Both the position numbers and the translations under genes were made by a program. Shown here one piece after another: positions 1 through 55,646 of a DNA stretch of 55,646 bases. Source of the stretch: Candidatus Azobacteroides sp. (GTDB lineage: Bacteria > Bacteroidota > Bacteroidia > Bacteroidales > Azobacteroidaceae). Position 1 is the first letter of the stretch. Each line of letters opens with the position of its first letter. The notes beneath the pieces are model-generated. The model had not been told where the DNA came from, ran no database searches, and saw only the letters and a program-made list of their open reading frames with translations. Location of the stretch: assembly GCA_009783445.1 (NCBI GenBank), contig WRFY01000119.1:1-55646 (forward strand), read 5' to 3'.

Positions 1-542
1 CTTTTCTTGCTCAAGCTCCTTCGACATTTCCTTTCGTAATCAAATTAGAACAAACTTCCGACAGTAATAACTCGACACAGATTCAAGATTGGAATACGAA
101 TCCCGAATATATCGGTAACGGAGAATGGCAGGAAGTTCACATTGGTTTTGATGTTATTAAAAATCAATTGCAGCAAAAACTGAACGCAAATCCGAATTTT
201 CCGGTTTCCAACTACGACAGGCTTTTAATAGTTCCTGCACCGTATGGAAATTTGCCCGATTTTACGCTGAATATAGATAACATCAAATTACGCGCTTCTT
301 GGGATGATGAAACAGGAAATCAACCGATAAATAATGCCGATGCAATCATTATCGCCGTTTCCAATGGAATTGTCAGCGCAAAAGCGGGAAACGGCGCTCC
401 GGTTTCTCTGAAAGTCTATTCGCTTTCCGGACAGGAAATTGCCAGAGGAGTAAATCAGGTGCAAGCTAAAACAAAAGGCATTTACATCCTAAAAGCCGCG
501 AGCGGAAATGCAAATAAAGTAAGCAAAATTATCGTTCAATAA
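1..542 (+). CDS. C-terminal part of a secreted carbohydrate-active protein with a sorting-type tail (partial)
   Basis: The reading frame is open from base 3 to the stop at 540-542, so the 5' part lies outside the window. About 90 residues form a beta-rich module with the pattern KLEQT, QDWNTNPEY, GEWQEVHIGF, RLLIVPAPY and IDNIKLR. The same pattern occurs in the N-terminal module of the GH5-like protein at 18428-20308, so a carbohydrate-binding-like module is likely. The last 60 or so residues (VSNG, LKVYSLSGQEIARG, GIYILKA, SKIIVQ at the end) resemble type IX secretion system type A C-terminal tails, which route proteins to the cell surface. The catalytic part, if there is one, is not visible. 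It is convergent with the AraC gene, 5 bases from its stop. Confidence 0.75.
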   Translation, partial: FLAQAPSTFPFVIKLEQTSDSNNSTQIQDWNTNPEYIGNGEWQEVHIGFDVIKNQLQQKLNANPNFPVSNYDRLLIVPAPYGNLPDFTLNIDNIKLRASWDDETGNQPINNADAIIIAVSNGIVSAKAGNGAPVSLKVYSLSGQEIARGVNQVQAKTKGIYILKAASGNANKVSKIIVQ

Positions 543-547
543 AGATT

Positions 548-1414
548 TCAATACTTGATCAGCAATTGTTCAATAATTGCCCGATATTCCGAAGGCCGCT
601 GTCCTTTTTTCTTTTTGAAAATACGAATAAAATTCGATACATTATTGAATCCGCAGGCAAAACAGATTTCGGAAACCGAGTGAGTCGTTTTAGTCAATAG
701 TTGGCAAGCATGGCTAATACGCACCGTGGTCAAGTAATCTTTGAAGGAGGTATTGGTTCTTTTCTTGAAAAAATGACTGAATGCCGACTCCGACATATTT
801 ACGATAGAAGCGACATCGCATAGATTGAGGGGGTTGGCATAGTTGCGTTCGATATAATCGCATACCATCGTAATCCGCCGGCTTTTGGAAGTGCGAACCA
901 CCAACTGCGAATCGTACTGGTTGCTGACTAAAACTCTTCGGTCGGAAACGGCCAGCTCATTCAAAATGGAAAGAAATTCCAGTACCGTTTGAAATCCCTG
1001 CATTTTAGTCAGTTTGAGAATCTTCTCCTTGATAGCGATCTGCGTTTTTTCTGAAAATACCAATCCCCGCTGCGATTCAAGCAATAGATTTTTTATATTG
1101 TTGAACAAGCGCTTTTCCAGTATCGGGAAGTTCAATAGTTTATCGGAAAACTGAATCGTAACAACATGGTTGTTTTCTTCCACTTCTCCAAACCAAGCAT
1201 GGGGAATATTCGGACCGATCATCACCAAATCCAAGGTAGAAAAATCTTCTATCGAATCGCCCACTACTCTTTTCCCATAAGTATCTATGACCAAATTGAT
1301 TTCGAAATCCGAATGATGATGTACCGGGTAATCGAATTTTGCCGAAGGGTGATTTAATACAATGAATAAATCATCAGAAGCTAAGGGGGTAATTTCTTTT
1401 TGAAAATCTTTCAT
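548..1414 (-). CDS. AraC-family transcriptional regulator
   Basis: A 288-residue regulator. The N-terminal half is a cupin-type sensor region (PVHHHSDFEIN at about residues 30-40, followed by beta-rich sequence ending PNIPHAW). The C-terminal 100 residues are a double helix-turn-helix of AraC type (LCDVASIVNMSESAFSHFFKK, then SVSEICFACGFNNVSNFIRIF and RPSEYR). Proteins of this build usually bind a sugar or oligosaccharide in the cupin and activate nearby catabolic genes. It is divergent from the symporter operon, so the 169-base intergenic region is its likely site of action. A candidate operator there recurs in front of the first susC gene. The ATG start gives the usual length for the family. 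Confidence 0.92.
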   Translation of the reverse strand: MKDFQKEITPLASDDLFIVLNHPSAKFDYPVHHHSDFEINLVIDTYGKRVVGDSIEDFSTLDLVMIGPNIPHAWFGEVEENNHVVTIQFSDKLLNFPILEKRLFNNIKNLLLESQRGLVFSEKTQIAIKEKILKLTKMQGFQTVLEFLSILNELAVSDRRVLVSNQYDSQLVVRTSKSRRITMVCDYIERNYANPLNLCDVASIVNMSESAFSHFFKKRTNTSFKDYLTTVRISHACQLLTKTTHSVSEICFACGFNNVSNFIRIFKKKKGQRPSEYRAIIEQLLIKY

Positions 1415-1496
1415 AAAGGCGATTTTATACTGTATTTACAGGCTGTGTTTATCGATTCAAATATAATGACTATTTCGATAAATAGTATCGGTTATT

Positions 1497-1527
1497 CAAA
1501 AAAGTACAATAAATGAACAAAAAACGA
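1497..1527 (+). promoter_or_regulatory. Candidate AraC operator upstream of the symporter operon
   Basis: Two direct half-sites, CAAAAAAGTA at 1497-1506 and CAAAAAACGA at 1518-1527, lie 21 bp (two helical turns) apart, as is usual for AraC-type dimers. The 14-mer CAAAAAAGTACAAT at 1497-1510 occurs identically at 6089-6102 upstream of susC, also about 42 bases before the -7 element. That AraC binds here is inference. Confidence 0.55.
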
Positions 1528-1551
1528 TAGTTTTTTTAGGCGCTTTTCTTT

Positions 1552-1560
1552 TTACTTTGC
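1552..1560 (+). promoter_or_regulatory. Probable -7 element of the symporter operon
   Basis: TTACTTTGC resembles the Bacteroidetes -7 consensus TAnnTTTG, with one base less between TA and TTTG. It ends 23 bases before the GTG start of the symporter gene. No clear TTTG -33 element precedes it, which would fit a promoter that depends on an activator. Confidence 0.4.
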
Positions 1561-1583
1561 TGAACTAAAAAAAATCAAATTCT

Positions 1584-3161
1584 GTGGAAACATTTTCAAT
1601 TGGGTTTATAGACATTGCTATCCTTATTTTATATGTCTTGTTAATTGTTTGGTGGGGATTGAAAAACGGGAAAAGTTCCGATACCCAGTCTTATTTTTTA
1701 GCGGGACGTTCCATGCCATGGTGGATTGTTGGCCTTTCATTGTTCGCAGCCAGTATTTCCAGCGCCACGCTCATCGGGCAATCGGGCGACGCTTACCACA
1801 CCGGTTTAGCCGTATTCAATTATAACCTGACGGGCGTAATCGTTATGGTTTTCTTTGCCGTTTTCCTGCTGCCTTTATACATTCGTTCCAAGATATTCAC
1901 CATTCCCGAATTTCTGGAAAGACGCTTCGATAAACGTTCCCGCTATTATTTTTCGGCTATTTGCATTATTGGGAATATTTTTCTGGATGCCGCCGGCGCG
2001 CTTTATGCGGGAGCTTTAATCATCCGGTTGATTTACCCGGAAGCCAACCTTCAATTGATTATCCTTATTTTTGCGGCGCTTGCCGCTTCCTACACGATTC
2101 CGGGCGGTTTATCCTCGGTTATCAAGACGGAACTGATTCAAGCAATTATTCTGATTGCCGGTTCGGTAATTCTTACTTTTTTCTGTTTTCAAAAAAGAGG
2201 CGATTATTTTATAGACCTTTTTCAAAAAGGCGATATGCTTACCAAATTAATTCGCCCGTTGAATGATCCGGCCACTCCTTGGTTGGGATTGATTGTCGGG
2301 ATGCCTGTGTTGGGGATTTATTTCTGGGCAAACAATCAAACTTTGGTTCAACGGGTGTTGAGCGCCAAAAGTGTGGATGAAGGACGTAAAGGAATCATAC
2401 TTAACGGATTCATCACATTGACCACGCTTTTTATCATTGCCATTCCGGGATTAATTTCCCGCGGCTTGTTTCCTGGATTGGCCAGTCCCGACATGGTCTA
2501 TCCGACGATGGTCATTCGGTTGCTTCCCATCGGATTACTCGGAATTATTCTGGCGGCGTTGTTATCGGCGCTGCTGTCGTCGTTGAGCGCTATTCTTAAT
2601 TCTACTTCCACTTTATTTACGATGGACTTTTATGCGCAATTCCGTCCGAATGCAGGTCACAAAAAAATGGTATTAACTGGAAAAATAACGAGTTTGATTA
2701 TCATCATTATTGCCGCCTTGTGGGCGCCTCATATTGGAAAATTCGGTTCTTTACTTAAATATTATCAGGAAATGCTATCGTACATTGCGCCTCCTATCGT
2801 TGCCGCCTTTCTTTTGGGGATTTTCGGCAAACGGGTGAATGGGAACGGCGCTTTTGCCGGATTGATCATCGGATTACTGATGGCTGTTTTCCTGTTGTTT
2901 TTTAGAAAAACTCTGTTCGGCAATCTGCACTTTTTATTGGTTGTCCCGTTTTTACTGCTCATCAGTATGGCCGTGATTTACAGCGTAAGTTTAGGAAGCA
3001 GAAAACCGGAAGCAGAAAAACTGAAAGATACTGTATTTTCTATGAGCGATTTAAAAAAAGAATGGCGCGGATTATCCGCAGGCGGGTGGTATAAAAATTA
3101 CCTTTTCTGGGCTATGCTCTTGCTCTTTTCAAGCGCAGTCATTTGGATCATTTTCAGATAA
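1584..3161 (+). CDS. Sodium:solute symporter (SSS/SLC5 family)
   Basis: A 525-residue polytopic membrane protein with about 13-14 hydrophobic segments. Family features are AGRSMPWWIVGLSLFAASIS near residue 40, the SGDAYHTG stretch, and FTIPEFLERRFDKRSRYY near residue 110. SSS members couple sodium entry to import of sugars, acids or other small solutes; the substrate cannot be read from the sequence. It is the first gene of an operon with a GH130 phosphorylase and a secreted hydrolase, so a mannose-containing oligosaccharide or monosaccharide is a reasonable guess. The start is GTG; no ATG lies nearby that keeps the first membrane segment. Its 3' end is followed 17 bases later by the GH130 start. 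Confidence 0.9.
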   Translation: METFSIGFIDIAILILYVLLIVWWGLKNGKSSDTQSYFLAGRSMPWWIVGLSLFAASISSATLIGQSGDAYHTGLAVFNYNLTGVIVMVFFAVFLLPLYIRSKIFTIPEFLERRFDKRSRYYFSAICIIGNIFLDAAGALYAGALIIRLIYPEANLQLIILIFAALAASYTIPGGLSSVIKTELIQAIILIAGSVILTFFCFQKRGDYFIDLFQKGDMLTKLIRPLNDPATPWLGLIVGMPVLGIYFWANNQTLVQRVLSAKSVDEGRKGIILNGFITLTTLFIIAIPGLISRGLFPGLASPDMVYPTMVIRLLPIGLLGIILAALLSALLSSLSAILNSTSTLFTMDFYAQFRPNAGHKKMVLTGKITSLIIIIIAALWAPHIGKFGSLLKYYQEMLSYIAPPIVAAFLLGIFGKRVNGNGAFAGLIIGLLMAVFLLFFRKTLFGNLHFLLVVPFLLLISMAVIYSVSLGSRKPEAEKLKDTVFSMSDLKKEWRGLSAGGWYKNYLFWAMLLLFSSAVIWIIFR

Positions 3162-3178
3162 AAATTAACATATATAAA

Positions 3179-4195
3179 ATGAAATTAAAAAAGTATGCAG
3201 GAAACCCCATTTTGTCGCCCCTGGCGGAAAACGAATGGGAATCTTTAGTGACGTGTAATCCGGGTGTTTTTTATGACAATGGCACATTTTATATGCTTTA
3301 CCGAGCGGCAGGCAACGACAAGGAGCATGTGATCCGTTTTGGTTTAGCCGCCAGCAAAGATGGATTTCATTTCGAACGCTTTTCCGAGTTGCCGGTTTTT
3401 AGCCCCAGCAAAGATAGCTTCGATTCCGGTTGCGTAGAAGATGCGCGAATTGTTAAGTTCGATGATGAATATTATGTTACCTACGCTTATCGCCCCTTCC
3501 CGCCGGGTCAATATTGGAATTTTGGACACGATGAAGTACTTTGTCCAACTGGTGGCGACCACACGCCTTTAGCCTTGAAAAACAATTTGGGCAATTCGGG
3601 TTTGGCGATAACCAAAGATTTTGTTCATTTTCGCCGGTTGGGAAGAATAACCTCTCCGGTGTTGGATGATCGGGATGTGATTCTTTTTCCCGAAAAAATC
3701 AAGGGAAAATATTGGATGCTGCATCGTCCGAAACAATATATCGGCGCAAAATACGGCGTGAAATTTCCGTCGATATGGATAAAAAGTTCCGACGACCTGT
3801 TGAATTGGGAAAATCAGGAAAGCCGGTTATTATTGAAAGGCGTCCCCGGCACATGGGAAGAAAAAATCGGGGGAAGTACGCCTCCGCTTCGAACCGATAG
3901 CGGATGGTTCGTTTTGTATCACGGCGTAGAAAACGGAGGCTTGGGTTATTATCGTGTAGGAGCCGTATTGCTGGATATAGATAATCCTCTGAGAGTCATT
4001 GCTAAAACGCCTGATTTTATCATGGAACCCGAATATGAATATGAAATAAACGGCTATTATAAAGGTTGCGTTTTCCCCACCGGGAATGTTATTTTGGACG
4101 GTACATTGTATGTATATTACGGAGGCGCCGATAAATATGTTGCTTTAGCGACCTGCTCTATAAATGAATTAATTCAATCAATGAAAAAAATATGA
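3179..4195 (+). CDS. Glycoside hydrolase family 130 protein (beta-mannoside phosphorylase type)
   Basis: A 338-residue, five-bladed propeller-type protein without a signal peptide, so cytoplasmic. GH130 hallmarks are NPILSP at the N terminus, CNPGVFYDNGTFYMLYRA near residue 30, SGCVEDARIV near residue 85, the PGTWEEKIGGSTPPLRT block near residue 225 and YHGVENGG. GH130 enzymes mostly cleave beta-mannosidic bonds by phosphorolysis, giving mannose 1-phosphate; some members are hydrolases. The exact substrate (Man-Glc, Man-Man or Man-GlcNAc) cannot be assigned. The ATG at 3179 is preferred over an upstream TTG at 3143, which would run into the symporter gene and add unlike residues. The stop overlaps the ATG of the next gene by four bases, so the two are translationally coupled. 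Confidence 0.88.
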   Translation: MKLKKYAGNPILSPLAENEWESLVTCNPGVFYDNGTFYMLYRAAGNDKEHVIRFGLAASKDGFHFERFSELPVFSPSKDSFDSGCVEDARIVKFDDEYYVTYAYRPFPPGQYWNFGHDEVLCPTGGDHTPLALKNNLGNSGLAITKDFVHFRRLGRITSPVLDDRDVILFPEKIKGKYWMLHRPKQYIGAKYGVKFPSIWIKSSDDLLNWENQESRLLLKGVPGTWEEKIGGSTPPLRTDSGWFVLYHGVENGGLGYYRVGAVLLDIDNPLRVIAKTPDFIMEPEYEYEINGYYKGCVFPTGNVILDGTLYVYYGGADKYVALATCSINELIQSMKKI

Positions 4196-5661
4196 AAAAA
4201 AGAATATTTGCGGTCTTGACAGGCTTATGCTTGGCCGTTGCCTATACTTCCGCCGACGAATTGAAGGTAACGGTTTCGGCGGAAGCGGCGAGTACCGGCT
4301 ACATCGGTAACGGAGTAGAATGGGATCCGTATGATGAAGTCGAATCTTGGGGAGCAACTCTGTCGGAAAGCGATTGGCAAAAATTGTTTGAACGTCTGGA
4401 CTTCATGCGGCCGGCTTATGTCCGCTGCATGATCAACAGTCCCTACCGGTATTACGATCCGGCAACAGGGAAATACGACAAAACCCGCAACATTCAGTCT
4501 ATTTCTCGACTCTTGCAGTACTGTACCGACCGCAATATCACCGTTGTTTACGGGGAATACAATCCGCCAACTCGGTCAATGAAGGATAGTCAGGAATGGG
4601 TGGATATGTCTGTGGATTACTTGAACTATTTGGTGAATGAATTGGGTTTCAGTTGCATTCGGTATTTTGTCATATTCAATGAACCGGACGGCGATTGGGC
4701 TTCTACCGACGGAGATTATGAATTATGGAAGTCCATGCTCTTCCGATTCCATGATAAGATGTCGCAATATCTCGGCTTGAAAGAAAAAGTACAATTCGCA
4801 GGCCCCGATGTAGTCATGGAATACAAAAATTCAAATTCGGAATTCGATGCGCAGGGGTGGCTCCGGCAAACGGCACAAGATGCGGATTCTTTAATCGGCG
4901 TATATGACATTCACGCTTATCCCGGCCAATCTGAAGTACGAAAAGGCGAAATTGCCGAAGTATTGTCACGTTACAGGCAAGCTGTACCGGGAAACAAAAA
5001 AATCATTTTGGGAGAAGCCGGATTCAAATACTGGCGGGAAGCCGATTCCCTGTTGATGAAAGAATACAACCGCCGGTTGGAAGGACATCCTTTTACCAAA
5101 GGTTCGGACGCCAATATGTTGGTTTATGACACTTTTTACGGGTTAGACATGGCGCTCTTGTGCATCGAAGTGATGAACAGCGGTTTTTCCGGAGCAGCCG
5201 CATGGATGCTGGACGATGCTATGCACAGCAACGGCGATTCCGGCAAACCGGAAGATATTAAATTATGGGGCATGTGGAATATTCTGGGAGAAGAAGTTTT
5301 TCACGATGCTACTCAAGAAGAAGTTCGTCCGTGGTACTATGCATGGTCGCTCCTGTGCCGTTATTTCCCGGCCGGTTCGACGATTCTGAAAACGACTTTC
5401 GACCGGACGCAAGGCGTATATATTGCCGTAGCTGAACAAGAAGGTCAGTACGCGATGGCTGCCGTTAATATAGGAAATTCGGATAAACAATTAAGTATTG
5501 AATTCCCAAGCGATTGGGGCAATGTTTCATTATATGTTTATAATGAAGAACATCCGGTTCCGGCGCTATCGGAAATCACGGTTAAAAAAACGCACCGAAT
5601 GACGGTTCCGGCACAAAGTTTTGTATTGTTAACAAATAGGATTTGCGGCGTTTTTCATTAG
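4192..5661 (+). CDS. Secreted clan GH-A glycoside hydrolase (GH39/GH5-like)
   Basis: A 489-residue protein with a signal peptide (residues 1-21, MKKRIFAVLTGLCLAVAYTSA). The TIM-barrel shows the two clan GH-A glutamates: FVIFNEPDG with acid/base E164, and IILGEAGFKYW with nucleophile E275. The C-terminal 100 residues are beta-rich (GVYIAVAEQEGQYAMAAVNIGN), like the accessory beta-sandwich of GH39 and related enzymes. The family number is uncertain and the substrate is unknown. It overlaps the GH130 gene by four bases and probably acts in the periplasm or at the cell surface upstream of it. It is the last gene of this operon, with a 538-base gap after it. Confidence 0.75.
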   Translation: MKKRIFAVLTGLCLAVAYTSADELKVTVSAEAASTGYIGNGVEWDPYDEVESWGATLSESDWQKLFERLDFMRPAYVRCMINSPYRYYDPATGKYDKTRNIQSISRLLQYCTDRNITVVYGEYNPPTRSMKDSQEWVDMSVDYLNYLVNELGFSCIRYFVIFNEPDGDWASTDGDYELWKSMLFRFHDKMSQYLGLKEKVQFAGPDVVMEYKNSNSEFDAQGWLRQTAQDADSLIGVYDIHAYPGQSEVRKGEIAEVLSRYRQAVPGNKKIILGEAGFKYWREADSLLMKEYNRRLEGHPFTKGSDANMLVYDTFYGLDMALLCIEVMNSGFSGAAAWMLDDAMHSNGDSGKPEDIKLWGMWNILGEEVFHDATQEEVRPWYYAWSLLCRYFPAGSTILKTTFDRTQGVYIAVAEQEGQYAMAAVNIGNSDKQLSIEFPSDWGNVSLYVYNEEHPVPALSEITVKKTHRMTVPAQSFVLLTNRICGVFH

Positions 5662-5979
5662 TCCATTGCTGTAAGGCGGCGGACTATAAAAAATGTAATT
5701 TTTTTTTAGAAAATACGTTCAATGGATCAATTCCTAGTCCATTAATCTTGAACCTTATTTTTCGAAAGCTTCCTCAGTAGCCATTGACAGTTCTCTTGAA
5801 ATTCTCCCTTATTTATTTATTTATTTTCAATCAATTAATAAGGAAAGAAGGGAAGAGAATATGTGCCTTATCCTTTTCTACTAATGGAACCCTTTAAAAA
5901 TAAGGCTTATAAAAGAATGGAAAAATCTGGATACATCTGTCGCATTTTTTACAGCCCGCTCCAAAATGACAAATCACCC

Positions 5980-6032
5980 TTAAAAATACGACCCAAACAT
6001 AAAAGGAGAACATTAAAAATACGACCCAAACA
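5980..6032. repeat. Pair of 20-base direct repeats, possibly an insertion-sequence remnant
   Basis: The 20-mer TTAAAAATACGACCCAAACA occurs at 5980-5999 and again at 6013-6032, 33 bases apart. Read on the minus strand, its core GGGTCGTATTTTTA resembles the core GGGTCATAATTTTTG of the tandem repeat at 20486-20542, in the opposite orientation. Closely spaced end repeats are known from IS21-type elements, but no transposase is present, so this origin is a guess. Confidence 0.45.
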
Positions 6033-6084
6033 AAAACAAAATCCTTCCGTCGATTGAATGATGTCAAAAATATTGTTTTTATAA

Positions 6085-6119
6085 TGTACAAAAAAGTACA
6101 ATCTTCTGACTAAAATGTA
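6085..6119 (+). promoter_or_regulatory. Candidate AraC operator upstream of susC
   Basis: CAAAAAAGTA at 6089-6098 and CTAAAATGTA at 6110-6119 are 21 bp apart, the same arrangement as at 1497-1527. The first half-site also lies in an inverted repeat, TGTAC-N6-GTACA (6085-6100). The 14-mer at 6089-6102 is identical to the one upstream of the symporter gene. AraC binding is inferred. Confidence 0.55.
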
Positions 6120-6121
6120 TA

Positions 6122-6152
6122 CTTGTTCGATAATTATAAAGCTTACCTTTGC
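6122..6152 (+). promoter_or_regulatory. Promoter of the susC-susD operon
   Basis: The -7 element TACCTTTGC (6144-6152) matches the Bacteroidetes consensus TAnnTTTG. A -33-like CTTG at 6122-6125 lies 18 bases upstream. The long A/T-rich leader down to the ATG at 6200 is usual for susC genes. Confidence 0.6.
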
Positions 6153-6199
6153 TTCATCTATTTAAAATTATTTTTTAATTGACTTAATATAATATTATT

Positions 6200-9100
6200 A
6201 TGAAGCAGGGAATTAGAAAATTACCTCACTTTATCTTGTATTATCTCCAAACGTTGGTATGGGCATTTATGTTGAGCATTTCGGTGGGATATGCCCAAAA
6301 TTCTAATCCGGTGACGGTAAGCGGAATTGTTAAAGACAAAACGGGAGAAACGCTGATTGGAGTGAGCGTCAGTGTGAAAGAAGAAAAAGCGATTGGAACG
6401 ATAACGGACTTAAATGGCCGCTACACCTTATCCAACGTACCTGTCAATGCGACGCTGGTCTTTTCCTATATAGGCATGAGTACCTCGGAAGTCAGCGTAG
6501 GAGGCAAGGCAACTATAGATGTGGTACTGTCGGAAGAATCCGCAGAATTGGAACAAGTGGTAGTAACCGCTTTTGCCACTCAAAAACGGGTGAACGTAAC
6601 GGGAGCGATTTCGACGCTTTCGGGAAAGGAAATCATAGCGGCTCCCGTAGCCAATATCAGCAATGCGCTTGTCGGCAATACGCCGGGCGTCAGCGGTCTG
6701 CAAACCAGCGGCGAGCCGGGGCGAAACGCGGCAACCATCCGCATTCGCGGGATTGCTACTTACGGCAATAATACGCCTTTGATTGTGATCGACGGCGTAG
6801 AACAATCGGCGGAGCAGGCTTTCGCTGAATTTAATTCCATGGATCCCAATGAAATATTGGGTCTCAGCGTCTTGAAAGATGCATCTTCAACCGCTGTATA
6901 TGGTATTCGCGGGGCGAACGGAGTAGTCATCGTTACCACCAAGCGGGGAATTACCGGAAAGCCGGTCATCAGCTTTTCGTCGAATTACGGGGTTACTAAG
7001 GCTTCTAATCTTCAACACAATCTCTCGTCTTACGATTGGGCGTCTATGCGGAACGAAGCGATTGACACCGAGATGAGAAGTTATGCCAGCGCCGCGAGCA
7101 ATTCCATGTATAAATACAGCGATACGGATTTGTGGAAATTTAAGAATAATCGAGATTTCACTCCGGATGAAGTAGCCGCTATGACCTATTTAACTCCCGA
7201 TCAACGAACGGCTCTCTTGAACAGTTCGGCTCTGTATTACGGCAGTCATGATTTATACGGGGAACAATTCGGGCAATACGGACCGCAAACCCAATTCAAC
7301 TTAAATGTTTCGGGCGGTACCGACCGGTTGAAGTATTTTGCATCCATCGGTTATTTCTTTCAGCAAGGGATCACCCAAGCGAAGAAATATTACGGAGCCG
7401 ACACCCAATCCTCTTTCAACCGGTATAATTTCCGTTCCAATTTTGATATAAACGTATTGCACAACTTGAAAATATCGATTAATCTGGCCGGCCAAATGGG
7501 GAGCGCCAAAGGTCCCGGGATAGGCGACAATACTACTGATTTCGATCCTTACGATTTGAGCGGACGTTACAAACAAATCATGCAATATGTGTATGACGGA
7601 AATCCGATGTCGGCGCCGGGGATTATCAATAACCACTTGATTAACGATTTTGCAGGAACGCCGGGTTCGGTACAGAATCCGTTGGCGGTAAAAACCAACA
7701 GCCAGATAGGCGCTCAAAATGCCATTTACAATTTACTGACCAGCGGTACGGGCATCGTGGACAATACTTTGTTGGATGCGACGATTAAAGTGGAACATGA
7801 ACTGGATTATCTTTTGAAACAGCTGAAATTGCGGGGAACGGTGAGTTATCAGGACAATTACAACCGCGTGACCCTGCTTAACCCGTCTATTCCTGCCTAT
7901 ACTGTGCAACGCAGTCTGGAAAATCCGAATGTACTGGAATACTTCGGAGGCGCTATCGGTCAGGACAGTTTTACCCAATGGGGATACAGCAACTGGAATA
8001 AATTGTATTTAGACGGAGGTCTGGAGTGGGCCGGCAATTTTGGCTCGCACAACCTGTCGGCTTTGCTTTTGGGAAAAGCTTCCAAATATTATATGCCTGA
8101 CGACAGCAACAAGACGAATACGCCTTCCGGAGTGATCGGGTTGGTCGGACGAGTTACTTACAATTACGACGAACGCTATTTATTGGAACTGAATATGGGA
8201 TACAACGGCACTGAACAGTTCCGGAAAGGGAAGCGGTTTGGTTACTTCCCAGCTTATTCCATTGGTTGGGTTCCCACCAATGAAAAATTTTTCCCCAAAA
8301 ACACATGGGTAACGTTTGCTAAAATCCGCGCTTCCTATGGAGAAGTCGGTAACGATCAGTTGGGGAGCGACAATAAACGCCGTTATCTCTACCTGCCCAA
8401 TACCTATCTCTTGGATCAGAACGGTTATTGGTGGGGAAATACCGGCAATACGGCCAGCGATTATTATACTGGAGCCGCTGAAGGAACATTGGGAAATCCG
8501 AATGTAACTTGGGAAAAAGCGAAAAAGACCGATGCTGCCATCGAACTGAGATTTTTTACCGATCGCCTTTCTTTTTCGTATGATTATTTTTCCGAAACGA
8601 GAGATGATATTTTAACCGTGTTGGGAATTATACCGGGTATTTACGGGGTGGATGCGTCTAAAGTGCCGCCTGCCAATGTAGGAAAAACGTCCAACAAAGG
8701 TTACGAAATTGTTTTGGGGTGGGCGGACCGCATCGGAAAAGTTGGCTATTCGATAGAAGGCAACTTGAATTATTCGAAAAATAAAATCAGCTATCAGGCG
8801 GAAGCGCCCAATCCTTATTATTGGATGAATCAAACGGGCTTCAGTATCGGTCAACGTTTCGGATTGAAAAGCGACGGATTATTCAATACTGTCGAAGAAT
8901 TGGCCAACCGCCCTTACAACAATTATACCAGCAACAAAGCCACTTTGGGCGATATTCGCTATGTAGATTTGAATGGCGACGGCATCATCAATAACGAAGA
9001 TGTAGCGCCTATTGGTTATCCGAATTTCCCCCAATATTCTTACGGAATTAAAATAGGGTTCGATTACAAGGGATTTGATATCCGAGCTTTGTTCAGCGGA

Positions 9101-9556
9101 ACCGCTAACGGCTCTTTTTATGTCAACCCCGGAATGTCCATTCCTTTTTATAAATATGCGGGAAATGCTTGGCAATGGGAATATGACGGACGGTGGACCC
9201 CCGAAAAATATGCCGCTGGAGAAAACATCACTTATCCGCGCGCCTTATTCAACGGAACCACATCGGACAATAATTATCTGACAAGCGATTACTGGATGTT
9301 TTCCAATAATTACTTCAAATTGAAAAACGTTGAAATCGGCTATACTTTTTCGACTAAGTTGAAATTCATGCAACGGGCGGGCATTTCTTCACTCCGCGTT
9401 TATCTGAATGGAAACAACTTGATTACTTTCCAGAATGCCATGCGCAAACTGGGAATTGACCCGGAGACTTCAGACGGCAGCAGCGAAAATCAGATATCGC
9501 CCTATATTTATCCGCTTACGCAGGTTTTCAACATGGGGTTTAATATACAATTTTAA
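6200..9556 (+). CDS. SusC-like TonB-dependent outer membrane receptor
   Basis: An 1118-residue protein of typical SusC length. After the signal peptide (1-33, ending SVGYAQ) comes a carboxypeptidase-regulatory-like domain (about 38-120, VSGIVKDKTGETLIGVSV, ITDLNGRYTL), a TonB-box-like EQVVVTAF, the plug domain (about 130-245, with VIDGVEQ, LKDASSTAVYGIRGANGVVIV) and the 22-strand barrel ending in NMGFNIQF. SusC proteins import oligosaccharides across the outer membrane using TonB energy, with the partner SusD as lid. The next gene is that SusD. The neighbouring GH130 and GH5-like genes suggest beta-mannan-type oligosaccharides as cargo. Confidence 0.95.
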   Translation: MKQGIRKLPHFILYYLQTLVWAFMLSISVGYAQNSNPVTVSGIVKDKTGETLIGVSVSVKEEKAIGTITDLNGRYTLSNVPVNATLVFSYIGMSTSEVSVGGKATIDVVLSEESAELEQVVVTAFATQKRVNVTGAISTLSGKEIIAAPVANISNALVGNTPGVSGLQTSGEPGRNAATIRIRGIATYGNNTPLIVIDGVEQSAEQAFAEFNSMDPNEILGLSVLKDASSTAVYGIRGANGVVIVTTKRGITGKPVISFSSNYGVTKASNLQHNLSSYDWASMRNEAIDTEMRSYASAASNSMYKYSDTDLWKFKNNRDFTPDEVAAMTYLTPDQRTALLNSSALYYGSHDLYGEQFGQYGPQTQFNLNVSGGTDRLKYFASIGYFFQQGITQAKKYYGADTQSSFNRYNFRSNFDINVLHNLKISINLAGQMGSAKGPGIGDNTTDFDPYDLSGRYKQIMQYVYDGNPMSAPGIINNHLINDFAGTPGSVQNPLAVKTNSQIGAQNAIYNLLTSGTGIVDNTLLDATIKVEHELDYLLKQLKLRGTVSYQDNYNRVTLLNPSIPAYTVQRSLENPNVLEYFGGAIGQDSFTQWGYSNWNKLYLDGGLEWAGNFGSHNLSALLLGKASKYYMPDDSNKTNTPSGVIGLVGRVTYNYDERYLLELNMGYNGTEQFRKGKRFGYFPAYSIGWVPTNEKFFPKNTWVTFAKIRASYGEVGNDQLGSDNKRRYLYLPNTYLLDQNGYWWGNTGNTASDYYTGAAEGTLGNPNVTWEKAKKTDAAIELRFFTDRLSFSYDYFSETRDDILTVLGIIPGIYGVDASKVPPANVGKTSNKGYEIVLGWADRIGKVGYSIEGNLNYSKNKISYQAEAPNPYYWMNQTGFSIGQRFGLKSDGLFNTVEELANRPYNNYTSNKATLGDIRYVDLNGDGIINNEDVAPIGYPNFPQYSYGIKIGFDYKGFDIRALFSGTANGSFYVNPGMSIPFYKYAGNAWQWEYDGRWTPEKYAAGENITYPRALFNGTTSDNNYLTSDYWMFSNNYFKLKNVEIGYTFSTKLKFMQRAGISSLRVYLNGNNLITFQNAMRKLGIDPETSDGSSENQISPYIYPLTQVFNMGFNIQF

Positions 9557-9563
9557 GTAAAGA

Positions 9564-11402
9564 ATGACGGATATGAAAAAAATATTGATTTTGTTATTTA
9601 CAATCGCTTTATTTTCTTGCGAAGATTCATTTTTGGAAATGCCGGATACTTCCGGAACCGTTGATTTGGATGAAATCTATTCCTCGACCAAGAATGCGGA
9701 AAGCGCATTAGCCAAATGCTACCGCGATGCCCTGAAACACGGTTGGCCTACCGGCTGGGGTGTGTCGCACGGAACCTTGGGTTCGATCTCCGGCGAACGT
9801 TATCGCGGATACAACTGGCATGGAACGTACATCATCAGCGAAGTAGGATTGAGCGTAAACGGTTGCGATCAGTCCGACGCGGGCGCCGATAGTTTTGCCG
9901 ATAACTGGGCATGCGTCCGTGAATGTTATCTTGTCTATGAAAACATCGACCGCGTTCCGGATATGGATGAATCAATGAAAAATAACTACAAAGGCGAGGC
10001 ATTAGCGTTGATAGCCTATCGCTACATGGGAATGTTTTATCGTTACGGCGGTCTACCGTTGGTGACCAAATCTTTTGAAGCGAGCGACGATTTAAATATT
10101 CCGCGTTCGTCGTTGCAGGACACTTACGATTTTATTCTGGATTTATGCGATAAAGCCTTGGCATTGGTCTTCGATAATCAAGAAACAAAATATACGGGAC
10201 GTATCCAGAAAGGCGCCGTACTGGCAATCAAAGCGCGTTTACAGCTGTTTGCCGCCCGTCCCCTGTTTAACAGCGCAACGCCTTATCTTTCCGATCCGGA
10301 AACCGACCGATTGGTTTGTTTCGGCAATCAAGACCCGAACCGGTGGAACGACGCCGTAACTTCCAATGAAGCAGTATTGACTTGGGCAAATGCCAACGGG
10401 TATCGTTTGTTGAATACCGGCGGCGGACAGGGGCGACCCAATCCCAATGCGGCGGCGGATTATGGAACAGCTGTTTCTTTTCCCGGAAATGAAGAAGTGA
10501 TCTTAGCTTATAAATACGACAGTTCCGATCAAGGAAATAATTACATCGCGTACTATTACAATACTTCCAATTATTGGACGAACAATCACTACGATACGGA
10601 CAATGTCGGGTTATTGACCAATTTTCTGGAAAACTATTATTACGCTGACGGAACAACGCCCGATTGGCCGAAAGTAGGAGATGCGCAACCGCGTCCGGCA
10701 AGCGACTGGATAGACCATGTTAACAAAATGGAAGCGCGTTTCCGCGTGGATTATATTGTGCCGGGAGTGGAATCCTTAGCAAATCCGGGCGATAACAATT
10801 GGAGTTTATCGGGTTGGGGACGAAAAACCGGCAATACTTTTAATATAAATGCGGCGGCGCCGGATGTTTTTCCGGGTGTGGGAGAATCGGGAAAAGGTTG
10901 CGGAGCGCCTACCAAATTCTATTACAATGCCGGCGGACGCGTGTGGTTTGAACCTCCTCTGTTCCGTATGGCAGAAATCTATTTGAATTTGGCGGAAGCC
11001 TACAATGAAACCGGCAATTCAGCCAAAGCTTTAGAAAATTTGAATCTCGTACACAATCGGGCGGGATTGCCTTCCATCACGGAAACAAATAAAGATAGAC
11101 TTCGCGCCTTAATTCAACGGGAAAAAGCAATCGAAATGGAAGGTGAAAACCGTCGCTATTACGATGCAAAGCATTGGAAGCTATCCAATATTGGAGATGG
11201 CATTATCGGCGGACAAATGCGGGAATTTCAGTTTTTGGTGGATCAGTCCAAGACCGGCGGCAATCAAAACCTGCCGGATTGCTTGATTTCCTATTGGGAC
11301 GCCAATACTTATGTGGCTTACTGGAATCCCAAAATGTATCTGGAACCGATTCCTCAGAGTGAAGTGAACAAGGGGATAATCGTTCAGAACCCGGGGTATT
11401 AA
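9564..11402 (+). CDS. SusD/RagB-like surface glycan-binding lipoprotein
   Basis: A 612-residue lipoprotein. The signal ends in LFTIALFSC, where the cysteine would be lipidated, followed by EDSFLEMPDTSG. The family's TPR-like helices and the conserved C-terminal block RMAEIYLNLAEAYNE, IQREKAIEMEGENRRYYDAKHWK and the ending VQNPGY are clear. It binds glycan at the surface and closes the SusC channel. The ATG at 9564 (MTDMKK) and an ATG three codons later at 9573 are both possible; the second gives a more usual signal peptide. It begins 7 bases after the susC stop, so the two are cotranscribed. Confidence 0.94.
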   Translation: MTDMKKILILLFTIALFSCEDSFLEMPDTSGTVDLDEIYSSTKNAESALAKCYRDALKHGWPTGWGVSHGTLGSISGERYRGYNWHGTYIISEVGLSVNGCDQSDAGADSFADNWACVRECYLVYENIDRVPDMDESMKNNYKGEALALIAYRYMGMFYRYGGLPLVTKSFEASDDLNIPRSSLQDTYDFILDLCDKALALVFDNQETKYTGRIQKGAVLAIKARLQLFAARPLFNSATPYLSDPETDRLVCFGNQDPNRWNDAVTSNEAVLTWANANGYRLLNTGGGQGRPNPNAAADYGTAVSFPGNEEVILAYKYDSSDQGNNYIAYYYNTSNYWTNNHYDTDNVGLLTNFLENYYYADGTTPDWPKVGDAQPRPASDWIDHVNKMEARFRVDYIVPGVESLANPGDNNWSLSGWGRKTGNTFNINAAAPDVFPGVGESGKGCGAPTKFYYNAGGRVWFEPPLFRMAEIYLNLAEAYNETGNSAKALENLNLVHNRAGLPSITETNKDRLRALIQREKAIEMEGENRRYYDAKHWKLSNIGDGIIGGQMREFQFLVDQSKTGGNQNLPDCLISYWDANTYVAYWNPKMYLEPIPQSEVNKGIIVQNPGY

Positions 11403-11412
11403 CTTATAAAAA

Positions 11413-14238
11413 ATGAGAAGTATGAATAAAATACATAATATCGGGAAATGGATGCTCGGAGGTATATTTATTTTCGCGGGTGGAAACCTTATGGCACAGG
11501 AACAGAAAACGGACAGCATCGTGCCCGGAAGAGCATTTCCTACCACAATAATTAGTAATACGGCGGCTGTTTCAACGGCAGAAGGATTTATTTTAGACAA
11601 AACGGTTTCGATGAGTCTTCCCAACAGTTTGGCGGGACAAATGAGCGGTTTATCTATCAGGGAAAGTAGCGGCATGCCGGGCGACGTCGCCGGTTGGCTG
11701 ATTCGCGGCTTCGGAAGTTACGGAATATCAAACACGAACATTGCAAAAATTTATGTGGACGGTTTTGAAGTCAACAGCGATTTTCTCCAAAACCTTTCGC
11801 CGATGGAAATAGAAACGGTTTCCGTATTGAAAGATGCGGCCTCTTTGGCTACTTTCGGTATGCGAGGCGCCAACGGCGTTATTTGGATTGAGACCAAACG
11901 GGGAAAAGCAGGCAAGCCGACCCTTTCCGTGCAAGTTCGGGGCAGCCTGCAAAAACCGGTCAATACGAATAAAGCTTTAGATTCTTATACTTTTGCTTCG
12001 TTATATAATCAAGCGGTGAGCAACGACAAGGGACGAGTTTGGACGCCCTATTATTCGCAAGAACAATTGGCCGATTACCAAAATGGTAAAAGTCCCAATA
12101 TCGACTGGTATAAGGAAGTATTGAAGAATACGGGCAATTATGTAGATGCTAATGTGCTGTTTAACGGCGGAAACGAAAACGCCCGTTACAATATCGTATT
12201 GAATTATGCCGATCAAAGCGGTTTATTGAACATTAACCATTCGGAGGAAAATAAAGATAAAGTATCCAATATGGATATGAACAAATTTAATTTGCGGTCT
12301 AATTTCGATTTGGATATGTTGAACATTTTTGAAGCGAAAATTGATTTGGGCGGAAGGATTGAAAACATAAAAGGTCCGAATTACGATATGAGCGCTTTGA
12401 TGAATAATCTGGCCAGTTATCCTGCCAATATTTATTTTCCTTATGATGATGAAGAACAGACCCACTACTCGGGTACGACGCTGTATCCGAATAATCCGGT
12501 AGGGTCTATCAACGGTTTGGGGTGGGGGTCTTCCCGTTTGCGTGTTTTGCAGGGTAATTTTACTCTCAAGGAAAAATTAGACTTCATTACTCCCGGACTG
12601 TATTTGAAAGAAGCCATTTCATTTTATTCAAGAACATTAAGTACGTATAGTAAAACACGGAATTATGCCCGCTACTACAACGGCCAAACGACTACTACCG
12701 ACCAGACGACTTCCATCACGGCAGGCGGATACGGTTCCGGCGGAATGGAAACTTGGAAGCAATACCTTGTTTCGGCGGGTTACGAACAGCAATGGGGTAA
12801 GCATGCTTTACTTTCCGCCGTTAATTTTCATGCTTCCGATTATCAAGGCGATGGTCGTTTTAATTACAAATACCACTATTTGAATTACAACGGAAGAGCG
12901 AACTATGCGTATGACAATCGCTATGTGGGCGAGTTTGGATTTTCCTATTTCGGTTCAGACGCTTATGCACCCGGTAATCGCTTCGGATTTTATCCTTCGC
13001 TTTCGGCCGCATGGATTATTTCCAATGAAGCCTTTTTGAAAGAAAATCCGATGATTAATTTTTTGAAATTGAGAGCTTCCGCCGGAAAAATCGGCGGCGC
13101 TGATACGGATGAAAACACCGGAAACTTCGGCTCCAACGGACGCTTTTTGTACCAGCAGTATTACTATTATACCGGCGGATTCAATAGCGGCAACACAACG
13201 CCTTATCAGGGGAACCTCGGACTTGGGCCGATATTTATGGCCAATCCCAATGTTTTCGCGGAAAAAAGCATGAAATACAATGTCGGATTAGACCTTAATC
13301 TGTTTAAGAAAATTGGTTTAACTTTGGATGTTTTTCTGGATAAACGCAGCGATATTCTGACTTTCGACCAAACGCAAATGCGCTATTACGGGATCAATTA
13401 TTACATGGACAATGTCGGCAAAATGACGAATAAAGGCTTGGAAGGAACTATTACATGGAAAGACAAAGCCGGCGATTTCGAATACGCTTTATTTGGAACA
13501 GCGTCTTACGCCAAGAATACCATTGATTTCATGGCTGAAGTTCCTACCGCTTATCCTTACAATGCATCTACCGGTCGTTCATTGGGCGCGAGAATCGGTT
13601 TGGTAGCCGACGGATTCTATCAATTGGAAGATTTCAACGCCGATGGTTCATTGAAGTCCGGACTGCCTGTTTCGACTTTCGGCAACGTACAACCGGGCGA
13701 CCTTAAATACAAGGATTTGGACAACAACGGCTATATTGACGAAACGGATGTTACCGAAATAGGAAAACCGTTTTATCCGGAATTCTATTACAGCTTTGGC
13801 GGAAACCTGAAATACAAAGGTTTTGACTTCAACATTCTGTTTCGCGGCGCTACGGGTTCTTCCATTAATATGATGGGTTACGATCAATTTGTAGCTTTTG
13901 TAGATAACCGGAATGCGTATCCCATCGCCCAAGGCGCTTGGGCGTATTATCCCGAACAAGGTATCGACACGCGGGCTACGGCTACTTATCCGCGATTAAC
14001 CGCGACGAGCAATACCAATAATTATCGTTCCAGTTCTTTTTGGATACGAAACAACAATTTCCTGCGGATTCAGAATATTGAGCTGGGCTACACAATCGCC
14101 AAGATACGCTTTTTTCTGAATGCAACGAATCCTGTCACTTGGAGTCAATTGCTGAAAGATTACAATATGGATCCGGAATCTTACTTTGGATATCCATCCC
14201 TTCGATCCTATACGCTGGGAGTCTCTGTAACATTTTAA
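11413..14238 (+). CDS. Second SusC-like TonB-dependent receptor, lacking the N-terminal regulatory-like domain
   Basis: A 941-residue receptor with a signal peptide (ending GGNLMAQ at about residue 29). Unlike the first SusC, it goes almost directly into the plug domain (SLAGQMSGLSIRESSGMPGD, LIRGFGSYG, VLKDAASLATFGMRGANGV), with no carboxypeptidase-like domain and no clear EVVVTA TonB box. The barrel is complete and ends SLRSYTLGVSVTF. It lies 10 bases after the first susD and 12 before a second susD. It could work as a second importer for another chain length, or in concert with the first. An ATG at codon 4 is an alternative start. Missing N-terminal sequence because of a frame error is unlikely, since a normal signal peptide is present. 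Confidence 0.9.
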   Translation: MRSMNKIHNIGKWMLGGIFIFAGGNLMAQEQKTDSIVPGRAFPTTIISNTAAVSTAEGFILDKTVSMSLPNSLAGQMSGLSIRESSGMPGDVAGWLIRGFGSYGISNTNIAKIYVDGFEVNSDFLQNLSPMEIETVSVLKDAASLATFGMRGANGVIWIETKRGKAGKPTLSVQVRGSLQKPVNTNKALDSYTFASLYNQAVSNDKGRVWTPYYSQEQLADYQNGKSPNIDWYKEVLKNTGNYVDANVLFNGGNENARYNIVLNYADQSGLLNINHSEENKDKVSNMDMNKFNLRSNFDLDMLNIFEAKIDLGGRIENIKGPNYDMSALMNNLASYPANIYFPYDDEEQTHYSGTTLYPNNPVGSINGLGWGSSRLRVLQGNFTLKEKLDFITPGLYLKEAISFYSRTLSTYSKTRNYARYYNGQTTTTDQTTSITAGGYGSGGMETWKQYLVSAGYEQQWGKHALLSAVNFHASDYQGDGRFNYKYHYLNYNGRANYAYDNRYVGEFGFSYFGSDAYAPGNRFGFYPSLSAAWIISNEAFLKENPMINFLKLRASAGKIGGADTDENTGNFGSNGRFLYQQYYYYTGGFNSGNTTPYQGNLGLGPIFMANPNVFAEKSMKYNVGLDLNLFKKIGLTLDVFLDKRSDILTFDQTQMRYYGINYYMDNVGKMTNKGLEGTITWKDKAGDFEYALFGTASYAKNTIDFMAEVPTAYPYNASTGRSLGARIGLVADGFYQLEDFNADGSLKSGLPVSTFGNVQPGDLKYKDLDNNGYIDETDVTEIGKPFYPEFYYSFGGNLKYKGFDFNILFRGATGSSINMMGYDQFVAFVDNRNAYPIAQGAWAYYPEQGIDTRATATYPRLTATSNTNNYRSSSFWIRNNNFLRIQNIELGYTIAKIRFFLNATNPVTWSQLLKDYNMDPESYFGYPSLRSYTLGVSVTF

Positions 14239-14250
14239 TAGCATGCATAT

Positions 14251-15942
14251 ATGAAAATCAAATATAGTAAAACATTCGTCGTTATCGCTTCCGCGTTACT
14301 CTTAGGAAGCGGATGCAGTGATTTTTTAGATACAAAAATAGATACGGATTTGACGCCGGAAGCGATTGAAACCAATCGAAGTACCTTGTGGTCGTTTGGT
14401 AACGCCATGTACAGTCGAATACAATTGGGTTTTACGGCTTTAGACGGCAACTTTTTCGCTGCCGCCTCGGACGAAGCGCAGCGAACAGAGGAATCGGGCT
14501 ACACCTATCTGTTCAACAGAGGGATTATCAGTCCCGATAATGTTGAATCGGCAACCAATGGTATCTATGCTAATTGTTATGAAGGCATACGCGCCGCCAA
14601 TTTCTTTCTGAATTTTGCCCGAAATGGAGAGCAATTGTTGGCTTTGAACCGCGATACGCTAAAAGATTTTGTTAATTACGGCAAAGATTTGAGAAATCTG
14701 AACTGGTTCAGGGCTGAAGCGCATGTTTGTCGGGCTTATTATTACATGGAATTAATCAAGCGTTTCGGCGGAGTCCCCATTGTGGAAACCACATTGGATC
14801 AATCGGAAAATCAGGGAAAAATTCCCCGCTCCTCTTACAACGACGTGGTAGAATACATTGTCCGGGAAATTGATACTTATAAAGACGATTTACAAACCAA
14901 CTGGAAAACGAACCCAGACAATGTGGCCGGAAACGACGGACGTTTTGAATTGAAATCGGCTCTGGCTATCAAGGCTCGCGTACTTTTGTATGCGGCAAGT
15001 CCGCTGAATAATCCCACGAACGATAAAACCCAATGGGAGAGAGCGGCAAAAGCCGCCCAAGACGTGATAACCGTTATGAATTACACGATGCCTGCCAACC
15101 GAAATTACAGCACTTATTTTCAAGGTAATAGCGCATCAACCAATGCCGAAAGTATTTTCTTGTGCCGGTCGGCAGCCGATAATTTTCTGGAACGCGCCAA
15201 TTATCCAATTGCTACGCCGGGCGGAAACAGCGGCGTTACTCCTACCGAAAATTTGGTTGCCGCTTATGAGTATATCGGAGTGCCGGATCCGCTCAACCCT
15301 TACAGTAACAGAGACCCCCGCTTGGCGGCGACTGTAGTAACGAACGGAAGCACATGGAATAGTCGCACCATTGACGAATCGCCAGGGGGAACCGACGATA
15401 TGCGGAATCCCAATGCCAGCAAGACCGGTTATTACTTGAAAAAGTTTATCCGAGACAACTTGAATCTAACGCAAAATGCTACCGACCCCGATGTATGGAT
15501 TATTTTCCGTTATGCGGATATACTTCTGATGTATGCAGAAGCAATGAATGAAGCTTACGGTCCGGACGCTCAACCGGAAGGATTTACAATGACCGCCCGA
15601 CAAGCCTTGACGCAAGTCCGGAACAGCGCCAGTATTTCCTTGCCTTCCATTACGGTTACGGATGTTACGGAATTTAGAAATGCGGTGAAACACGAACGTC
15701 AAGTGGAATTGGCATTCGAAGACCATCGTTATTGGGATTTGCTTCGCTGGAAAGATGCGGAAACCGTGCTGAATACACCGGTACAAGGAGTGGAAATAAG
15801 CAAAAACGGAGCCGGTAATTTTGTTTATCAAATAAAAAACGCCGGAGAAAGAGTGTTCCATGCAAAAAATTATCTTTTGCCGTTATCCCGTTCCGAAGTG
15901 ATCAACTCTGGAGGAACGTTAACGCAAAACGAAGGGTATTGA
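14251..15942 (+). CDS. Second SusD/RagB-like surface lipoprotein
   Basis: A 563-residue SusD-type lipoprotein with signal VVIASALLLGSGC, lipid cysteine near residue 24 and then SDFLDTKIDTDLTPEA. Conserved features are WFRAEAHVCRAYYYMELIKRFGGVPIVETTL (about 160-190), the C-terminal VWIIFRYADILLMYAEAMNEAYG, VKHERQVELAFEDHRYWDLLRWK and the ending TQNEGY. It pairs with the second SusC just upstream. Its sequence differs clearly from the first SusD, so the two pairs are not a recent duplication. Confidence 0.94.
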   Translation: MKIKYSKTFVVIASALLLGSGCSDFLDTKIDTDLTPEAIETNRSTLWSFGNAMYSRIQLGFTALDGNFFAAASDEAQRTEESGYTYLFNRGIISPDNVESATNGIYANCYEGIRAANFFLNFARNGEQLLALNRDTLKDFVNYGKDLRNLNWFRAEAHVCRAYYYMELIKRFGGVPIVETTLDQSENQGKIPRSSYNDVVEYIVREIDTYKDDLQTNWKTNPDNVAGNDGRFELKSALAIKARVLLYAASPLNNPTNDKTQWERAAKAAQDVITVMNYTMPANRNYSTYFQGNSASTNAESIFLCRSAADNFLERANYPIATPGGNSGVTPTENLVAAYEYIGVPDPLNPYSNRDPRLAATVVTNGSTWNSRTIDESPGGTDDMRNPNASKTGYYLKKFIRDNLNLTQNATDPDVWIIFRYADILLMYAEAMNEAYGPDAQPEGFTMTARQALTQVRNSASISLPSITVTDVTEFRNAVKHERQVELAFEDHRYWDLLRWKDAETVLNTPVQGVEISKNGAGNFVYQIKNAGERVFHAKNYLLPLSRSEVINSGGTLTQNEGY

Positions 15943-15970
15943 AAATGATGAATTATAAATTATGAATGGG

Positions 15971-16013
15971 GCGTCATTGCGGGCGTAGCGCAGCGAAGAC
16001 CCGCAATCTCCCG
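15971..16013. repeat. REP-like palindromic element between susD and the DUF1735-like gene
   Basis: ATTGCGGG at 15976-15983 pairs with CCCGCAAT at 16000-16007 around a GC-rich loop of 16 bases. The start GCGTCATTGCGGGCG and the loop motif resemble dispersed REP-like elements known in many bacteria (the CATTGCGAGCGAAGCGAAGC type). It sits inside an operon, where it might stabilise the upstream susCD mRNA or reduce downstream expression. Only one copy was seen in the window. Confidence 0.55.
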
Positions 16014-16041
16014 ATAACATAACAGTTTAATATAATTATTT

Positions 16042-16614
16042 ATGAAAAAAATAGCATTAATAATAACCGCAGTTTTATTTTTAGGAGGATTTTCCGCGTG
16101 TGAAAAGGGAGATGGTACGGCTGATTACGGATTCGCCTATATCTACATGCCGCAAGCCATGGGAAGCGGAGGATTAGACAACAATTATTATGTACCGTCC
16201 GGCGAAGGCGACTATACCTATAATTTCAAAATAGACGCCGATAAAAACGAGTTACAGATTCTGCTGGGCGTGTTGCGTTCCGGCGATTTGCCGAACGCAG
16301 CCTATTCAGTGGACATCATCGCCCGCACTGATACTACCGATCAAATTGTATCCGGAGGATTGGTTGAAAACGGAATGGTATTTCCGTCCGTACTGTATTC
16401 TCTCCCTCAAAAAGTAGAGGTTGCGGCCAACGAAAACGGGATAAGTTTTTACATGGCCGTTCCTATGGAAGCGTTGAAAGACGATAGCTATACGGACAAA
16501 AAGTTAGTTCTAACGGTGGGACTGGCCAATCCTTCCCGATTTGAATTGAGCGCTACGAATACCAATACCGTAGTCATTCTGGACGTAAATGCCATTAGAA
16601 CCTATTTCCCATGA
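16042..16614 (+). CDS. DUF1735-like (BT_3987-type) surface lipoprotein
   Basis: A 190-residue lipoprotein with signal ITAVLFLGGFSAC and the cysteine at about residue 20. The body is one beta-sandwich-like domain (YGFAYIYMPQAMGSGGLDNNYYVPSG, then YSVDIIARTDTTDQ, KKLVLTVGLANPSRFELSATN). This resembles DUF1735, which usually follows SusD genes as part of a SusE-position glycan-binding protein. Here the protein consists of that domain alone, without further binding domains. It overlaps the next gene by four bases (ATGA). A direct role in glycan capture is inferred from its position. Confidence 0.65.
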   Translation: MKKIALIITAVLFLGGFSACEKGDGTADYGFAYIYMPQAMGSGGLDNNYYVPSGEGDYTYNFKIDADKNELQILLGVLRSGDLPNAAYSVDIIARTDTTDQIVSGGLVENGMVFPSVLYSLPQKVEVAANENGISFYMAVPMEALKDDSYTDKKLVLTVGLANPSRFELSATNTNTVVILDVNAIRTYFP

Positions 16615-18290
16615 AAAAATACCTATTCGGCTTCCTGTTTTTATTTTCGATTCTGGCTGTCGATCCTGCATTGGCTCAAATCATTCGGACGCAGATAATC
16701 CATTCTTCGATTCAATACGATCGAAGCGATATTGAGATCGACTTGAAAGCCCGATGGGATAACCCTTATTTGCAAGAGGAGGTTGCATTGGATATGCTGA
16801 TAACGACCCCTTCGGGAGAAAATCGGCTGTTGCCGTGCTATTATCAATCGGGCGAGAGCGGACAAGTTTCCGTGTGGGAAGCTCGTTTTACTCCGCAAGA
16901 AGCCGGAAAATATTTTCTCCGGTTCCGTTTGACGGAAGGAGGGAAGGTTACGCAAATTTCCAAAAAACAAACCATGAAGGTTAGCCGATCCGATCAAACT
17001 GGTTTTTTACATACGAAAGATTATTGGACGTTGCAATTCGATAATGGTAAGCCTTTTCGCGGAGTCGGCGAAAATATTTGCTGGGAGTCGCGGGATACCG
17101 ATGATTCTAAATATTTTAGTGATTTGCACGAGAAAACAGACATCTATAATTACGAATATATGTTGCCGAAGTTCGCGCGGAACGGAGGAAACTTTTTTCG
17201 CACTTGGATATGTTCTTGGAATTTGCCGTTTGACTACAAAGGCCCTTTCAACAACAAGCGATATACTCCGTCCGACGAATTTTACAATCCGAGCGCATTG
17301 GCTAAAATGGATCGTTTGGTAGTGTTGTGCGATTCTTTGCAATTGTATATGATGCTGACTTTGGGGCAAGGAGGTTATTTGGAAAAAGACGGAGGAGTCG
17401 CCGTTTCCGCCGAAGATTTCTTTATCAATCCCAAGTCTAAAGAACGTTACAAAAACCGTTTGCGATACCTTGTCGCCCGTTGGGGATACAGTCCGAGCAT
17501 AGCCATGTGGGAATTTTTCAACGAAGTGGATAATGTTCAATTCAGAAAAAATCAGGATCCGATAAAAGACGAATACATTGTGCAATGGCACGATGAAATG
17601 AGCCGTTATCTCAAAACGATCGACCCTTATCGGCATATTGTAACTACCAGTATTTCGCATCGCGACATTGAAGGATTAAATTCCATAGAAAACATCGATA
17701 TTAATCAAAAGCATATTTACAAAAATACTTCTTCCATTCCGGAAGAAATTGATCGATACATTGCGGAGTTTAAAAAACCTTATATTATCGGAGAATTTGG
17801 TTACGAATGGGATTGGAATAAAAATTTCAATGACTTTGCCGATGAAATGGATACGGATTTCAAATGCGGCTTGTGGTACGGATTGTTTTCCCCTACTCCG
17901 GTAACGCCCATGAGTTGGTGGTGGGAGTTTTTCGACAGCCGAAACATGGCGCCTTATTTTCGAGGCGTAAGGGAAATCAGCGATAAAATGCTGGCTGTCG
18001 GGAACGGGTCATTTGAATCGTTGTCTGTAAAAGCAGGCGGCATCCGCGCTTTGGGAGTTCGATGCGGCGAAACAGTATTTGTTTATCTGTTTAATGAGGG
18101 AACGACGCTTGTTACAACAGATGTAACGATTGAGAACCCCCAAAACCGGCGGTATGAAATACAAGAATTTGATCCGTCATCTTCAATTTACAAACAAGGG
18201 AGCGATGCGGAGTATGTTGCATCGGAAATCGGAATAAAAAAATTATTCATGGACGCAGGGCAAGAAAAAGTTTTGATTTTGAATCCATGA
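16611..18290 (+). CDS. Secreted DUF5060 + GH5-like glycoside hydrolase
   Basis: A 559-residue protein with a signal peptide (1-22, ending DPALAQ). Residues about 25-125 form a beta-sandwich of DUF5060 type, and residues about 140-460 a TIM-barrel. The catalytic pair is visible as MWEFFNEVDN with acid/base E305 and YIIGEFGYEWDW with nucleophile E395. The C-terminal 90 residues are beta-rich (VRCGETVFVYLFNEGTTLVT). DUF5060-barrel proteins are putative endo- or exo-glycanases of the GH5/GH-A group; a mannan substrate is inferred only from context. It is the last gene of the susCD operon, followed by a strong terminator. Confidence 0.82.
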   Translation: MKKYLFGFLFLFSILAVDPALAQIIRTQIIHSSIQYDRSDIEIDLKARWDNPYLQEEVALDMLITTPSGENRLLPCYYQSGESGQVSVWEARFTPQEAGKYFLRFRLTEGGKVTQISKKQTMKVSRSDQTGFLHTKDYWTLQFDNGKPFRGVGENICWESRDTDDSKYFSDLHEKTDIYNYEYMLPKFARNGGNFFRTWICSWNLPFDYKGPFNNKRYTPSDEFYNPSALAKMDRLVVLCDSLQLYMMLTLGQGGYLEKDGGVAVSAEDFFINPKSKERYKNRLRYLVARWGYSPSIAMWEFFNEVDNVQFRKNQDPIKDEYIVQWHDEMSRYLKTIDPYRHIVTTSISHRDIEGLNSIENIDINQKHIYKNTSSIPEEIDRYIAEFKKPYIIGEFGYEWDWNKNFNDFADEMDTDFKCGLWYGLFSPTPVTPMSWWWEFFDSRNMAPYFRGVREISDKMLAVGNGSFESLSVKAGGIRALGVRCGETVFVYLFNEGTTLVTTDVTIENPQNRRYEIQEFDPSSSIYKQGSDAEYVASEIGIKKLFMDAGQEKVLILNP

Positions 18291-18363
18291 AGGATCGCTT
18301 AGAGCGTCGATTACGTAGATTATCTTGATTTTCATAAAAGTATCAGGGAAAAATAAGGTTAAT

Positions 18364-18409
18364 AAAGGGAAAAGCTCGTAAAATTAACGTTTTACGAGCT
18401 TTTCCCTTT
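18364..18409. terminator. Bidirectional rho-independent terminator
   Basis: A perfect 20-bp inverted repeat (18364-18383 against 18390-18409) with a 6-base loop. It has A-rich and T-rich ends on both sides and lies between two convergent genes, so it can stop transcription from either direction. Confidence 0.9.
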
Positions 18410-18427
18410 TATTTACAGTGAAACAAT

Positions 18428-20308
18428 TTACAACGCTATTTTTCTTGAAATTGTCTTGTGGTTGTTCAGAATAATCTGAGCAATAATTACTTTTTGAGAA
18501 ATGAAGTCGTCGGGTACGACAATATGGATCGTTTGATTGACTGTCTTTTTTTCATAAAGCATTTGTCCATTGACCGTAAACAGTTTAATTTCACAAATAG
18601 TAGAATTGTCGGTGGTTATACACAATGTATTTTCATTGATAAAATATACTTGTACCTCTTCTTCCGGATTTGAATTCGCCGCATTGGAAATAGAAGTTAC
18701 AACAGCTGAAGATAGATTCGGCTTGCCGGTGGGATAAACCAAGTTGGGATAATTTTGATAAAAGGTATTCGTAGCGGGAGTTATTCCTGCAAAAGTACCG
18801 TATCCATCATTTTCCCACGGGCTTTTCCATGCACAAACGCCGCTATAACCGTTCCAATAAGCATTAAGATAAGCGTTGGCTAAAGTCGTATTCCAATTGT
18901 TTTCATTCACGTTATATCCCGGCGTTTCTCCGATAAGAACCGGTCTGTTGCCGTTATCGAGCCAGTACCCGATAGAAGTCGTAAAATAAGAACCCGAAGA
19001 TTGCCATTGATACCAATGAGGAGAATAAAAATCAAGATAGGCATCCGGATCATTGTATTGGGCACGCAAGGAAGATTCACTGTAATTGTTTCCAGCGTAA
19101 GCCTCTTGGTCGGTCCATCCTTTGTATTTGTCGCTGTTGCAAATGATCCACATAGAACCTACCGTTACGGGCTTTGTTGTATTTTTATGAATATAGGAAG
19201 CGCATATAGCCAAAAAACGAATAACATTGTTTCGAGAAAGATTTCCGCAATTAGCGTCTCTCCACATATGTTCAGGTTCATTACAAATATCAAATCCAAG
19301 CACATAAGGTTCATCTTTATACCTCTGAACAAAAGGAACCAGAAAATACTCGCAGTACCATTTGGTTTTGTTTTCATCATTGATTATTTGCCGGAATTGA
19401 TTCCAATTCACTGCATTATAATTATTAATTGTCATATCGAAAGACCAAAAGGTAGGCATGATGTAAATGCGTTTTTCCTTAGAAAGGGCAACTAATTTAT
19501 CCATATCTGTCCAAAAACTGGAACTGGCTCCGGTAACTAATCCATCGCCATTCAATGATGGACTTGAATTTCCTCCGCCATGGATCCATATCCTGGCCAG
19601 ATTGATATTATTTTGCACATATTTTGTAAATTCACTGTTCCACCAGTTAGCATCATAATTCCGTCCTAAAAAATCCAACCGATAATCACTGTTCCATTGC
19701 CAAGCGGTATTTATTCCATTAAAGAAAATTTCCTGGCCGTATGCATAGAATTTATTTCCATTAATGGTTGCTGTGGGACTGCTGCTGTTCACATTGTTAG
19801 AAATAAGCGTAACATCATCTATGTAAAAAGAAAAAGCGCCCAAATTTTCGTAGGGTGCAGGAATGAATGTTAACCGATTATAACTCCCTTGTTGTAATCC
19901 TGTTATTGGGATAGTAACATCCAACCAGCTGCCGGCGCCGGAATACCGGGGATAGGTTGTCCAATCTTGCGTGACAACTCCGGAAGCTGTGTTCTCTAAT
20001 TTAAATGCAAACGCAAAACTGCTGCTTGCATTTACTCCCTTTATTTTTAATTTGATACCCGTAAAATCAGATTTGTTAAAATTTGAATTCAGGTCAAAAT
20101 AAATACCATCCCCTTGATTATTTGCAGGCACATTGACTAATCCCGCTTGTCCGAGACTCCCCGAAGGCGCTGTGACCGATGAAATGGATACATTTCCCCA
20201 CGCATGATAATTTGAGGACAAGTGATCAAAATTACATACGATTTTGTTCTGCCCATTCATGTTCATTAGGAAACAGAATGCCGCACATAGAATGAATACG
20301 TTTTTCAT
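18428..20308 (-). CDS. Secreted GH5-like hydrolase with N-terminal carbohydrate-binding-like module and sorting-type tail
   Basis: A 626-residue protein with a signal peptide (ending MNMNGQ at about 20). Residues about 22-172 are a jelly-roll-like module (FKLENTASG, SGAGSWLDVTIPI, RLTFIPAPYENL, FYIDDVTLI) matching the module in the partial gene at 1-542. The barrel (about 185-520) shows ARIWIHGGG, the FDICNEPEHMW acid/base E344 and the VLIGETPG nucleophile E461. The spacing fits GH5 and related clan GH-A endoglycanases, mannanase being a reasonable but unproven call. The last 75 residues (CEIKLFTVNGQMLYEK, TISRKIAL) resemble a type IX secretion tail. It is transcribed toward the susCD operon and shares its terminator. 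Confidence 0.82.
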   Translation of the reverse strand: MKNVFILCAAFCFLMNMNGQNKIVCNFDHLSSNYHAWGNVSISSVTAPSGSLGQAGLVNVPANNQGDGIYFDLNSNFNKSDFTGIKLKIKGVNASSSFAFAFKLENTASGVVTQDWTTYPRYSGAGSWLDVTIPITGLQQGSYNRLTFIPAPYENLGAFSFYIDDVTLISNNVNSSSPTATINGNKFYAYGQEIFFNGINTAWQWNSDYRLDFLGRNYDANWWNSEFTKYVQNNINLARIWIHGGGNSSPSLNGDGLVTGASSSFWTDMDKLVALSKEKRIYIMPTFWSFDMTINNYNAVNWNQFRQIINDENKTKWYCEYFLVPFVQRYKDEPYVLGFDICNEPEHMWRDANCGNLSRNNVIRFLAICASYIHKNTTKPVTVGSMWIICNSDKYKGWTDQEAYAGNNYSESSLRAQYNDPDAYLDFYSPHWYQWQSSGSYFTTSIGYWLDNGNRPVLIGETPGYNVNENNWNTTLANAYLNAYWNGYSGVCAWKSPWENDGYGTFAGITPATNTFYQNYPNLVYPTGKPNLSSAVVTSISNAANSNPEEEVQVYFINENTLCITTDNSTICEIKLFTVNGQMLYEKKTVNQTIHIVVPDDFISQKVIIAQIILNNHKTISRKIAL

Positions 20309-20661
20309 GATTTGTTAAATATTATCAAGTTATATAATTATGTAAAAGTAGAACTTATTTAGAAAGTTTAATAATACTATTATGCTAATTTATAATATTT
20401 TCTTGATGATTTTTTGCCTGCTATCGTATGGGGATAGTAGACAAAATAATTTTTCTTTTGGGACGATTTTTTGCCGCTTTTCTTTATTTTTGTACTTGGA
20501 TAATGGGGTCATAATTTTTGTACTTGGATAATGGGGTCATAAAGCAGTAGAGCTATTTTCATAAAACAAAGTTTTTATCTTATAAAAATTTCGTAACGCA
20601 AAAATAGCGCTTTGCTCTCGGAGTCAAAACTTTATAATAACCTATTTTTTAAAACGCCGCT
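20309..20661. other. Intergenic region between the GH5-like and amidohydrolase genes
   Basis: This 353-base divergent region is AT-rich and holds no gene. It contains the tandem 28-base duplication at 20486-20542 and must carry the promoters of both flanking genes. No -7 element matching TAnnTTTG was found on either strand that I would mark with confidence. Confidence 0.5.
20486..20542. repeat. Tandem duplication of a 28-base unit
   Basis: The unit starting ATTTTTGTACTTGGATAATG and ending GGGTCATAA occurs twice head to tail (20486-20514 and 20514-20542, period 28). It is too short and without spacers for a CRISPR. The core TGGGGTCATAATTTTTG resembles, in inverse orientation, the repeats at 5980-6032, so both might be ends of an old insertion sequence. 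Confidence 0.7.
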
Positions 20662-21462
20662 ATGATTATTGATGGACATTCTCACGTGATTTTACCTACT
20701 CAAAGACATATTGAGCTTATGAATGAAGCAGGAGTGGAAAAAACAGTTTTGTTTTCTACCTTAGTACACCCCGAAAGCGCTACTGATTTTTCCAGCTTGC
20801 AGAAAGAAATGCAGCGATTGAATGAAATTATCGGAGGACAGGCAAACAGGGCTATGGCTGCTCGGCTTGCCAGCTTAAAAGAACAAAAAGAAGCCATTGA
20901 TTTGTACCCGACAAGATTTATCGGTTTTGGATCCGTTCCTCTTTTAACTACGGAAAATGCTGTGAACGAGTATATTGAAAAAGAGGTTGTTGAGAATGGA
21001 TTTATAGGTTTAGGCGAATTTACGCTACCGTCCGGTTCGATAAAACAACTGAGGCCTATTTTTAGCGCTTCTACCAACTATGGGAATCTTCCTCTGTGGA
21101 TACATGCATTTAATCCGTTGATATTACAAGATATAAAAGAAATTGCTCAATTGGCGGAAGATTTTCCTTCCGTGCCGGTTATCGTAGGCCATTTAGGCGG
21201 AAGCAATTGGCTTGAAACTATTGAATTAGTGAAGGTGCGTCCCAATTTGTATTTAGATATTTCCGCCTATTTTTCAACGTTGGTATTGAAAATGGCCATT
21301 AATGAGCTACTCTCTAAGTGCATTTTTGGCGTTGATATGCCCTATGGAGATTTGCAATTAGCGCTTGACGCCGTAAGGAAATTGTCGAATGATGACAAGA
21401 TTGCCGATGCTGTATTGGGAGAAAATATTTCAGCCCTTTTAAAGTTGCCTTCTATGGTCTGA
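20662..21462 (+). CDS. Amidohydrolase family (Amidohydro_2) metal-dependent hydrolase
   Basis: A 266-residue TIM-barrel protein without a signal peptide. The metal-binding DGHSHV motif is at residues 3-8, WIHAFNP near 150, VIVGHLGGSNW near 175, and a terminal metal-ligand aspartate in FGVDMPYGD near 230, all in family order. Such proteins hydrolyse or decarboxylate small molecules; the substrate is unknown. It is preceded by a long AT-rich region and followed by a 206-base gap before a convergent gene, so it is probably transcribed alone. A link with the polysaccharide locus is possible but not shown. Confidence 0.8.
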   Translation: MIIDGHSHVILPTQRHIELMNEAGVEKTVLFSTLVHPESATDFSSLQKEMQRLNEIIGGQANRAMAARLASLKEQKEAIDLYPTRFIGFGSVPLLTTENAVNEYIEKEVVENGFIGLGEFTLPSGSIKQLRPIFSASTNYGNLPLWIHAFNPLILQDIKEIAQLAEDFPSVPVIVGHLGGSNWLETIELVKVRPNLYLDISAYFSTLVLKMAINELLSKCIFGVDMPYGDLQLALDAVRKLSNDDKIADAVLGENISALLKLPSMV

Positions 21463-21668
21463 TTGCTGTCAACTTTTGACATCGAGATTGAATTTTATCA
21501 ATGGATTTAATCATTTAAAAATCAACCCTATATTCTAAAAATAAAATTACGTAAACTCTACTATAAAAAGAGAATAAGAGCTATATCAGAATTAAACAAT
21601 GGAGAAAGGGCATGAATATCGTTTTGCTGTTTCTTTTCAATCCTCCTCGTGATTGGCAATCTTCCCCT

Positions 21669-22385
21669 TTACGGGGCATTTTTCAGTAAAAATGACAAAT
21701 CTTCGCCCGGACTTACTTCGCGGGTAATCCATCCATTCCTGAATAAGCGCATTGTCTTCGATCCTATTAGTTTCAAGGCATCGCCTTCCCTTTTCAACAA
21801 GCAACCTTCCCGCAGTCCCAAAACACACGTCTGGGGATTTAGTTCGATAAATTCAAGGATTCGATCTTCTCGCGTTTCTCCTCCAAACCCTTCTGGATGA
21901 ACGTCCAGAAAATGCGGATTGATTTGAAACGGCACAAGATTCAACGCATTGAATCCGCGCGGATCTACTACCGGCATATCGTTGGTCGTTTTTATGGAAG
22001 GACAGGCCACATTGCTGCCGGCGCTCCAACCGATGTAAGGAGTACCGGACGCTACTTTGCTTTTAATGGACGGAAACAAACACTGTTTGCGCATCATTTG
22101 AAGCAATCGCCATGTATTTCCTCCTCCTACAACGATTGCTTCTGCTTTTTCGACAGCCTGTATGGGATTTGGGGTGCGATGAATGCTTTGCACCGTATAA
22201 CCCATTTCCGAAAAAACGGCATTTACCTTGGTTTCATACGCTTCATAATCGAACCTTACGGCAGCGTAGGGAATGAATAGAATACTTGACGGACGGTTTC
22301 CCAAAAAATCTTTGATAGGCTCTTTAGCCCATGCCAGATATTCTTCACCCGCATTGGTCGAATTGCTCAACAATAAAAGTCTCAT
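21669..22385 (-). CDS. pepE: Dipeptidase E (peptidase family S51)
   Basis: A 238-residue cytoplasmic serine peptidase that cleaves Asp-Xaa dipeptides. Family features are MRLLLLSNSTNAG at the N terminus, AEAIVVGGGNTWRLL, the nucleophile serine in YIGWSAGSNVACPSI near residue 120, and INPHFLDVHPEGFGGETREDRI with the histidine of the catalytic site. The length fits E. coli PepE (229). The ATG at 22385 is chosen; a TTG four codons upstream is less likely. It is divergent from the Lrp-type regulator. Confidence 0.93.
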   Translation of the reverse strand: MRLLLLSNSTNAGEEYLAWAKEPIKDFLGNRPSSILFIPYAAVRFDYEAYETKVNAVFSEMGYTVQSIHRTPNPIQAVEKAEAIVVGGGNTWRLLQMMRKQCLFPSIKSKVASGTPYIGWSAGSNVACPSIKTTNDMPVVDPRGFNALNLVPFQINPHFLDVHPEGFGGETREDRILEFIELNPQTCVLGLREGCLLKREGDALKLIGSKTMRLFRNGWITREVSPGEDLSFLLKNAP

Positions 22386-22508
22386 AGCATGAATCAATAA
22401 TTAACAGGATACAAATAAACTAAAATAATTTGAATTATGAAGTTTAATTGTGTTAATATCTTTCAAATAAGCGATTGAATATATAAACACATTTCAAAAT
22501 ATATTGTT

Positions 22509-22516
22509 TATATTTG
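22509..22516 (+). promoter_or_regulatory. -7 element of the Lrp/AsnC-type gene
   Basis: TATATTTG matches TAnnTTTG and lies 29 bases before the ATG at 22546. No good -33 TTTG is seen at the usual distance. Confidence 0.5.
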
Positions 22517-22545
22517 CAAAGTATAATACAAATAAACCATATATC

Positions 22546-23031
22546 ATGGGATATCATCAGTTAGACGAATTAGATGAAAAAATATTAAAAATGGTGATCA
22601 GCGACGCGCGGGTTCCATTTTTGGAAGTAGCGCGAACTTGTAATGTATCGGGAGCCGCCATCCATCAAAGAATACAAAAATTGACGAATCTGGGCATATT
22701 GAAAGGATCTGAATTTATTGTCGATCACAGCAAAGTCGGTTACGAAACAGCTGCTTTTATCGGATTGTTTCTAAAAGATCCTGAACAATTCAAGCGAGTT
22801 GTGCAGGCATTGGCGGAGATTCCGGAAGTAGTAGAATGCCATTATATTACGGGAAAGTACGATTTGTTCATCAAGGTACTTGCAAAAAACAACGAAAATT
22901 TGCTTGAAGTCATTCATGCCAAACTGCAGCCCTTGGGATTGGCGCGAACAGAAACGCTGATTTCGTTCAAGGAAGCCTTTCGGCGACAAATTCCAATGAA
23001 TTTTGATTTCAAGGATCAAGATATAGAATAA
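22546..23031 (+). CDS. Lrp/AsnC-family transcriptional regulator
   Basis: A 161-residue protein. The N-terminal winged helix (LDELDEKILKMVISDARVPF, then ARTCNVSGAAIHQRIQKLTNLGILKGS) is followed by the RAM/effector domain (VGYETAAFIGLFLKD, VVECHYITGKYDLFIKV). Members sense amino acids and act as octamers on amino-acid metabolism genes. The ATG at 22546 agrees with the family start; the longer upstream frame would cross the promoter. It is divergent from pepE, which it could control, though this is only a positional guess. The C-terminal segment after TLISFKEAFRR is short and polar. Confidence 0.92.
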   Translation: MGYHQLDELDEKILKMVISDARVPFLEVARTCNVSGAAIHQRIQKLTNLGILKGSEFIVDHSKVGYETAAFIGLFLKDPEQFKRVVQALAEIPEVVECHYITGKYDLFIKVLAKNNENLLEVIHAKLQPLGLARTETLISFKEAFRRQIPMNFDFKDQDIE

Positions 23032-23036
23032 AATAG

Positions 23037-23068
23037 TTTGGATAAAAGAAAATTAATGTATAACTTTG
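23037..23068 (+). promoter_or_regulatory. Promoter of rpmB-rpmG-DUF4295
   Basis: TTTG at 23037-23040 and TAACTTTG at 23061-23068 with a 20-base spacer form a textbook Bacteroidetes -33/-7 promoter. It begins just after the stop of the upstream gene. Confidence 0.75.
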
Positions 23069-23119
23069 CGCCCTGAATTGAAAAAGTAAGAAAAAAATAA
23101 CAAAAACATACAACGCAAG

Positions 23120-23359
23120 ATGTCTAAGATTTGTCAAATAACAGGGAAGAAAGCCATGGTAGGGAACAACGTTTCGCATTCCAACCGGAGAACGAAGAGG
23201 AAATTTGATGTTAACTTGTTTACAAAAAGGTTCTATTGGGTAGAACAAGATACGTGGATAAACCTGAAAATTTCCGCGAGGGGTTTACGTACGATCAATA
23301 AAATAGGATTGAACGCTGCAATCGAAAAAGCGAAAGAAAAAGGGTATTTAAACATGTAA
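23120..23359 (+). CDS. rpmB: 50S ribosomal protein L28
   Basis: A 79-residue protein of standard length. [20 protein letters not shown] at the start and the central [13 protein letters not shown] are diagnostic, as is [18 protein letters not shown]. There is no CxxC zinc pair, only one cysteine at position 5. It is the first gene of a small ribosomal operon with L33 and DUF4295. Confidence 0.97.
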
Positions 23360-23381
23360 AAAAATAGGAGGGTCTCATACA

Positions 23382-23570
23382 ATGTCAAAAAAAGCAAAGG
23401 GAAATAGAGTCCAGGTGATTTTAGAATGCACCGAACACAAAGATAGCGGCATGCCAGGTACTTCGCGTTATATCACCACCAAGAATAGAAAAAACACTAC
23501 AGGGCGGTTGGAACGTAAAAAATACAATCCGATCCTGAAAAGAATGACAGTACATAAAGAAATTAAATAA
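23382..23570 (+). CDS. rpmG: 50S ribosomal protein L33
   Basis: A 62-residue protein: [40 protein letters not shown] and [14 protein letters not shown] match L33. Only one of the usual zinc-binding cysteines remains, so it is the zinc-free form. A clear Shine-Dalgarno sequence AGGAGGG (23366-23372) precedes the ATG by 9 bases, which is unusual in this phylum. Confidence 0.96.
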
Positions 23571-23586
23571 AAAAAATAAATAATTC

Positions 23587-23739
23587 ATGGCAAAGAAAAC
23601 CGTTGCGGGATACCGCGAAAAATCCGAAGGACGTTCTTATTCAAAAGTAATTAAAATGGTTCGATCACCAAAAACGGGAGCTTATATTTTTAAAGAAGAA
23701 ATGGTTCCGAATGAAGCTGTAAAAGAATATCTTAAATAA
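23587..23739 (+). CDS. DUF4295 small basic protein
   Basis: A 50-residue protein starting MAKKTVAGYREKSEGRSYSK and ending AVKEYLK. This family occurs directly after rpmB-rpmG across Bacteroidetes. It is small and lysine-rich, and probably ribosome-associated, but its function is not established. It starts 16 bases after the L33 stop. The terminator at 23825-23864 ends the operon. Confidence 0.9.
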   Translation: MAKKTVAGYREKSEGRSYSKVIKMVRSPKTGAYIFKEEMVPNEAVKEYLK

Positions 23740-23824
23740 AAACAGGAATTATCGCTTACTGTTGCGTCCTATTTACAAGGGGCGGTAAGGGAGAGTTTTT
23801 GAGTTTACAATCTGCATAAAGAAG

Positions 23825-23864
23825 ACTTCCTTTCGATTTTTTGTATCGAAAGGAAGTTTTTTTT
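23825..23864 (+). terminator. Rho-independent terminator after the ribosomal operon
   Basis: A perfect 13-bp stem (23825-23837 against 23845-23857), loop of 7, followed by a run of T residues. Confidence 0.88.
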
Positions 23865-23888
23865 ATAAGTCTTTTTGTAACTTTTTTG

Positions 23889-23897
23889 TAACTTTGC
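23889..23897 (+). promoter_or_regulatory. -7 element of the ftsY operon
   Basis: TAACTTTGC is an exact TAnnTTTG match, 37 bases before the ftsY ATG. The -33 position lacks TTTG, although the area is T-rich. Confidence 0.55.
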
Positions 23898-23933
23898 AAA
23901 ATACATGAGAATATATTAATTCGAAAGCATTTT

Positions 23934-24890
23934 ATGAGTATTTTTAGTTTTCTATCCAAAGAAAAAAAAGAAAGTTTGGATAAAGGTTTATCGAAAACCA
24001 AGGAAAATGTCTTCGCGAAAGTTACGCGAGCGATAGCCGGCAAATCCAAAGTGGATGAAGAAGTATTGGATAATTTAGAAGAAGTGTTGGTAAGCTCTGA
24101 TGTAGGCGTCGAAACCACGTTGAAAATTATCCAGCGAATCGAACAACGGATCGCCAGAGATAAATATCTCAATGCAGGAGAGTTAACAAATATTCTGAGG
24201 GAAGAAATCGCGTCTCTTTTGCAAGACAACGATGTGGAAGAACTCGAAGATTTTGAAGTTCCGGGAGGCGTTAAACCGTACGTGATCATGGTGGTAGGAG
24301 TAAATGGCGTGGGTAAAACCACCACCATCGGAAAACTGGCTTACCATTTCAAAAAAGCAGGGAAAAAAGTCTATTTGGGAGCAGCCGACACTTTTCGTGC
24401 AGCTGCCGTGGAGCAATTAAGCATTTGGAGCGAACGGGTAGGCGTAAGCATTGTTAAACAAAAAATGGGATCCGATCCGGCTTCTGTTGCTTACGATACG
24501 CTGATGGCTGCGGTTGCGCATGACGCCGACGTCGTCATTATTGACACGGCAGGCCGCTTGCACAACAAAATAAATCTAATGAATGAATTGACTAAAATCA
24601 AAAATGTAATGAAAAAGGTAGTTCCCAATGCGCCTCATGAAGTTTTGTTGATTTTGGATGGATCCACAGGACAAAATGCTTACAATCAAGCAAAAGAGTT
24701 TTCTAAGGCAACCGAAATTACAGCCTTGGCAATTACTAAATTAGATGGAACGGCCAAAGGGGGAGTAGTCATCGGAATTTCAGATCAGTTGCATATACCG
24801 GTAAAATACATCGGAATCGGCGAAGGTCTGGAAGATTTGCAAATTTTCAGAAAAAAGGAATTCGTCAACTCTTTATTTGGAAATGAGTGA
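23934..24890 (+). CDS. ftsY: Signal recognition particle receptor FtsY
   Basis: A 318-residue SRP-type GTPase that receives ribosome-SRP complexes at the membrane. The N domain lies at about 1-110. The G domain shows GVNGVGKTTTIGKLA (G1), DTFRAAAVEQL, DTAGRLHNK (G3), ITKLDGTAKGG (G4) and GIGEGLEDLQIF. The long acidic A domain of E. coli FtsY is missing, as is usual outside the proteobacteria. Its stop overlaps the GTG of rimO by four bases, so the two are coupled. Confidence 0.97.
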   Translation: MSIFSFLSKEKKESLDKGLSKTKENVFAKVTRAIAGKSKVDEEVLDNLEEVLVSSDVGVETTLKIIQRIEQRIARDKYLNAGELTNILREEIASLLQDNDVEELEDFEVPGGVKPYVIMVVGVNGVGKTTTIGKLAYHFKKAGKKVYLGAADTFRAAAVEQLSIWSERVGVSIVKQKMGSDPASVAYDTLMAAVAHDADVVIIDTAGRLHNKINLMNELTKIKNVMKKVVPNAPHEVLLILDGSTGQNAYNQAKEFSKATEITALAITKLDGTAKGGVVIGISDQLHIPVKYIGIGEGLEDLQIFRKKEFVNSLFGNE

Positions 24891-26182
24891 GAAGCAATAA
24901 AGTAGATATTATCACTTTGGGTTGTTCGAAAAATCTGGTCGATTCGGAACTATTGATGCGGCAATTTGCCGCAAATGGATACGTTGTGGCCCACGATCCG
25001 GAAAAAACATCCGGAAATATTGTTGTAATCAATACCTGCGGTTTTGTCAATGAAGCCAAAGAAGAATCCATTGAAATGATTTTGGCATTTGCAGAAGCCC
25101 GCAAAGCGAAGCGCATCCGGAATTTGTTTGTAATGGGTTGCCTTTCTGAACGTTATCTCAAAGAATTACAACAGCTGATTCCGGAGGTCGATAAATTTTA
25201 CGGCAAATTCAATTGGAAAGAATTGCTTGCTGATTTGGGAAAATCTTACTACTCAGAACTTTCTAACGAAAGAACTCTTACTACGCCTTCTCATTACGCT
25301 TATGTGAAAATCGCCGAGGGTTGCAACCGGACTTGCGCCTATTGCTCGATTCCTCTGATTACCGGAAAATATCATTCCAGAAGCATTGAATCCATTGAAA
25401 GTGAAGTAAAATCATTGGTAAAGCAGGGCGTGAAAGAATTTCAGTTGATCGCTCAGGATTTAACTTATTATGGAAAAGATATTTATCAAAAATGCAATCT
25501 GGCCGAACTGGTAGAACGGATTTCCGATTTGGCGGGAGTCGAATGGATTCGCTTGCATTACGCTTATCCCACTGATTTTCCATTAGAGGTGTTGAAAGTC
25601 ATGCGCGAAAGGCCCAATGTATGTAAATATTTGGATATAGCCTTGCAACACAGTAGCGATTCGATATTGAAAAAAATGAGGAGAAACATTACTCAGGCAG
25701 AAACCATCGAACTACTCCAAACCATACGGGAAGAAGTACCCGGAATTCATCTTCGAACCACAATGATGGTGGGTCATCCGGGAGAAAGTGACAAAGATTT
25801 CAAAGATTTGATTAACTTTGTGACGAAAATGCGATTTGAACGCTTAGGCGCATTTATGTATTCGGAAGAAGAAGGAACTTATTCGGCCATTCATTACCGC
25901 GATGAGGTAGAAGCGGAGATAAAACAGCGGCGAATGGACGAACTGATGAAAATTCAGGAAGAGATTACTGCGCACATAAATGAATCAAAGATAAAAGCGA
26001 CGTTGAAGGTGATGGTTGACCGCGAAGAATCGGGTTTCTATATTGGACGAACAGAATACGATTCCCCCGAAGTAGATGCGGAAGTATTAATCACAAAAAA
26101 TAAAAAATTGCAGACAGGCGAATTTTATTCCGTCCAGATTACCGGAACTCAGTCGGTTGATCTCCTTGGAACGGTTCAATGA
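24887..26182 (+). CDS. rimO: Ribosomal protein S12 methylthiotransferase RimO
   Basis: A 431-residue radical SAM enzyme that adds a methylthio group to an aspartate of ribosomal protein S12. The N-terminal MTTase domain has VDIITLGCSKNLVDSELL and the cysteines of INTCGFVN and VMGCLSERY. The radical SAM cluster is CNRTCAYCSIP (CxxxCxxC). The C-terminal TRAM domain spans about 370-431. The start is GTG, inside the stop of ftsY. LGCSKNLVDSE distinguishes RimO from MiaB. Confidence 0.96.
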   Translation: MRSNKVDIITLGCSKNLVDSELLMRQFAANGYVVAHDPEKTSGNIVVINTCGFVNEAKEESIEMILAFAEARKAKRIRNLFVMGCLSERYLKELQQLIPEVDKFYGKFNWKELLADLGKSYYSELSNERTLTTPSHYAYVKIAEGCNRTCAYCSIPLITGKYHSRSIESIESEVKSLVKQGVKEFQLIAQDLTYYGKDIYQKCNLAELVERISDLAGVEWIRLHYAYPTDFPLEVLKVMRERPNVCKYLDIALQHSSDSILKKMRRNITQAETIELLQTIREEVPGIHLRTTMMVGHPGESDKDFKDLINFVTKMRFERLGAFMYSEEEGTYSAIHYRDEVEAEIKQRRMDELMKIQEEITAHINESKIKATLKVMVDREESGFYIGRTEYDSPEVDAEVLITKNKKLQTGEFYSVQITGTQSVDLLGTVQ

Positions 26183-26213
26183 GAGAAAAACACATAGAAT
26201 TAGTACAAAAAAT

Positions 26214-26498
26214 ATGAATTCCTCAGAATTAACCGCAGCTTTATCACAACGACTTCAGTTGTCAAAAACGGAAGTCAACAAGAGAATTGACGATATTGCA
26301 GCTGTAATTACAGCTGAATTAGTCAAAAAGAATACCGTTTCGCTGGGCAATATGGGAAGCTTAGAAGTAGTAAAAAGAAATGAAAGAATTAGCGTGAATC
26401 CCTCGTCGGGGAAAAAAATGCTGATTCCTCCCAAACTGGTTGTGAAGTTTAAGATGTCCAATTCGTTGAAAGATCGATTAAAAGACCTTAAGCCATGA
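26214..26498 (+). CDS. HU family DNA-binding protein
   Basis: A 94-residue HU/IHF-type protein (SSELTAALSQRLQLSKTEVN, IDDIAAVITAEL, VSLGNMGSLEVVKR, then the arm RNERISVNPSSGKKMLIPP and a final VVKFKMSNSLKDRL). It would bind and bend DNA as a dimer. It is atypical in lacking the usual GRNPxTG arm sequence. The ATG at 26214 is chosen; a longer upstream frame would overlap rimO. Its last bases overlap the ATG of the following gene, which begins with a related HU-like domain, so the two may form a heterodimer. Confidence 0.88.
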   Translation: MNSSELTAALSQRLQLSKTEVNKRIDDIAAVITAELVKKNTVSLGNMGSLEVVKRNERISVNPSSGKKMLIPPKLVVKFKMSNSLKDRLKDLKP

Positions 26499-28192
26499 AT
26501 GAGAAAATAAACATACAAAGTTTAGTAACCCTTTTTGCTGAAAAATCAGGCCTCACAAAAAAAGAAGCGGAAGCTTTTTTGAAAGAATTTTTTACGGTGG
26601 CTCATGAAGGTCTTCTCAGTGATAAAATTATGAAAATAAAAAATCTGGGAAATTTTAAACTTATAGTTGTAGAAGATCGTGAAAGTATAGATATAACCAA
26701 TGGTAGCCGCGTCTTAATTCCGGCTCATTACAAAGTAAATTATTCCCCAGATGCTCAATTAGCCGAGACAATTAACGAACCCTTTTCCTTGTTTGAAATT
26801 ATAGAAGTGCGCCATGAAGCCGGAAAATTAGAACATATCCGAAAAGCACGAGTTGAAACAGGGGCAGAAAAACCAGCAGAAGCTGCAAGCATTGAACCTA
26901 TAACAGAAAAATTGACCAGGAAAGAATTTCGTGATTACGAAGAAAATACCGTTCAGGAAACAATAGACGAAAATATTATTCCAGAACCAATTATAGAAAA
27001 ATCAATTCAGGAATATAAGAAAGAAATTAGGATCCGGGAAACGGATGAGGAAAGTTTGAGTGATGAAGGAACTATAGCAGAGTTTGCTTCCAGTTCACAG
27101 GCAAGACCTACGTGGGAAACCGTTGAAGAACCTCAAGAAAAGTTAAGTCCAATTGACGAAGAACAGGAAGAGCAAGAGGAACAAGAACAAGCGCAGGAAA
27201 TACAAAAAAAAGAACAAGAGAAAAATCAAGAAGAAATAGAAGAACAAGAAGACCTAAAAGAAGAACAGGAACAAGATCAGGAACAAGATCAGGAAGAAGA
27301 GGAGGAAGAACCGGAAGAGGAATTGTTTTTCATTCCCGAAGCTGATCCTTATGAAGAATTCATTCTTGAGCAAGAAGCACAGAGGATGCGGGGGACCGAA
27401 AAAAAATTAACTTTCTCTATCGACGAAAAAACGCCTATCCAAGAGGAACCGCTTGGAGAAGAGGAAGAAGTTCTTGAGGAACCGTTTGACGAAGAAGAAG
27501 CGGTGGACGAGGAGGAAGCCTCTGTTGAAGAATTAAAGGAAGCCTCTGTTGAAGAATTAACAGTTGAAGAACCGTCCCCTGCAGAATTACCTCCGCCTAA
27601 AACCATCAGTCAGAAATTTTCCGAAATAATAGAGAACAAAAAAGAAACAATCAGGGAAGACAAAAAGACGTTTTATGAGTGGGTCGTTTATCTGTCGATT
27701 ATTTTGATTATTGCGGGCGTTTATTTGTACTTTGAACACGAAGAGCGTTTGCAAGCTGAATATGTAAACAGTTTTTTACATCAGTTTGACGATAATCAAG
27801 AAATAGAACAATCCGCAACGACAGGAAAAACGTCTTCCGAGATTTTCTTCAGGGAAAGGGAGCCGCTTCCCAGAGCGTCGGACACCCTTGTTGATAACCC
27901 AATTGTTAATAACCCGATTGCAAAGATTGATGCAGACAACAGCAATATAATAAAAAAACGACGAATTGTCGCAGGAGAACGATTGACTTTAATTGCGTTA
28001 AAAGAATACGGACATAAATCGTTCTGGGTTTACATCTATCAGGAAAATAGGGATCGAATCAAGAATCCAGATAATGTTCCTGTGGGTACTGAACTGATTA
28101 TTCCGCCTGCATCCAAATACGGAATAGATAAGAACAGCAAGGAATCCATTCAGAAAGCGGATGAATTAGCCTTGCAGCTAATGTCCAAGTAA
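26495..28192 (+). CDS. HU-like domain + acidic linker + transmembrane segment + LysM protein
   Basis: A 565-residue protein. Residues about 1-95 are HU-like (VTLFAEKSGLTKKEAEAFLKEF, KIKNLGNFKLIVVEDRES, GSRVLIPAHYKVNYSPD). A Glu/Gln-rich linker (about 115-385) follows, including an 8-codon repeat encoded at 27514-27560. One transmembrane segment (WVVYLSIILIIAGVYLYF, about 395-413) comes next, and a C-terminal LysM-like domain (RRIVAGERLTLIALKEYGH, VPVGTELIIPPA, about 490-540) ends it. With no signal peptide the N terminus should be cytoplasmic and LysM periplasmic, so it could join the nucleoid to peptidoglycan. The linker means the strand composition is skewed. Function is not established; the layout is clear from the sequence. 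Confidence 0.82.
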   Translation: MNEKINIQSLVTLFAEKSGLTKKEAEAFLKEFFTVAHEGLLSDKIMKIKNLGNFKLIVVEDRESIDITNGSRVLIPAHYKVNYSPDAQLAETINEPFSLFEIIEVRHEAGKLEHIRKARVETGAEKPAEAASIEPITEKLTRKEFRDYEENTVQETIDENIIPEPIIEKSIQEYKKEIRIRETDEESLSDEGTIAEFASSSQARPTWETVEEPQEKLSPIDEEQEEQEEQEQAQEIQKKEQEKNQEEIEEQEDLKEEQEQDQEQDQEEEEEEPEEELFFIPEADPYEEFILEQEAQRMRGTEKKLTFSIDEKTPIQEEPLGEEEEVLEEPFDEEEAVDEEEASVEELKEASVEELTVEEPSPAELPPPKTISQKFSEIIENKKETIREDKKTFYEWVVYLSIILIIAGVYLYFEHEERLQAEYVNSFLHQFDDNQEIEQSATTGKTSSEIFFREREPLPRASDTLVDNPIVNNPIAKIDADNSNIIKKRRIVAGERLTLIALKEYGHKSFWVYIYQENRDRIKNPDNVPVGTELIIPPASKYGIDKNSKESIQKADELALQLMSK

Positions 28193-28202
28193 GCGGCGGC
28201 CA

Positions 28203-28229
28203 ACTCTACTGTCGCGGGTAGAGTATTAT
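28203..28229 (+). terminator. Possible weak terminator before rpoN
   Basis: ACTCTAC (28203-28209) and GTAGAGT (28218-28224) form a 7-bp stem with an 8-base loop, followed by a T-rich tract. It would separate rpoN partly from the upstream genes. The stem is short, so attenuation is as likely as full termination. Confidence 0.45.
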
Positions 28230-28351
28230 TTTAGTTTTTGTATGAAAAATCTGTAAAAAAAGAAGTTCATATTAATGTGAAAGGAAAATTCAGATTAATT
28301 TTTAGCGGAAAAAATTATAATTTGTACCAATTTCCAAAAGAAGTAAGGAGG

Positions 28352-29806
28352 ATGATTAGACAACAACTTGTACATAAACAGCAACAAAAGCTTTCGCCTT
28401 TGCAGATACAGCAAGTTAAGTTGCTTGAGTTGAATTCATTAGAGATCGAGAACCGGATCAATCAGGAATTAGAAGAAAATCCGGCTTTAGATGAAGCGCC
28501 GGAGACATCTTCTGAAGGAGAAGATTCCGATTCGATGGTTGAAGATGTGAGGGAAGACGGCAATAATGAGGATTTTTCGTTAGGAGATTACCAAACGGAA
28601 GATGATATTCCTGATTATAAACTCCAGCAAAGTTATGCTGCCAAAGAGAATCAGCGGGAGATTTCTTATTCGGAATCCGAATCTTTTCAAGAATATCTAC
28701 TCGATCAGCTGTGCTTGAAGGATTTATCCGAAGAGAAATTCAGGATAGGCGAATACATAATAGGAAATATCGACGACGATGGCTATATGCGGCGTGATAT
28801 TGAATCATTGTCCGACGATTTGGCTTTTCAATACAGCGTGGAAGTTTCGCCGAATGAAATTAAAAAAATACTGAAAACGATTCAGGAATTAGATCCTGCC
28901 GGAGTGGGCGCTACTCATTTGCAAGAATGCTTGCTGATCCAATTGAAGCGCAAAGAAAAAACGCCTGTCAGGGAATTAGCGATTACGATCGTGGAAAAAT
29001 ATTTTGATGCATTTTCCAAAAAACAGTACGACCGGATCAGCAAAAGCATGGATATTTCGGAAGACGAGTTGAAAAATGCAGTAAAAGAAATTACGTACCT
29101 CAATCCCAAACCGGGAAGCGGATGGGAAAGTAATATGGATACGAAAATGAGTCACATCGTTCCCGATTTCGTGGTGGAAGAAGTAAACGGCGAATTGATT
29201 TTTACCATGCCCGAACAAAATATTCCCGAACTACGGATCAGCAGAGAATACGGCGAGATGCTGGACGATTATTCAAAAAACAAAAGAAAAGATCACCATG
29301 AAAGAAAAGAAGCCATTGCTTTTGTCAAACAAAAAATAGATTCGGCCAAATGGTTTATAGATGCGATCAAACAACGAAATACAACCTTACGCAATACCAT
29401 GCTTGCCATTATCGAAATACAACGCGACTTTTTTCTGAGCGGGGAAGAATCGGACTTGAAGCCGATGATTCTGAAAGATGTAGCCGAATTGTGCGGTTAC
29501 GACATATCTACCGTATCGCGGGTAAGCAACAGCAAATATGTTCAAACCAACTGGAGCGTTTATCCTTTGAAATATTTCTTTTCCGAATCCATGACCAATG
29601 AAGAAGGAGAAGAAGTTTCGACGCGGGAAATTAAATCCATTTTGAAAGCATGCATCGATGCCGAAAATAAAACCAAACCGCTTACCGACGACGCTTTAGT
29701 GGGAGAATTGAAGAAAAAAGGATACGACATCGCCCGCCGTACTGTGGCAAAATACAGGGAACAGTTGAATATTCCCATTGCAAGATTGCGAAAAGAAATG
29801 GGATGA
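28352..29806 (+). CDS. rpoN: RNA polymerase sigma-54 factor
   Basis: A 484-residue sigma-54. Region I is the glutamine-rich start (MIRQQLVHKQQQKLSPLQIQ, SLEIENRINQELEENPALDE). An acidic region II, the core-binding part and the DNA-binding part follow (LKDVAELCGYDISTVSRVSNSKY helix-turn-helix, then the RpoN box ARRTVAKYRE near the end). It recognises -24/-12 promoters and needs an AAA+ activator; none is encoded in this window. The ATG at 28352 matches the family start; the frame upstream adds 38 unlike residues. AGGAGG lies directly against the ATG, too close for a normal ribosome site. Confidence 0.96.
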   Translation: MIRQQLVHKQQQKLSPLQIQQVKLLELNSLEIENRINQELEENPALDEAPETSSEGEDSDSMVEDVREDGNNEDFSLGDYQTEDDIPDYKLQQSYAAKENQREISYSESESFQEYLLDQLCLKDLSEEKFRIGEYIIGNIDDDGYMRRDIESLSDDLAFQYSVEVSPNEIKKILKTIQELDPAGVGATHLQECLLIQLKRKEKTPVRELAITIVEKYFDAFSKKQYDRISKSMDISEDELKNAVKEITYLNPKPGSGWESNMDTKMSHIVPDFVVEEVNGELIFTMPEQNIPELRISREYGEMLDDYSKNKRKDHHERKEAIAFVKQKIDSAKWFIDAIKQRNTTLRNTMLAIIEIQRDFFLSGEESDLKPMILKDVAELCGYDISTVSRVSNSKYVQTNWSVYPLKYFFSESMTNEEGEEVSTREIKSILKACIDAENKTKPLTDDALVGELKKKGYDIARRTVAKYREQLNIPIARLRKEMG

Positions 29807-29913
29807 AGCCCCAAAAAGCGGTGAAAAGGATTTATCTTTGTGTGTTGAAATTCTTAATTCTAAATTTCCACTGGTTTTGGTTCGCTTTGCCATAAGTCTA
29901 TCAAATTATTTTT

Positions 29914-29921
29914 TACTTTTG
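29914..29921 (+). promoter_or_regulatory. -7 element of hppA
   Basis: TACTTTTG matches TAnnTTTG, 32 bases before the ATG. A TTTG at 29886-29889 is 24 bases upstream, a little far for the -33 box. Confidence 0.5.
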
Positions 29922-29953
29922 TAACTTAATATTATTTATTTAAAAACTATTTT

Positions 29954-32164
29954 ATGAATACTGTGACACCTATTTTTTGGATTATCCCTTTGGCGTCTGT
30001 CTTAGCCTTGGCGTTTGCATTCTATTTTTACAAATGGATGTTGGCCAAAGATGAGGGAAACGCATTAATGAGGAAAATAGCCCAGCACGTTCGCGTAGGC
30101 GCTATGTCGTATATCAAGCAACAATACAAAGTTGTGGCCATTATCTTTGTCGTGCTTGTGGTCTTATTTTCCATCATGGCATTTGGCTTTAATTTGCAAA
30201 ACCATTGGGTTCCTTTTGCATTCCTTACCGGCGGATTTTTTTCCGGACTGGCTGGATTTTTGGGAATGAAAACAGCTACTTATGCTTCGGCTCGTACAGC
30301 GCATGCCGCCTCGCAATCTCTGAATAAAGGACTTCAAGTCGCTTTCCGAAGCGGGGCAGTGATGGGCTTGGTGGTTGTTGGTTTGGGATTATTAGACATC
30401 TCTTTCTGGTATATTTTCTTGAATTGGATGATTCCGGCCGACGCGATAGATCCTACGCATAAACTGTCGATTATTACTACCACCATGCTGACTTTTGGTA
30501 TGGGAGCTTCCACTCAAGCGTTGTTTGCCCGCGTAGGCGGAGGTATTTATACGAAAGCAGCCGATGTGGGCGCCGATTTGGTGGGAAAAATCGAAGCAGG
30601 CATTCCTGAAGACGATCCCCGCAATCCGGCAACTATTGCCGACAATGTGGGAGACAACGTAGGCGACGTCGCCGGTATGGGCGCCGACTTGTACGAATCG
30701 TATTGCGGTTCGATTCTGGCTACCGCCGCTCTGGGAGCTTCGGCATTTATCGGCACAAACGATGTAATGAGTCAATACAAAGCGGTTATAGCGCCCATGT
30801 TGATTGCGGCTGTTGGAATTGTTCTATCCATAGTCGGCATTTTTTTGGTTCGTACCAAAGAAAATGCTTCCATAAAAAATTTGTTGCGTTCGCTTTCGCT
30901 GGGAACAAATTTAAGTTCGGTCTTCATCATAGTCGCTACTTTCGGTATTATGTATTGGTTGCAAATGAATAATTGGATAGGGATATCCTGTTCGGTAGTG
31001 GTCGGTTTGCTGGTTGGAGTTATAATCGGTCAAGCAACAGAATATTTTACATCCCAATCGTATAAACCCACCCAAAAAGTAGCCCATGCCGGTCAGACAG
31101 GACCGGCCACCGTCATTATTTCGGGTCTGGGTTTAGGAATGACATCGACGGTCATTCCAGTAGTGGTAGTAGTCATAGGCGTTATTCTTTCGTTCCTGTT
31201 TGCTTCGGGATTCGACTTTAATAATGTAGCAATGGGATTGTACGGAATCGGAATCGCCGCAGTCGGAATGCTTTCGACTTTAGGAATTACTTTGGCAACA
31301 GATGCTTACGGGCCTATTGCCGACAATGCAGGAGGCAACGCCGAAATGAGCGGTCTGGGCAGGGAAGTACGCAAGCGTACCGATGCACTCGATTCTTTAG
31401 GAAATACCACGGCCGCTACGGGAAAAGGATTTGCCATTGGGTCGGCCGCTTTGACCGGATTAGCGCTATTGGCTTCTTATGTGGAAGAAATCAAGGTGGG
31501 TTTGATTCGTTTGGGCCAGCAAACGATAGAAGTTGGAGGAGTAACCATCGAAACAGCAAAAGCCAGCTTCATCGACTTTATGAATTACTACGAAGTGAAC
31601 TTGATGAATCCCAAAGTACTCTGCGGAATGTTTTTGGGTTCAATGATGGCTTTTCTTTTCTGTGGATTGACCATGAACGCCGTGGGTCGCGCAGCCAGCA
31701 GTATGGTGGAAGAAGTTCGCCGTCAGTTCCGTACTATCAAAGGAATTATGACCGGAGAAGCGGAACCCGATTATGCCCGTTGCGTTGAAATTTCAACCAA
31801 GGGCGCTCAAAGAGAAATGGTACTTCCGTCGTTATTAGCTATTATCATACCCGTTGTGGTTGGTTTGATTTTCGGAGTAACGGGAGTAATGGGATTGTTG
31901 GTCGGCGGATTAAGCGCCGGATTTGTACTGGCTATATTTATGGCAAATTCAGGAGGCGCGTGGGACAATGCCAAAAAATATATAGAAGAAGGCAATCATG
32001 GAGGAAAAGGATCCGACGCTCATAAAGCTACCGTTGTGGGAGATACAGTAGGCGATCCGTTCAAAGACACTTCCGGCCCCAGTCTGAATATCTTGATCAA
32101 ACTGATGAGTATGGTTGCGATTATCATGGCGGGCTTGACAGTTGCCTGGAGTCTTATTAATTAA
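29954..32164 (+). CDS. hppA: Membrane-bound ion-translocating pyrophosphatase
   Basis: A 736-residue membrane pyrophosphatase with about 16 hydrophobic segments. It hydrolyses pyrophosphate and pumps H+ and/or Na+ outward. The substrate site is plain: [40 protein letters not shown], then [17 protein letters not shown] and the C-terminal [29 protein letters not shown] has Ala where potassium-independent enzymes have Lys, so this should be the potassium-dependent class (family knowledge). Whether it moves H+, Na+ or both cannot be decided here. It is transcribed alone, from its own -7 element to the inverted repeat at 32174-32230. Confidence 0.96.
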
Positions 32165-32173
32165 GAAATATAA

Positions 32174-32230
32174 AAGGGAACGGCTGTCTCAAGAGCCGCA
32201 ATGATAGGATTTTGAGATAATCGTTCCCTT
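32174..32230. terminator. Bidirectional terminator between hppA and the convergent gene
   Basis: Outer stem AAGGGAACG (32174-32182) against CGTTCCCTT (32222-32230), with smaller hairpins inside (CGGCT at 32181-32185 against AGCCG at 32194-32198). It lies between convergent genes. Confidence 0.7.
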
Positions 32231-32236
32231 GAAAAT

Positions 32237-33079
32237 TTAGTTATTGAGTTTTTTGCCTTCTACCAAATTTTGCATTTGTTGTTGAATTTTAATAGGTACA
32301 ACTTCCGATAACTTATCGGCCTCAAATTCATATCTCATTATTTTTTGCGGTTTATACGATTTGAATTTTACATCATTGTATTGACTTAACGAAAATTCGA
32401 CAAGCAAATCTTTTGAATTTCCAATAAATTGATAATCCGTTATCGAATTCGTTCCTTCGGCTATTCGCCGCATTTTTTCCGTTTTCAAAGAATAAATGCA
32501 AAGATTTGTATCATCGTAGAAATTAACCAAGCCATCTTTATTGGTATCTTTTTCGGCAATATAGAAAACGAGCATAATCTCATCCTTAAAATAATAGACA
32601 CGAAGGTTGCTCAACATAATGCGTTCGTTGAACAGTAAAATCGTTTTGTTCGCAATAGGCTGATAAACAATTAAATTCGCGAATAGACCTTCAAAATAAT
32701 TTTCCTGATAATATCCTTTTTTTCTCATAGAGCCCAAAGGGTCATATAGAGACATAAGTCCATTGTCTTCCGCTTCCACAACCGTTTCTGGTTTGTCCAG
32801 CGTAGAAACTGAAATAGGAATAAGGTAAACGACATTTATCGTGTCGATCAGCTTGGGCGATTCATAGGAAATAATTTGCAGACGCTGATTCTTTTTGAGC
32901 GTTTCCGTCTTTTCTTCAGAAAGCAAGCTATTGCTGATGGTTTTATTTCTGCCAAAATCAAGACCTCGAAAGAAATCTGAAGTTGCGGCAACGATACCTA
33001 TAAGCAATAGAACAATTCCCAAAATACTTGCAATGGCAAGCATTACCTGATTAAAATTTTTAATTTTTTCGATTTTCAT
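32237..33079 (-). CDS. Hypothetical membrane-anchored protein
   Basis: A 280-residue protein not recognised. One transmembrane segment near the N terminus (MLAIASILGIVLLLIGIVAA, about 13-32) follows a short basic stretch, so the bulk should lie in the periplasm. The rest is mixed alpha/beta with many Tyr and Asp residues; the stretch AEKDTNKDGLVNFYDDTNLC near residue 180 has a DxNxDG calcium-loop-like motif. The repeated short strands (LLFNERIMLSNLRVYYFKDEI, LVEFSLSQYNDV) suggest a propeller-like fold. Two further minus-strand envelope genes lie upstream. Its function is unknown. Confidence 0.7.
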   Translation of the reverse strand: MKIEKIKNFNQVMLAIASILGIVLLLIGIVAATSDFFRGLDFGRNKTISNSLLSEEKTETLKKNQRLQIISYESPKLIDTINVVYLIPISVSTLDKPETVVEAEDNGLMSLYDPLGSMRKKGYYQENYFEGLFANLIVYQPIANKTILLFNERIMLSNLRVYYFKDEIMLVFYIAEKDTNKDGLVNFYDDTNLCIYSLKTEKMRRIAEGTNSITDYQFIGNSKDLLVEFSLSQYNDVKFKSYKPQKIMRYEFEADKLSEVVPIKIQQQMQNLVEGKKLNN

Positions 33080-33167
33080 TTGTTTGATTTTTTTAGGGTC
33101 GCGCAGGAACTACAAATATTTCTTATGTTGTAAATTAAATTAAAACGAACTTTTAAGGGAAATGTTT

Positions 33168-33941
33168 TTAATGTATTACGATTATTATACCTCCGCCTAA
33201 GCCCAAAGTTAAAATATTTTTTTTATAATAAAAATGCTCCACAGCGCTTTTTTTTGTATACAAATTTGTAAATTGTTTTTCAAATACAAAATTTGGTCTG
33301 AAATATGAAAGCATAACATCTGCATTCAAAAAAACTCGCTTTGATAATTTGTATCCAAAAGAAACCGAAGGAGCAAAAGTAATAGATATACCGTTAGAAG
33401 GTTTTTTCTTAGTCGAAAGAAAAAGTCCATATTCGTTGTTTGAATTTTTTTCTTTTAAATGTGCTTGCCAATGATTTGTATAAATTGCAGTTCCGCCAAT
33501 GGAAAGTGTTGGATATACATAAAATTTATTTGTTTCCAAGCGATAAATTATTCCTACGTAAGCTTGATAAAAAGCCTCTTTCGTTTCGTTCGTTTCGGCG
33601 CTTATAAAATAATTGTCTCCATACCTTGATTGTATTTTTGCAATAAAATCATCTGTTCTGTAGCCGATCTTAGAGGAACCTCCTATTCGTAAGTTAAAGT
33701 CTGCACCCCAATGTCTATGAAAAAAATAGGAACTTGATAGCAATTGCAAATAATATGAATGGTCCTTATATTGAAGCAAATAATCCACTTCATTATCTTG
33801 TAAAAGCTTTGTTATAGGAATATTTCCTCCGGCAAGAATTCTGATTTGCCATTTGGATTTATAGGCAAGAGAATCTTGTCCATAAGCGCTATGTGACAAT
33901 AGTTCGAATAAAAGAAATATCAAAAATAGTTTGCGTATCAT
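33168..33941 (-). CDS. Probable outer-membrane beta-barrel protein, function unknown
   Basis: A 257-residue protein with a signal peptide (1-21, ending HSAYG). The mature part alternates hydrophobic and polar residues in strands (WQIRILAGGNIPI, KFYVYPTLSIGGTAIYTNHW, GISITFAPSVSFGYKLSKRVFLNADVMLSYF) and ends in IIIVIH, which suggests a small porin-like barrel. It overlaps the upstream lipoprotein gene by four bases, so both are made together. No family was recognised with certainty. Confidence 0.7.
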   Translation of the reverse strand: MIRKLFLIFLLFELLSHSAYGQDSLAYKSKWQIRILAGGNIPITKLLQDNEVDYLLQYKDHSYYLQLLSSSYFFHRHWGADFNLRIGGSSKIGYRTDDFIAKIQSRYGDNYFISAETNETKEAFYQAYVGIIYRLETNKFYVYPTLSIGGTAIYTNHWQAHLKEKNSNNEYGLFLSTKKKPSNGISITFAPSVSFGYKLSKRVFLNADVMLSYFRPNFVFEKQFTNLYTKKSAVEHFYYKKNILTLGLGGGIIIVIH

Positions 33942-34564
33942 AATAATTCTATTTCTGTGGTTTGTTCTTCAAAAACACGTCCGTCTGATAATTCCATCCG
34001 GACTCTGAATTGATGATGATTATTTATAGTTGGAACAGTCATAAGCATTAAGTCAATTTCTAATGGACCATAATATGTAAACCAACCGTTATCACGATAC
34101 ACTTGGGTATAACTTGCATTTGTTAGATAATCTTCAACACTTGAATAGGTTTGCGCCACTTTGAAATACTCAGTAATTTCGGAATTTGCAGTATGCAGAT
34201 TGTCAAAGTCATTTATTGTGAATACTTGTATAGATACGATACTGTCAATCGCTTGATAAACGTAAGGACAAGACTCTACCGAGGTTGCACTCGCAGATTG
34301 AACGAAAATGGAATTGATTTGCTTTGCACGAACAACTGCCGTCTCTTCTTCGATGAGCAAAAGAAGTCGAATGCCATAAGCATCTTTGTTGAATTGTAAA
34401 GATTCCGACTCAATGGCCTTTTCTCCGCTATTGTCCAAGTTTTTCAAAATCAGATCTTTGTACAAATAATTTATGTGTTGTTCGACATCGCAACGACACG
34501 AGTAGAATAATATGTTCGCTATCGGCACAAGCAGTAAAAAGAAGATAGTCAATTTTTTTTTCAT
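33938..34564 (-). CDS. Putative lipoprotein (DUF5034-like)
   Basis: A 208-residue protein with a lipoprotein signal (MKKKLTIFFLLLVPIANILF, then YSCRCD). The body has INDFDNLHTANSEITEYFKV, DNGWFTYYGPLEIDLMLM and FRVRMELSDGRVFEEQT, features that resemble the DUF5034 group of Bacteroidetes lipoproteins. The assignment is tentative. It overlaps the barrel-protein gene downstream, so the two products may act together in the outer membrane. A GC-rich palindrome lies upstream. Confidence 0.65.
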   Translation of the reverse strand: MKKKLTIFFLLLVPIANILFYSCRCDVEQHINYLYKDLILKNLDNSGEKAIESESLQFNKDAYGIRLLLLIEEETAVVRAKQINSIFVQSASATSVESCPYVYQAIDSIVSIQVFTINDFDNLHTANSEITEYFKVAQTYSSVEDYLTNASYTQVYRDNGWFTYYGPLEIDLMLMTVPTINNHHQFRVRMELSDGRVFEEQTTEIELL

Positions 34565-34649
34565 ATTGTTTGTTGATGGGTCGCGTTTTAAAAGTGTGCG
34601 CTATGAAATTTTGATAATGAAAGCAAAAGCGCTATTTTTATATTACCAA

Positions 34650-34697
34650 AATTTCCGCAAGGCAGTCCGCGGGGAGACGTCCCGCTTGCGGTAAATT
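34650..34697. repeat. GC-rich palindrome between minus-strand genes
   Basis: CCGCAAG (34655-34661) pairs with CTTGCGG (34685-34691), extended by AATTT/AAATT outside. An alternative inner stem GCGGG/CCCGC (34669-34673 against 34681-34685) competes. It stands out in AT-rich DNA and may be a terminator of the DUF4139 gene or a REP-like unit. Confidence 0.5.
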
Positions 34698-34726
34698 GTC
34701 CATTTTTTCGCTTTTTCGTTTCTTTT

Positions 34727-36613
34727 TTACTCTACTGTCAAATTTTTATCTTTTGGATAGCGAACTTTGTAAAGCAAATCGAATTCTGTCTTTTGCGTAG
34801 GCGGAAGAGTAAAGATCCATTTCACTTCGCCTGTTTCTTTGTTTAAAATGCCGCTGCTTAATTTTTCCGCCGTTACTTCAATTTCTGAAACAGTTGAAAC
34901 AGGAATTTGGTCGAGTAAAACCATCGAAATGGGTTGACGTTTGTTGTTGCGAACGGAAATTTTCCAATCGCGAGTAACTTCTGCCTTTGACGAAAGGAAT
35001 TTTGTCTGCGTAAATTCTTTCATTTTTTCTCGTTTTACAACTACGTTTTTATCTCTCCCCAGTGAAATATTCAGCGTATCGCTCATATAGCGCACGTCAA
35101 GAATTGTTTTGCCTACAAACGTATTTTCAAAAAATATATTTGCCTCGCCTTCGAGTAAATTATATTGTTCCCAATCAACGATATTGGCCAAAAGAAAAGC
35201 ATCTTTGTCGGCTTTCGGCACGCAATAATATTCATATTCGGTGGGTAGCGAGTAATGTTCCATTTCTACGACAGTTATTTTGTTTTCCGAAGCAATTGTA
35301 TAGGGTGTTTTTATTTCAAATTCCACCGAAGTTGCATTTTCAACTTGAACCACAGGAACAGGAACCGATTTTGGTTTGGTTGATTCTGACTGAACTCTTA
35401 CTGCACGACCTTCCAACGCTCCTGCCAAATCACTCTTTTTTTCATAACTTGTAACTACTACTTCTGACAACGTAGCGGCGCTTTCTGTTAAACAGACATT
35501 GATATTGTTGCTGCTGATAGGTAGCGTTATAGTATTAAAACCCAAAAACGAAATTTGCAAATCGCCTCCGCCTGCGGGAATTGCAAGCGAATATTTTCCA
35601 TCTAAATCGGTGGCAGCGCCAATGGTTGTGCCTTTAATTACCACCGATGCGCCGGGAAGCGGTTCTCCGTTTTCATCTGTAACAATGCCCGAAACAGTGT
35701 TAGACAAATCGTTGTTACCTATATCATATCGTGGAGGTTTTGTCCAATAATCCAACGTATAAGTTTTCAATTTGGGTACAACGGAGCCAAGATTTGGATT
35801 GGCAGAGGAGATTCGTAGTTTTACATTTTTCCATTCCTCTTTGGTGTTTTGCATCACGTTGGCCTTGTAAACCAAATCAATCGGTTGTGTAATGTCTTTT
35901 GCGCGAATATCGTACGAAGGGAACCAACTCGCATTATTCACATAATACGACAATTCCACAGGTACGGATAAAGCGGTTTTGCAATCGGCAGTAAGAACAA
36001 TTTCGCCTGTCGGTTCGGGCTTTACGTTACCCGCAGAGGCCATTTTTTTCTGAATTCCCGCTTTTTCTTTGTTTAATGTTTTAATTTTTTTGTCGGCTTC
36101 GGTTAGTTTGCCTGTCATTACCGCAATTTGTTGATTATAATATTCCGCAGTAAGTTTCAGGTTGTTGTATTCAATACCCTTCTCCGTTCCGCCGATTTTT
36201 TTATTTTCTTTCAAAAAACTAATTTCTTCGGCAATAATTTCCGAATTCGTTTGTTCTGTCTGGATTTTTTCATCAATCGCTTCAATCTGTTTTACATACG
36301 CAGCAACTTCGTTGTTTAGCTTAACGGTGTCATTATAGTTGAGCGAGTGGTTTACAGACATTACCATTACTGCTCCATCCACTTTTACCTGTACGCTTTT
36401 AGCGTCAATGTAAGGTGAAAGATTGGTAAAGCGCAAGGTTGATTTTCCCGCAGGAAAATTCACAGACGTTTTGCGCGTAACCTGCGCTCCTTTAATGAAA
36501 ACCGTAACGTCAGAAACGGTTGTTTTAATTGGTATTTCTTTGTCTTCCTGTGCATTGGCAGCAAAGAAACTAACGGTTAGAAACAGAATCGGAATAAGAA
36601 TTTTATTTGTCAT
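34727..36613 (-). CDS. DUF4139 domain protein with inserted carboxypeptidase-regulatory-like domain
   Basis: A 628-residue protein with a signal peptide (MTNKILIPILFLTVSFFAANA). It starts with a DUF4140-type region (PIKTTVSDVTVFIKGAQVTRKTSV) and a coiled coil (about 100-190), then DUF4139 (ELSYYVNNASWFPSYDIRA, to the end). Between two DUF4139 halves sits a domain of SusC type (about 310-410: SGIVTDENGEPLPGASVVI, TDLDGKYSLAI, LSEVVVTSY). Related proteins are annotated as mucoidy inhibitor MuiA family, with no firm role. The ATG at 36613 is preferred over 36661, because the promoter-like element at 36643-36650 would lie inside the longer frame and the signal peptide begins at 36613. Confidence 0.82.
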   Translation of the reverse strand: MTNKILIPILFLTVSFFAANAQEDKEIPIKTTVSDVTVFIKGAQVTRKTSVNFPAGKSTLRFTNLSPYIDAKSVQVKVDGAVMVMSVNHSLNYNDTVKLNNEVAAYVKQIEAIDEKIQTEQTNSEIIAEEISFLKENKKIGGTEKGIEYNNLKLTAEYYNQQIAVMTGKLTEADKKIKTLNKEKAGIQKKMASAGNVKPEPTGEIVLTADCKTALSVPVELSYYVNNASWFPSYDIRAKDITQPIDLVYKANVMQNTKEEWKNVKLRISSANPNLGSVVPKLKTYTLDYWTKPPRYDIGNNDLSNTVSGIVTDENGEPLPGASVVIKGTTIGAATDLDGKYSLAIPAGGGDLQISFLGFNTITLPISSNNINVCLTESAATLSEVVVTSYEKKSDLAGALEGRAVRVQSESTKPKSVPVPVVQVENATSVEFEIKTPYTIASENKITVVEMEHYSLPTEYEYYCVPKADKDAFLLANIVDWEQYNLLEGEANIFFENTFVGKTILDVRYMSDTLNISLGRDKNVVVKREKMKEFTQTKFLSSKAEVTRDWKISVRNNKRQPISMVLLDQIPVSTVSEIEVTAEKLSSGILNKETGEVKWIFTLPPTQKTEFDLLYKVRYPKDKNLTVE

Positions 36614-36642
36614 ATTATTTTTGTATTTTCGCTTATTTTTTG

Positions 36643-36650
36643 CAAATATA
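36643..36650 (-). promoter_or_regulatory. -7 element of the DUF4139 gene
   Basis: On the minus strand this reads TATATTTG, a TAnnTTTG match 29 bases before the chosen start. Confidence 0.45.
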
Positions 36651-36833
36651 CAATTTTTCACTTTGTTGTTCCACTATTTTTTTCAACTTTATTTAGTCTT
36701 GTCCCGCCGCTTCCCTTTCATCACTTGCATATCGTGTTTTGGCGACTTGCCGCTGGCAAATGACTATCCGCATAATGTCCATTAAAAAATGAATTTATTT
36801 TTAGTTAAAATTCCTCTTATAATCTTTGGCAGT

Positions 36834-36874
36834 TATAAAAAATAGAGGGGATCACTTTCACAAGCTATCCCCTC
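36834..36874 (-). terminator. Rho-independent terminator after fecR
   Basis: GAGGGGAT (36845-36852) pairs with ATCCCCTC (36867-36874). On the minus strand the stem is followed by TATTTTTTATAA. It cuts the sigma-fecR unit off from the DUF4139 gene. Confidence 0.75.
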
Positions 36875-36902
36875 CGGACATAAAATATGTAGAAAACTTA
36901 CT

Positions 36903-37883
36903 CTAATAAGTCTTTATATAAACATTGCCTCCCTTAATCTCAAACCCGATGGGAATGGAATTTTGCAGTAGGCGAAGCATCTGGTCTATGCTGTCCTGTG
37001 TTTTTAGTACACCGGAGTAAGTCGTTTTGGATATAGATGGGTCTACGTACACTTTCATGGAATATAATTGTTCTAACATTTTACCTATTTCCTCTAATGA
37101 AGCCAAATTGAGTGGGATCAATCCTTCGCGCCAAACGGTTTCCAAAGAAGCTTTATAGGGTTCGCGAACATATAAGCGATGCGCCGCAAGGTCTAGTTCC
37201 GCTTTTTGCCCGGGCAAGAGGATCACCATTCCTTCCTGATTGTTTCCTTTCACCCTTATTTCTCCTTCGATCAAAGTAACGCTCGGAACTCCCTCATTCC
37301 TGCTTGGACTGATCACATCGAAGATTGTTCCCAGAACGGTAATTTCCATGTTTTCCGTTTCTACCACAAAAGCTTGCTCTGTATTTTTTGTTACTTCAAA
37401 ATAAGCTTCACCTTTCAAATGAACGATTCGTTTTTTACCGTCGAATTGTTTGGGATATTTCAATTCGGACGATCGATTCAGCCATACTTTGCTTCCATCA
37501 GACAATGTCAATTGTTCCACTTTTTCGTTGTTGGTTACGATCGTTTGCATGGATTTAGCCGAACGAAAATGCAAGATACCGATCCCAATTCCAACGAGCA
37601 AGAATATGACGGCGGCATACCGCAACAAATTATTGAGTATGACTCTGCGCTTTTCTGCCGCCGTCTCTCTCTGGATACGCTTGTATAATCTTATTTTTTC
37701 ATTTTGAAGAAATGACGGGTCATTATATTTCTTCAATTTCTTTGACTTATAAATAGCCTCTCCCACGAATAATGCCTTTTTATTTTCTTCATTTTCCGAA
37801 AGCCAAGCATTCACAGTTTGAAGCTCTTCTTCCGAACATTCGTTATGAAGGTATTTCAGTAGTATTGCATGGGTGATATTCAT
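36903..37883 (-). CDS. FecR-type anti-sigma factor
   Basis: A 326-residue inner-membrane regulator. The N-terminal cytoplasmic part (LLKYLHNECSEEELQTVNAWL) should bind the sigma factor, one transmembrane segment lies at about 90-110 (YAAVIFLLVGIGIGILHF), and the periplasmic FecR domain follows (VEQLTLSDGSKVWLNRSSEL, FDGKKRIVHLKGEAYFEV). A C-terminal DUF4974 / secretin-like part ends in GGNVYIKTY. Usually such a gene is followed by susC and susD, which are its receptor partners; here a terminator and an unrelated gene follow. The sigma gene lies 60 bases upstream in the same direction. Confidence 0.93.
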   Translation of the reverse strand: MNITHAILLKYLHNECSEEELQTVNAWLSENEENKKALFVGEAIYKSKKLKKYNDPSFLQNEKIRLYKRIQRETAAEKRRVILNNLLRYAAVIFLLVGIGIGILHFRSAKSMQTIVTNNEKVEQLTLSDGSKVWLNRSSELKYPKQFDGKKRIVHLKGEAYFEVTKNTEQAFVVETENMEITVLGTIFDVISPSRNEGVPSVTLIEGEIRVKGNNQEGMVILLPGQKAELDLAAHRLYVREPYKASLETVWREGLIPLNLASLEEIGKMLEQLYSMKVYVDPSISKTTYSGVLKTQDSIDQMLRLLQNSIPIGFEIKGGNVYIKTY

Positions 37884-37943
37884 ATTTCCTGATGATTGTT
37901 TTACTAATAAACAAGTGAATCTTTATTTTTACTTACTCACGTT

Positions 37944-38483
37944 TCAAAAATAATAAATAAAAAGGAAACAAAAAAGATGTTTCAATTCTTTTCTTAATAT
38001 TTTTAATGCTTTATATATATGCGCTTCGACCGTTCGTTGAGAAATGTTCATTGCGTTCGAAATTTCTTTGTTTTTCAAATCGTACAAATAACTCAATTTG
38101 AACACTTCCTTACATTTATCCGGAAGCTTGTCGATAGCGGCTCCTATTTCGCCTTCCAATTCCCGATTTTCTATTTCCTGAAAAATCTCATTGTGAGATT
38201 CCGATTCATAGAATTTCATCTTATGATTGTACAGTTCATTTACAGCCTTTGAATAATTTGATTCTATTTTTTTATGATTTAACACATTAATAGCCTTTGT
38301 ATAAGTCAAGCGATAGAGATACGTATGTATTTTATCTCCGACTACCAATGTATCCCTTCGTTTCCACAATTCTACGAACACATCTTGCACCACATCCTTA
38401 GCTTCCGCTTCATCAAGGAATTGCGTAGCATAGAAAAGTAATTTAGGGTAATACTTTTCAAACAGAGAATCGAAATTTGTCAT
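37944..38483 (-). CDS. ECF-type RNA polymerase sigma-70 factor (Bacteroides expansion type)
   Basis: A 179-residue ECF sigma factor. Region 2 is FDSLFEKYYPKLLFYATQFLDEAEAKDVVQDVFVELW (read in parts), and region 4 is LPDKCKEVFKLSYLYDLKNK with KEISNAMNISQRTVEAHIYKALKILR. It would transcribe genes for a TonB-dependent uptake system when FecR releases it. The ATG at 38483 is chosen because the promoter-like TACATTTG covers the GTG start of the longest frame; an ATG at 38498 is also possible. It is divergent from the GH2 gene. Confidence 0.93.
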   Translation of the reverse strand: MTNFDSLFEKYYPKLLFYATQFLDEAEAKDVVQDVFVELWKRRDTLVVGDKIHTYLYRLTYTKAINVLNHKKIESNYSKAVNELYNHKMKFYESESHNEIFQEIENRELEGEIGAAIDKLPDKCKEVFKLSYLYDLKNKEISNAMNISQRTVEAHIYKALKILRKELKHLFCFLFIYYF

Positions 38484-38513
38484 GTTTTCAAATATCATCA
38501 AAATTATCGGCCA

Positions 38514-38544
38514 CAAATGTAAAAAAAAAGTTTTAATAAGTAAA
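38514..38544 (-). promoter_or_regulatory. Promoter of the ECF sigma gene
   Basis: On the minus strand TACATTTG (38514-38521) matches TAnnTTTG, with TTTA (38541-38544) 19 bases upstream as a near -33 box. Confidence 0.5.
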
Positions 38545-38594
38545 ATCCATTTTTAGAATGTTCTATTTGTAGAAGAAAAAAATCATTCAATGAT

Positions 38595-41429
38595 ATGAAA
38601 TATCCACAATTATTTTTCCCTATTGGACTACTTTCTTTCTTTTTAACGTTTTCATCAACTGAAATGTTCGGACAAAATGAACTTATTTCACTTTGGACCG
38701 GATTGCAATCGAAACAGCCTGAAAATAGCATGCCCAAAGGAAACGCTCCTTTCCAGTGGCCCCAGCGGAAAGCAAAGCAGACCGTTCGCAGCAGGCTGGT
38801 TGCTGTGCAAGAAAACGAATGGATTATTGCGGCTGGATGGGAAATGGCGTCCAATACGCAAGTCGTCGAAAGCTTGCAATCTATTTTTGATCCCCTGTTG
38901 AATACTTCCGAATGGTTGAATGCCGCAGTACCAGGAACGGTTTTGACTACTTTGGTGGAACAAGGCGTTTACCCCGATCCTTATTTTGGTCTAAACAATC
39001 TGGCCATTCCGGATACGCTTTGCCGAATGGATTGGTGGTACAGAAACGCCTTCGAATTTCCCCCACAAGCCATAGGTAATCGTATTCGTTTGATTTTTAA
39101 TGGAATTAATTATTGCGCTGAAGTTTTTCTCAATGGGAAAAAATTGGGAAACATCGAAGGGGCTTTCATACGGGGAGAATTCGACGTCACCTCCTTATTG
39201 AAAAAAACAGAGCAAAATATCTTGGCCGTACATATTTTACCTCCTCGTAATCCGGGAATTCCACACGAACAATCCAGAATAGCCGGACAAGGATTGAATG
39301 GCGGTCAACTGAGTTTGGATGGCCCAACGTTTATTTCGTCTATCGGTTGGGACTGGGTTCCGGGAATTCGCGACCGGAACATTGGCCTTTGGCAGGACGT
39401 TCGCCTGAAGACCGGCGGAGAGGTACAAATAGTAGATCCGCAAGTGATAACCAATATTCCGTTGCCAGATACCAGCCAAGTAAAAATAAGTATTCATGCC
39501 TGGCTGAAAAATAATGCTTCTCATCCGGTGGAAGGAAAATTGCAAGCCCAAATAGAAAACATACAAGTAGAGATTCCTTATCGCTTGTCGGCCCATGAAA
39601 TCCGAAGAGTCAGTTTGACTCCTGAAAATCAAGCTTTGCTTCATTTCAAGAACCCGCGCCTGTGGTGGCCGAACGGATATGGAAAACAGGAGCTTTATCA
39701 ATTGGAACTCAAATCTTTTGTAGGAAATATTTGCTCGGATATTCAAAAAGTACGCTTCGGCATTCGCGAAATGTCGTACGAACTAATGGTACACGACCCG
39801 TCGATGGGACAAGTTCGCATCGCTTATTCTCCCGTTAAAAGCATCTCGAACGGGCAAGCGCTTTTCGATTATGAAAATCGAGTTTTCTTCACTTCCGACA
39901 ATCAGTTGCCCGGTTTGCAGAAAGGAATCCGGCCAACGGATTTTCAATTGTTAGACCCCAACGATCCGGTAGGTCCATTTCTCGTGATCCGTGTGAATGG
40001 CGTCCGTATTTTCTGTCGCGGAGGCAATTGGGGAATGGATGATGCCATGAAACGCTCTTCTAAGGAACGCTTGGAACCGTACATGAAATTGCATCAGGAA
40101 ATGCAATTCAATATAGTCCGCAACTGGACGGGAGAATCCACCGAAGAAGTTTTCTATGACTTATGCGACGAATACGGTTTGCTAGTCTGGAACGATTTCT
40201 GGATCACAACCGATGATACGGTCGAACCGAACGATCAAGCCTTATTCTTGCGAAATGCTGCCGACGTGGTGCGCCGTTTCCGAAATCATCCTTCCATTGC
40301 GATTTGGTGTCCTCGCAATGAAGGTTTTGCACCCAAAGGACTGAGTGAACAATTGACCGAATTGTTGGCCAAAGAAGATCCGACCCGACACTATCATGGG
40401 CAATCGCGTTTTCTGAATATGGGAACGAGCGGACCTTGGGGATTTTTTGAAGACCTTTCGCTCTATTATACGCAAAAAGCCAAAGGATTCGACACCGAAA
40501 TGGGAAGCTTTGCCATTCCTACGGCTTCTACCATCCGAAAATTCATCGCTCCTGAAGATCAGTGGCCGATAAACGATGTGTGGGCTTATCACGATTTGCA
40601 TCATACCACCCAGAATTTTGAAGGGTTTATGAAAGCGGTGAACCGATACGGTGAACCGAAAAGTATGGAAGATTTTGCGACCCAATCGCAATGGCTTACG
40701 TACGACAGTTGGCGGAGCATGCTGGAAGCATGGAACAGCCGGATGTGGGACAATACGACTGGTTTGATTTTATGGATGAGCCATCCAGCATGGCCCAGTA
40801 TGATTTGGCAAACCTACACATACGATTATGAAACTCCCGGCTCTTATTTCGGCGCTAAAAAAGCCTGCGAACCCCTTCACGTTCAAATGAATCTTCCTGA
40901 AAATGATATTGTGGTCGTAAATGTGGGACGCTATGATTACGAACAGTTGCAGGTATCGGTCTCCTGTTTCGATTGGGTAGGGAAGGAATTGGAAAAACAA
41001 ATCCGTCTTGTAGACGCTCCCTGTAATTCCGTAGCCCCTTGTTTCCTGTCGGTAAACGAAACAAATAAGCCGGAACTTTTCTTGGTACGTCTGGTTTTGA
41101 CCGATAGGAAAGGCCGGACTCTTTCGATTAATGATTATTGGAAAGCCGCAAACAAAGCTGCTTACAGACAATTCGACCGAATGAAAAACGCTTCTCTTGA
41201 TATCCGGCAACAGCGCAAAGGCGATCGCTGGCTGGTGGAAATTCAGAACCGCTCAAATCGAATCGCCCCTTATATCAAACTCAATGCTGTGGACAAAACT
41301 ACTCGCGGCATTCTTCTTCCCGCTTATTTTTCCGACGGTTATTTCAACTTGTTGCCCGGAGAAAAAAGAATCATCGAATGCATGGTTGACAAGGAATTGA
41401 TGGACAATTGTAAAATAGAAATACTATGA
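38595..41429 (+). CDS. Secreted glycoside hydrolase family 2 enzyme (endo-beta-mannosidase / exo-glucosaminidase-like)
   Basis: A 944-residue enzyme with a signal peptide (1-27, ending STEMFGQ). A sugar-binding domain comes first (NAAVPGTVLTTLVEQGVYPD, WWYRNAFEFP, IFNGINYCAEVFLNG), then an immunoglobulin-like sandwich (RLWWPNGYGKQELYQLEL) and the TIM-barrel (RVNGVRIFCRGGNWGMDDAM). Acid/base E576 lies in IAIWCPRNEGFAP, and the probable nucleophile E635 in GFDTEMGSFAIPT, close to the pattern of plant-type endo-beta-mannosidase and CsxA. Beta-mannoside or beta-glucosaminide cleavage is therefore likely. It is divergent from the ECF sigma/FecR pair and ends in a strong terminator that overlaps its stop codon. 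Confidence 0.85.
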   Translation: MKYPQLFFPIGLLSFFLTFSSTEMFGQNELISLWTGLQSKQPENSMPKGNAPFQWPQRKAKQTVRSRLVAVQENEWIIAAGWEMASNTQVVESLQSIFDPLLNTSEWLNAAVPGTVLTTLVEQGVYPDPYFGLNNLAIPDTLCRMDWWYRNAFEFPPQAIGNRIRLIFNGINYCAEVFLNGKKLGNIEGAFIRGEFDVTSLLKKTEQNILAVHILPPRNPGIPHEQSRIAGQGLNGGQLSLDGPTFISSIGWDWVPGIRDRNIGLWQDVRLKTGGEVQIVDPQVITNIPLPDTSQVKISIHAWLKNNASHPVEGKLQAQIENIQVEIPYRLSAHEIRRVSLTPENQALLHFKNPRLWWPNGYGKQELYQLELKSFVGNICSDIQKVRFGIREMSYELMVHDPSMGQVRIAYSPVKSISNGQALFDYENRVFFTSDNQLPGLQKGIRPTDFQLLDPNDPVGPFLVIRVNGVRIFCRGGNWGMDDAMKRSSKERLEPYMKLHQEMQFNIVRNWTGESTEEVFYDLCDEYGLLVWNDFWITTDDTVEPNDQALFLRNAADVVRRFRNHPSIAIWCPRNEGFAPKGLSEQLTELLAKEDPTRHYHGQSRFLNMGTSGPWGFFEDLSLYYTQKAKGFDTEMGSFAIPTASTIRKFIAPEDQWPINDVWAYHDLHHTTQNFEGFMKAVNRYGEPKSMEDFATQSQWLTYDSWRSMLEAWNSRMWDNTTGLILWMSHPAWPSMIWQTYTYDYETPGSYFGAKKACEPLHVQMNLPENDIVVVNVGRYDYEQLQVSVSCFDWVGKELEKQIRLVDAPCNSVAPCFLSVNETNKPELFLVRLVLTDRKGRTLSINDYWKAANKAAYRQFDRMKNASLDIRQQRKGDRWLVEIQNRSNRIAPYIKLNAVDKTTRGILLPAYFSDGYFNLLPGEKRIIECMVDKELMDNCKIEIL

Positions 41430-41468
41430 ATGTAAAAAAAGCGCTCTGCGCTTTTTTTACATTCATAG
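41424..41468. terminator. Perfect 21-bp terminator overlapping the GH2 stop
   Basis: 41424-41444 is the exact reverse complement of 41448-41468 with a 3-base loop. The stem carries A7/T7 tracts next to GCGC. The TGA stop of the GH2 gene (41427-41429) lies in the left arm. Confidence 0.92.
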
Positions 41469-41782
41469 GCGTGCGAAAACTCATAACATCGTTTCGTGAA
41501 CAAAATATTTCTTAACCTGAAGGCGCTACAGGGTTAATCATAAACGAAAATGAAGTTTTATATCCGGATTTTTCGTTCCTTAAGCGGAAACGAAGGCGAA
41601 AGAAAGTGCGTAAAAAAGGCATTTGATAGGTTTATTCCTTTTTGTTATGTACCTTTGTATGAACTTTTGCGGGATCAAGTATGACAATTTGTATGTATTT
41701 TTCGATTTGGCATATTATTTGACCGACATAAAAGAGGAAATTCAAGATTGATATTTGGATTATATATAATAGAGGTAAAAAG
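41430..41782. other. Intergenic region between the GH2 gene and clpC
   Basis: A 353-base stretch with the terminator at its left end and the clpC promoter. The rest is AT-rich with no plausible gene; an open minus-strand frame into clpC looks non-coding. The clpC leader is long (about 120 bases after the -7 box). Confidence 0.5.
41650..41657 (+). promoter_or_regulatory. -7 element of clpC-htpG
   Basis: TACCTTTG matches TAnnTTTG; a TTTG at 41622-41625 is 24 bases upstream. No CIRCE-type inverted repeat was seen near it. Confidence 0.5.
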
Positions 41783-44326
41783 ATGAAAAAAAACTTTTCA
41801 AACAGAGTAAAAGAAATTCTGAAATTAAGCAGAGAAGAAGCAGGACGATTACACAATGCCAATGTGGGAATCGAACATATTTTGCTGGGAATGTTGCGTG
41901 ATTCAGGAAACTCTGCACTCTCCATTTTTCAACATTTAGGAATAGATTCCAGAGGATTGAAGTTGGCTTTAGATAACGAAATGTATGAAGAAGGCAATTA
42001 TATTTCAGAAACTCAAATTACCATAGATAAAAGCGTTGAAAATTTATTAAGGTTGAGTTTATTGGAGTCTATTAATCTGAACAGTTCGGAAACGGGTGCG
42101 GAACATCTGCTTCTGGCCATTTTAAAAAGCAACGATTCTTTGGCATTTCGTATTTTGAGACAATACGATGTGGATTACAAAAGAGTATATGACCTCATTC
42201 TTGAAAGCCATGGAAGTGAAAAACGGTCATTTGCTCCCCAAATGGGCGCTGAATTTGGCAGCGATGAAGAAGACGAAGAGGACGATCAATTTTCAAGCGC
42301 ACGAAAAAAAGATTTTTCCAGAAATAATCCGGGATCGAAAACCAGCGATACTCCAGTAATTGACAGCTTTGGAATCGATTTGACGAAGGCGGCTGAAGAA
42401 AACCGCTTGGATCCGATTGTCGGCAGAGAGAAAGAAATCGAACGCTTGGCACAAATTCTCAGCCGGAGGAAAAAAAATAATCCGGTGCTGATCGGCGAAC
42501 CGGGCGTGGGTAAATCTGCCATTGTGGAAGGTTTGGCGTCCCGTATTGTGCAACGGAAAGTGGCGCGGATATTGTTCGACAAACGAGTAGTCAACTTGGA
42601 TATGGCTGCAGTAGTGGCTGGTACCAAATACAGGGGACAATTTGAAGAGAGAATCAAAGCCATTTTGAACGAACTTTCGAAGAATCCGAATATTATCCTT
42701 TTTATTGATGAAATTCATACCATTGTCGGGGCGGGAGGCGCTACCGGATCGATGGACGCCGCGAATATGTTGAAACCGGCTTTGGCGCGAGGAGAAATCC
42801 AGTGCATCGGCGCTACTACTTTGGATGAGTACCGGAAAAACATTGAAAAAGACGGCGCTTTGGAACGGCGCTTTCAAAAAATAATGGTCGATCCAACTAC
42901 GCCTGAAGAAACGCGGCAGATTTTGATTAATATCAAACCGAAATATGAAGACCATCACAATGTTATTTACACGAATGAAGCAATCGAGATGTGTGTGAAA
43001 TTGACAGATCGTTACATCAGCGACCGCAATTTTCCGGATAAGGCTATCGACGCGATGGATGAAGCAGGTTCAAGAACGCATATTTCTAACATTGTGGTGC
43101 CAAAGGTCATCGAAGAGTTGGAAGCGCAAATAGAAGAAACTAAACAAAGCAAACTGCAGGCTGTTAAGTCGCAGAATTTTGAATTAGCCGCAAGTTTCCG
43201 TGACCGGGAGCGACAATTGGTGTTTCGGTTAGAAGCTTCTCAAAAACGCTGGAAAGAAGAATTGCAAGAAAACAGACAGATCGTAGACGGCGATAAAGTA
43301 GCGGAAGTGGTCGCGATGATATCGGGCGTTCCGGTACAACGAATAGCGCAAGCAGAAAATCAGAAGTTGAAAGAAATGGACGCGATTCTTAAATCCAATG
43401 TGATAGGTCAGGATGAAGCTGTTCAGAAGATTGTCAAAGCGATTCAACGCAACCGCGTAGGCTTGAAAGATCCCAATAAACCGATTGGAACGTTTATGTT
43501 TTTAGGTCCGACGGGAGTAGGGAAAACACATCTGGCTAAAAAATTAGCCGAATACCTTTTCGACTCGGCTGACGCTTTGATCCGCATAGATATGTCGGAA
43601 TACATGGAGAAATTTACCGTTTCGCGCTTGATCGGAGCGCCTCCGGGATACGTAGGTTACGAAGAAGGCGGGCAATTGACCGAAAAAGTGCGCCGGAAAC
43701 CGTATTCGGTAGTTTTGTTGGATGAAATAGAAAAAGCTCATCCAGACGTTTTTAACTTACTGTTGCAAGTAATGGACGAAGGCCGCCTGACAGATAGTCT
43801 GGGACGGAAAATTGATTTCAAGAATACAATAGTGATCATGACGTCGAATGTGGGTACGCGGCAGTTGAAGGAATTTGGAAGAGGCATCGGATTCAACACC
43901 CACATTGTGGCCGGCGACGATAAGGAATTTTCGCGCGGAGTGATTCAAAAAGCGTTGAACAAGGCTTTTGCTCCTGAATTCCTGAATCGCGTGGACGACA
44001 TCATCATGTTTGATCCGTTGGATAAGGAAGCTATTTATCAAATTATCGACATCGAATTGAAAGGTTTTTACAAACGTCTCGACAATCTGGGATATAAATT
44101 GAGCATTACCGATCAAGCCAAAGAATTTATTGCCTCGAAGGGATACGATATTCAATTCGGCGCCCGGCCTTTGAAACGAGCGATCCAAAAATATCTGGAA
44201 GATGAATTGGCCGAAAAGATTATCAAATCCGAAGTGCAGGAAGGAGATAAAATAGTGGTGGATTTTGATGCGGAAAAACAGAAAATTACCACCCATGTGT
44301 CATCCAATGTGAATGTTATAAAGTAA
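41783..44326 (+). CDS. clpC: ATP-dependent Clp protease ATP-binding subunit ClpC
   Basis: An 847-residue Hsp100 unfoldase. Clp N repeats lie at about 1-150 ([20 protein letters not shown]). The first AAA+ module has [13 protein letters not shown] and [14 protein letters not shown], and the UVR-type middle domain [20 protein letters not shown]. The second AAA+ module has [19 protein letters not shown] and [17 protein letters not shown] is the IGF loop that docks ClpP, so it should feed ClpP; no clpP is in this window. An acidic insert ([10 protein letters not shown]) sits between the N domain and the first module. htpG follows 8 bases later. Confidence 0.95.
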
Positions 44327-44334
44327 TTAGTTAT

Positions 44335-46200
44335 ATGAGTACAAATAAACAAACGGGTCAAATAGGGGTAACGACCGAAAACATCTTCCCTGTTATCAAA
44401 AAATTTTTATACAGTGATCATGAAATTTTTCTTCGTGAACTAATCTCCAATGCAGTCGATGCTACGCAGAAATTGAAAACCTTGGCGTCGGTGGGAGAAT
44501 TTACGGGTGAAGTTGGCCTTTTGACTATTCAGGTAAGTGTTAACGAAAAGAAAAAAACATTGACCATATCCGATCGCGGAATTGGTTTAACAGCCGAAGA
44601 AATAGATAAATACATCAACCAGATTGCATTTTCCAGCGCCACCGACTTTCTCGATAAATACAAAGACAATGCCAATGCGCTGATCGGTCATTTTGGATTG
44701 GGTTTTTATTCGGCTTTCATGGTTTCCAAAAAGGTGGAAATTGTGACTAAATCATGGCACGAAAACGAACCGGCCATGAAATGGGAATGCGACGGTTCGC
44801 CCGAATACACTTTGACAGAAACGAAAAAAGAAGATCGTGGAACAGATATTATCCTTTATTTGGACGACGAAAGCAAAGAATTTCTCGAAAAGCAGAGGAT
44901 CGAGTCTTTATTGAAAAAATATTGTCGTTTCTTACCGATTCCAATTGCTTTTGGAAAGAAAACAGAATGGAAAGATGGGAAATCAGTCGAAACCGACGAA
45001 GACAATATCATCAACGATACCCATCCCTTATGGACGCGTAAACCTTCGGAACTCAATCCGGAAGATTATATCCAATTTTATAAAGAACTTTATCCTTTCA
45101 GTGAAGATCCTTTGTTCTGGATTCATCTCAATGTCGATTATCCGTTCAATCTGACAGGCATTCTCTACTTCCCCAAAGTGAAGAACGGCATTGATTTGCA
45201 GAAAAACAAAATCCAATTGTATTGCAACCAAGTATATGTGACGGACTCGGTAGAAGGTATTGTTCCGGAATTTTTGACTTTGCTTCACGGCGTAATTGAT
45301 TCGCCGGATATTCCATTGAACGTTTCCCGTTCGTATTTGCAGTCGGACAGCAATGTGAAGAAAATTTCCACTTATATTACAAAAAAAGTAGCCGACCGCT
45401 TGGAGGAAATATTCAAAAATGATCGTCCTCAGTTTGAAGAAAAATGGAATAGCCTCAAAATTTTTATTGAATACGGAATGATCACCGATGAAAAATTCTC
45501 CGAACGGGCGCTCAAATTTGTTTTACTGGAAAACGTAGACAAGAAATTCTTTACCTTGGATGAATATAAAATCTTGGTAGCGAATGATCAAACGGATAAA
45601 GAGGGTACAATCGTTTATTTGTATTCCACAAACAAAGAAGAACAATATGTTTACATCAAGAAAGCCAAAGAAAGGGGATACGATGTCTTGCTGATGGACG
45701 GTCAGTTGGACAACCATTTCATGAATACGATGGAGCAGAAATTGGATAAAACCCATTTTGTCCGCGTAGACGCTGACGTAATCGATAATTTAATTAAGAA
45801 AAAAGATTCCCAAGAAGTTAAATTGACGGAGGAAGAACGAAATGCTTGGGTCGAACTATTCAAATCGGCTATTCCTCCAATGGAAAAAACCGATTTTGTG
45901 ATTGGATTCGAACACTTGGGAGAAAAAGGAAATCCGGTAACTATCAGCCAAAATGAATTCATGCGGCGGATGAAAGAAATGGCAGATATGCAACCGGGCA
46001 TGAATTTCTATGGCGATCTGCCCGTTTCTTACACGATGACCATTAATTTGGATGCGCCGGCCGTAAAGAAAATAGAAATCGGCAATGAAAATTCTAAATT
46101 TACCGTAAATCAATTAGTAGATTTAGCTTTACTGTCCAATGGACTATTAAAAGGAGAAGCTTTGAGTAAATTTATCGAACGCAGCATCGAATGCATATAA
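44335..46200 (+). CDS. htpG: Molecular chaperone HtpG (Hsp90)
   Basis: A 621-residue Hsp90. The N-terminal ATPase shows FLRELISNAVDATQKL, LTISDRGIGLTAEEI and NALIGHFGLGFYSAFMVSKK. The middle domain has LWTRKPSELN, FNLTGILYFPK and PLNVSRSYLQSD, and the C-terminal dimerisation part ends NGLLKGEALSKFIERSIECI. The length equals the E. coli protein. It folds client proteins after stress. Its position right behind clpC, with an 8-base gap, means a joint chaperone/protease transcript, ended by the inverted repeat at 46225-46315. Confidence 0.97.
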   Translation: MSTNKQTGQIGVTTENIFPVIKKFLYSDHEIFLRELISNAVDATQKLKTLASVGEFTGEVGLLTIQVSVNEKKKTLTISDRGIGLTAEEIDKYINQIAFSSATDFLDKYKDNANALIGHFGLGFYSAFMVSKKVEIVTKSWHENEPAMKWECDGSPEYTLTETKKEDRGTDIILYLDDESKEFLEKQRIESLLKKYCRFLPIPIAFGKKTEWKDGKSVETDEDNIINDTHPLWTRKPSELNPEDYIQFYKELYPFSEDPLFWIHLNVDYPFNLTGILYFPKVKNGIDLQKNKIQLYCNQVYVTDSVEGIVPEFLTLLHGVIDSPDIPLNVSRSYLQSDSNVKKISTYITKKVADRLEEIFKNDRPQFEEKWNSLKIFIEYGMITDEKFSERALKFVLLENVDKKFFTLDEYKILVANDQTDKEGTIVYLYSTNKEEQYVYIKKAKERGYDVLLMDGQLDNHFMNTMEQKLDKTHFVRVDADVIDNLIKKKDSQEVKLTEEERNAWVELFKSAIPPMEKTDFVIGFEHLGEKGNPVTISQNEFMRRMKEMADMQPGMNFYGDLPVSYTMTINLDAPAVKKIEIGNENSKFTVNQLVDLALLSNGLLKGEALSKFIERSIECI

Positions 46201-46516
46201 AATAAACGCATTTCCTGCGAATAGAAAAATTGTCTGAAAAATAAACAGACTTCATTTTTTTGAGCAAGTGTGGCTCATAATGCAAGTAAAAAAGTTTATT
46301 TTTCAGACAATTTTTATTTTTATGGGTAATTACTTCCATTTTTTGTTCCTCTTTTTTTTTATTTCTCCAATTATGACAAATTAATTATTTCTTTAATTTT
46401 TTTTGTCAGATTTATTTTTTTCTTAAATTTTTTATAACTATTTTTGATGCTCGAATCTTCATTAGTTCTGAATTAAGGAAGAGGAGAGTCTATATATTGT
46501 ACAACACTCAAAAATT
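46201..46516. other. Intergenic region after htpG
   Basis: A 316-base stretch with a 91-base inverted-repeat element and then very T-rich DNA up to the next gene, where TATTTTTG at 46439-46446 is a possible -7 box. No gene is seen. Confidence 0.5.
46225..46315. terminator. Long inverted repeat, terminator or MITE-like
   Basis: 22-bp arms (46225-46246 against 46294-46315) are perfect reverse complements, enclosing 47 bases that hold a smaller hairpin TGAGC/GCTCA (46261-46265 against 46273-46277). The right arm ends in TTTTTATTTT, so it can work as terminator for htpG. The long loop is unusual for that role. Confidence 0.7.
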
Positions 46517-47515
46517 ATGGATAAAAAATTAAATGAATTACTGGCAGCAAAGGTAGCTGAAAATATTCCTCAGAATATTAAGACGATTGATTATCTAATG
46601 GAAGCATTGGAAATCAGTCGCGAATCGGCATACCGAAGGATGAGAGGAGAAATACCTTTCACATTTAATGAAATAGCTACATTGTCCCTTAACTTGGGCT
46701 TCACTGTAGATGAAATCATAGGCTCACACAAAAAGGATCGCATTTTTTTTGATCTAAAGGCAGACAGTTCGAGTGATCCGGATAAAAGTTTTTTAGCAAT
46801 GATTCAGGATTACTATGACTATGTAGATGGCATCAGCAAATTTCGGGACGGAGAAATATTGGTCACCCTCAATCGGATCAGCGTATTTTTATTGATCAAA
46901 TTTGATACCCTTTTCAAATTTTTCTATTATAAATGGATTCATCAAACATACAATATTCCGATATACAGCTCTTTCAGTGAAATGACGATTCCTCCTGAAA
47001 TAATAGCTATGCGGCAACAATTAAAATTGAGGTCGGATGCTTTGAGTAACGTCAGTTTTATCTTAGACCGAGATCTATTTTTGCCTACGGTGAGAGAAAT
47101 TCAATATTATTATAACCGGAGGCTGTTATCGAATGAAGATGTTCAGGATATGAAAGAGGAATTAATAAAGTTACTCTATTATATCGAAAGAACGTTGCAA
47201 AGGGGACGTAATGAAAACGGATATGAGTACTATTTTTATGTTTCGGCGCTGAATATAGAAACGAATACGACTTACGCCTCTTTTGGCGATAATTACGCTT
47301 CCAAATTTTGGGTGTATTCGTTGCATGCAGTAGTCATTAAAAATCAGGAAATTTGCAAGATGCACAAGAAATGGCTCGAATCGATGAAAAAATCATCCGT
47401 ATTAGTCACTCAGTCGAATGAGATGCTCCAGGAAGAGTTCATAAAAAGACAGGAAGGGCACATCAAAGAGCTCGCCATACTTTTGCAAAACAGTGAAAGA
47501 AGTAATGAAATATAA
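46517..47515 (+). CDS. HTH-type putative transcriptional regulator, family not recognised
   Basis: A 332-residue protein. Residues about 5-70 look like a lambda-repressor-type helix-turn-helix (YLMEALEISRESAYRRMRGE, FTFNEIATLSLNLGFTVDEI). The remaining 260 residues are helical and rich in Tyr, Phe and Lys (FYYKWIHQTYNIPIYSSFSE, LLYYIERTLQRGRNENGYEYYFYVSAL), with no known enzyme motif. Such HTH proteins with a long helical sensor part seem common in Bacteroidales, but their targets are unknown. It has no signal peptide or membrane segment. It is transcribed alone and converges on pfkA. Calling it a regulator is inference from the HTH. Confidence 0.7.
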   Translation: MDKKLNELLAAKVAENIPQNIKTIDYLMEALEISRESAYRRMRGEIPFTFNEIATLSLNLGFTVDEIIGSHKKDRIFFDLKADSSSDPDKSFLAMIQDYYDYVDGISKFRDGEILVTLNRISVFLLIKFDTLFKFFYYKWIHQTYNIPIYSSFSEMTIPPEIIAMRQQLKLRSDALSNVSFILDRDLFLPTVREIQYYYNRRLLSNEDVQDMKEELIKLLYYIERTLQRGRNENGYEYYFYVSALNIETNTTYASFGDNYASKFWVYSLHAVVIKNQEICKMHKKWLESMKKSSVLVTQSNEMLQEEFIKRQEGHIKELAILLQNSERSNEI

Positions 47516-47568
47516 ATTTTTGGTCTTTTCAAGGAGGAGGTAGTCATCCCATACGGGATGCCATACTC

Positions 47569-47678
47569 CTCAAAAATGTGCACTCCTGTTATCCGGACAA
47601 TTCACCCCTTTATTTTATCAAAAAATTGTTTTTTCAATAGAACTTGTCCTCAAAATAACGGGAGTGCAGCTTTTTGAG
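47569..47678. terminator. Long imperfect inverted repeat between convergent genes
   Basis: The arms (about 47569-47603 against 47640-47678) pair over more than 30 positions with few mismatches: CTCAAAAA/TTTTTGAG outside, TGCACTCCTGTTAT/ATAACGGGAGTGCA in the middle, GGACAA/TTGTCC inside. It lies between the convergent HTH gene and pfkA and may end both. A separate hairpin GAGGAG...CATCCC-ATAC-GGGATG...CTCCTC (47534-47571) touches its left side. Confidence 0.65.
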
Positions 47679-47698
47679 CGTCTCGAATCCCCAATCGA

Positions 47699-48679
47699 TT
47701 AAATAGAAAGGGTATGCAATAAATTCAATAAATCGCGGTTGATAGGTTTGTCGTTCTTAATTGCTTTAGAAAAAGGAACATACACGATAGCGTCATTTTG
47801 AATGCCGATCATAACATTCCGTTGATCTTCCATTAAAGCGTCGATTGCCGCGGCGCCCATTCGGCTGGCCAATATACGGTCGGTAGCAGAAGGCGATCCT
47901 CCCCGCTGAACATGTCCAAGAATCGTTACGCGAACGTCGTATTGAGGATATTTCTTTTTGACGCGATCGGCCATTCCCATAGCTCCGCCCGTAACATCGC
48001 TTTCCGCAACTAAAACAATGCTGCTGTTCTTCGTTTTCCGAAACCCCTGTTCAATCAATTCTTCCAGTTGGTCGACCTCCGTCCATATCTCAGGAATGAT
48101 AGCCGCTTCGGCGCCTGAAGCAATGGCTCCATTTAATGCCAGGAAACCGGCGTCGCGCCCCATTACTTCAATAAAGAACAAACGTTCGTGAGAAGTTGCC
48201 GTATCCCGTATTTTATCGACCGCTTCTATGATCGTATTCAATGCCGTATCGTAACCAATGGTGATATCTGTTCCATACAAATCGTTGTCGATCGTTCCCG
48301 GTACCCCTACAATAGGAAAATTATATTCTTGGGCAAAAATGCGGGCGCCGCTTAATGAGCCGTCGCCCCCAATAACCACCAAAGCGTCAATCCCCTCTTT
48401 TTGTATTGTTTCGTATGCTTTTTGCCGTCCTTCCGGTTCGCGGAATTCTGCACAACGAGCAGTCTTGAGGATCGTTCCTCCTTGCTGGATAATATTGCTA
48501 ACGTTATTTGTTTTGAATGGGGTTATTTCATCTGTCAGTAATCCCTGATAACCTCTGTAAATTCCTTTTACCTCTAAACCATTGTAAATAGCGGCTCTTG
48601 TGACCGCGCGAATGGCGGCGTTCATACCCGGAGCATCTCCTCCGGACGTGAGAATGCCCACACATTTAATATTTGCCAT
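47699..48679 (-). CDS. pfkA: ATP-dependent 6-phosphofructokinase
   Basis: A 326-residue glycolytic kinase making fructose 1,6-bisphosphate from fructose 6-phosphate. It has the N-terminal [31 protein letters not shown], the catalytic [27 protein letters not shown] and [19 protein letters not shown], rather than GGDDT, marks the ATP-using and not the pyrophosphate-using form, although a pyrophosphatase is encoded in this window. The length fits bacterial PfkA (320). It is transcribed alone from TACTTTTG at 48709-48716 on the minus strand. Confidence 0.96.
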
Positions 48680-48708
48680 ATAATCTTAATTTTAGTATTA
48701 AAACCGCA

Positions 48709-48740
48709 CAAAAGTACGATTTCTTTTGGAATATCTGAAA
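48709..48740 (-). promoter_or_regulatory. Promoter of pfkA
   Basis: On the minus strand TACTTTTG (48709-48716) matches the -7 consensus; TTTC at 48737-48740, 20 bases upstream, is a near -33 box. Confidence 0.55.
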
Positions 48741-48839
48741 TATTGCCTTTGTTTCTTTTTTAGCGGCTGTTTTTTTCGGCGGCAGGCGATAATTTTATTC
48801 ATCGTATTTTAAACTTTTTCTTAACCATCCTTCTTTTTA

Positions 48840-48871
48840 GTTGTTTTATTAAATCAAATTAACTATCTTTG
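48840..48871 (+). promoter_or_regulatory. Promoter of the TPR/PD40-nfeD-floA operon
   Basis: TATCTTTG (48864-48871) matches TAnnTTTG, with GTTG (48840-48843) 20 bases upstream as a near -33 box. The ATG is 20 bases downstream. Confidence 0.6.
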
Positions 48872-48891
48872 CGATATAATGTGTCGTAAAG

Positions 48892-50301
48892 ATGAAATTA
48901 TCTATAGTTTTTTGTGCAATTTACTTTTTGTTTATAAGTCTGAATATTGGAGCCCAATCGTCGGACGATATGCGCAAGCTGTACATGCAAGGACAATATG
49001 CTGAAGTTTTACCGTCGTTGGAAAAAGCGGTCAAATTGTCGCCCAAAAATGCCTTATATAATCTATGGTATGGAAATAGTTTGCTTGAGACGGGAAACCC
49101 GGAACAAGCGCGAGCTTATTTAACATTTGCCGCTTCCAAAAAGATAACGAATGCTTATCAAGCGTTGGGGAAAATGCATTATCTGCTTTATGAATTTGAG
49201 CGTTCGGCCAAAGCTTATTCCGAATATCGGAAATTGTTGGAACAAGAAAAGAAGCAGGCGGAAGCCGATAAAATCCTTCCATTGATTCAATGTTCCGAAC
49301 GGGCGGCACGAATGCTTTCTCATTGCGAGGATATTCAGATCATCGACAGTCTGGTGGTGGATAAGCAATCTTTTCTGGATGCCTACTTTTTGAGTAACGA
49401 AAGCGGCCGTCTGGAAAAAAAAGGAGATACTGTCGTTTACGAAAATCCCTTGAGAAACAAACGGTATTATGCTGAAAAAACGGAGGAGGGCGTTTACCGC
49501 ATTTTTTCTGAAATAAAGTTGCAAACGGAGTGGGGTGATAATAAAAAATTGGAACTAAGCTCCGATGCCTCTGAAAATCAAAATTATCCCTTTGTTTTGC
49601 AAGATGGTTTGACGATTTACTATGCTTCGACTGGAAGTAATTCGATAGGAGGATACGATCTGTTTATTACCCGTTACAATACGAGTAATAGTACCTGTCT
49701 AACGCCCAGTCAATTGGGCATGCCTTTCAATTCCGTTGGCAACGATTATATGATGGCGATTGATGAAATCAACCGCATCGGTTTTTTTGCTACCGACCGT
49801 TTTCAACCGGAGGGGAAAGTGATTGTTTATACTTTTATTCCGAATGAAGACATCATTACGCTCAATGCCGATGATGAAAAACAATTGATTTCCCGCGCTA
49901 AAATAGTTTCTATCCACGACACGTGGAAGCCGTCTGAAAATTATAGCGAATACCTGACGCGAATCAAGGACAGTCGCGAAAAAGAAGAATCAAAAACAGC
50001 AAACGACTTTTTCTTTGTAATTGACGATAACACCGTTTATCATACATACGATAATTTTAAAAGCGAGACCGCACGGCAAGCATTTATGAAATTGACCGAG
50101 TTGAAAGAATCCATTCAGCAGTTGGAAACTGAATTAGAACGCTTGCGTTCGGAATATGCTCTTGCCAATGATATGCGGAAAGGCGAACTGAGGCCGGATA
50201 TCTTGTCGAAAGAAGGACAACTGTACGATTTATCCGTTCAGTCTGATCAAACCGTTCGGGATGTTCGCAATCAGGAAATAAAACAATTAAAACAATTATG
50301 A
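48892..50301 (+). CDS. Secreted TPR and PD40-propeller protein, function unknown
   Basis: A 469-residue protein with a signal peptide (1-22, ending LNIGAQ). TPR-like helices lie at about 25-115 (YMQGQYAEVLPSLEKAVKLS, ALYNLWYGNSLLETGNPEQARAYL). A PD40/WD40-like part lies at about 225-320 (YPFVLQDGLTIYYASTGSNS, GGYDLFITRY, FNSVGNDYMMAIDEINRIGFFATDR). A long coiled coil is at the end (LTELKESIQQLETELERLRSEY). This resembles the periplasmic N-terminal halves of OmpA-type T9SS proteins, but the OmpA domain is missing. It overlaps nfeD by four bases, which links it to envelope organisation. Confidence 0.75.
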   Translation: MKLSIVFCAIYFLFISLNIGAQSSDDMRKLYMQGQYAEVLPSLEKAVKLSPKNALYNLWYGNSLLETGNPEQARAYLTFAASKKITNAYQALGKMHYLLYEFERSAKAYSEYRKLLEQEKKQAEADKILPLIQCSERAARMLSHCEDIQIIDSLVVDKQSFLDAYFLSNESGRLEKKGDTVVYENPLRNKRYYAEKTEEGVYRIFSEIKLQTEWGDNKKLELSSDASENQNYPFVLQDGLTIYYASTGSNSIGGYDLFITRYNTSNSTCLTPSQLGMPFNSVGNDYMMAIDEINRIGFFATDRFQPEGKVIVYTFIPNEDIITLNADDEKQLISRAKIVSIHDTWKPSENYSEYLTRIKDSREKEESKTANDFFFVIDDNTVYHTYDNFKSETARQAFMKLTELKESIQQLETELERLRSEYALANDMRKGELRPDILSKEGQLYDLSVQSDQTVRDVRNQEIKQLKQL

Positions 50302-50768
50302 TTATGGACATATTGGTTGTGGTGGTTCTTTGCGTTTTAGGAATTATTATGATTTTGGTAGAAATATTCCTGATACCCGGCGTGACCTTTATGGCAATTA
50401 TAGGCAGCTTGTTTTCTATAGGAGGAATTTATTATGCATTCAGTCATTTAGGAGCGAGGGGTGGAACGGTAGCACTGGTATCGACCGTTTTGCTTATTGC
50501 TATTGCTTTTATTTTTCTGATAAAATCCAAAGCGCTGGATTCCATTGCTTTGAAAACAAATATCGATTCTACGGTTACCTCTGGCAATACAATTCAAGTG
50601 AAAGAAGGAGAAGAGGGCGTCACGCTTTCTCGTTTGAATCCGATTGGGAAAGTATTAGTCAACCAGATAACAATGGAAGGAAAATCTTTGGGCGATTATA
50701 TTGATGAAGATACCGAGATCGTAGTTGTCAAAGTAACGCCAACACAATTAATTGTAAAAACTAAATAA
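50298..50768 (+). CDS. NfeD-like membrane protein (NfeD1b type)
   Basis: A 156-residue protein with two or three hydrophobic segments at about 1-85 ([60 protein letters not shown]). A C-terminal OB-fold-like soluble domain ([35 protein letters not shown]) follows. The short form lacks the protease domain. NfeD proteins are paired with flotillin-like proteins, here FloA, 23 bases downstream, and act in membrane microdomains. Confidence 0.9.
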
Positions 50769-50791
50769 TTTGTACATTAAAATTTAATTTT

Positions 50792-51778
50792 ATGGGCTCA
50801 AGTGTAAGTGTATTTCTTTGGATTGTTCTCGTGATAGCGGCCTTTATTGTGCTGTCTATATTTTTCTATTATGTGCCTTTTGTATTATGGATTACAGCCA
50901 AGGCCTCAGGTGTGAATATATCCTTGATTCAACTCTTTCTGATGCGGTTGAGGAAAGTTCCCCCCCCTGTGATTGTGGGCGCCATGATCGAAGCTCACAA
51001 GGCTGGTTTGAAAACGATAACCCGTGATCAGTTGGAAGCGCATTATTTGGCCGGCGGTCATGTAGAGCGAGTTGTACATGCTTTGGTATCGGCTGAAAAA
51101 GCCAATATTGATTTATCATTTCAGATGGCTACCGCTATTGATTTGGCGGGCCGCGATGTTTTTCAAGCCGTTCAAATGTCTGTAAATCCTAAAGTGATAG
51201 ATACCCCTCCTATTGCGGCTGTAGCAAAGAATGGTATCCAGCTTTTGGTAAAAGCGCGCATCACGGTTCGTGCCAACATCAAACAATTGGTTGGCGGCGC
51301 CGGCGAAGAAACCGTTATTGCGCGGGTAGGCGAAGGGATCATAGCCTCTATCGGCGCTTCGGAAACGCATAAAGAAGTGTTGGAAACGCCCGACAGTATT
51401 TCCAAAGTGGTTTTGAAAAAAGGCTTGGATGCAGGTACGGCCTTTGAAATTTTATCTATCGATATTGCAGATATAGATATAGGTAAAAACATCGGGGCCG
51501 AATTGCAGATGGATCAAGCTCAGGCTGATAAGAATATAGCTCAAGCAAAAGCCGAAGAACGCCGAGCGATGGCGGTTGCTTCTGAGCAAGAAATGAAAGC
51601 CAAAGCGCAGGAAGCACGCGCCAAAGTGATTGAGGCGGAAGCCGAAATACCAAAGGCAATGGCCGAAGCATTCCGCACGGGTAATTTGGGTATTATGGAT
51701 TATTATAAAATGAAAAATATCCAAGCCGATACGGACATGCGCGAAAACATTGCCAAACCTCAAAAACCGGCTAAATAA
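50792..51778 (+). CDS. floA: Flotillin-like protein FloA
   Basis: A 328-residue membrane scaffold. A hydrophobic hairpin is at about 5-40 ([40 protein letters not shown]). The SPFH/band-7 domain follows ([59 protein letters not shown]). An Ala/Glu-rich coiled coil comes at about 240-305 ([39 protein letters not shown]). It forms large oligomers in ordered membrane patches. It lies behind nfeD, as in many bacteria. Confidence 0.96.
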
Positions 51779-51838
51779 TGTTGTAAAATAAGATCCCGGC
51801 TGGTTTTGACTGGTCGGGATAAAAATATAGATTTATCT

Positions 51839-52705
51839 ATGAGAGTCATTTCAGCAGACCAGCTACCTGTTAATGAGGATGGTTCGATTTTTCATCTTCA
51901 CTTGCGTCCAGATCAGTTAGCGGACAAAGTAATCATGATGGGCGATCCGGAGCGGACGCCGTTGGTTGCTTTCCATTTCGACAGCGTGGAGTTTGACAGG
52001 CAAAGCAGAGAATTCAGAGTAATCACAGGGACATACAAAGGAAAACGGATTACGGTTTTGTCGCATGGAATTGGTTGCGACAACATTGATATTGTGATGA
52101 CCGAATTGGATGCTTTGGCGAATATTGATCTCGAAACTCGAAAAGTAAAGGACGATTTTCGCCGCTTAACCTTAGTTCGGATTGGGACTTCCGGCGGATT
52201 GCAACCGTTTTGTCCCATCGGCTCGTATGTCGTTTCGGAAATTTCTATGGGAATGGACGGATTGATTTTCTTTTACGAAGGAGGCGAAAGCATCGCCAAC
52301 GAAGAATTATCCCGTCAGTTTGCGGAACACACTCAATGGAACGGCTTATTGGCGAAGCCTTATTTTGTTCCTTCCGATCGGGAATTGGTAGAGCGTATCG
52401 GTTACGATATGGCGAAAGGCATCACCATTTCTGCGAGCGGATTTTATGGCCCGCAAGGGCGGCATGTCCGATTGGGATTGAGCTGTCCGAATGTGAATCA
52501 ACAGATCGAATCGTTTGATTACAAAGGATTGAAAATAACAAATTACGAAATGGAAAGTGCGGCTTTGGCGGGATTGGCCAGTCTGATGGGGCACCGGGCA
52601 TTGACCATCTGCGTGATTATTGCAGGACGTTATTCGGGCCAAATGAATACCGACTACAAGGGATCGTTTGACGATTTGATCCAAAAAGTGTTGGATCGAA
52701 TCTAA
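51839..52705 (+). CDS. Nucleoside phosphorylase (uridine phosphorylase-like)
   Basis: A 288-residue cytoplasmic enzyme of the PNP/UDP family. The phosphate-binding VIMMGDPERTPLVAFHF is near residue 30, LSHGIGCDNIDIVMTELDAL near 80, LVRIGTSGGLQPFCPIGSYV near 115, and the base/ribose site NYEMESAALAGLASL near 240. It splits nucleosides with phosphate for salvage. Pyrimidine specificity is likely but not certain. The ATG at 51839 is used; a TTG at 51806 would give an unlike extension. The gene is 60 bases after floA. Confidence 0.9.
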   Translation: MRVISADQLPVNEDGSIFHLHLRPDQLADKVIMMGDPERTPLVAFHFDSVEFDRQSREFRVITGTYKGKRITVLSHGIGCDNIDIVMTELDALANIDLETRKVKDDFRRLTLVRIGTSGGLQPFCPIGSYVVSEISMGMDGLIFFYEGGESIANEELSRQFAEHTQWNGLLAKPYFVPSDRELVERIGYDMAKGITISASGFYGPQGRHVRLGLSCPNVNQQIESFDYKGLKITNYEMESAALAGLASLMGHRALTICVIIAGRYSGQMNTDYKGSFDDLIQKVLDRI

Positions 52706-52744
52706 GAATCGGAACACATTGAACAAATAGAAATATAATTAACT

Positions 52745-53353
52745 ATGACGCATTTTTCATTCAACGGTTTGGTAGAAAGCAGCGACTGGTTGCTTTTTCG
52801 TTCCATTATTTGCATTGCAGCCGGAGTGTTGATGATTATTTTTCCCGACACATTTCTTAAGACGGCTGTCGTCGCCATTGGCATTTTACTTGCTTTGTAT
52901 GGCGTAATGGCCTTTCTCAATTCCTATAAAAAAACGGATAAAGACGCAACTACGCACGCAATCCTTGTCAGCGGAATCGTCTCTTTAGTTCTGGGAGTTG
53001 TTTTGATATTGTCGCCGGCTTTTTTTATGCAGGCATTTATTGCCACTTTAGGCGTTTTGCTTATTGGATTAGCTGTTTTACAGCTATTTGAAATTAACCT
53101 TTTGCGCCAGCATGCCCCCAAGACTTCTGCTTTTAACTATTTAAGCCCTCTGTTGTTGATGGCTTGCGGTTTGATGGTTGTTGTCAATCCTCAGCGCATT
53201 GCCAATGTAATCCTCATCGTTTGCGCTACCGGAATTATTTATTCGGGACTTTCCGATTTCATTTATGTTCTCCGGATCAAAAAAGCGTCAAAGACATTTA
53301 CAGAAAGAGAGGCCATTGAAGAAGCGCAAATAGTAGACGAAGAATATGAATAA
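52745..53353 (+). CDS. DUF308/HdeD-like membrane protein
   Basis: A 202-residue protein with six hydrophobic segments in pairs (SIICIAAGVLMIIFPDTFLK, AVVAIGILLALYGVMAFLN, ILVSGIVSLVLGVVLILSPA, AFIATLGVLLIGLAVLQL, LSPLLLMACGLMVVVNPQRI, NVILIVCATGIIYSGLSDF). The repeated pattern ending in a Pro matches HdeD/DUF308 proteins, which in E. coli are tied to acid resistance; a role here is unknown. A short charged C terminus follows. It overlaps mnmE by eight bases, so the two are coupled. Confidence 0.88.
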   Translation: MTHFSFNGLVESSDWLLFRSIICIAAGVLMIIFPDTFLKTAVVAIGILLALYGVMAFLNSYKKTDKDATTHAILVSGIVSLVLGVVLILSPAFFMQAFIATLGVLLIGLAVLQLFEINLLRQHAPKTSAFNYLSPLLLMACGLMVVVNPQRIANVILIVCATGIIYSGLSDFIYVLRIKKASKTFTEREAIEEAQIVDEEYE

Positions 53354-54740
53354 CGACACGATTTGCGCCATCGCCACGCCGCCGGGGCAAGGCGCCATCG
53401 CCACGATCCGCATATCGGGCGGCGAGGCTTTGCCGGTTTGCGATCAAGTGCTGATTACAAAAGAAAATCGATTGCCTTCGCTGCAAAAATCCCAAACCGT
53501 ATCTTTTGGAAGGATTACGGATAGGGGAAAAACTATATTGGACGAAGTATTGACGATTGTTTTTCGCGCTCCGCATTCCTATACGGGCGAAGATGTTGTG
53601 GAAATATCCTGTCATGGTTCGACCTATATTCAGCAGGAGATACTGAAACTTTTAATAGAAAACGGTTGCCGTCTGGCTCGCCCGGGTGAATTTACTCAAC
53701 GAGCTTTTTTGAACGGGAAAATGGATTTATCGCAAGCCGAAGCGGTCGCCGATGTCATAGCTTCGTCTTCGGAAGCCTCTCATCGCTTGGCGATGAATCA
53801 GATGCGGGGAGGATTCAGCAAGGAATTAGAATATCTCCGGTCGCAATTGTTGCACTTTGTTTCTCTGATTGAACTGGAATTGGACTTTGGCGAAGAAGAG
53901 GTTGAATTTGCCGATCGCAGTCAACTGATTCATTTGGCCGACAACCTCCAACGGATGATTGCTCGGCTGGCACATTCGTTCAGCGTGGGAAATGTTTTGA
54001 AAAACGGCGTTCCGGTCGTTATCGTCGGCGAAACGAATGCCGGTAAATCGACCTTGCTCAATTTGCTGCTGAACGAAGAAAAAGCCATTGTTTCTGAAAT
54101 TCACGGCACGACTCGCGATGCGATTGAAGACGTTGTCAACATTCAAGGAGTAACGTTCCGCTTCATTGATACGGCAGGCATTCGAAGCACGAACGATGAA
54201 GTAGAAAAAATAGGAATTAACCGAACTTTCCGAAAAATTGATCAAGCGTCCATCATTATCTGGATGATCGACACCACCCATTTTAATACAGAGATCGAGT
54301 ATATTGCCGACAAAATTGTTCCAAGAACCAAAAATAAAAAATTGATTATTGTTTTCAACAAAATCGATAAAATCAGCCAAGAAGAACAACAGATACTGGA
54401 AGATGAATTTTTACCGCAAGTTCCGGCAGAACGCATCTATCTGTCCGCTAAATACAAAAAAAATACCGAACGGTTGGAAAAGGCTTTGCTGAAAGCCGCC
54501 AACTTGCCCGAATTGACTGCCGATGATTTGATTGTCTCCAACTTACGCCATTACGAAGCCTTAACCAAATCCCTCTATTCGATCGAACGGGTAATAGACG
54601 GCTTGAAAACCAATCTCTCCGGCGATTTCATCGCACAAGACATTCGCGAATGTATGCACTATCTGGGAGAAATTACCGGCGAAATTACGACCGATGAGGT
54701 GCTGGAAAATATTTTTGGAAAGTTTTGCATCGGAAAATAA
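53346..54740 (+). CDS. mnmE: tRNA uridine-5-carboxymethylaminomethyl modification GTPase MnmE
   Basis: A 464-residue GTPase that with MnmG modifies wobble uridine of some tRNAs. The N-terminal folate-binding domain has NDTICAIATPPGQGAIATIR and FRAPHSYTGEDVVEISCHGS. The G domain (about 215-375) has GETNAGKSTLLNLLL, GTTRDAIED, DTAGIRSTNDEVEKIGI and FNKIDK. The C terminus is FCIGK with the conserved cysteine. The length fits the E. coli protein (454). It is the last gene before the AT-rich region and the broken mobile-type gene. Confidence 0.97.
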   Translation: MNNDTICAIATPPGQGAIATIRISGGEALPVCDQVLITKENRLPSLQKSQTVSFGRITDRGKTILDEVLTIVFRAPHSYTGEDVVEISCHGSTYIQQEILKLLIENGCRLARPGEFTQRAFLNGKMDLSQAEAVADVIASSSEASHRLAMNQMRGGFSKELEYLRSQLLHFVSLIELELDFGEEEVEFADRSQLIHLADNLQRMIARLAHSFSVGNVLKNGVPVVIVGETNAGKSTLLNLLLNEEKAIVSEIHGTTRDAIEDVVNIQGVTFRFIDTAGIRSTNDEVEKIGINRTFRKIDQASIIIWMIDTTHFNTEIEYIADKIVPRTKNKKLIIVFNKIDKISQEEQQILEDEFLPQVPAERIYLSAKYKKNTERLEKALLKAANLPELTADDLIVSNLRHYEALTKSLYSIERVIDGLKTNLSGDFIAQDIRECMHYLGEITGEITTDEVLENIFGKFCIGK

Positions 54741-54830
54741 ACCACGAAAACAACAATAAATCATATGCAAATAAATCACTAAATATCATCGAATTAAATA
54801 AATTTTGCTGATATTTTTTTATCGTTATCT

Positions 54831-54862
54831 ATTGTTTTATATTGATATTTTGCTTATTTTTG
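54831..54862 (+). promoter_or_regulatory. Possible promoter of the broken HTH gene
   Basis: TATTTTTG (54855-54862) matches TAnnTTTG, with ATTG (54831-54834) 20 bases upstream. The region 54741-54986 contains no gene. Confidence 0.45.
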
Positions 54863-54986
54863 TACCACGATAGTAGAAGTGTAAAAAATTAAATCCAATG
54901 TTATGTAGTAATTTTACAAAAGTTGACAAATACGCGCAAAGATTGACAAGAAATAAATACAAACGATACCGATATTAAGGTAAAAA

Positions 54987-55646
54987 ATGGCAGAAAAAAT
55001 ACAATTTGAATTTGCGTGTAAAACCTGCGGAAAACTTTTACCGCATACACAAGCACTACAAAATATTGTAGCCCGAATTGTGCAAAGCGAGGATATAAAA
55101 TCGCAAACCGAAAAGAACGCTTACGCTTGGAAAGCGAAGAAATCCAAGAGCATAACCGTCAAAACCTGCCTTTGTAAGAAAATTTATCACTCGCCGATGC
55201 TGCCGCTTTACTTAGCGTTTCACGCCCTATGCTATACAAATTACTTGAAGATAGAAAGATAGAATTACTACGCATTAGCAAACGCACCATAAGAGTAAAA
55301 AAGTCCGATTTATTAAATTTATACCAAAACACACCCGAAAAACTAACCCTAATTAACACCTCCATTCCACAAATCAACAAAGTACAAGAAGAATATATCA
55401 CGGTAGCCGAAGCCCTTAAACAATTCAAAATCTCAATGACTTGGTTTTACCGCAAAACCAAAGAGAAAGAAATTACCCCTATCATAATAAAAGGCACAGC
55501 ACACTATTCCTTAAAACCACTACAAAAACTATTTGCCAAAAAGCAATATGCCGATATTGCCGAATGGTACACCGTTTCCGAAATAGTCGAAAAATTTGGA
55601 GTTTCAAGGCAATATGTTTACGAATACACAAGCGACCACAAAATGC
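54987..55646 (+). pseudogene. Broken zinc-finger + HTH (excisionase-like) gene, cut by the window edge
   Basis: The ATG frame encodes MAEKIQFEFACKTCGKLL, the first half of a CxxC zinc finger, then loses homology at about 55040. From 55040 a second frame continues it (YCSPNCAKRGYK, the second cysteine pair, then RLRLESEEIQEHNRQNLPL), and TAA at 55175-55177 interrupts this. The same frame stays open to the window end with two HTH-type units: NLSLADAAALLSVSRPMLYK followed by ISKRTIRVKKSDLLNLY, and YITVAEALKQFKISMTWFYR; a third begins WYTVSEIVEKFGVSRQYVY. One base lost near 55040 and one nonsense change would explain this. Such proteins occur in Bacteroidetes mobile elements. A sequencing error cannot be excluded for the frameshift. 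Confidence 0.7.

Follow-up and report, generated by a model that had tools for sequence, protein, structure and literature searches.

The closest described systems to the gene pair studied here are the HU-CCDC81 proteins of Bacteroidetes, which reportedly carry a transmembrane (TM) helix and a SPOR domain and for which Burroughs, Kaur, Zhang and Aravind are said to have predicted, in Cell Cycle in 2017, a role in chromosome partition. Like them, the protein encoded in our window, a stretch of 55,646 nucleotides from a Candidatus Azobacteroides genome, has an HU-superfamily head inside the cell, one TM helix and a domain of a peptidoglycan-binding type outside, the sides being predicted. The HU-CCDC81_bac_1/2 (PF18174/PF18175)-TM-SPOR proteins have tandem divergent HU domains and SPOR, whereas the window protein has a canonical PF00216 HU domain and LysM, and a profile search with it gave no match to PF18174, PF18175 or SPOR. 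As proteins of this kind have a predicted partition role, the idea of a tether between nucleoid and wall has a precedent.

Two other groups resemble the parts. IHF alpha/beta and HU (PF00216) share the HU fold, and here too two non-identical subunits are expected to pair; the difference is that one subunit bears a linker, a membrane helix and LysM, and its arm is nearly neutral. The Kbp/YgaU-type and contractile-injection-system LysM proteins resemble the C-terminus in LysM sequence and fold, but the window protein has no BON domain and its LysM, predicted to be periplasmic, ends a membrane protein. Among the papers searched, none joins HU, LysM and Bacteroidetes in the sense of a tether. One paper names genes for HU and for LysM in B. 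thetaiotaomicron, at two unrelated loci (PMC10434189), and the main text of the GeneTack paper (PMC3711429) mentions neither LysM nor Parabacteroides. We found no description of the form with canonical HU, LysM and a constant HU partner, and it is apparently uncharacterised.

The gene order in the window is ftsY, rimO, HU1, HU2-TM-LysM, rpoN and an ORF at 29954-32164, which, read by eye, we take to be a membrane pyrophosphatase. HU1 (26214..26498, + strand) encodes a free HU/IHF protein of 94 residues (PF00216, E 3.9e-24). Its stop codon (26496-26498) lies within the start of HU2-TM-LysM (26495..28192, + strand), the two genes sharing the four bases ATGA. The second ORF is intact, with an ATG start and 565 codons, and encodes a single-pass membrane protein of 565 residues. 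The two overlapping genes are best explained as one module.

The initial annotation read the second protein as an HU-like domain, a linker, one TM helix and a LysM-like domain in a single polypeptide, and the PF00216 match, hydropathy, a family profile and predicted folds all agree with it. HU2 residues 7-94 (26513..26776, + strand) match PF00216 with E 1.3e-14 and 54.6 bits, against a cut-off of 22.4; the score for NCBIfam TIGR01201 (HU_rel), which asks for more than 68.6 bits, was 20.5 bits. The AlphaFold2 (AF2) model of the N-terminus has a mean pLDDT of 87.5 and the full HU topology of two helices, beta saddle, beta arm and C-terminal helix. Searched with Foldseek, this model had HU/IHF structures as its top matches, the best being the HU 5lvt (E 7.8e-8), with TM-scores by target of about 0.7.

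The LysM domain (residues 488-539, 27956..28111, + strand) was recognised by profile and fold. Pfam LysM (PF01476) did not match the window sequence alone but matched 15 of 36 homologues, and a profile of those 36 homologous C-termini found E. coli Kbp (7pvc, E 2.3e-11) and the LysM effector Ecp6 (E 5.8e-6) in the PDB. The AF2 model of the C-terminus, also with a mean pLDDT of 87.5, has the order beta-alpha-alpha-beta, and Foldseek matched it to LysM domains (best E 1.1e-3, probability 1.00). After the domain comes a C-terminal helix (28112..28189, + strand; residues 79-94 of the modelled fragment) with the motif KYGIDxxxxxSxxKA, which alignment shows to be conserved in Bacteroidales. Going by the fold, the domain probably binds peptidoglycan; it need not do so, since its best relative, Kbp, is a potassium-binding protein.

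Between the two ends, the window protein has a single TM segment at residues 393-411 (27671..27727, + strand; Kyte-Doolittle hydropathy 1.95). No signal-like N-terminus was seen in the window protein or in any of 63 homologues. Lysine and arginine are more frequent on the N-terminal than on the C-terminal side of the helix in 55 of the 63, with means of 4.0 and 1.5 (Wilcoxon p 1.4e-10, although the sequences are related and so not independent events). The charge bias and the lack of a signal-like N-terminus together place HU inside and LysM outside, so the HU domain is predicted to be cytoplasmic and LysM periplasmic, the topology proposed at the outset.

The linker (residues 106-392, 287 residues; 26810..27670, + strand) is of low complexity and predicted to be cytoplasmic. 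It is indeed acidic, as had been noticed, with about 34% aspartate plus glutamate against 12% lysine plus arginine. The further suggestion of a spacer or DNA mimic found no support, and roles as DNA mimic or length ruler were rejected, as the linker varies from 28 to 309 residues across the 63 homologues. The segment from the helix to the C-terminus stays within 123-207 residues in the same proteins.

A free HU gene lies immediately upstream in all 63 loci, and also in the extra Dysgonomonas-group loci L189-L207. In one relative (L140:1011-2334) the two genes form a natural fusion, a single ORF with HU1 (residues 9-96), HU2 (107-193), linker, TM helix with a run of ten T (T10) and LysM. Further tandem or partly degraded HU pairs occur at L136, L137, L148, L158 and L167, and in other relatives HU1 is joined to the motif VNxPFAxFExxEL with most of the HU2 domain gone. 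Gene fusion and constant adjacency make it most likely that HU1 and HU2 form a heterodimer, in keeping with the earlier guess that the overlapping HU gene encodes a partner.

The two HU domains differ in their arms. A basic arm with a DNA-intercalating proline at its tip is typical of the DNA-bending members of HU/IHF, though not of the whole family. In the window the HU1 arm is strongly basic with an NP tip (RNERISVNPSSGKK), and in Bacteroidales HU1 has a mean arm charge of +5.9 and an NP tip in 89%. The HU2 arm of the window protein is near-neutral and has no tip proline; in Bacteroidales its mean charge is +0.7 and the NP tip is present in 0 of 36. Past the HU helix, HU2 has an extension that is not part of HU (residues 94-105, NEPFSLFEIIEV; 26774..26809, + strand), in which N94 is invariant (n=63). 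This is the HU2 hallmark motif, VNxPFAxFExxEL.

With the tip proline missing and much of the arm charge gone from Bacteroidales HU2, the HU pair could bind protein rather than DNA. It would then be an adaptor like the CCDC81-type HU domains, and the protein would serve as a scaffold of the envelope or of division that docks through its HU fold. We regard this as rather unlikely, but the decay of the HU2 arm and the good conservation of the extra motif, which in several relatives outlives most of the HU2 domain, make it the strongest rival to a tether. Against it stand the strongly basic, NP-tipped arm kept by HU1, and the NP tip kept by HU2 in 27 of 27 sequences from a second class of the phylum, which makes a DNA-binding ancestry of HU2 likely. 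The loss of the tip proline was rejected as proof against DNA binding and is not decisive alone, since the main HU of the window's own genome also lacks it, yet has a basic arm (+6). Judged from its sequence, HU2 probably does not bind DNA through its HU domain without a partner.

A direct link between chromosome and wall through one protein, as first proposed, is therefore only partly borne out: topology and folds fit, but the HU2 arm is near-neutral. As the basic arm sits in HU1 and not in HU2, any real tether would be built from two proteins. In it, HU1 would pair with the HU part of HU2 as a heterodimer, and the basic, proline-tipped arm of HU1 would grip DNA. By its acidic linker and single helix, HU2 would anchor this dimer in the inner membrane, LysM would hold peptidoglycan in the periplasm, and the module would thereby join the nucleoid to the envelope. 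This is the best explanation we can offer, and we think it about evenly poised between right and wrong. From fold and charge we infer the contacts with DNA and wall; heterodimerisation and any part in positioning or segregating the nucleoid are likewise putative. The presence in the same genome of a second protein combining an HU-superfamily head, a TM helix and a wall-binding domain, HU-CCDC81-TM-SPOR, was counted in favour of a tether. Nucleoid positioning and segregation in Bacteroidota seem to have been little studied, and if the explanation is true the gene pair would give a direct handle on both, in tractable Bacteroidaceae.

The second protein of the same genome (L113:658-1890, G000:C123) has 410 residues, with two HU-CCDC81 domains (PF18174 E 6.5e-15, PF18175 E 5.8e-15), a TM helix and SPOR (E 7.2e-6). 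No separate HU gene was seen beside it on its contig; its neighbours, read by eye, resemble a gene for ribosomal protein S16 and genes for polysaccharide export.

Where relatives have LysM, the domain is strongly conserved, but some show none, so contact with the wall is not always needed. Two Bacteroides genes (L039:4994-5756 and L041:4994-5777) encode HU2 and the TM helix in 254-261 residues, with no LysM found in the gene, showing that this part can be lost; nor was LysM found in the retrieved stretches of L160, L164, L173 and L174. Such genes would suit a membrane-anchored HU acting on DNA at the membrane, at sites of gene regulation, replication or transertion, with LysM serving localisation or protein contacts and bearing no load. 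So would the apparently optional LysM of the Fermentimonas clade, described below. The strong conservation of LysM, in either reading frame, speaks against this reading, which we consider improbable.

The architecture is a conserved family in two classes, far above chance. Full-length homologues were found in the window's own genus and in Dysgonamonadaceae, Dysgonomonas, Coprobacter, Mediterranea and Prevotellaceae genomes. In the family holding Mediterranea, 65 of 81 genomes have matches at E 1e-20 or better, some of them less than full length, and at E 1e-12 there are matches in 61 of 247 Bacteroidales genomes, a count that takes in HU-only and LysM-only matches. The family is common yet not universal in Bacteroidales. 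A family in another class of the phylum (f48, suspected to be Balneolaceae) has the same order of HU, linker, TM helix and LysM, and supplied the second-class HU2 sequences with the NP tip. This recurrence, in dozens of genomes and two classes, already refutes the idea that an HU gene was joined to an unrelated membrane protein by chance or artefact, an explanation that can be virtually dismissed.

The genes further upstream vary by class. The architecture does recur next to rimO at many loci of Bacteroidales. In the second class it does not, and hemW-like and other genes were read there by eye. As rimO is absent beside the second-class loci, we place it outside the system, and rimO and ftsY were rejected as functional partners.

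Programmed transcriptional slippage on tracts of nine A or nine T (A9/T9) is described in bacteria for Thermus dnaX and for IS elements (PMC1088944). The Fermentimonas group, a sister clade, has a comparable feature: in 49 distinct loci a long run of T lies where the TM helix ends, T10 in 46 (L114-L118, L124-L149, L151, L154-L158, L161, L162, L165-L167, L170-L172, L184), T9 in two (L153, L169) and T11 in one (L168). As in the A9/T9 systems a long homopolymer run would be expected to yield two products; here, however, the gene context is new and the frame that encodes LysM has been switched repeatedly. The window gene has no run of this type, and the run is also absent from the Dysgonomonas-group outgroup loci L185, L186 and L189-L207.

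The codon phase of the run is of two kinds, CTT TTT TTT TTC for the most part and GCT TTT TTT TTT in L143 and L166. LysM is in frame in 28 T10 loci (24 plus four) and in the frame reached by deleting one T in the other 18, and in the 44 loci with computed tails a LysM-free frame reaches its stop codon after at most 29 codons. In a tree of HU1 plus LysM (FastTree, 179 columns), T10 is basal to the group; the LysM frame then switched several times, and the run was lost in a few cases. T8 and T9 runs are scarce in other parts of the same stretches, and T10 runs are almost confined to the TM-helix site. As TTT makes up 335 of the 510 phenylalanine codons in these genes, the chance of meeting the pattern TTT TTT TTC by itself is about 0.15 for each independent lineage.

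This suggests programmed transcriptional slippage, a prediction from sequence, giving forms with and without LysM. Downstream frame changes would then be nearly neutral. Replicative phase variation was also considered and is disfavoured, as the run stays ten T long with LysM in either frame. Many of the T10 loci come from metagenome assemblies; several lie on contigs of more than 3 Mb (G636, G631, G632, G623), where assembly error is less likely. A wider picture, in which the two-protein nucleoid-to-wall tether extends across both classes and the strength of its wall link is set by forms with and without LysM, hard-wired in the Fermentimonas clade through slippage at T10, is tentative and somewhat doubtful. 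Slippage in this sister clade would provide a natural experiment on the need for wall attachment.

Two minor observations concern related genes. The window's genome encodes another membrane protein, of 628 residues (L112:1654-3540, G000:C121), with a LysM clearly related to that of HU2 (E 1.7e-20), a very long linker rich in glutamate, lysine and arginine, and a weakly HU-like head (probability 77%). At L051:3529-4888 and L117 the reading frame of rimO continues directly into the T10-bearing TM segment and the HU part is absent, an arrangement that is possibly the result of a deletion or an assembly fault.
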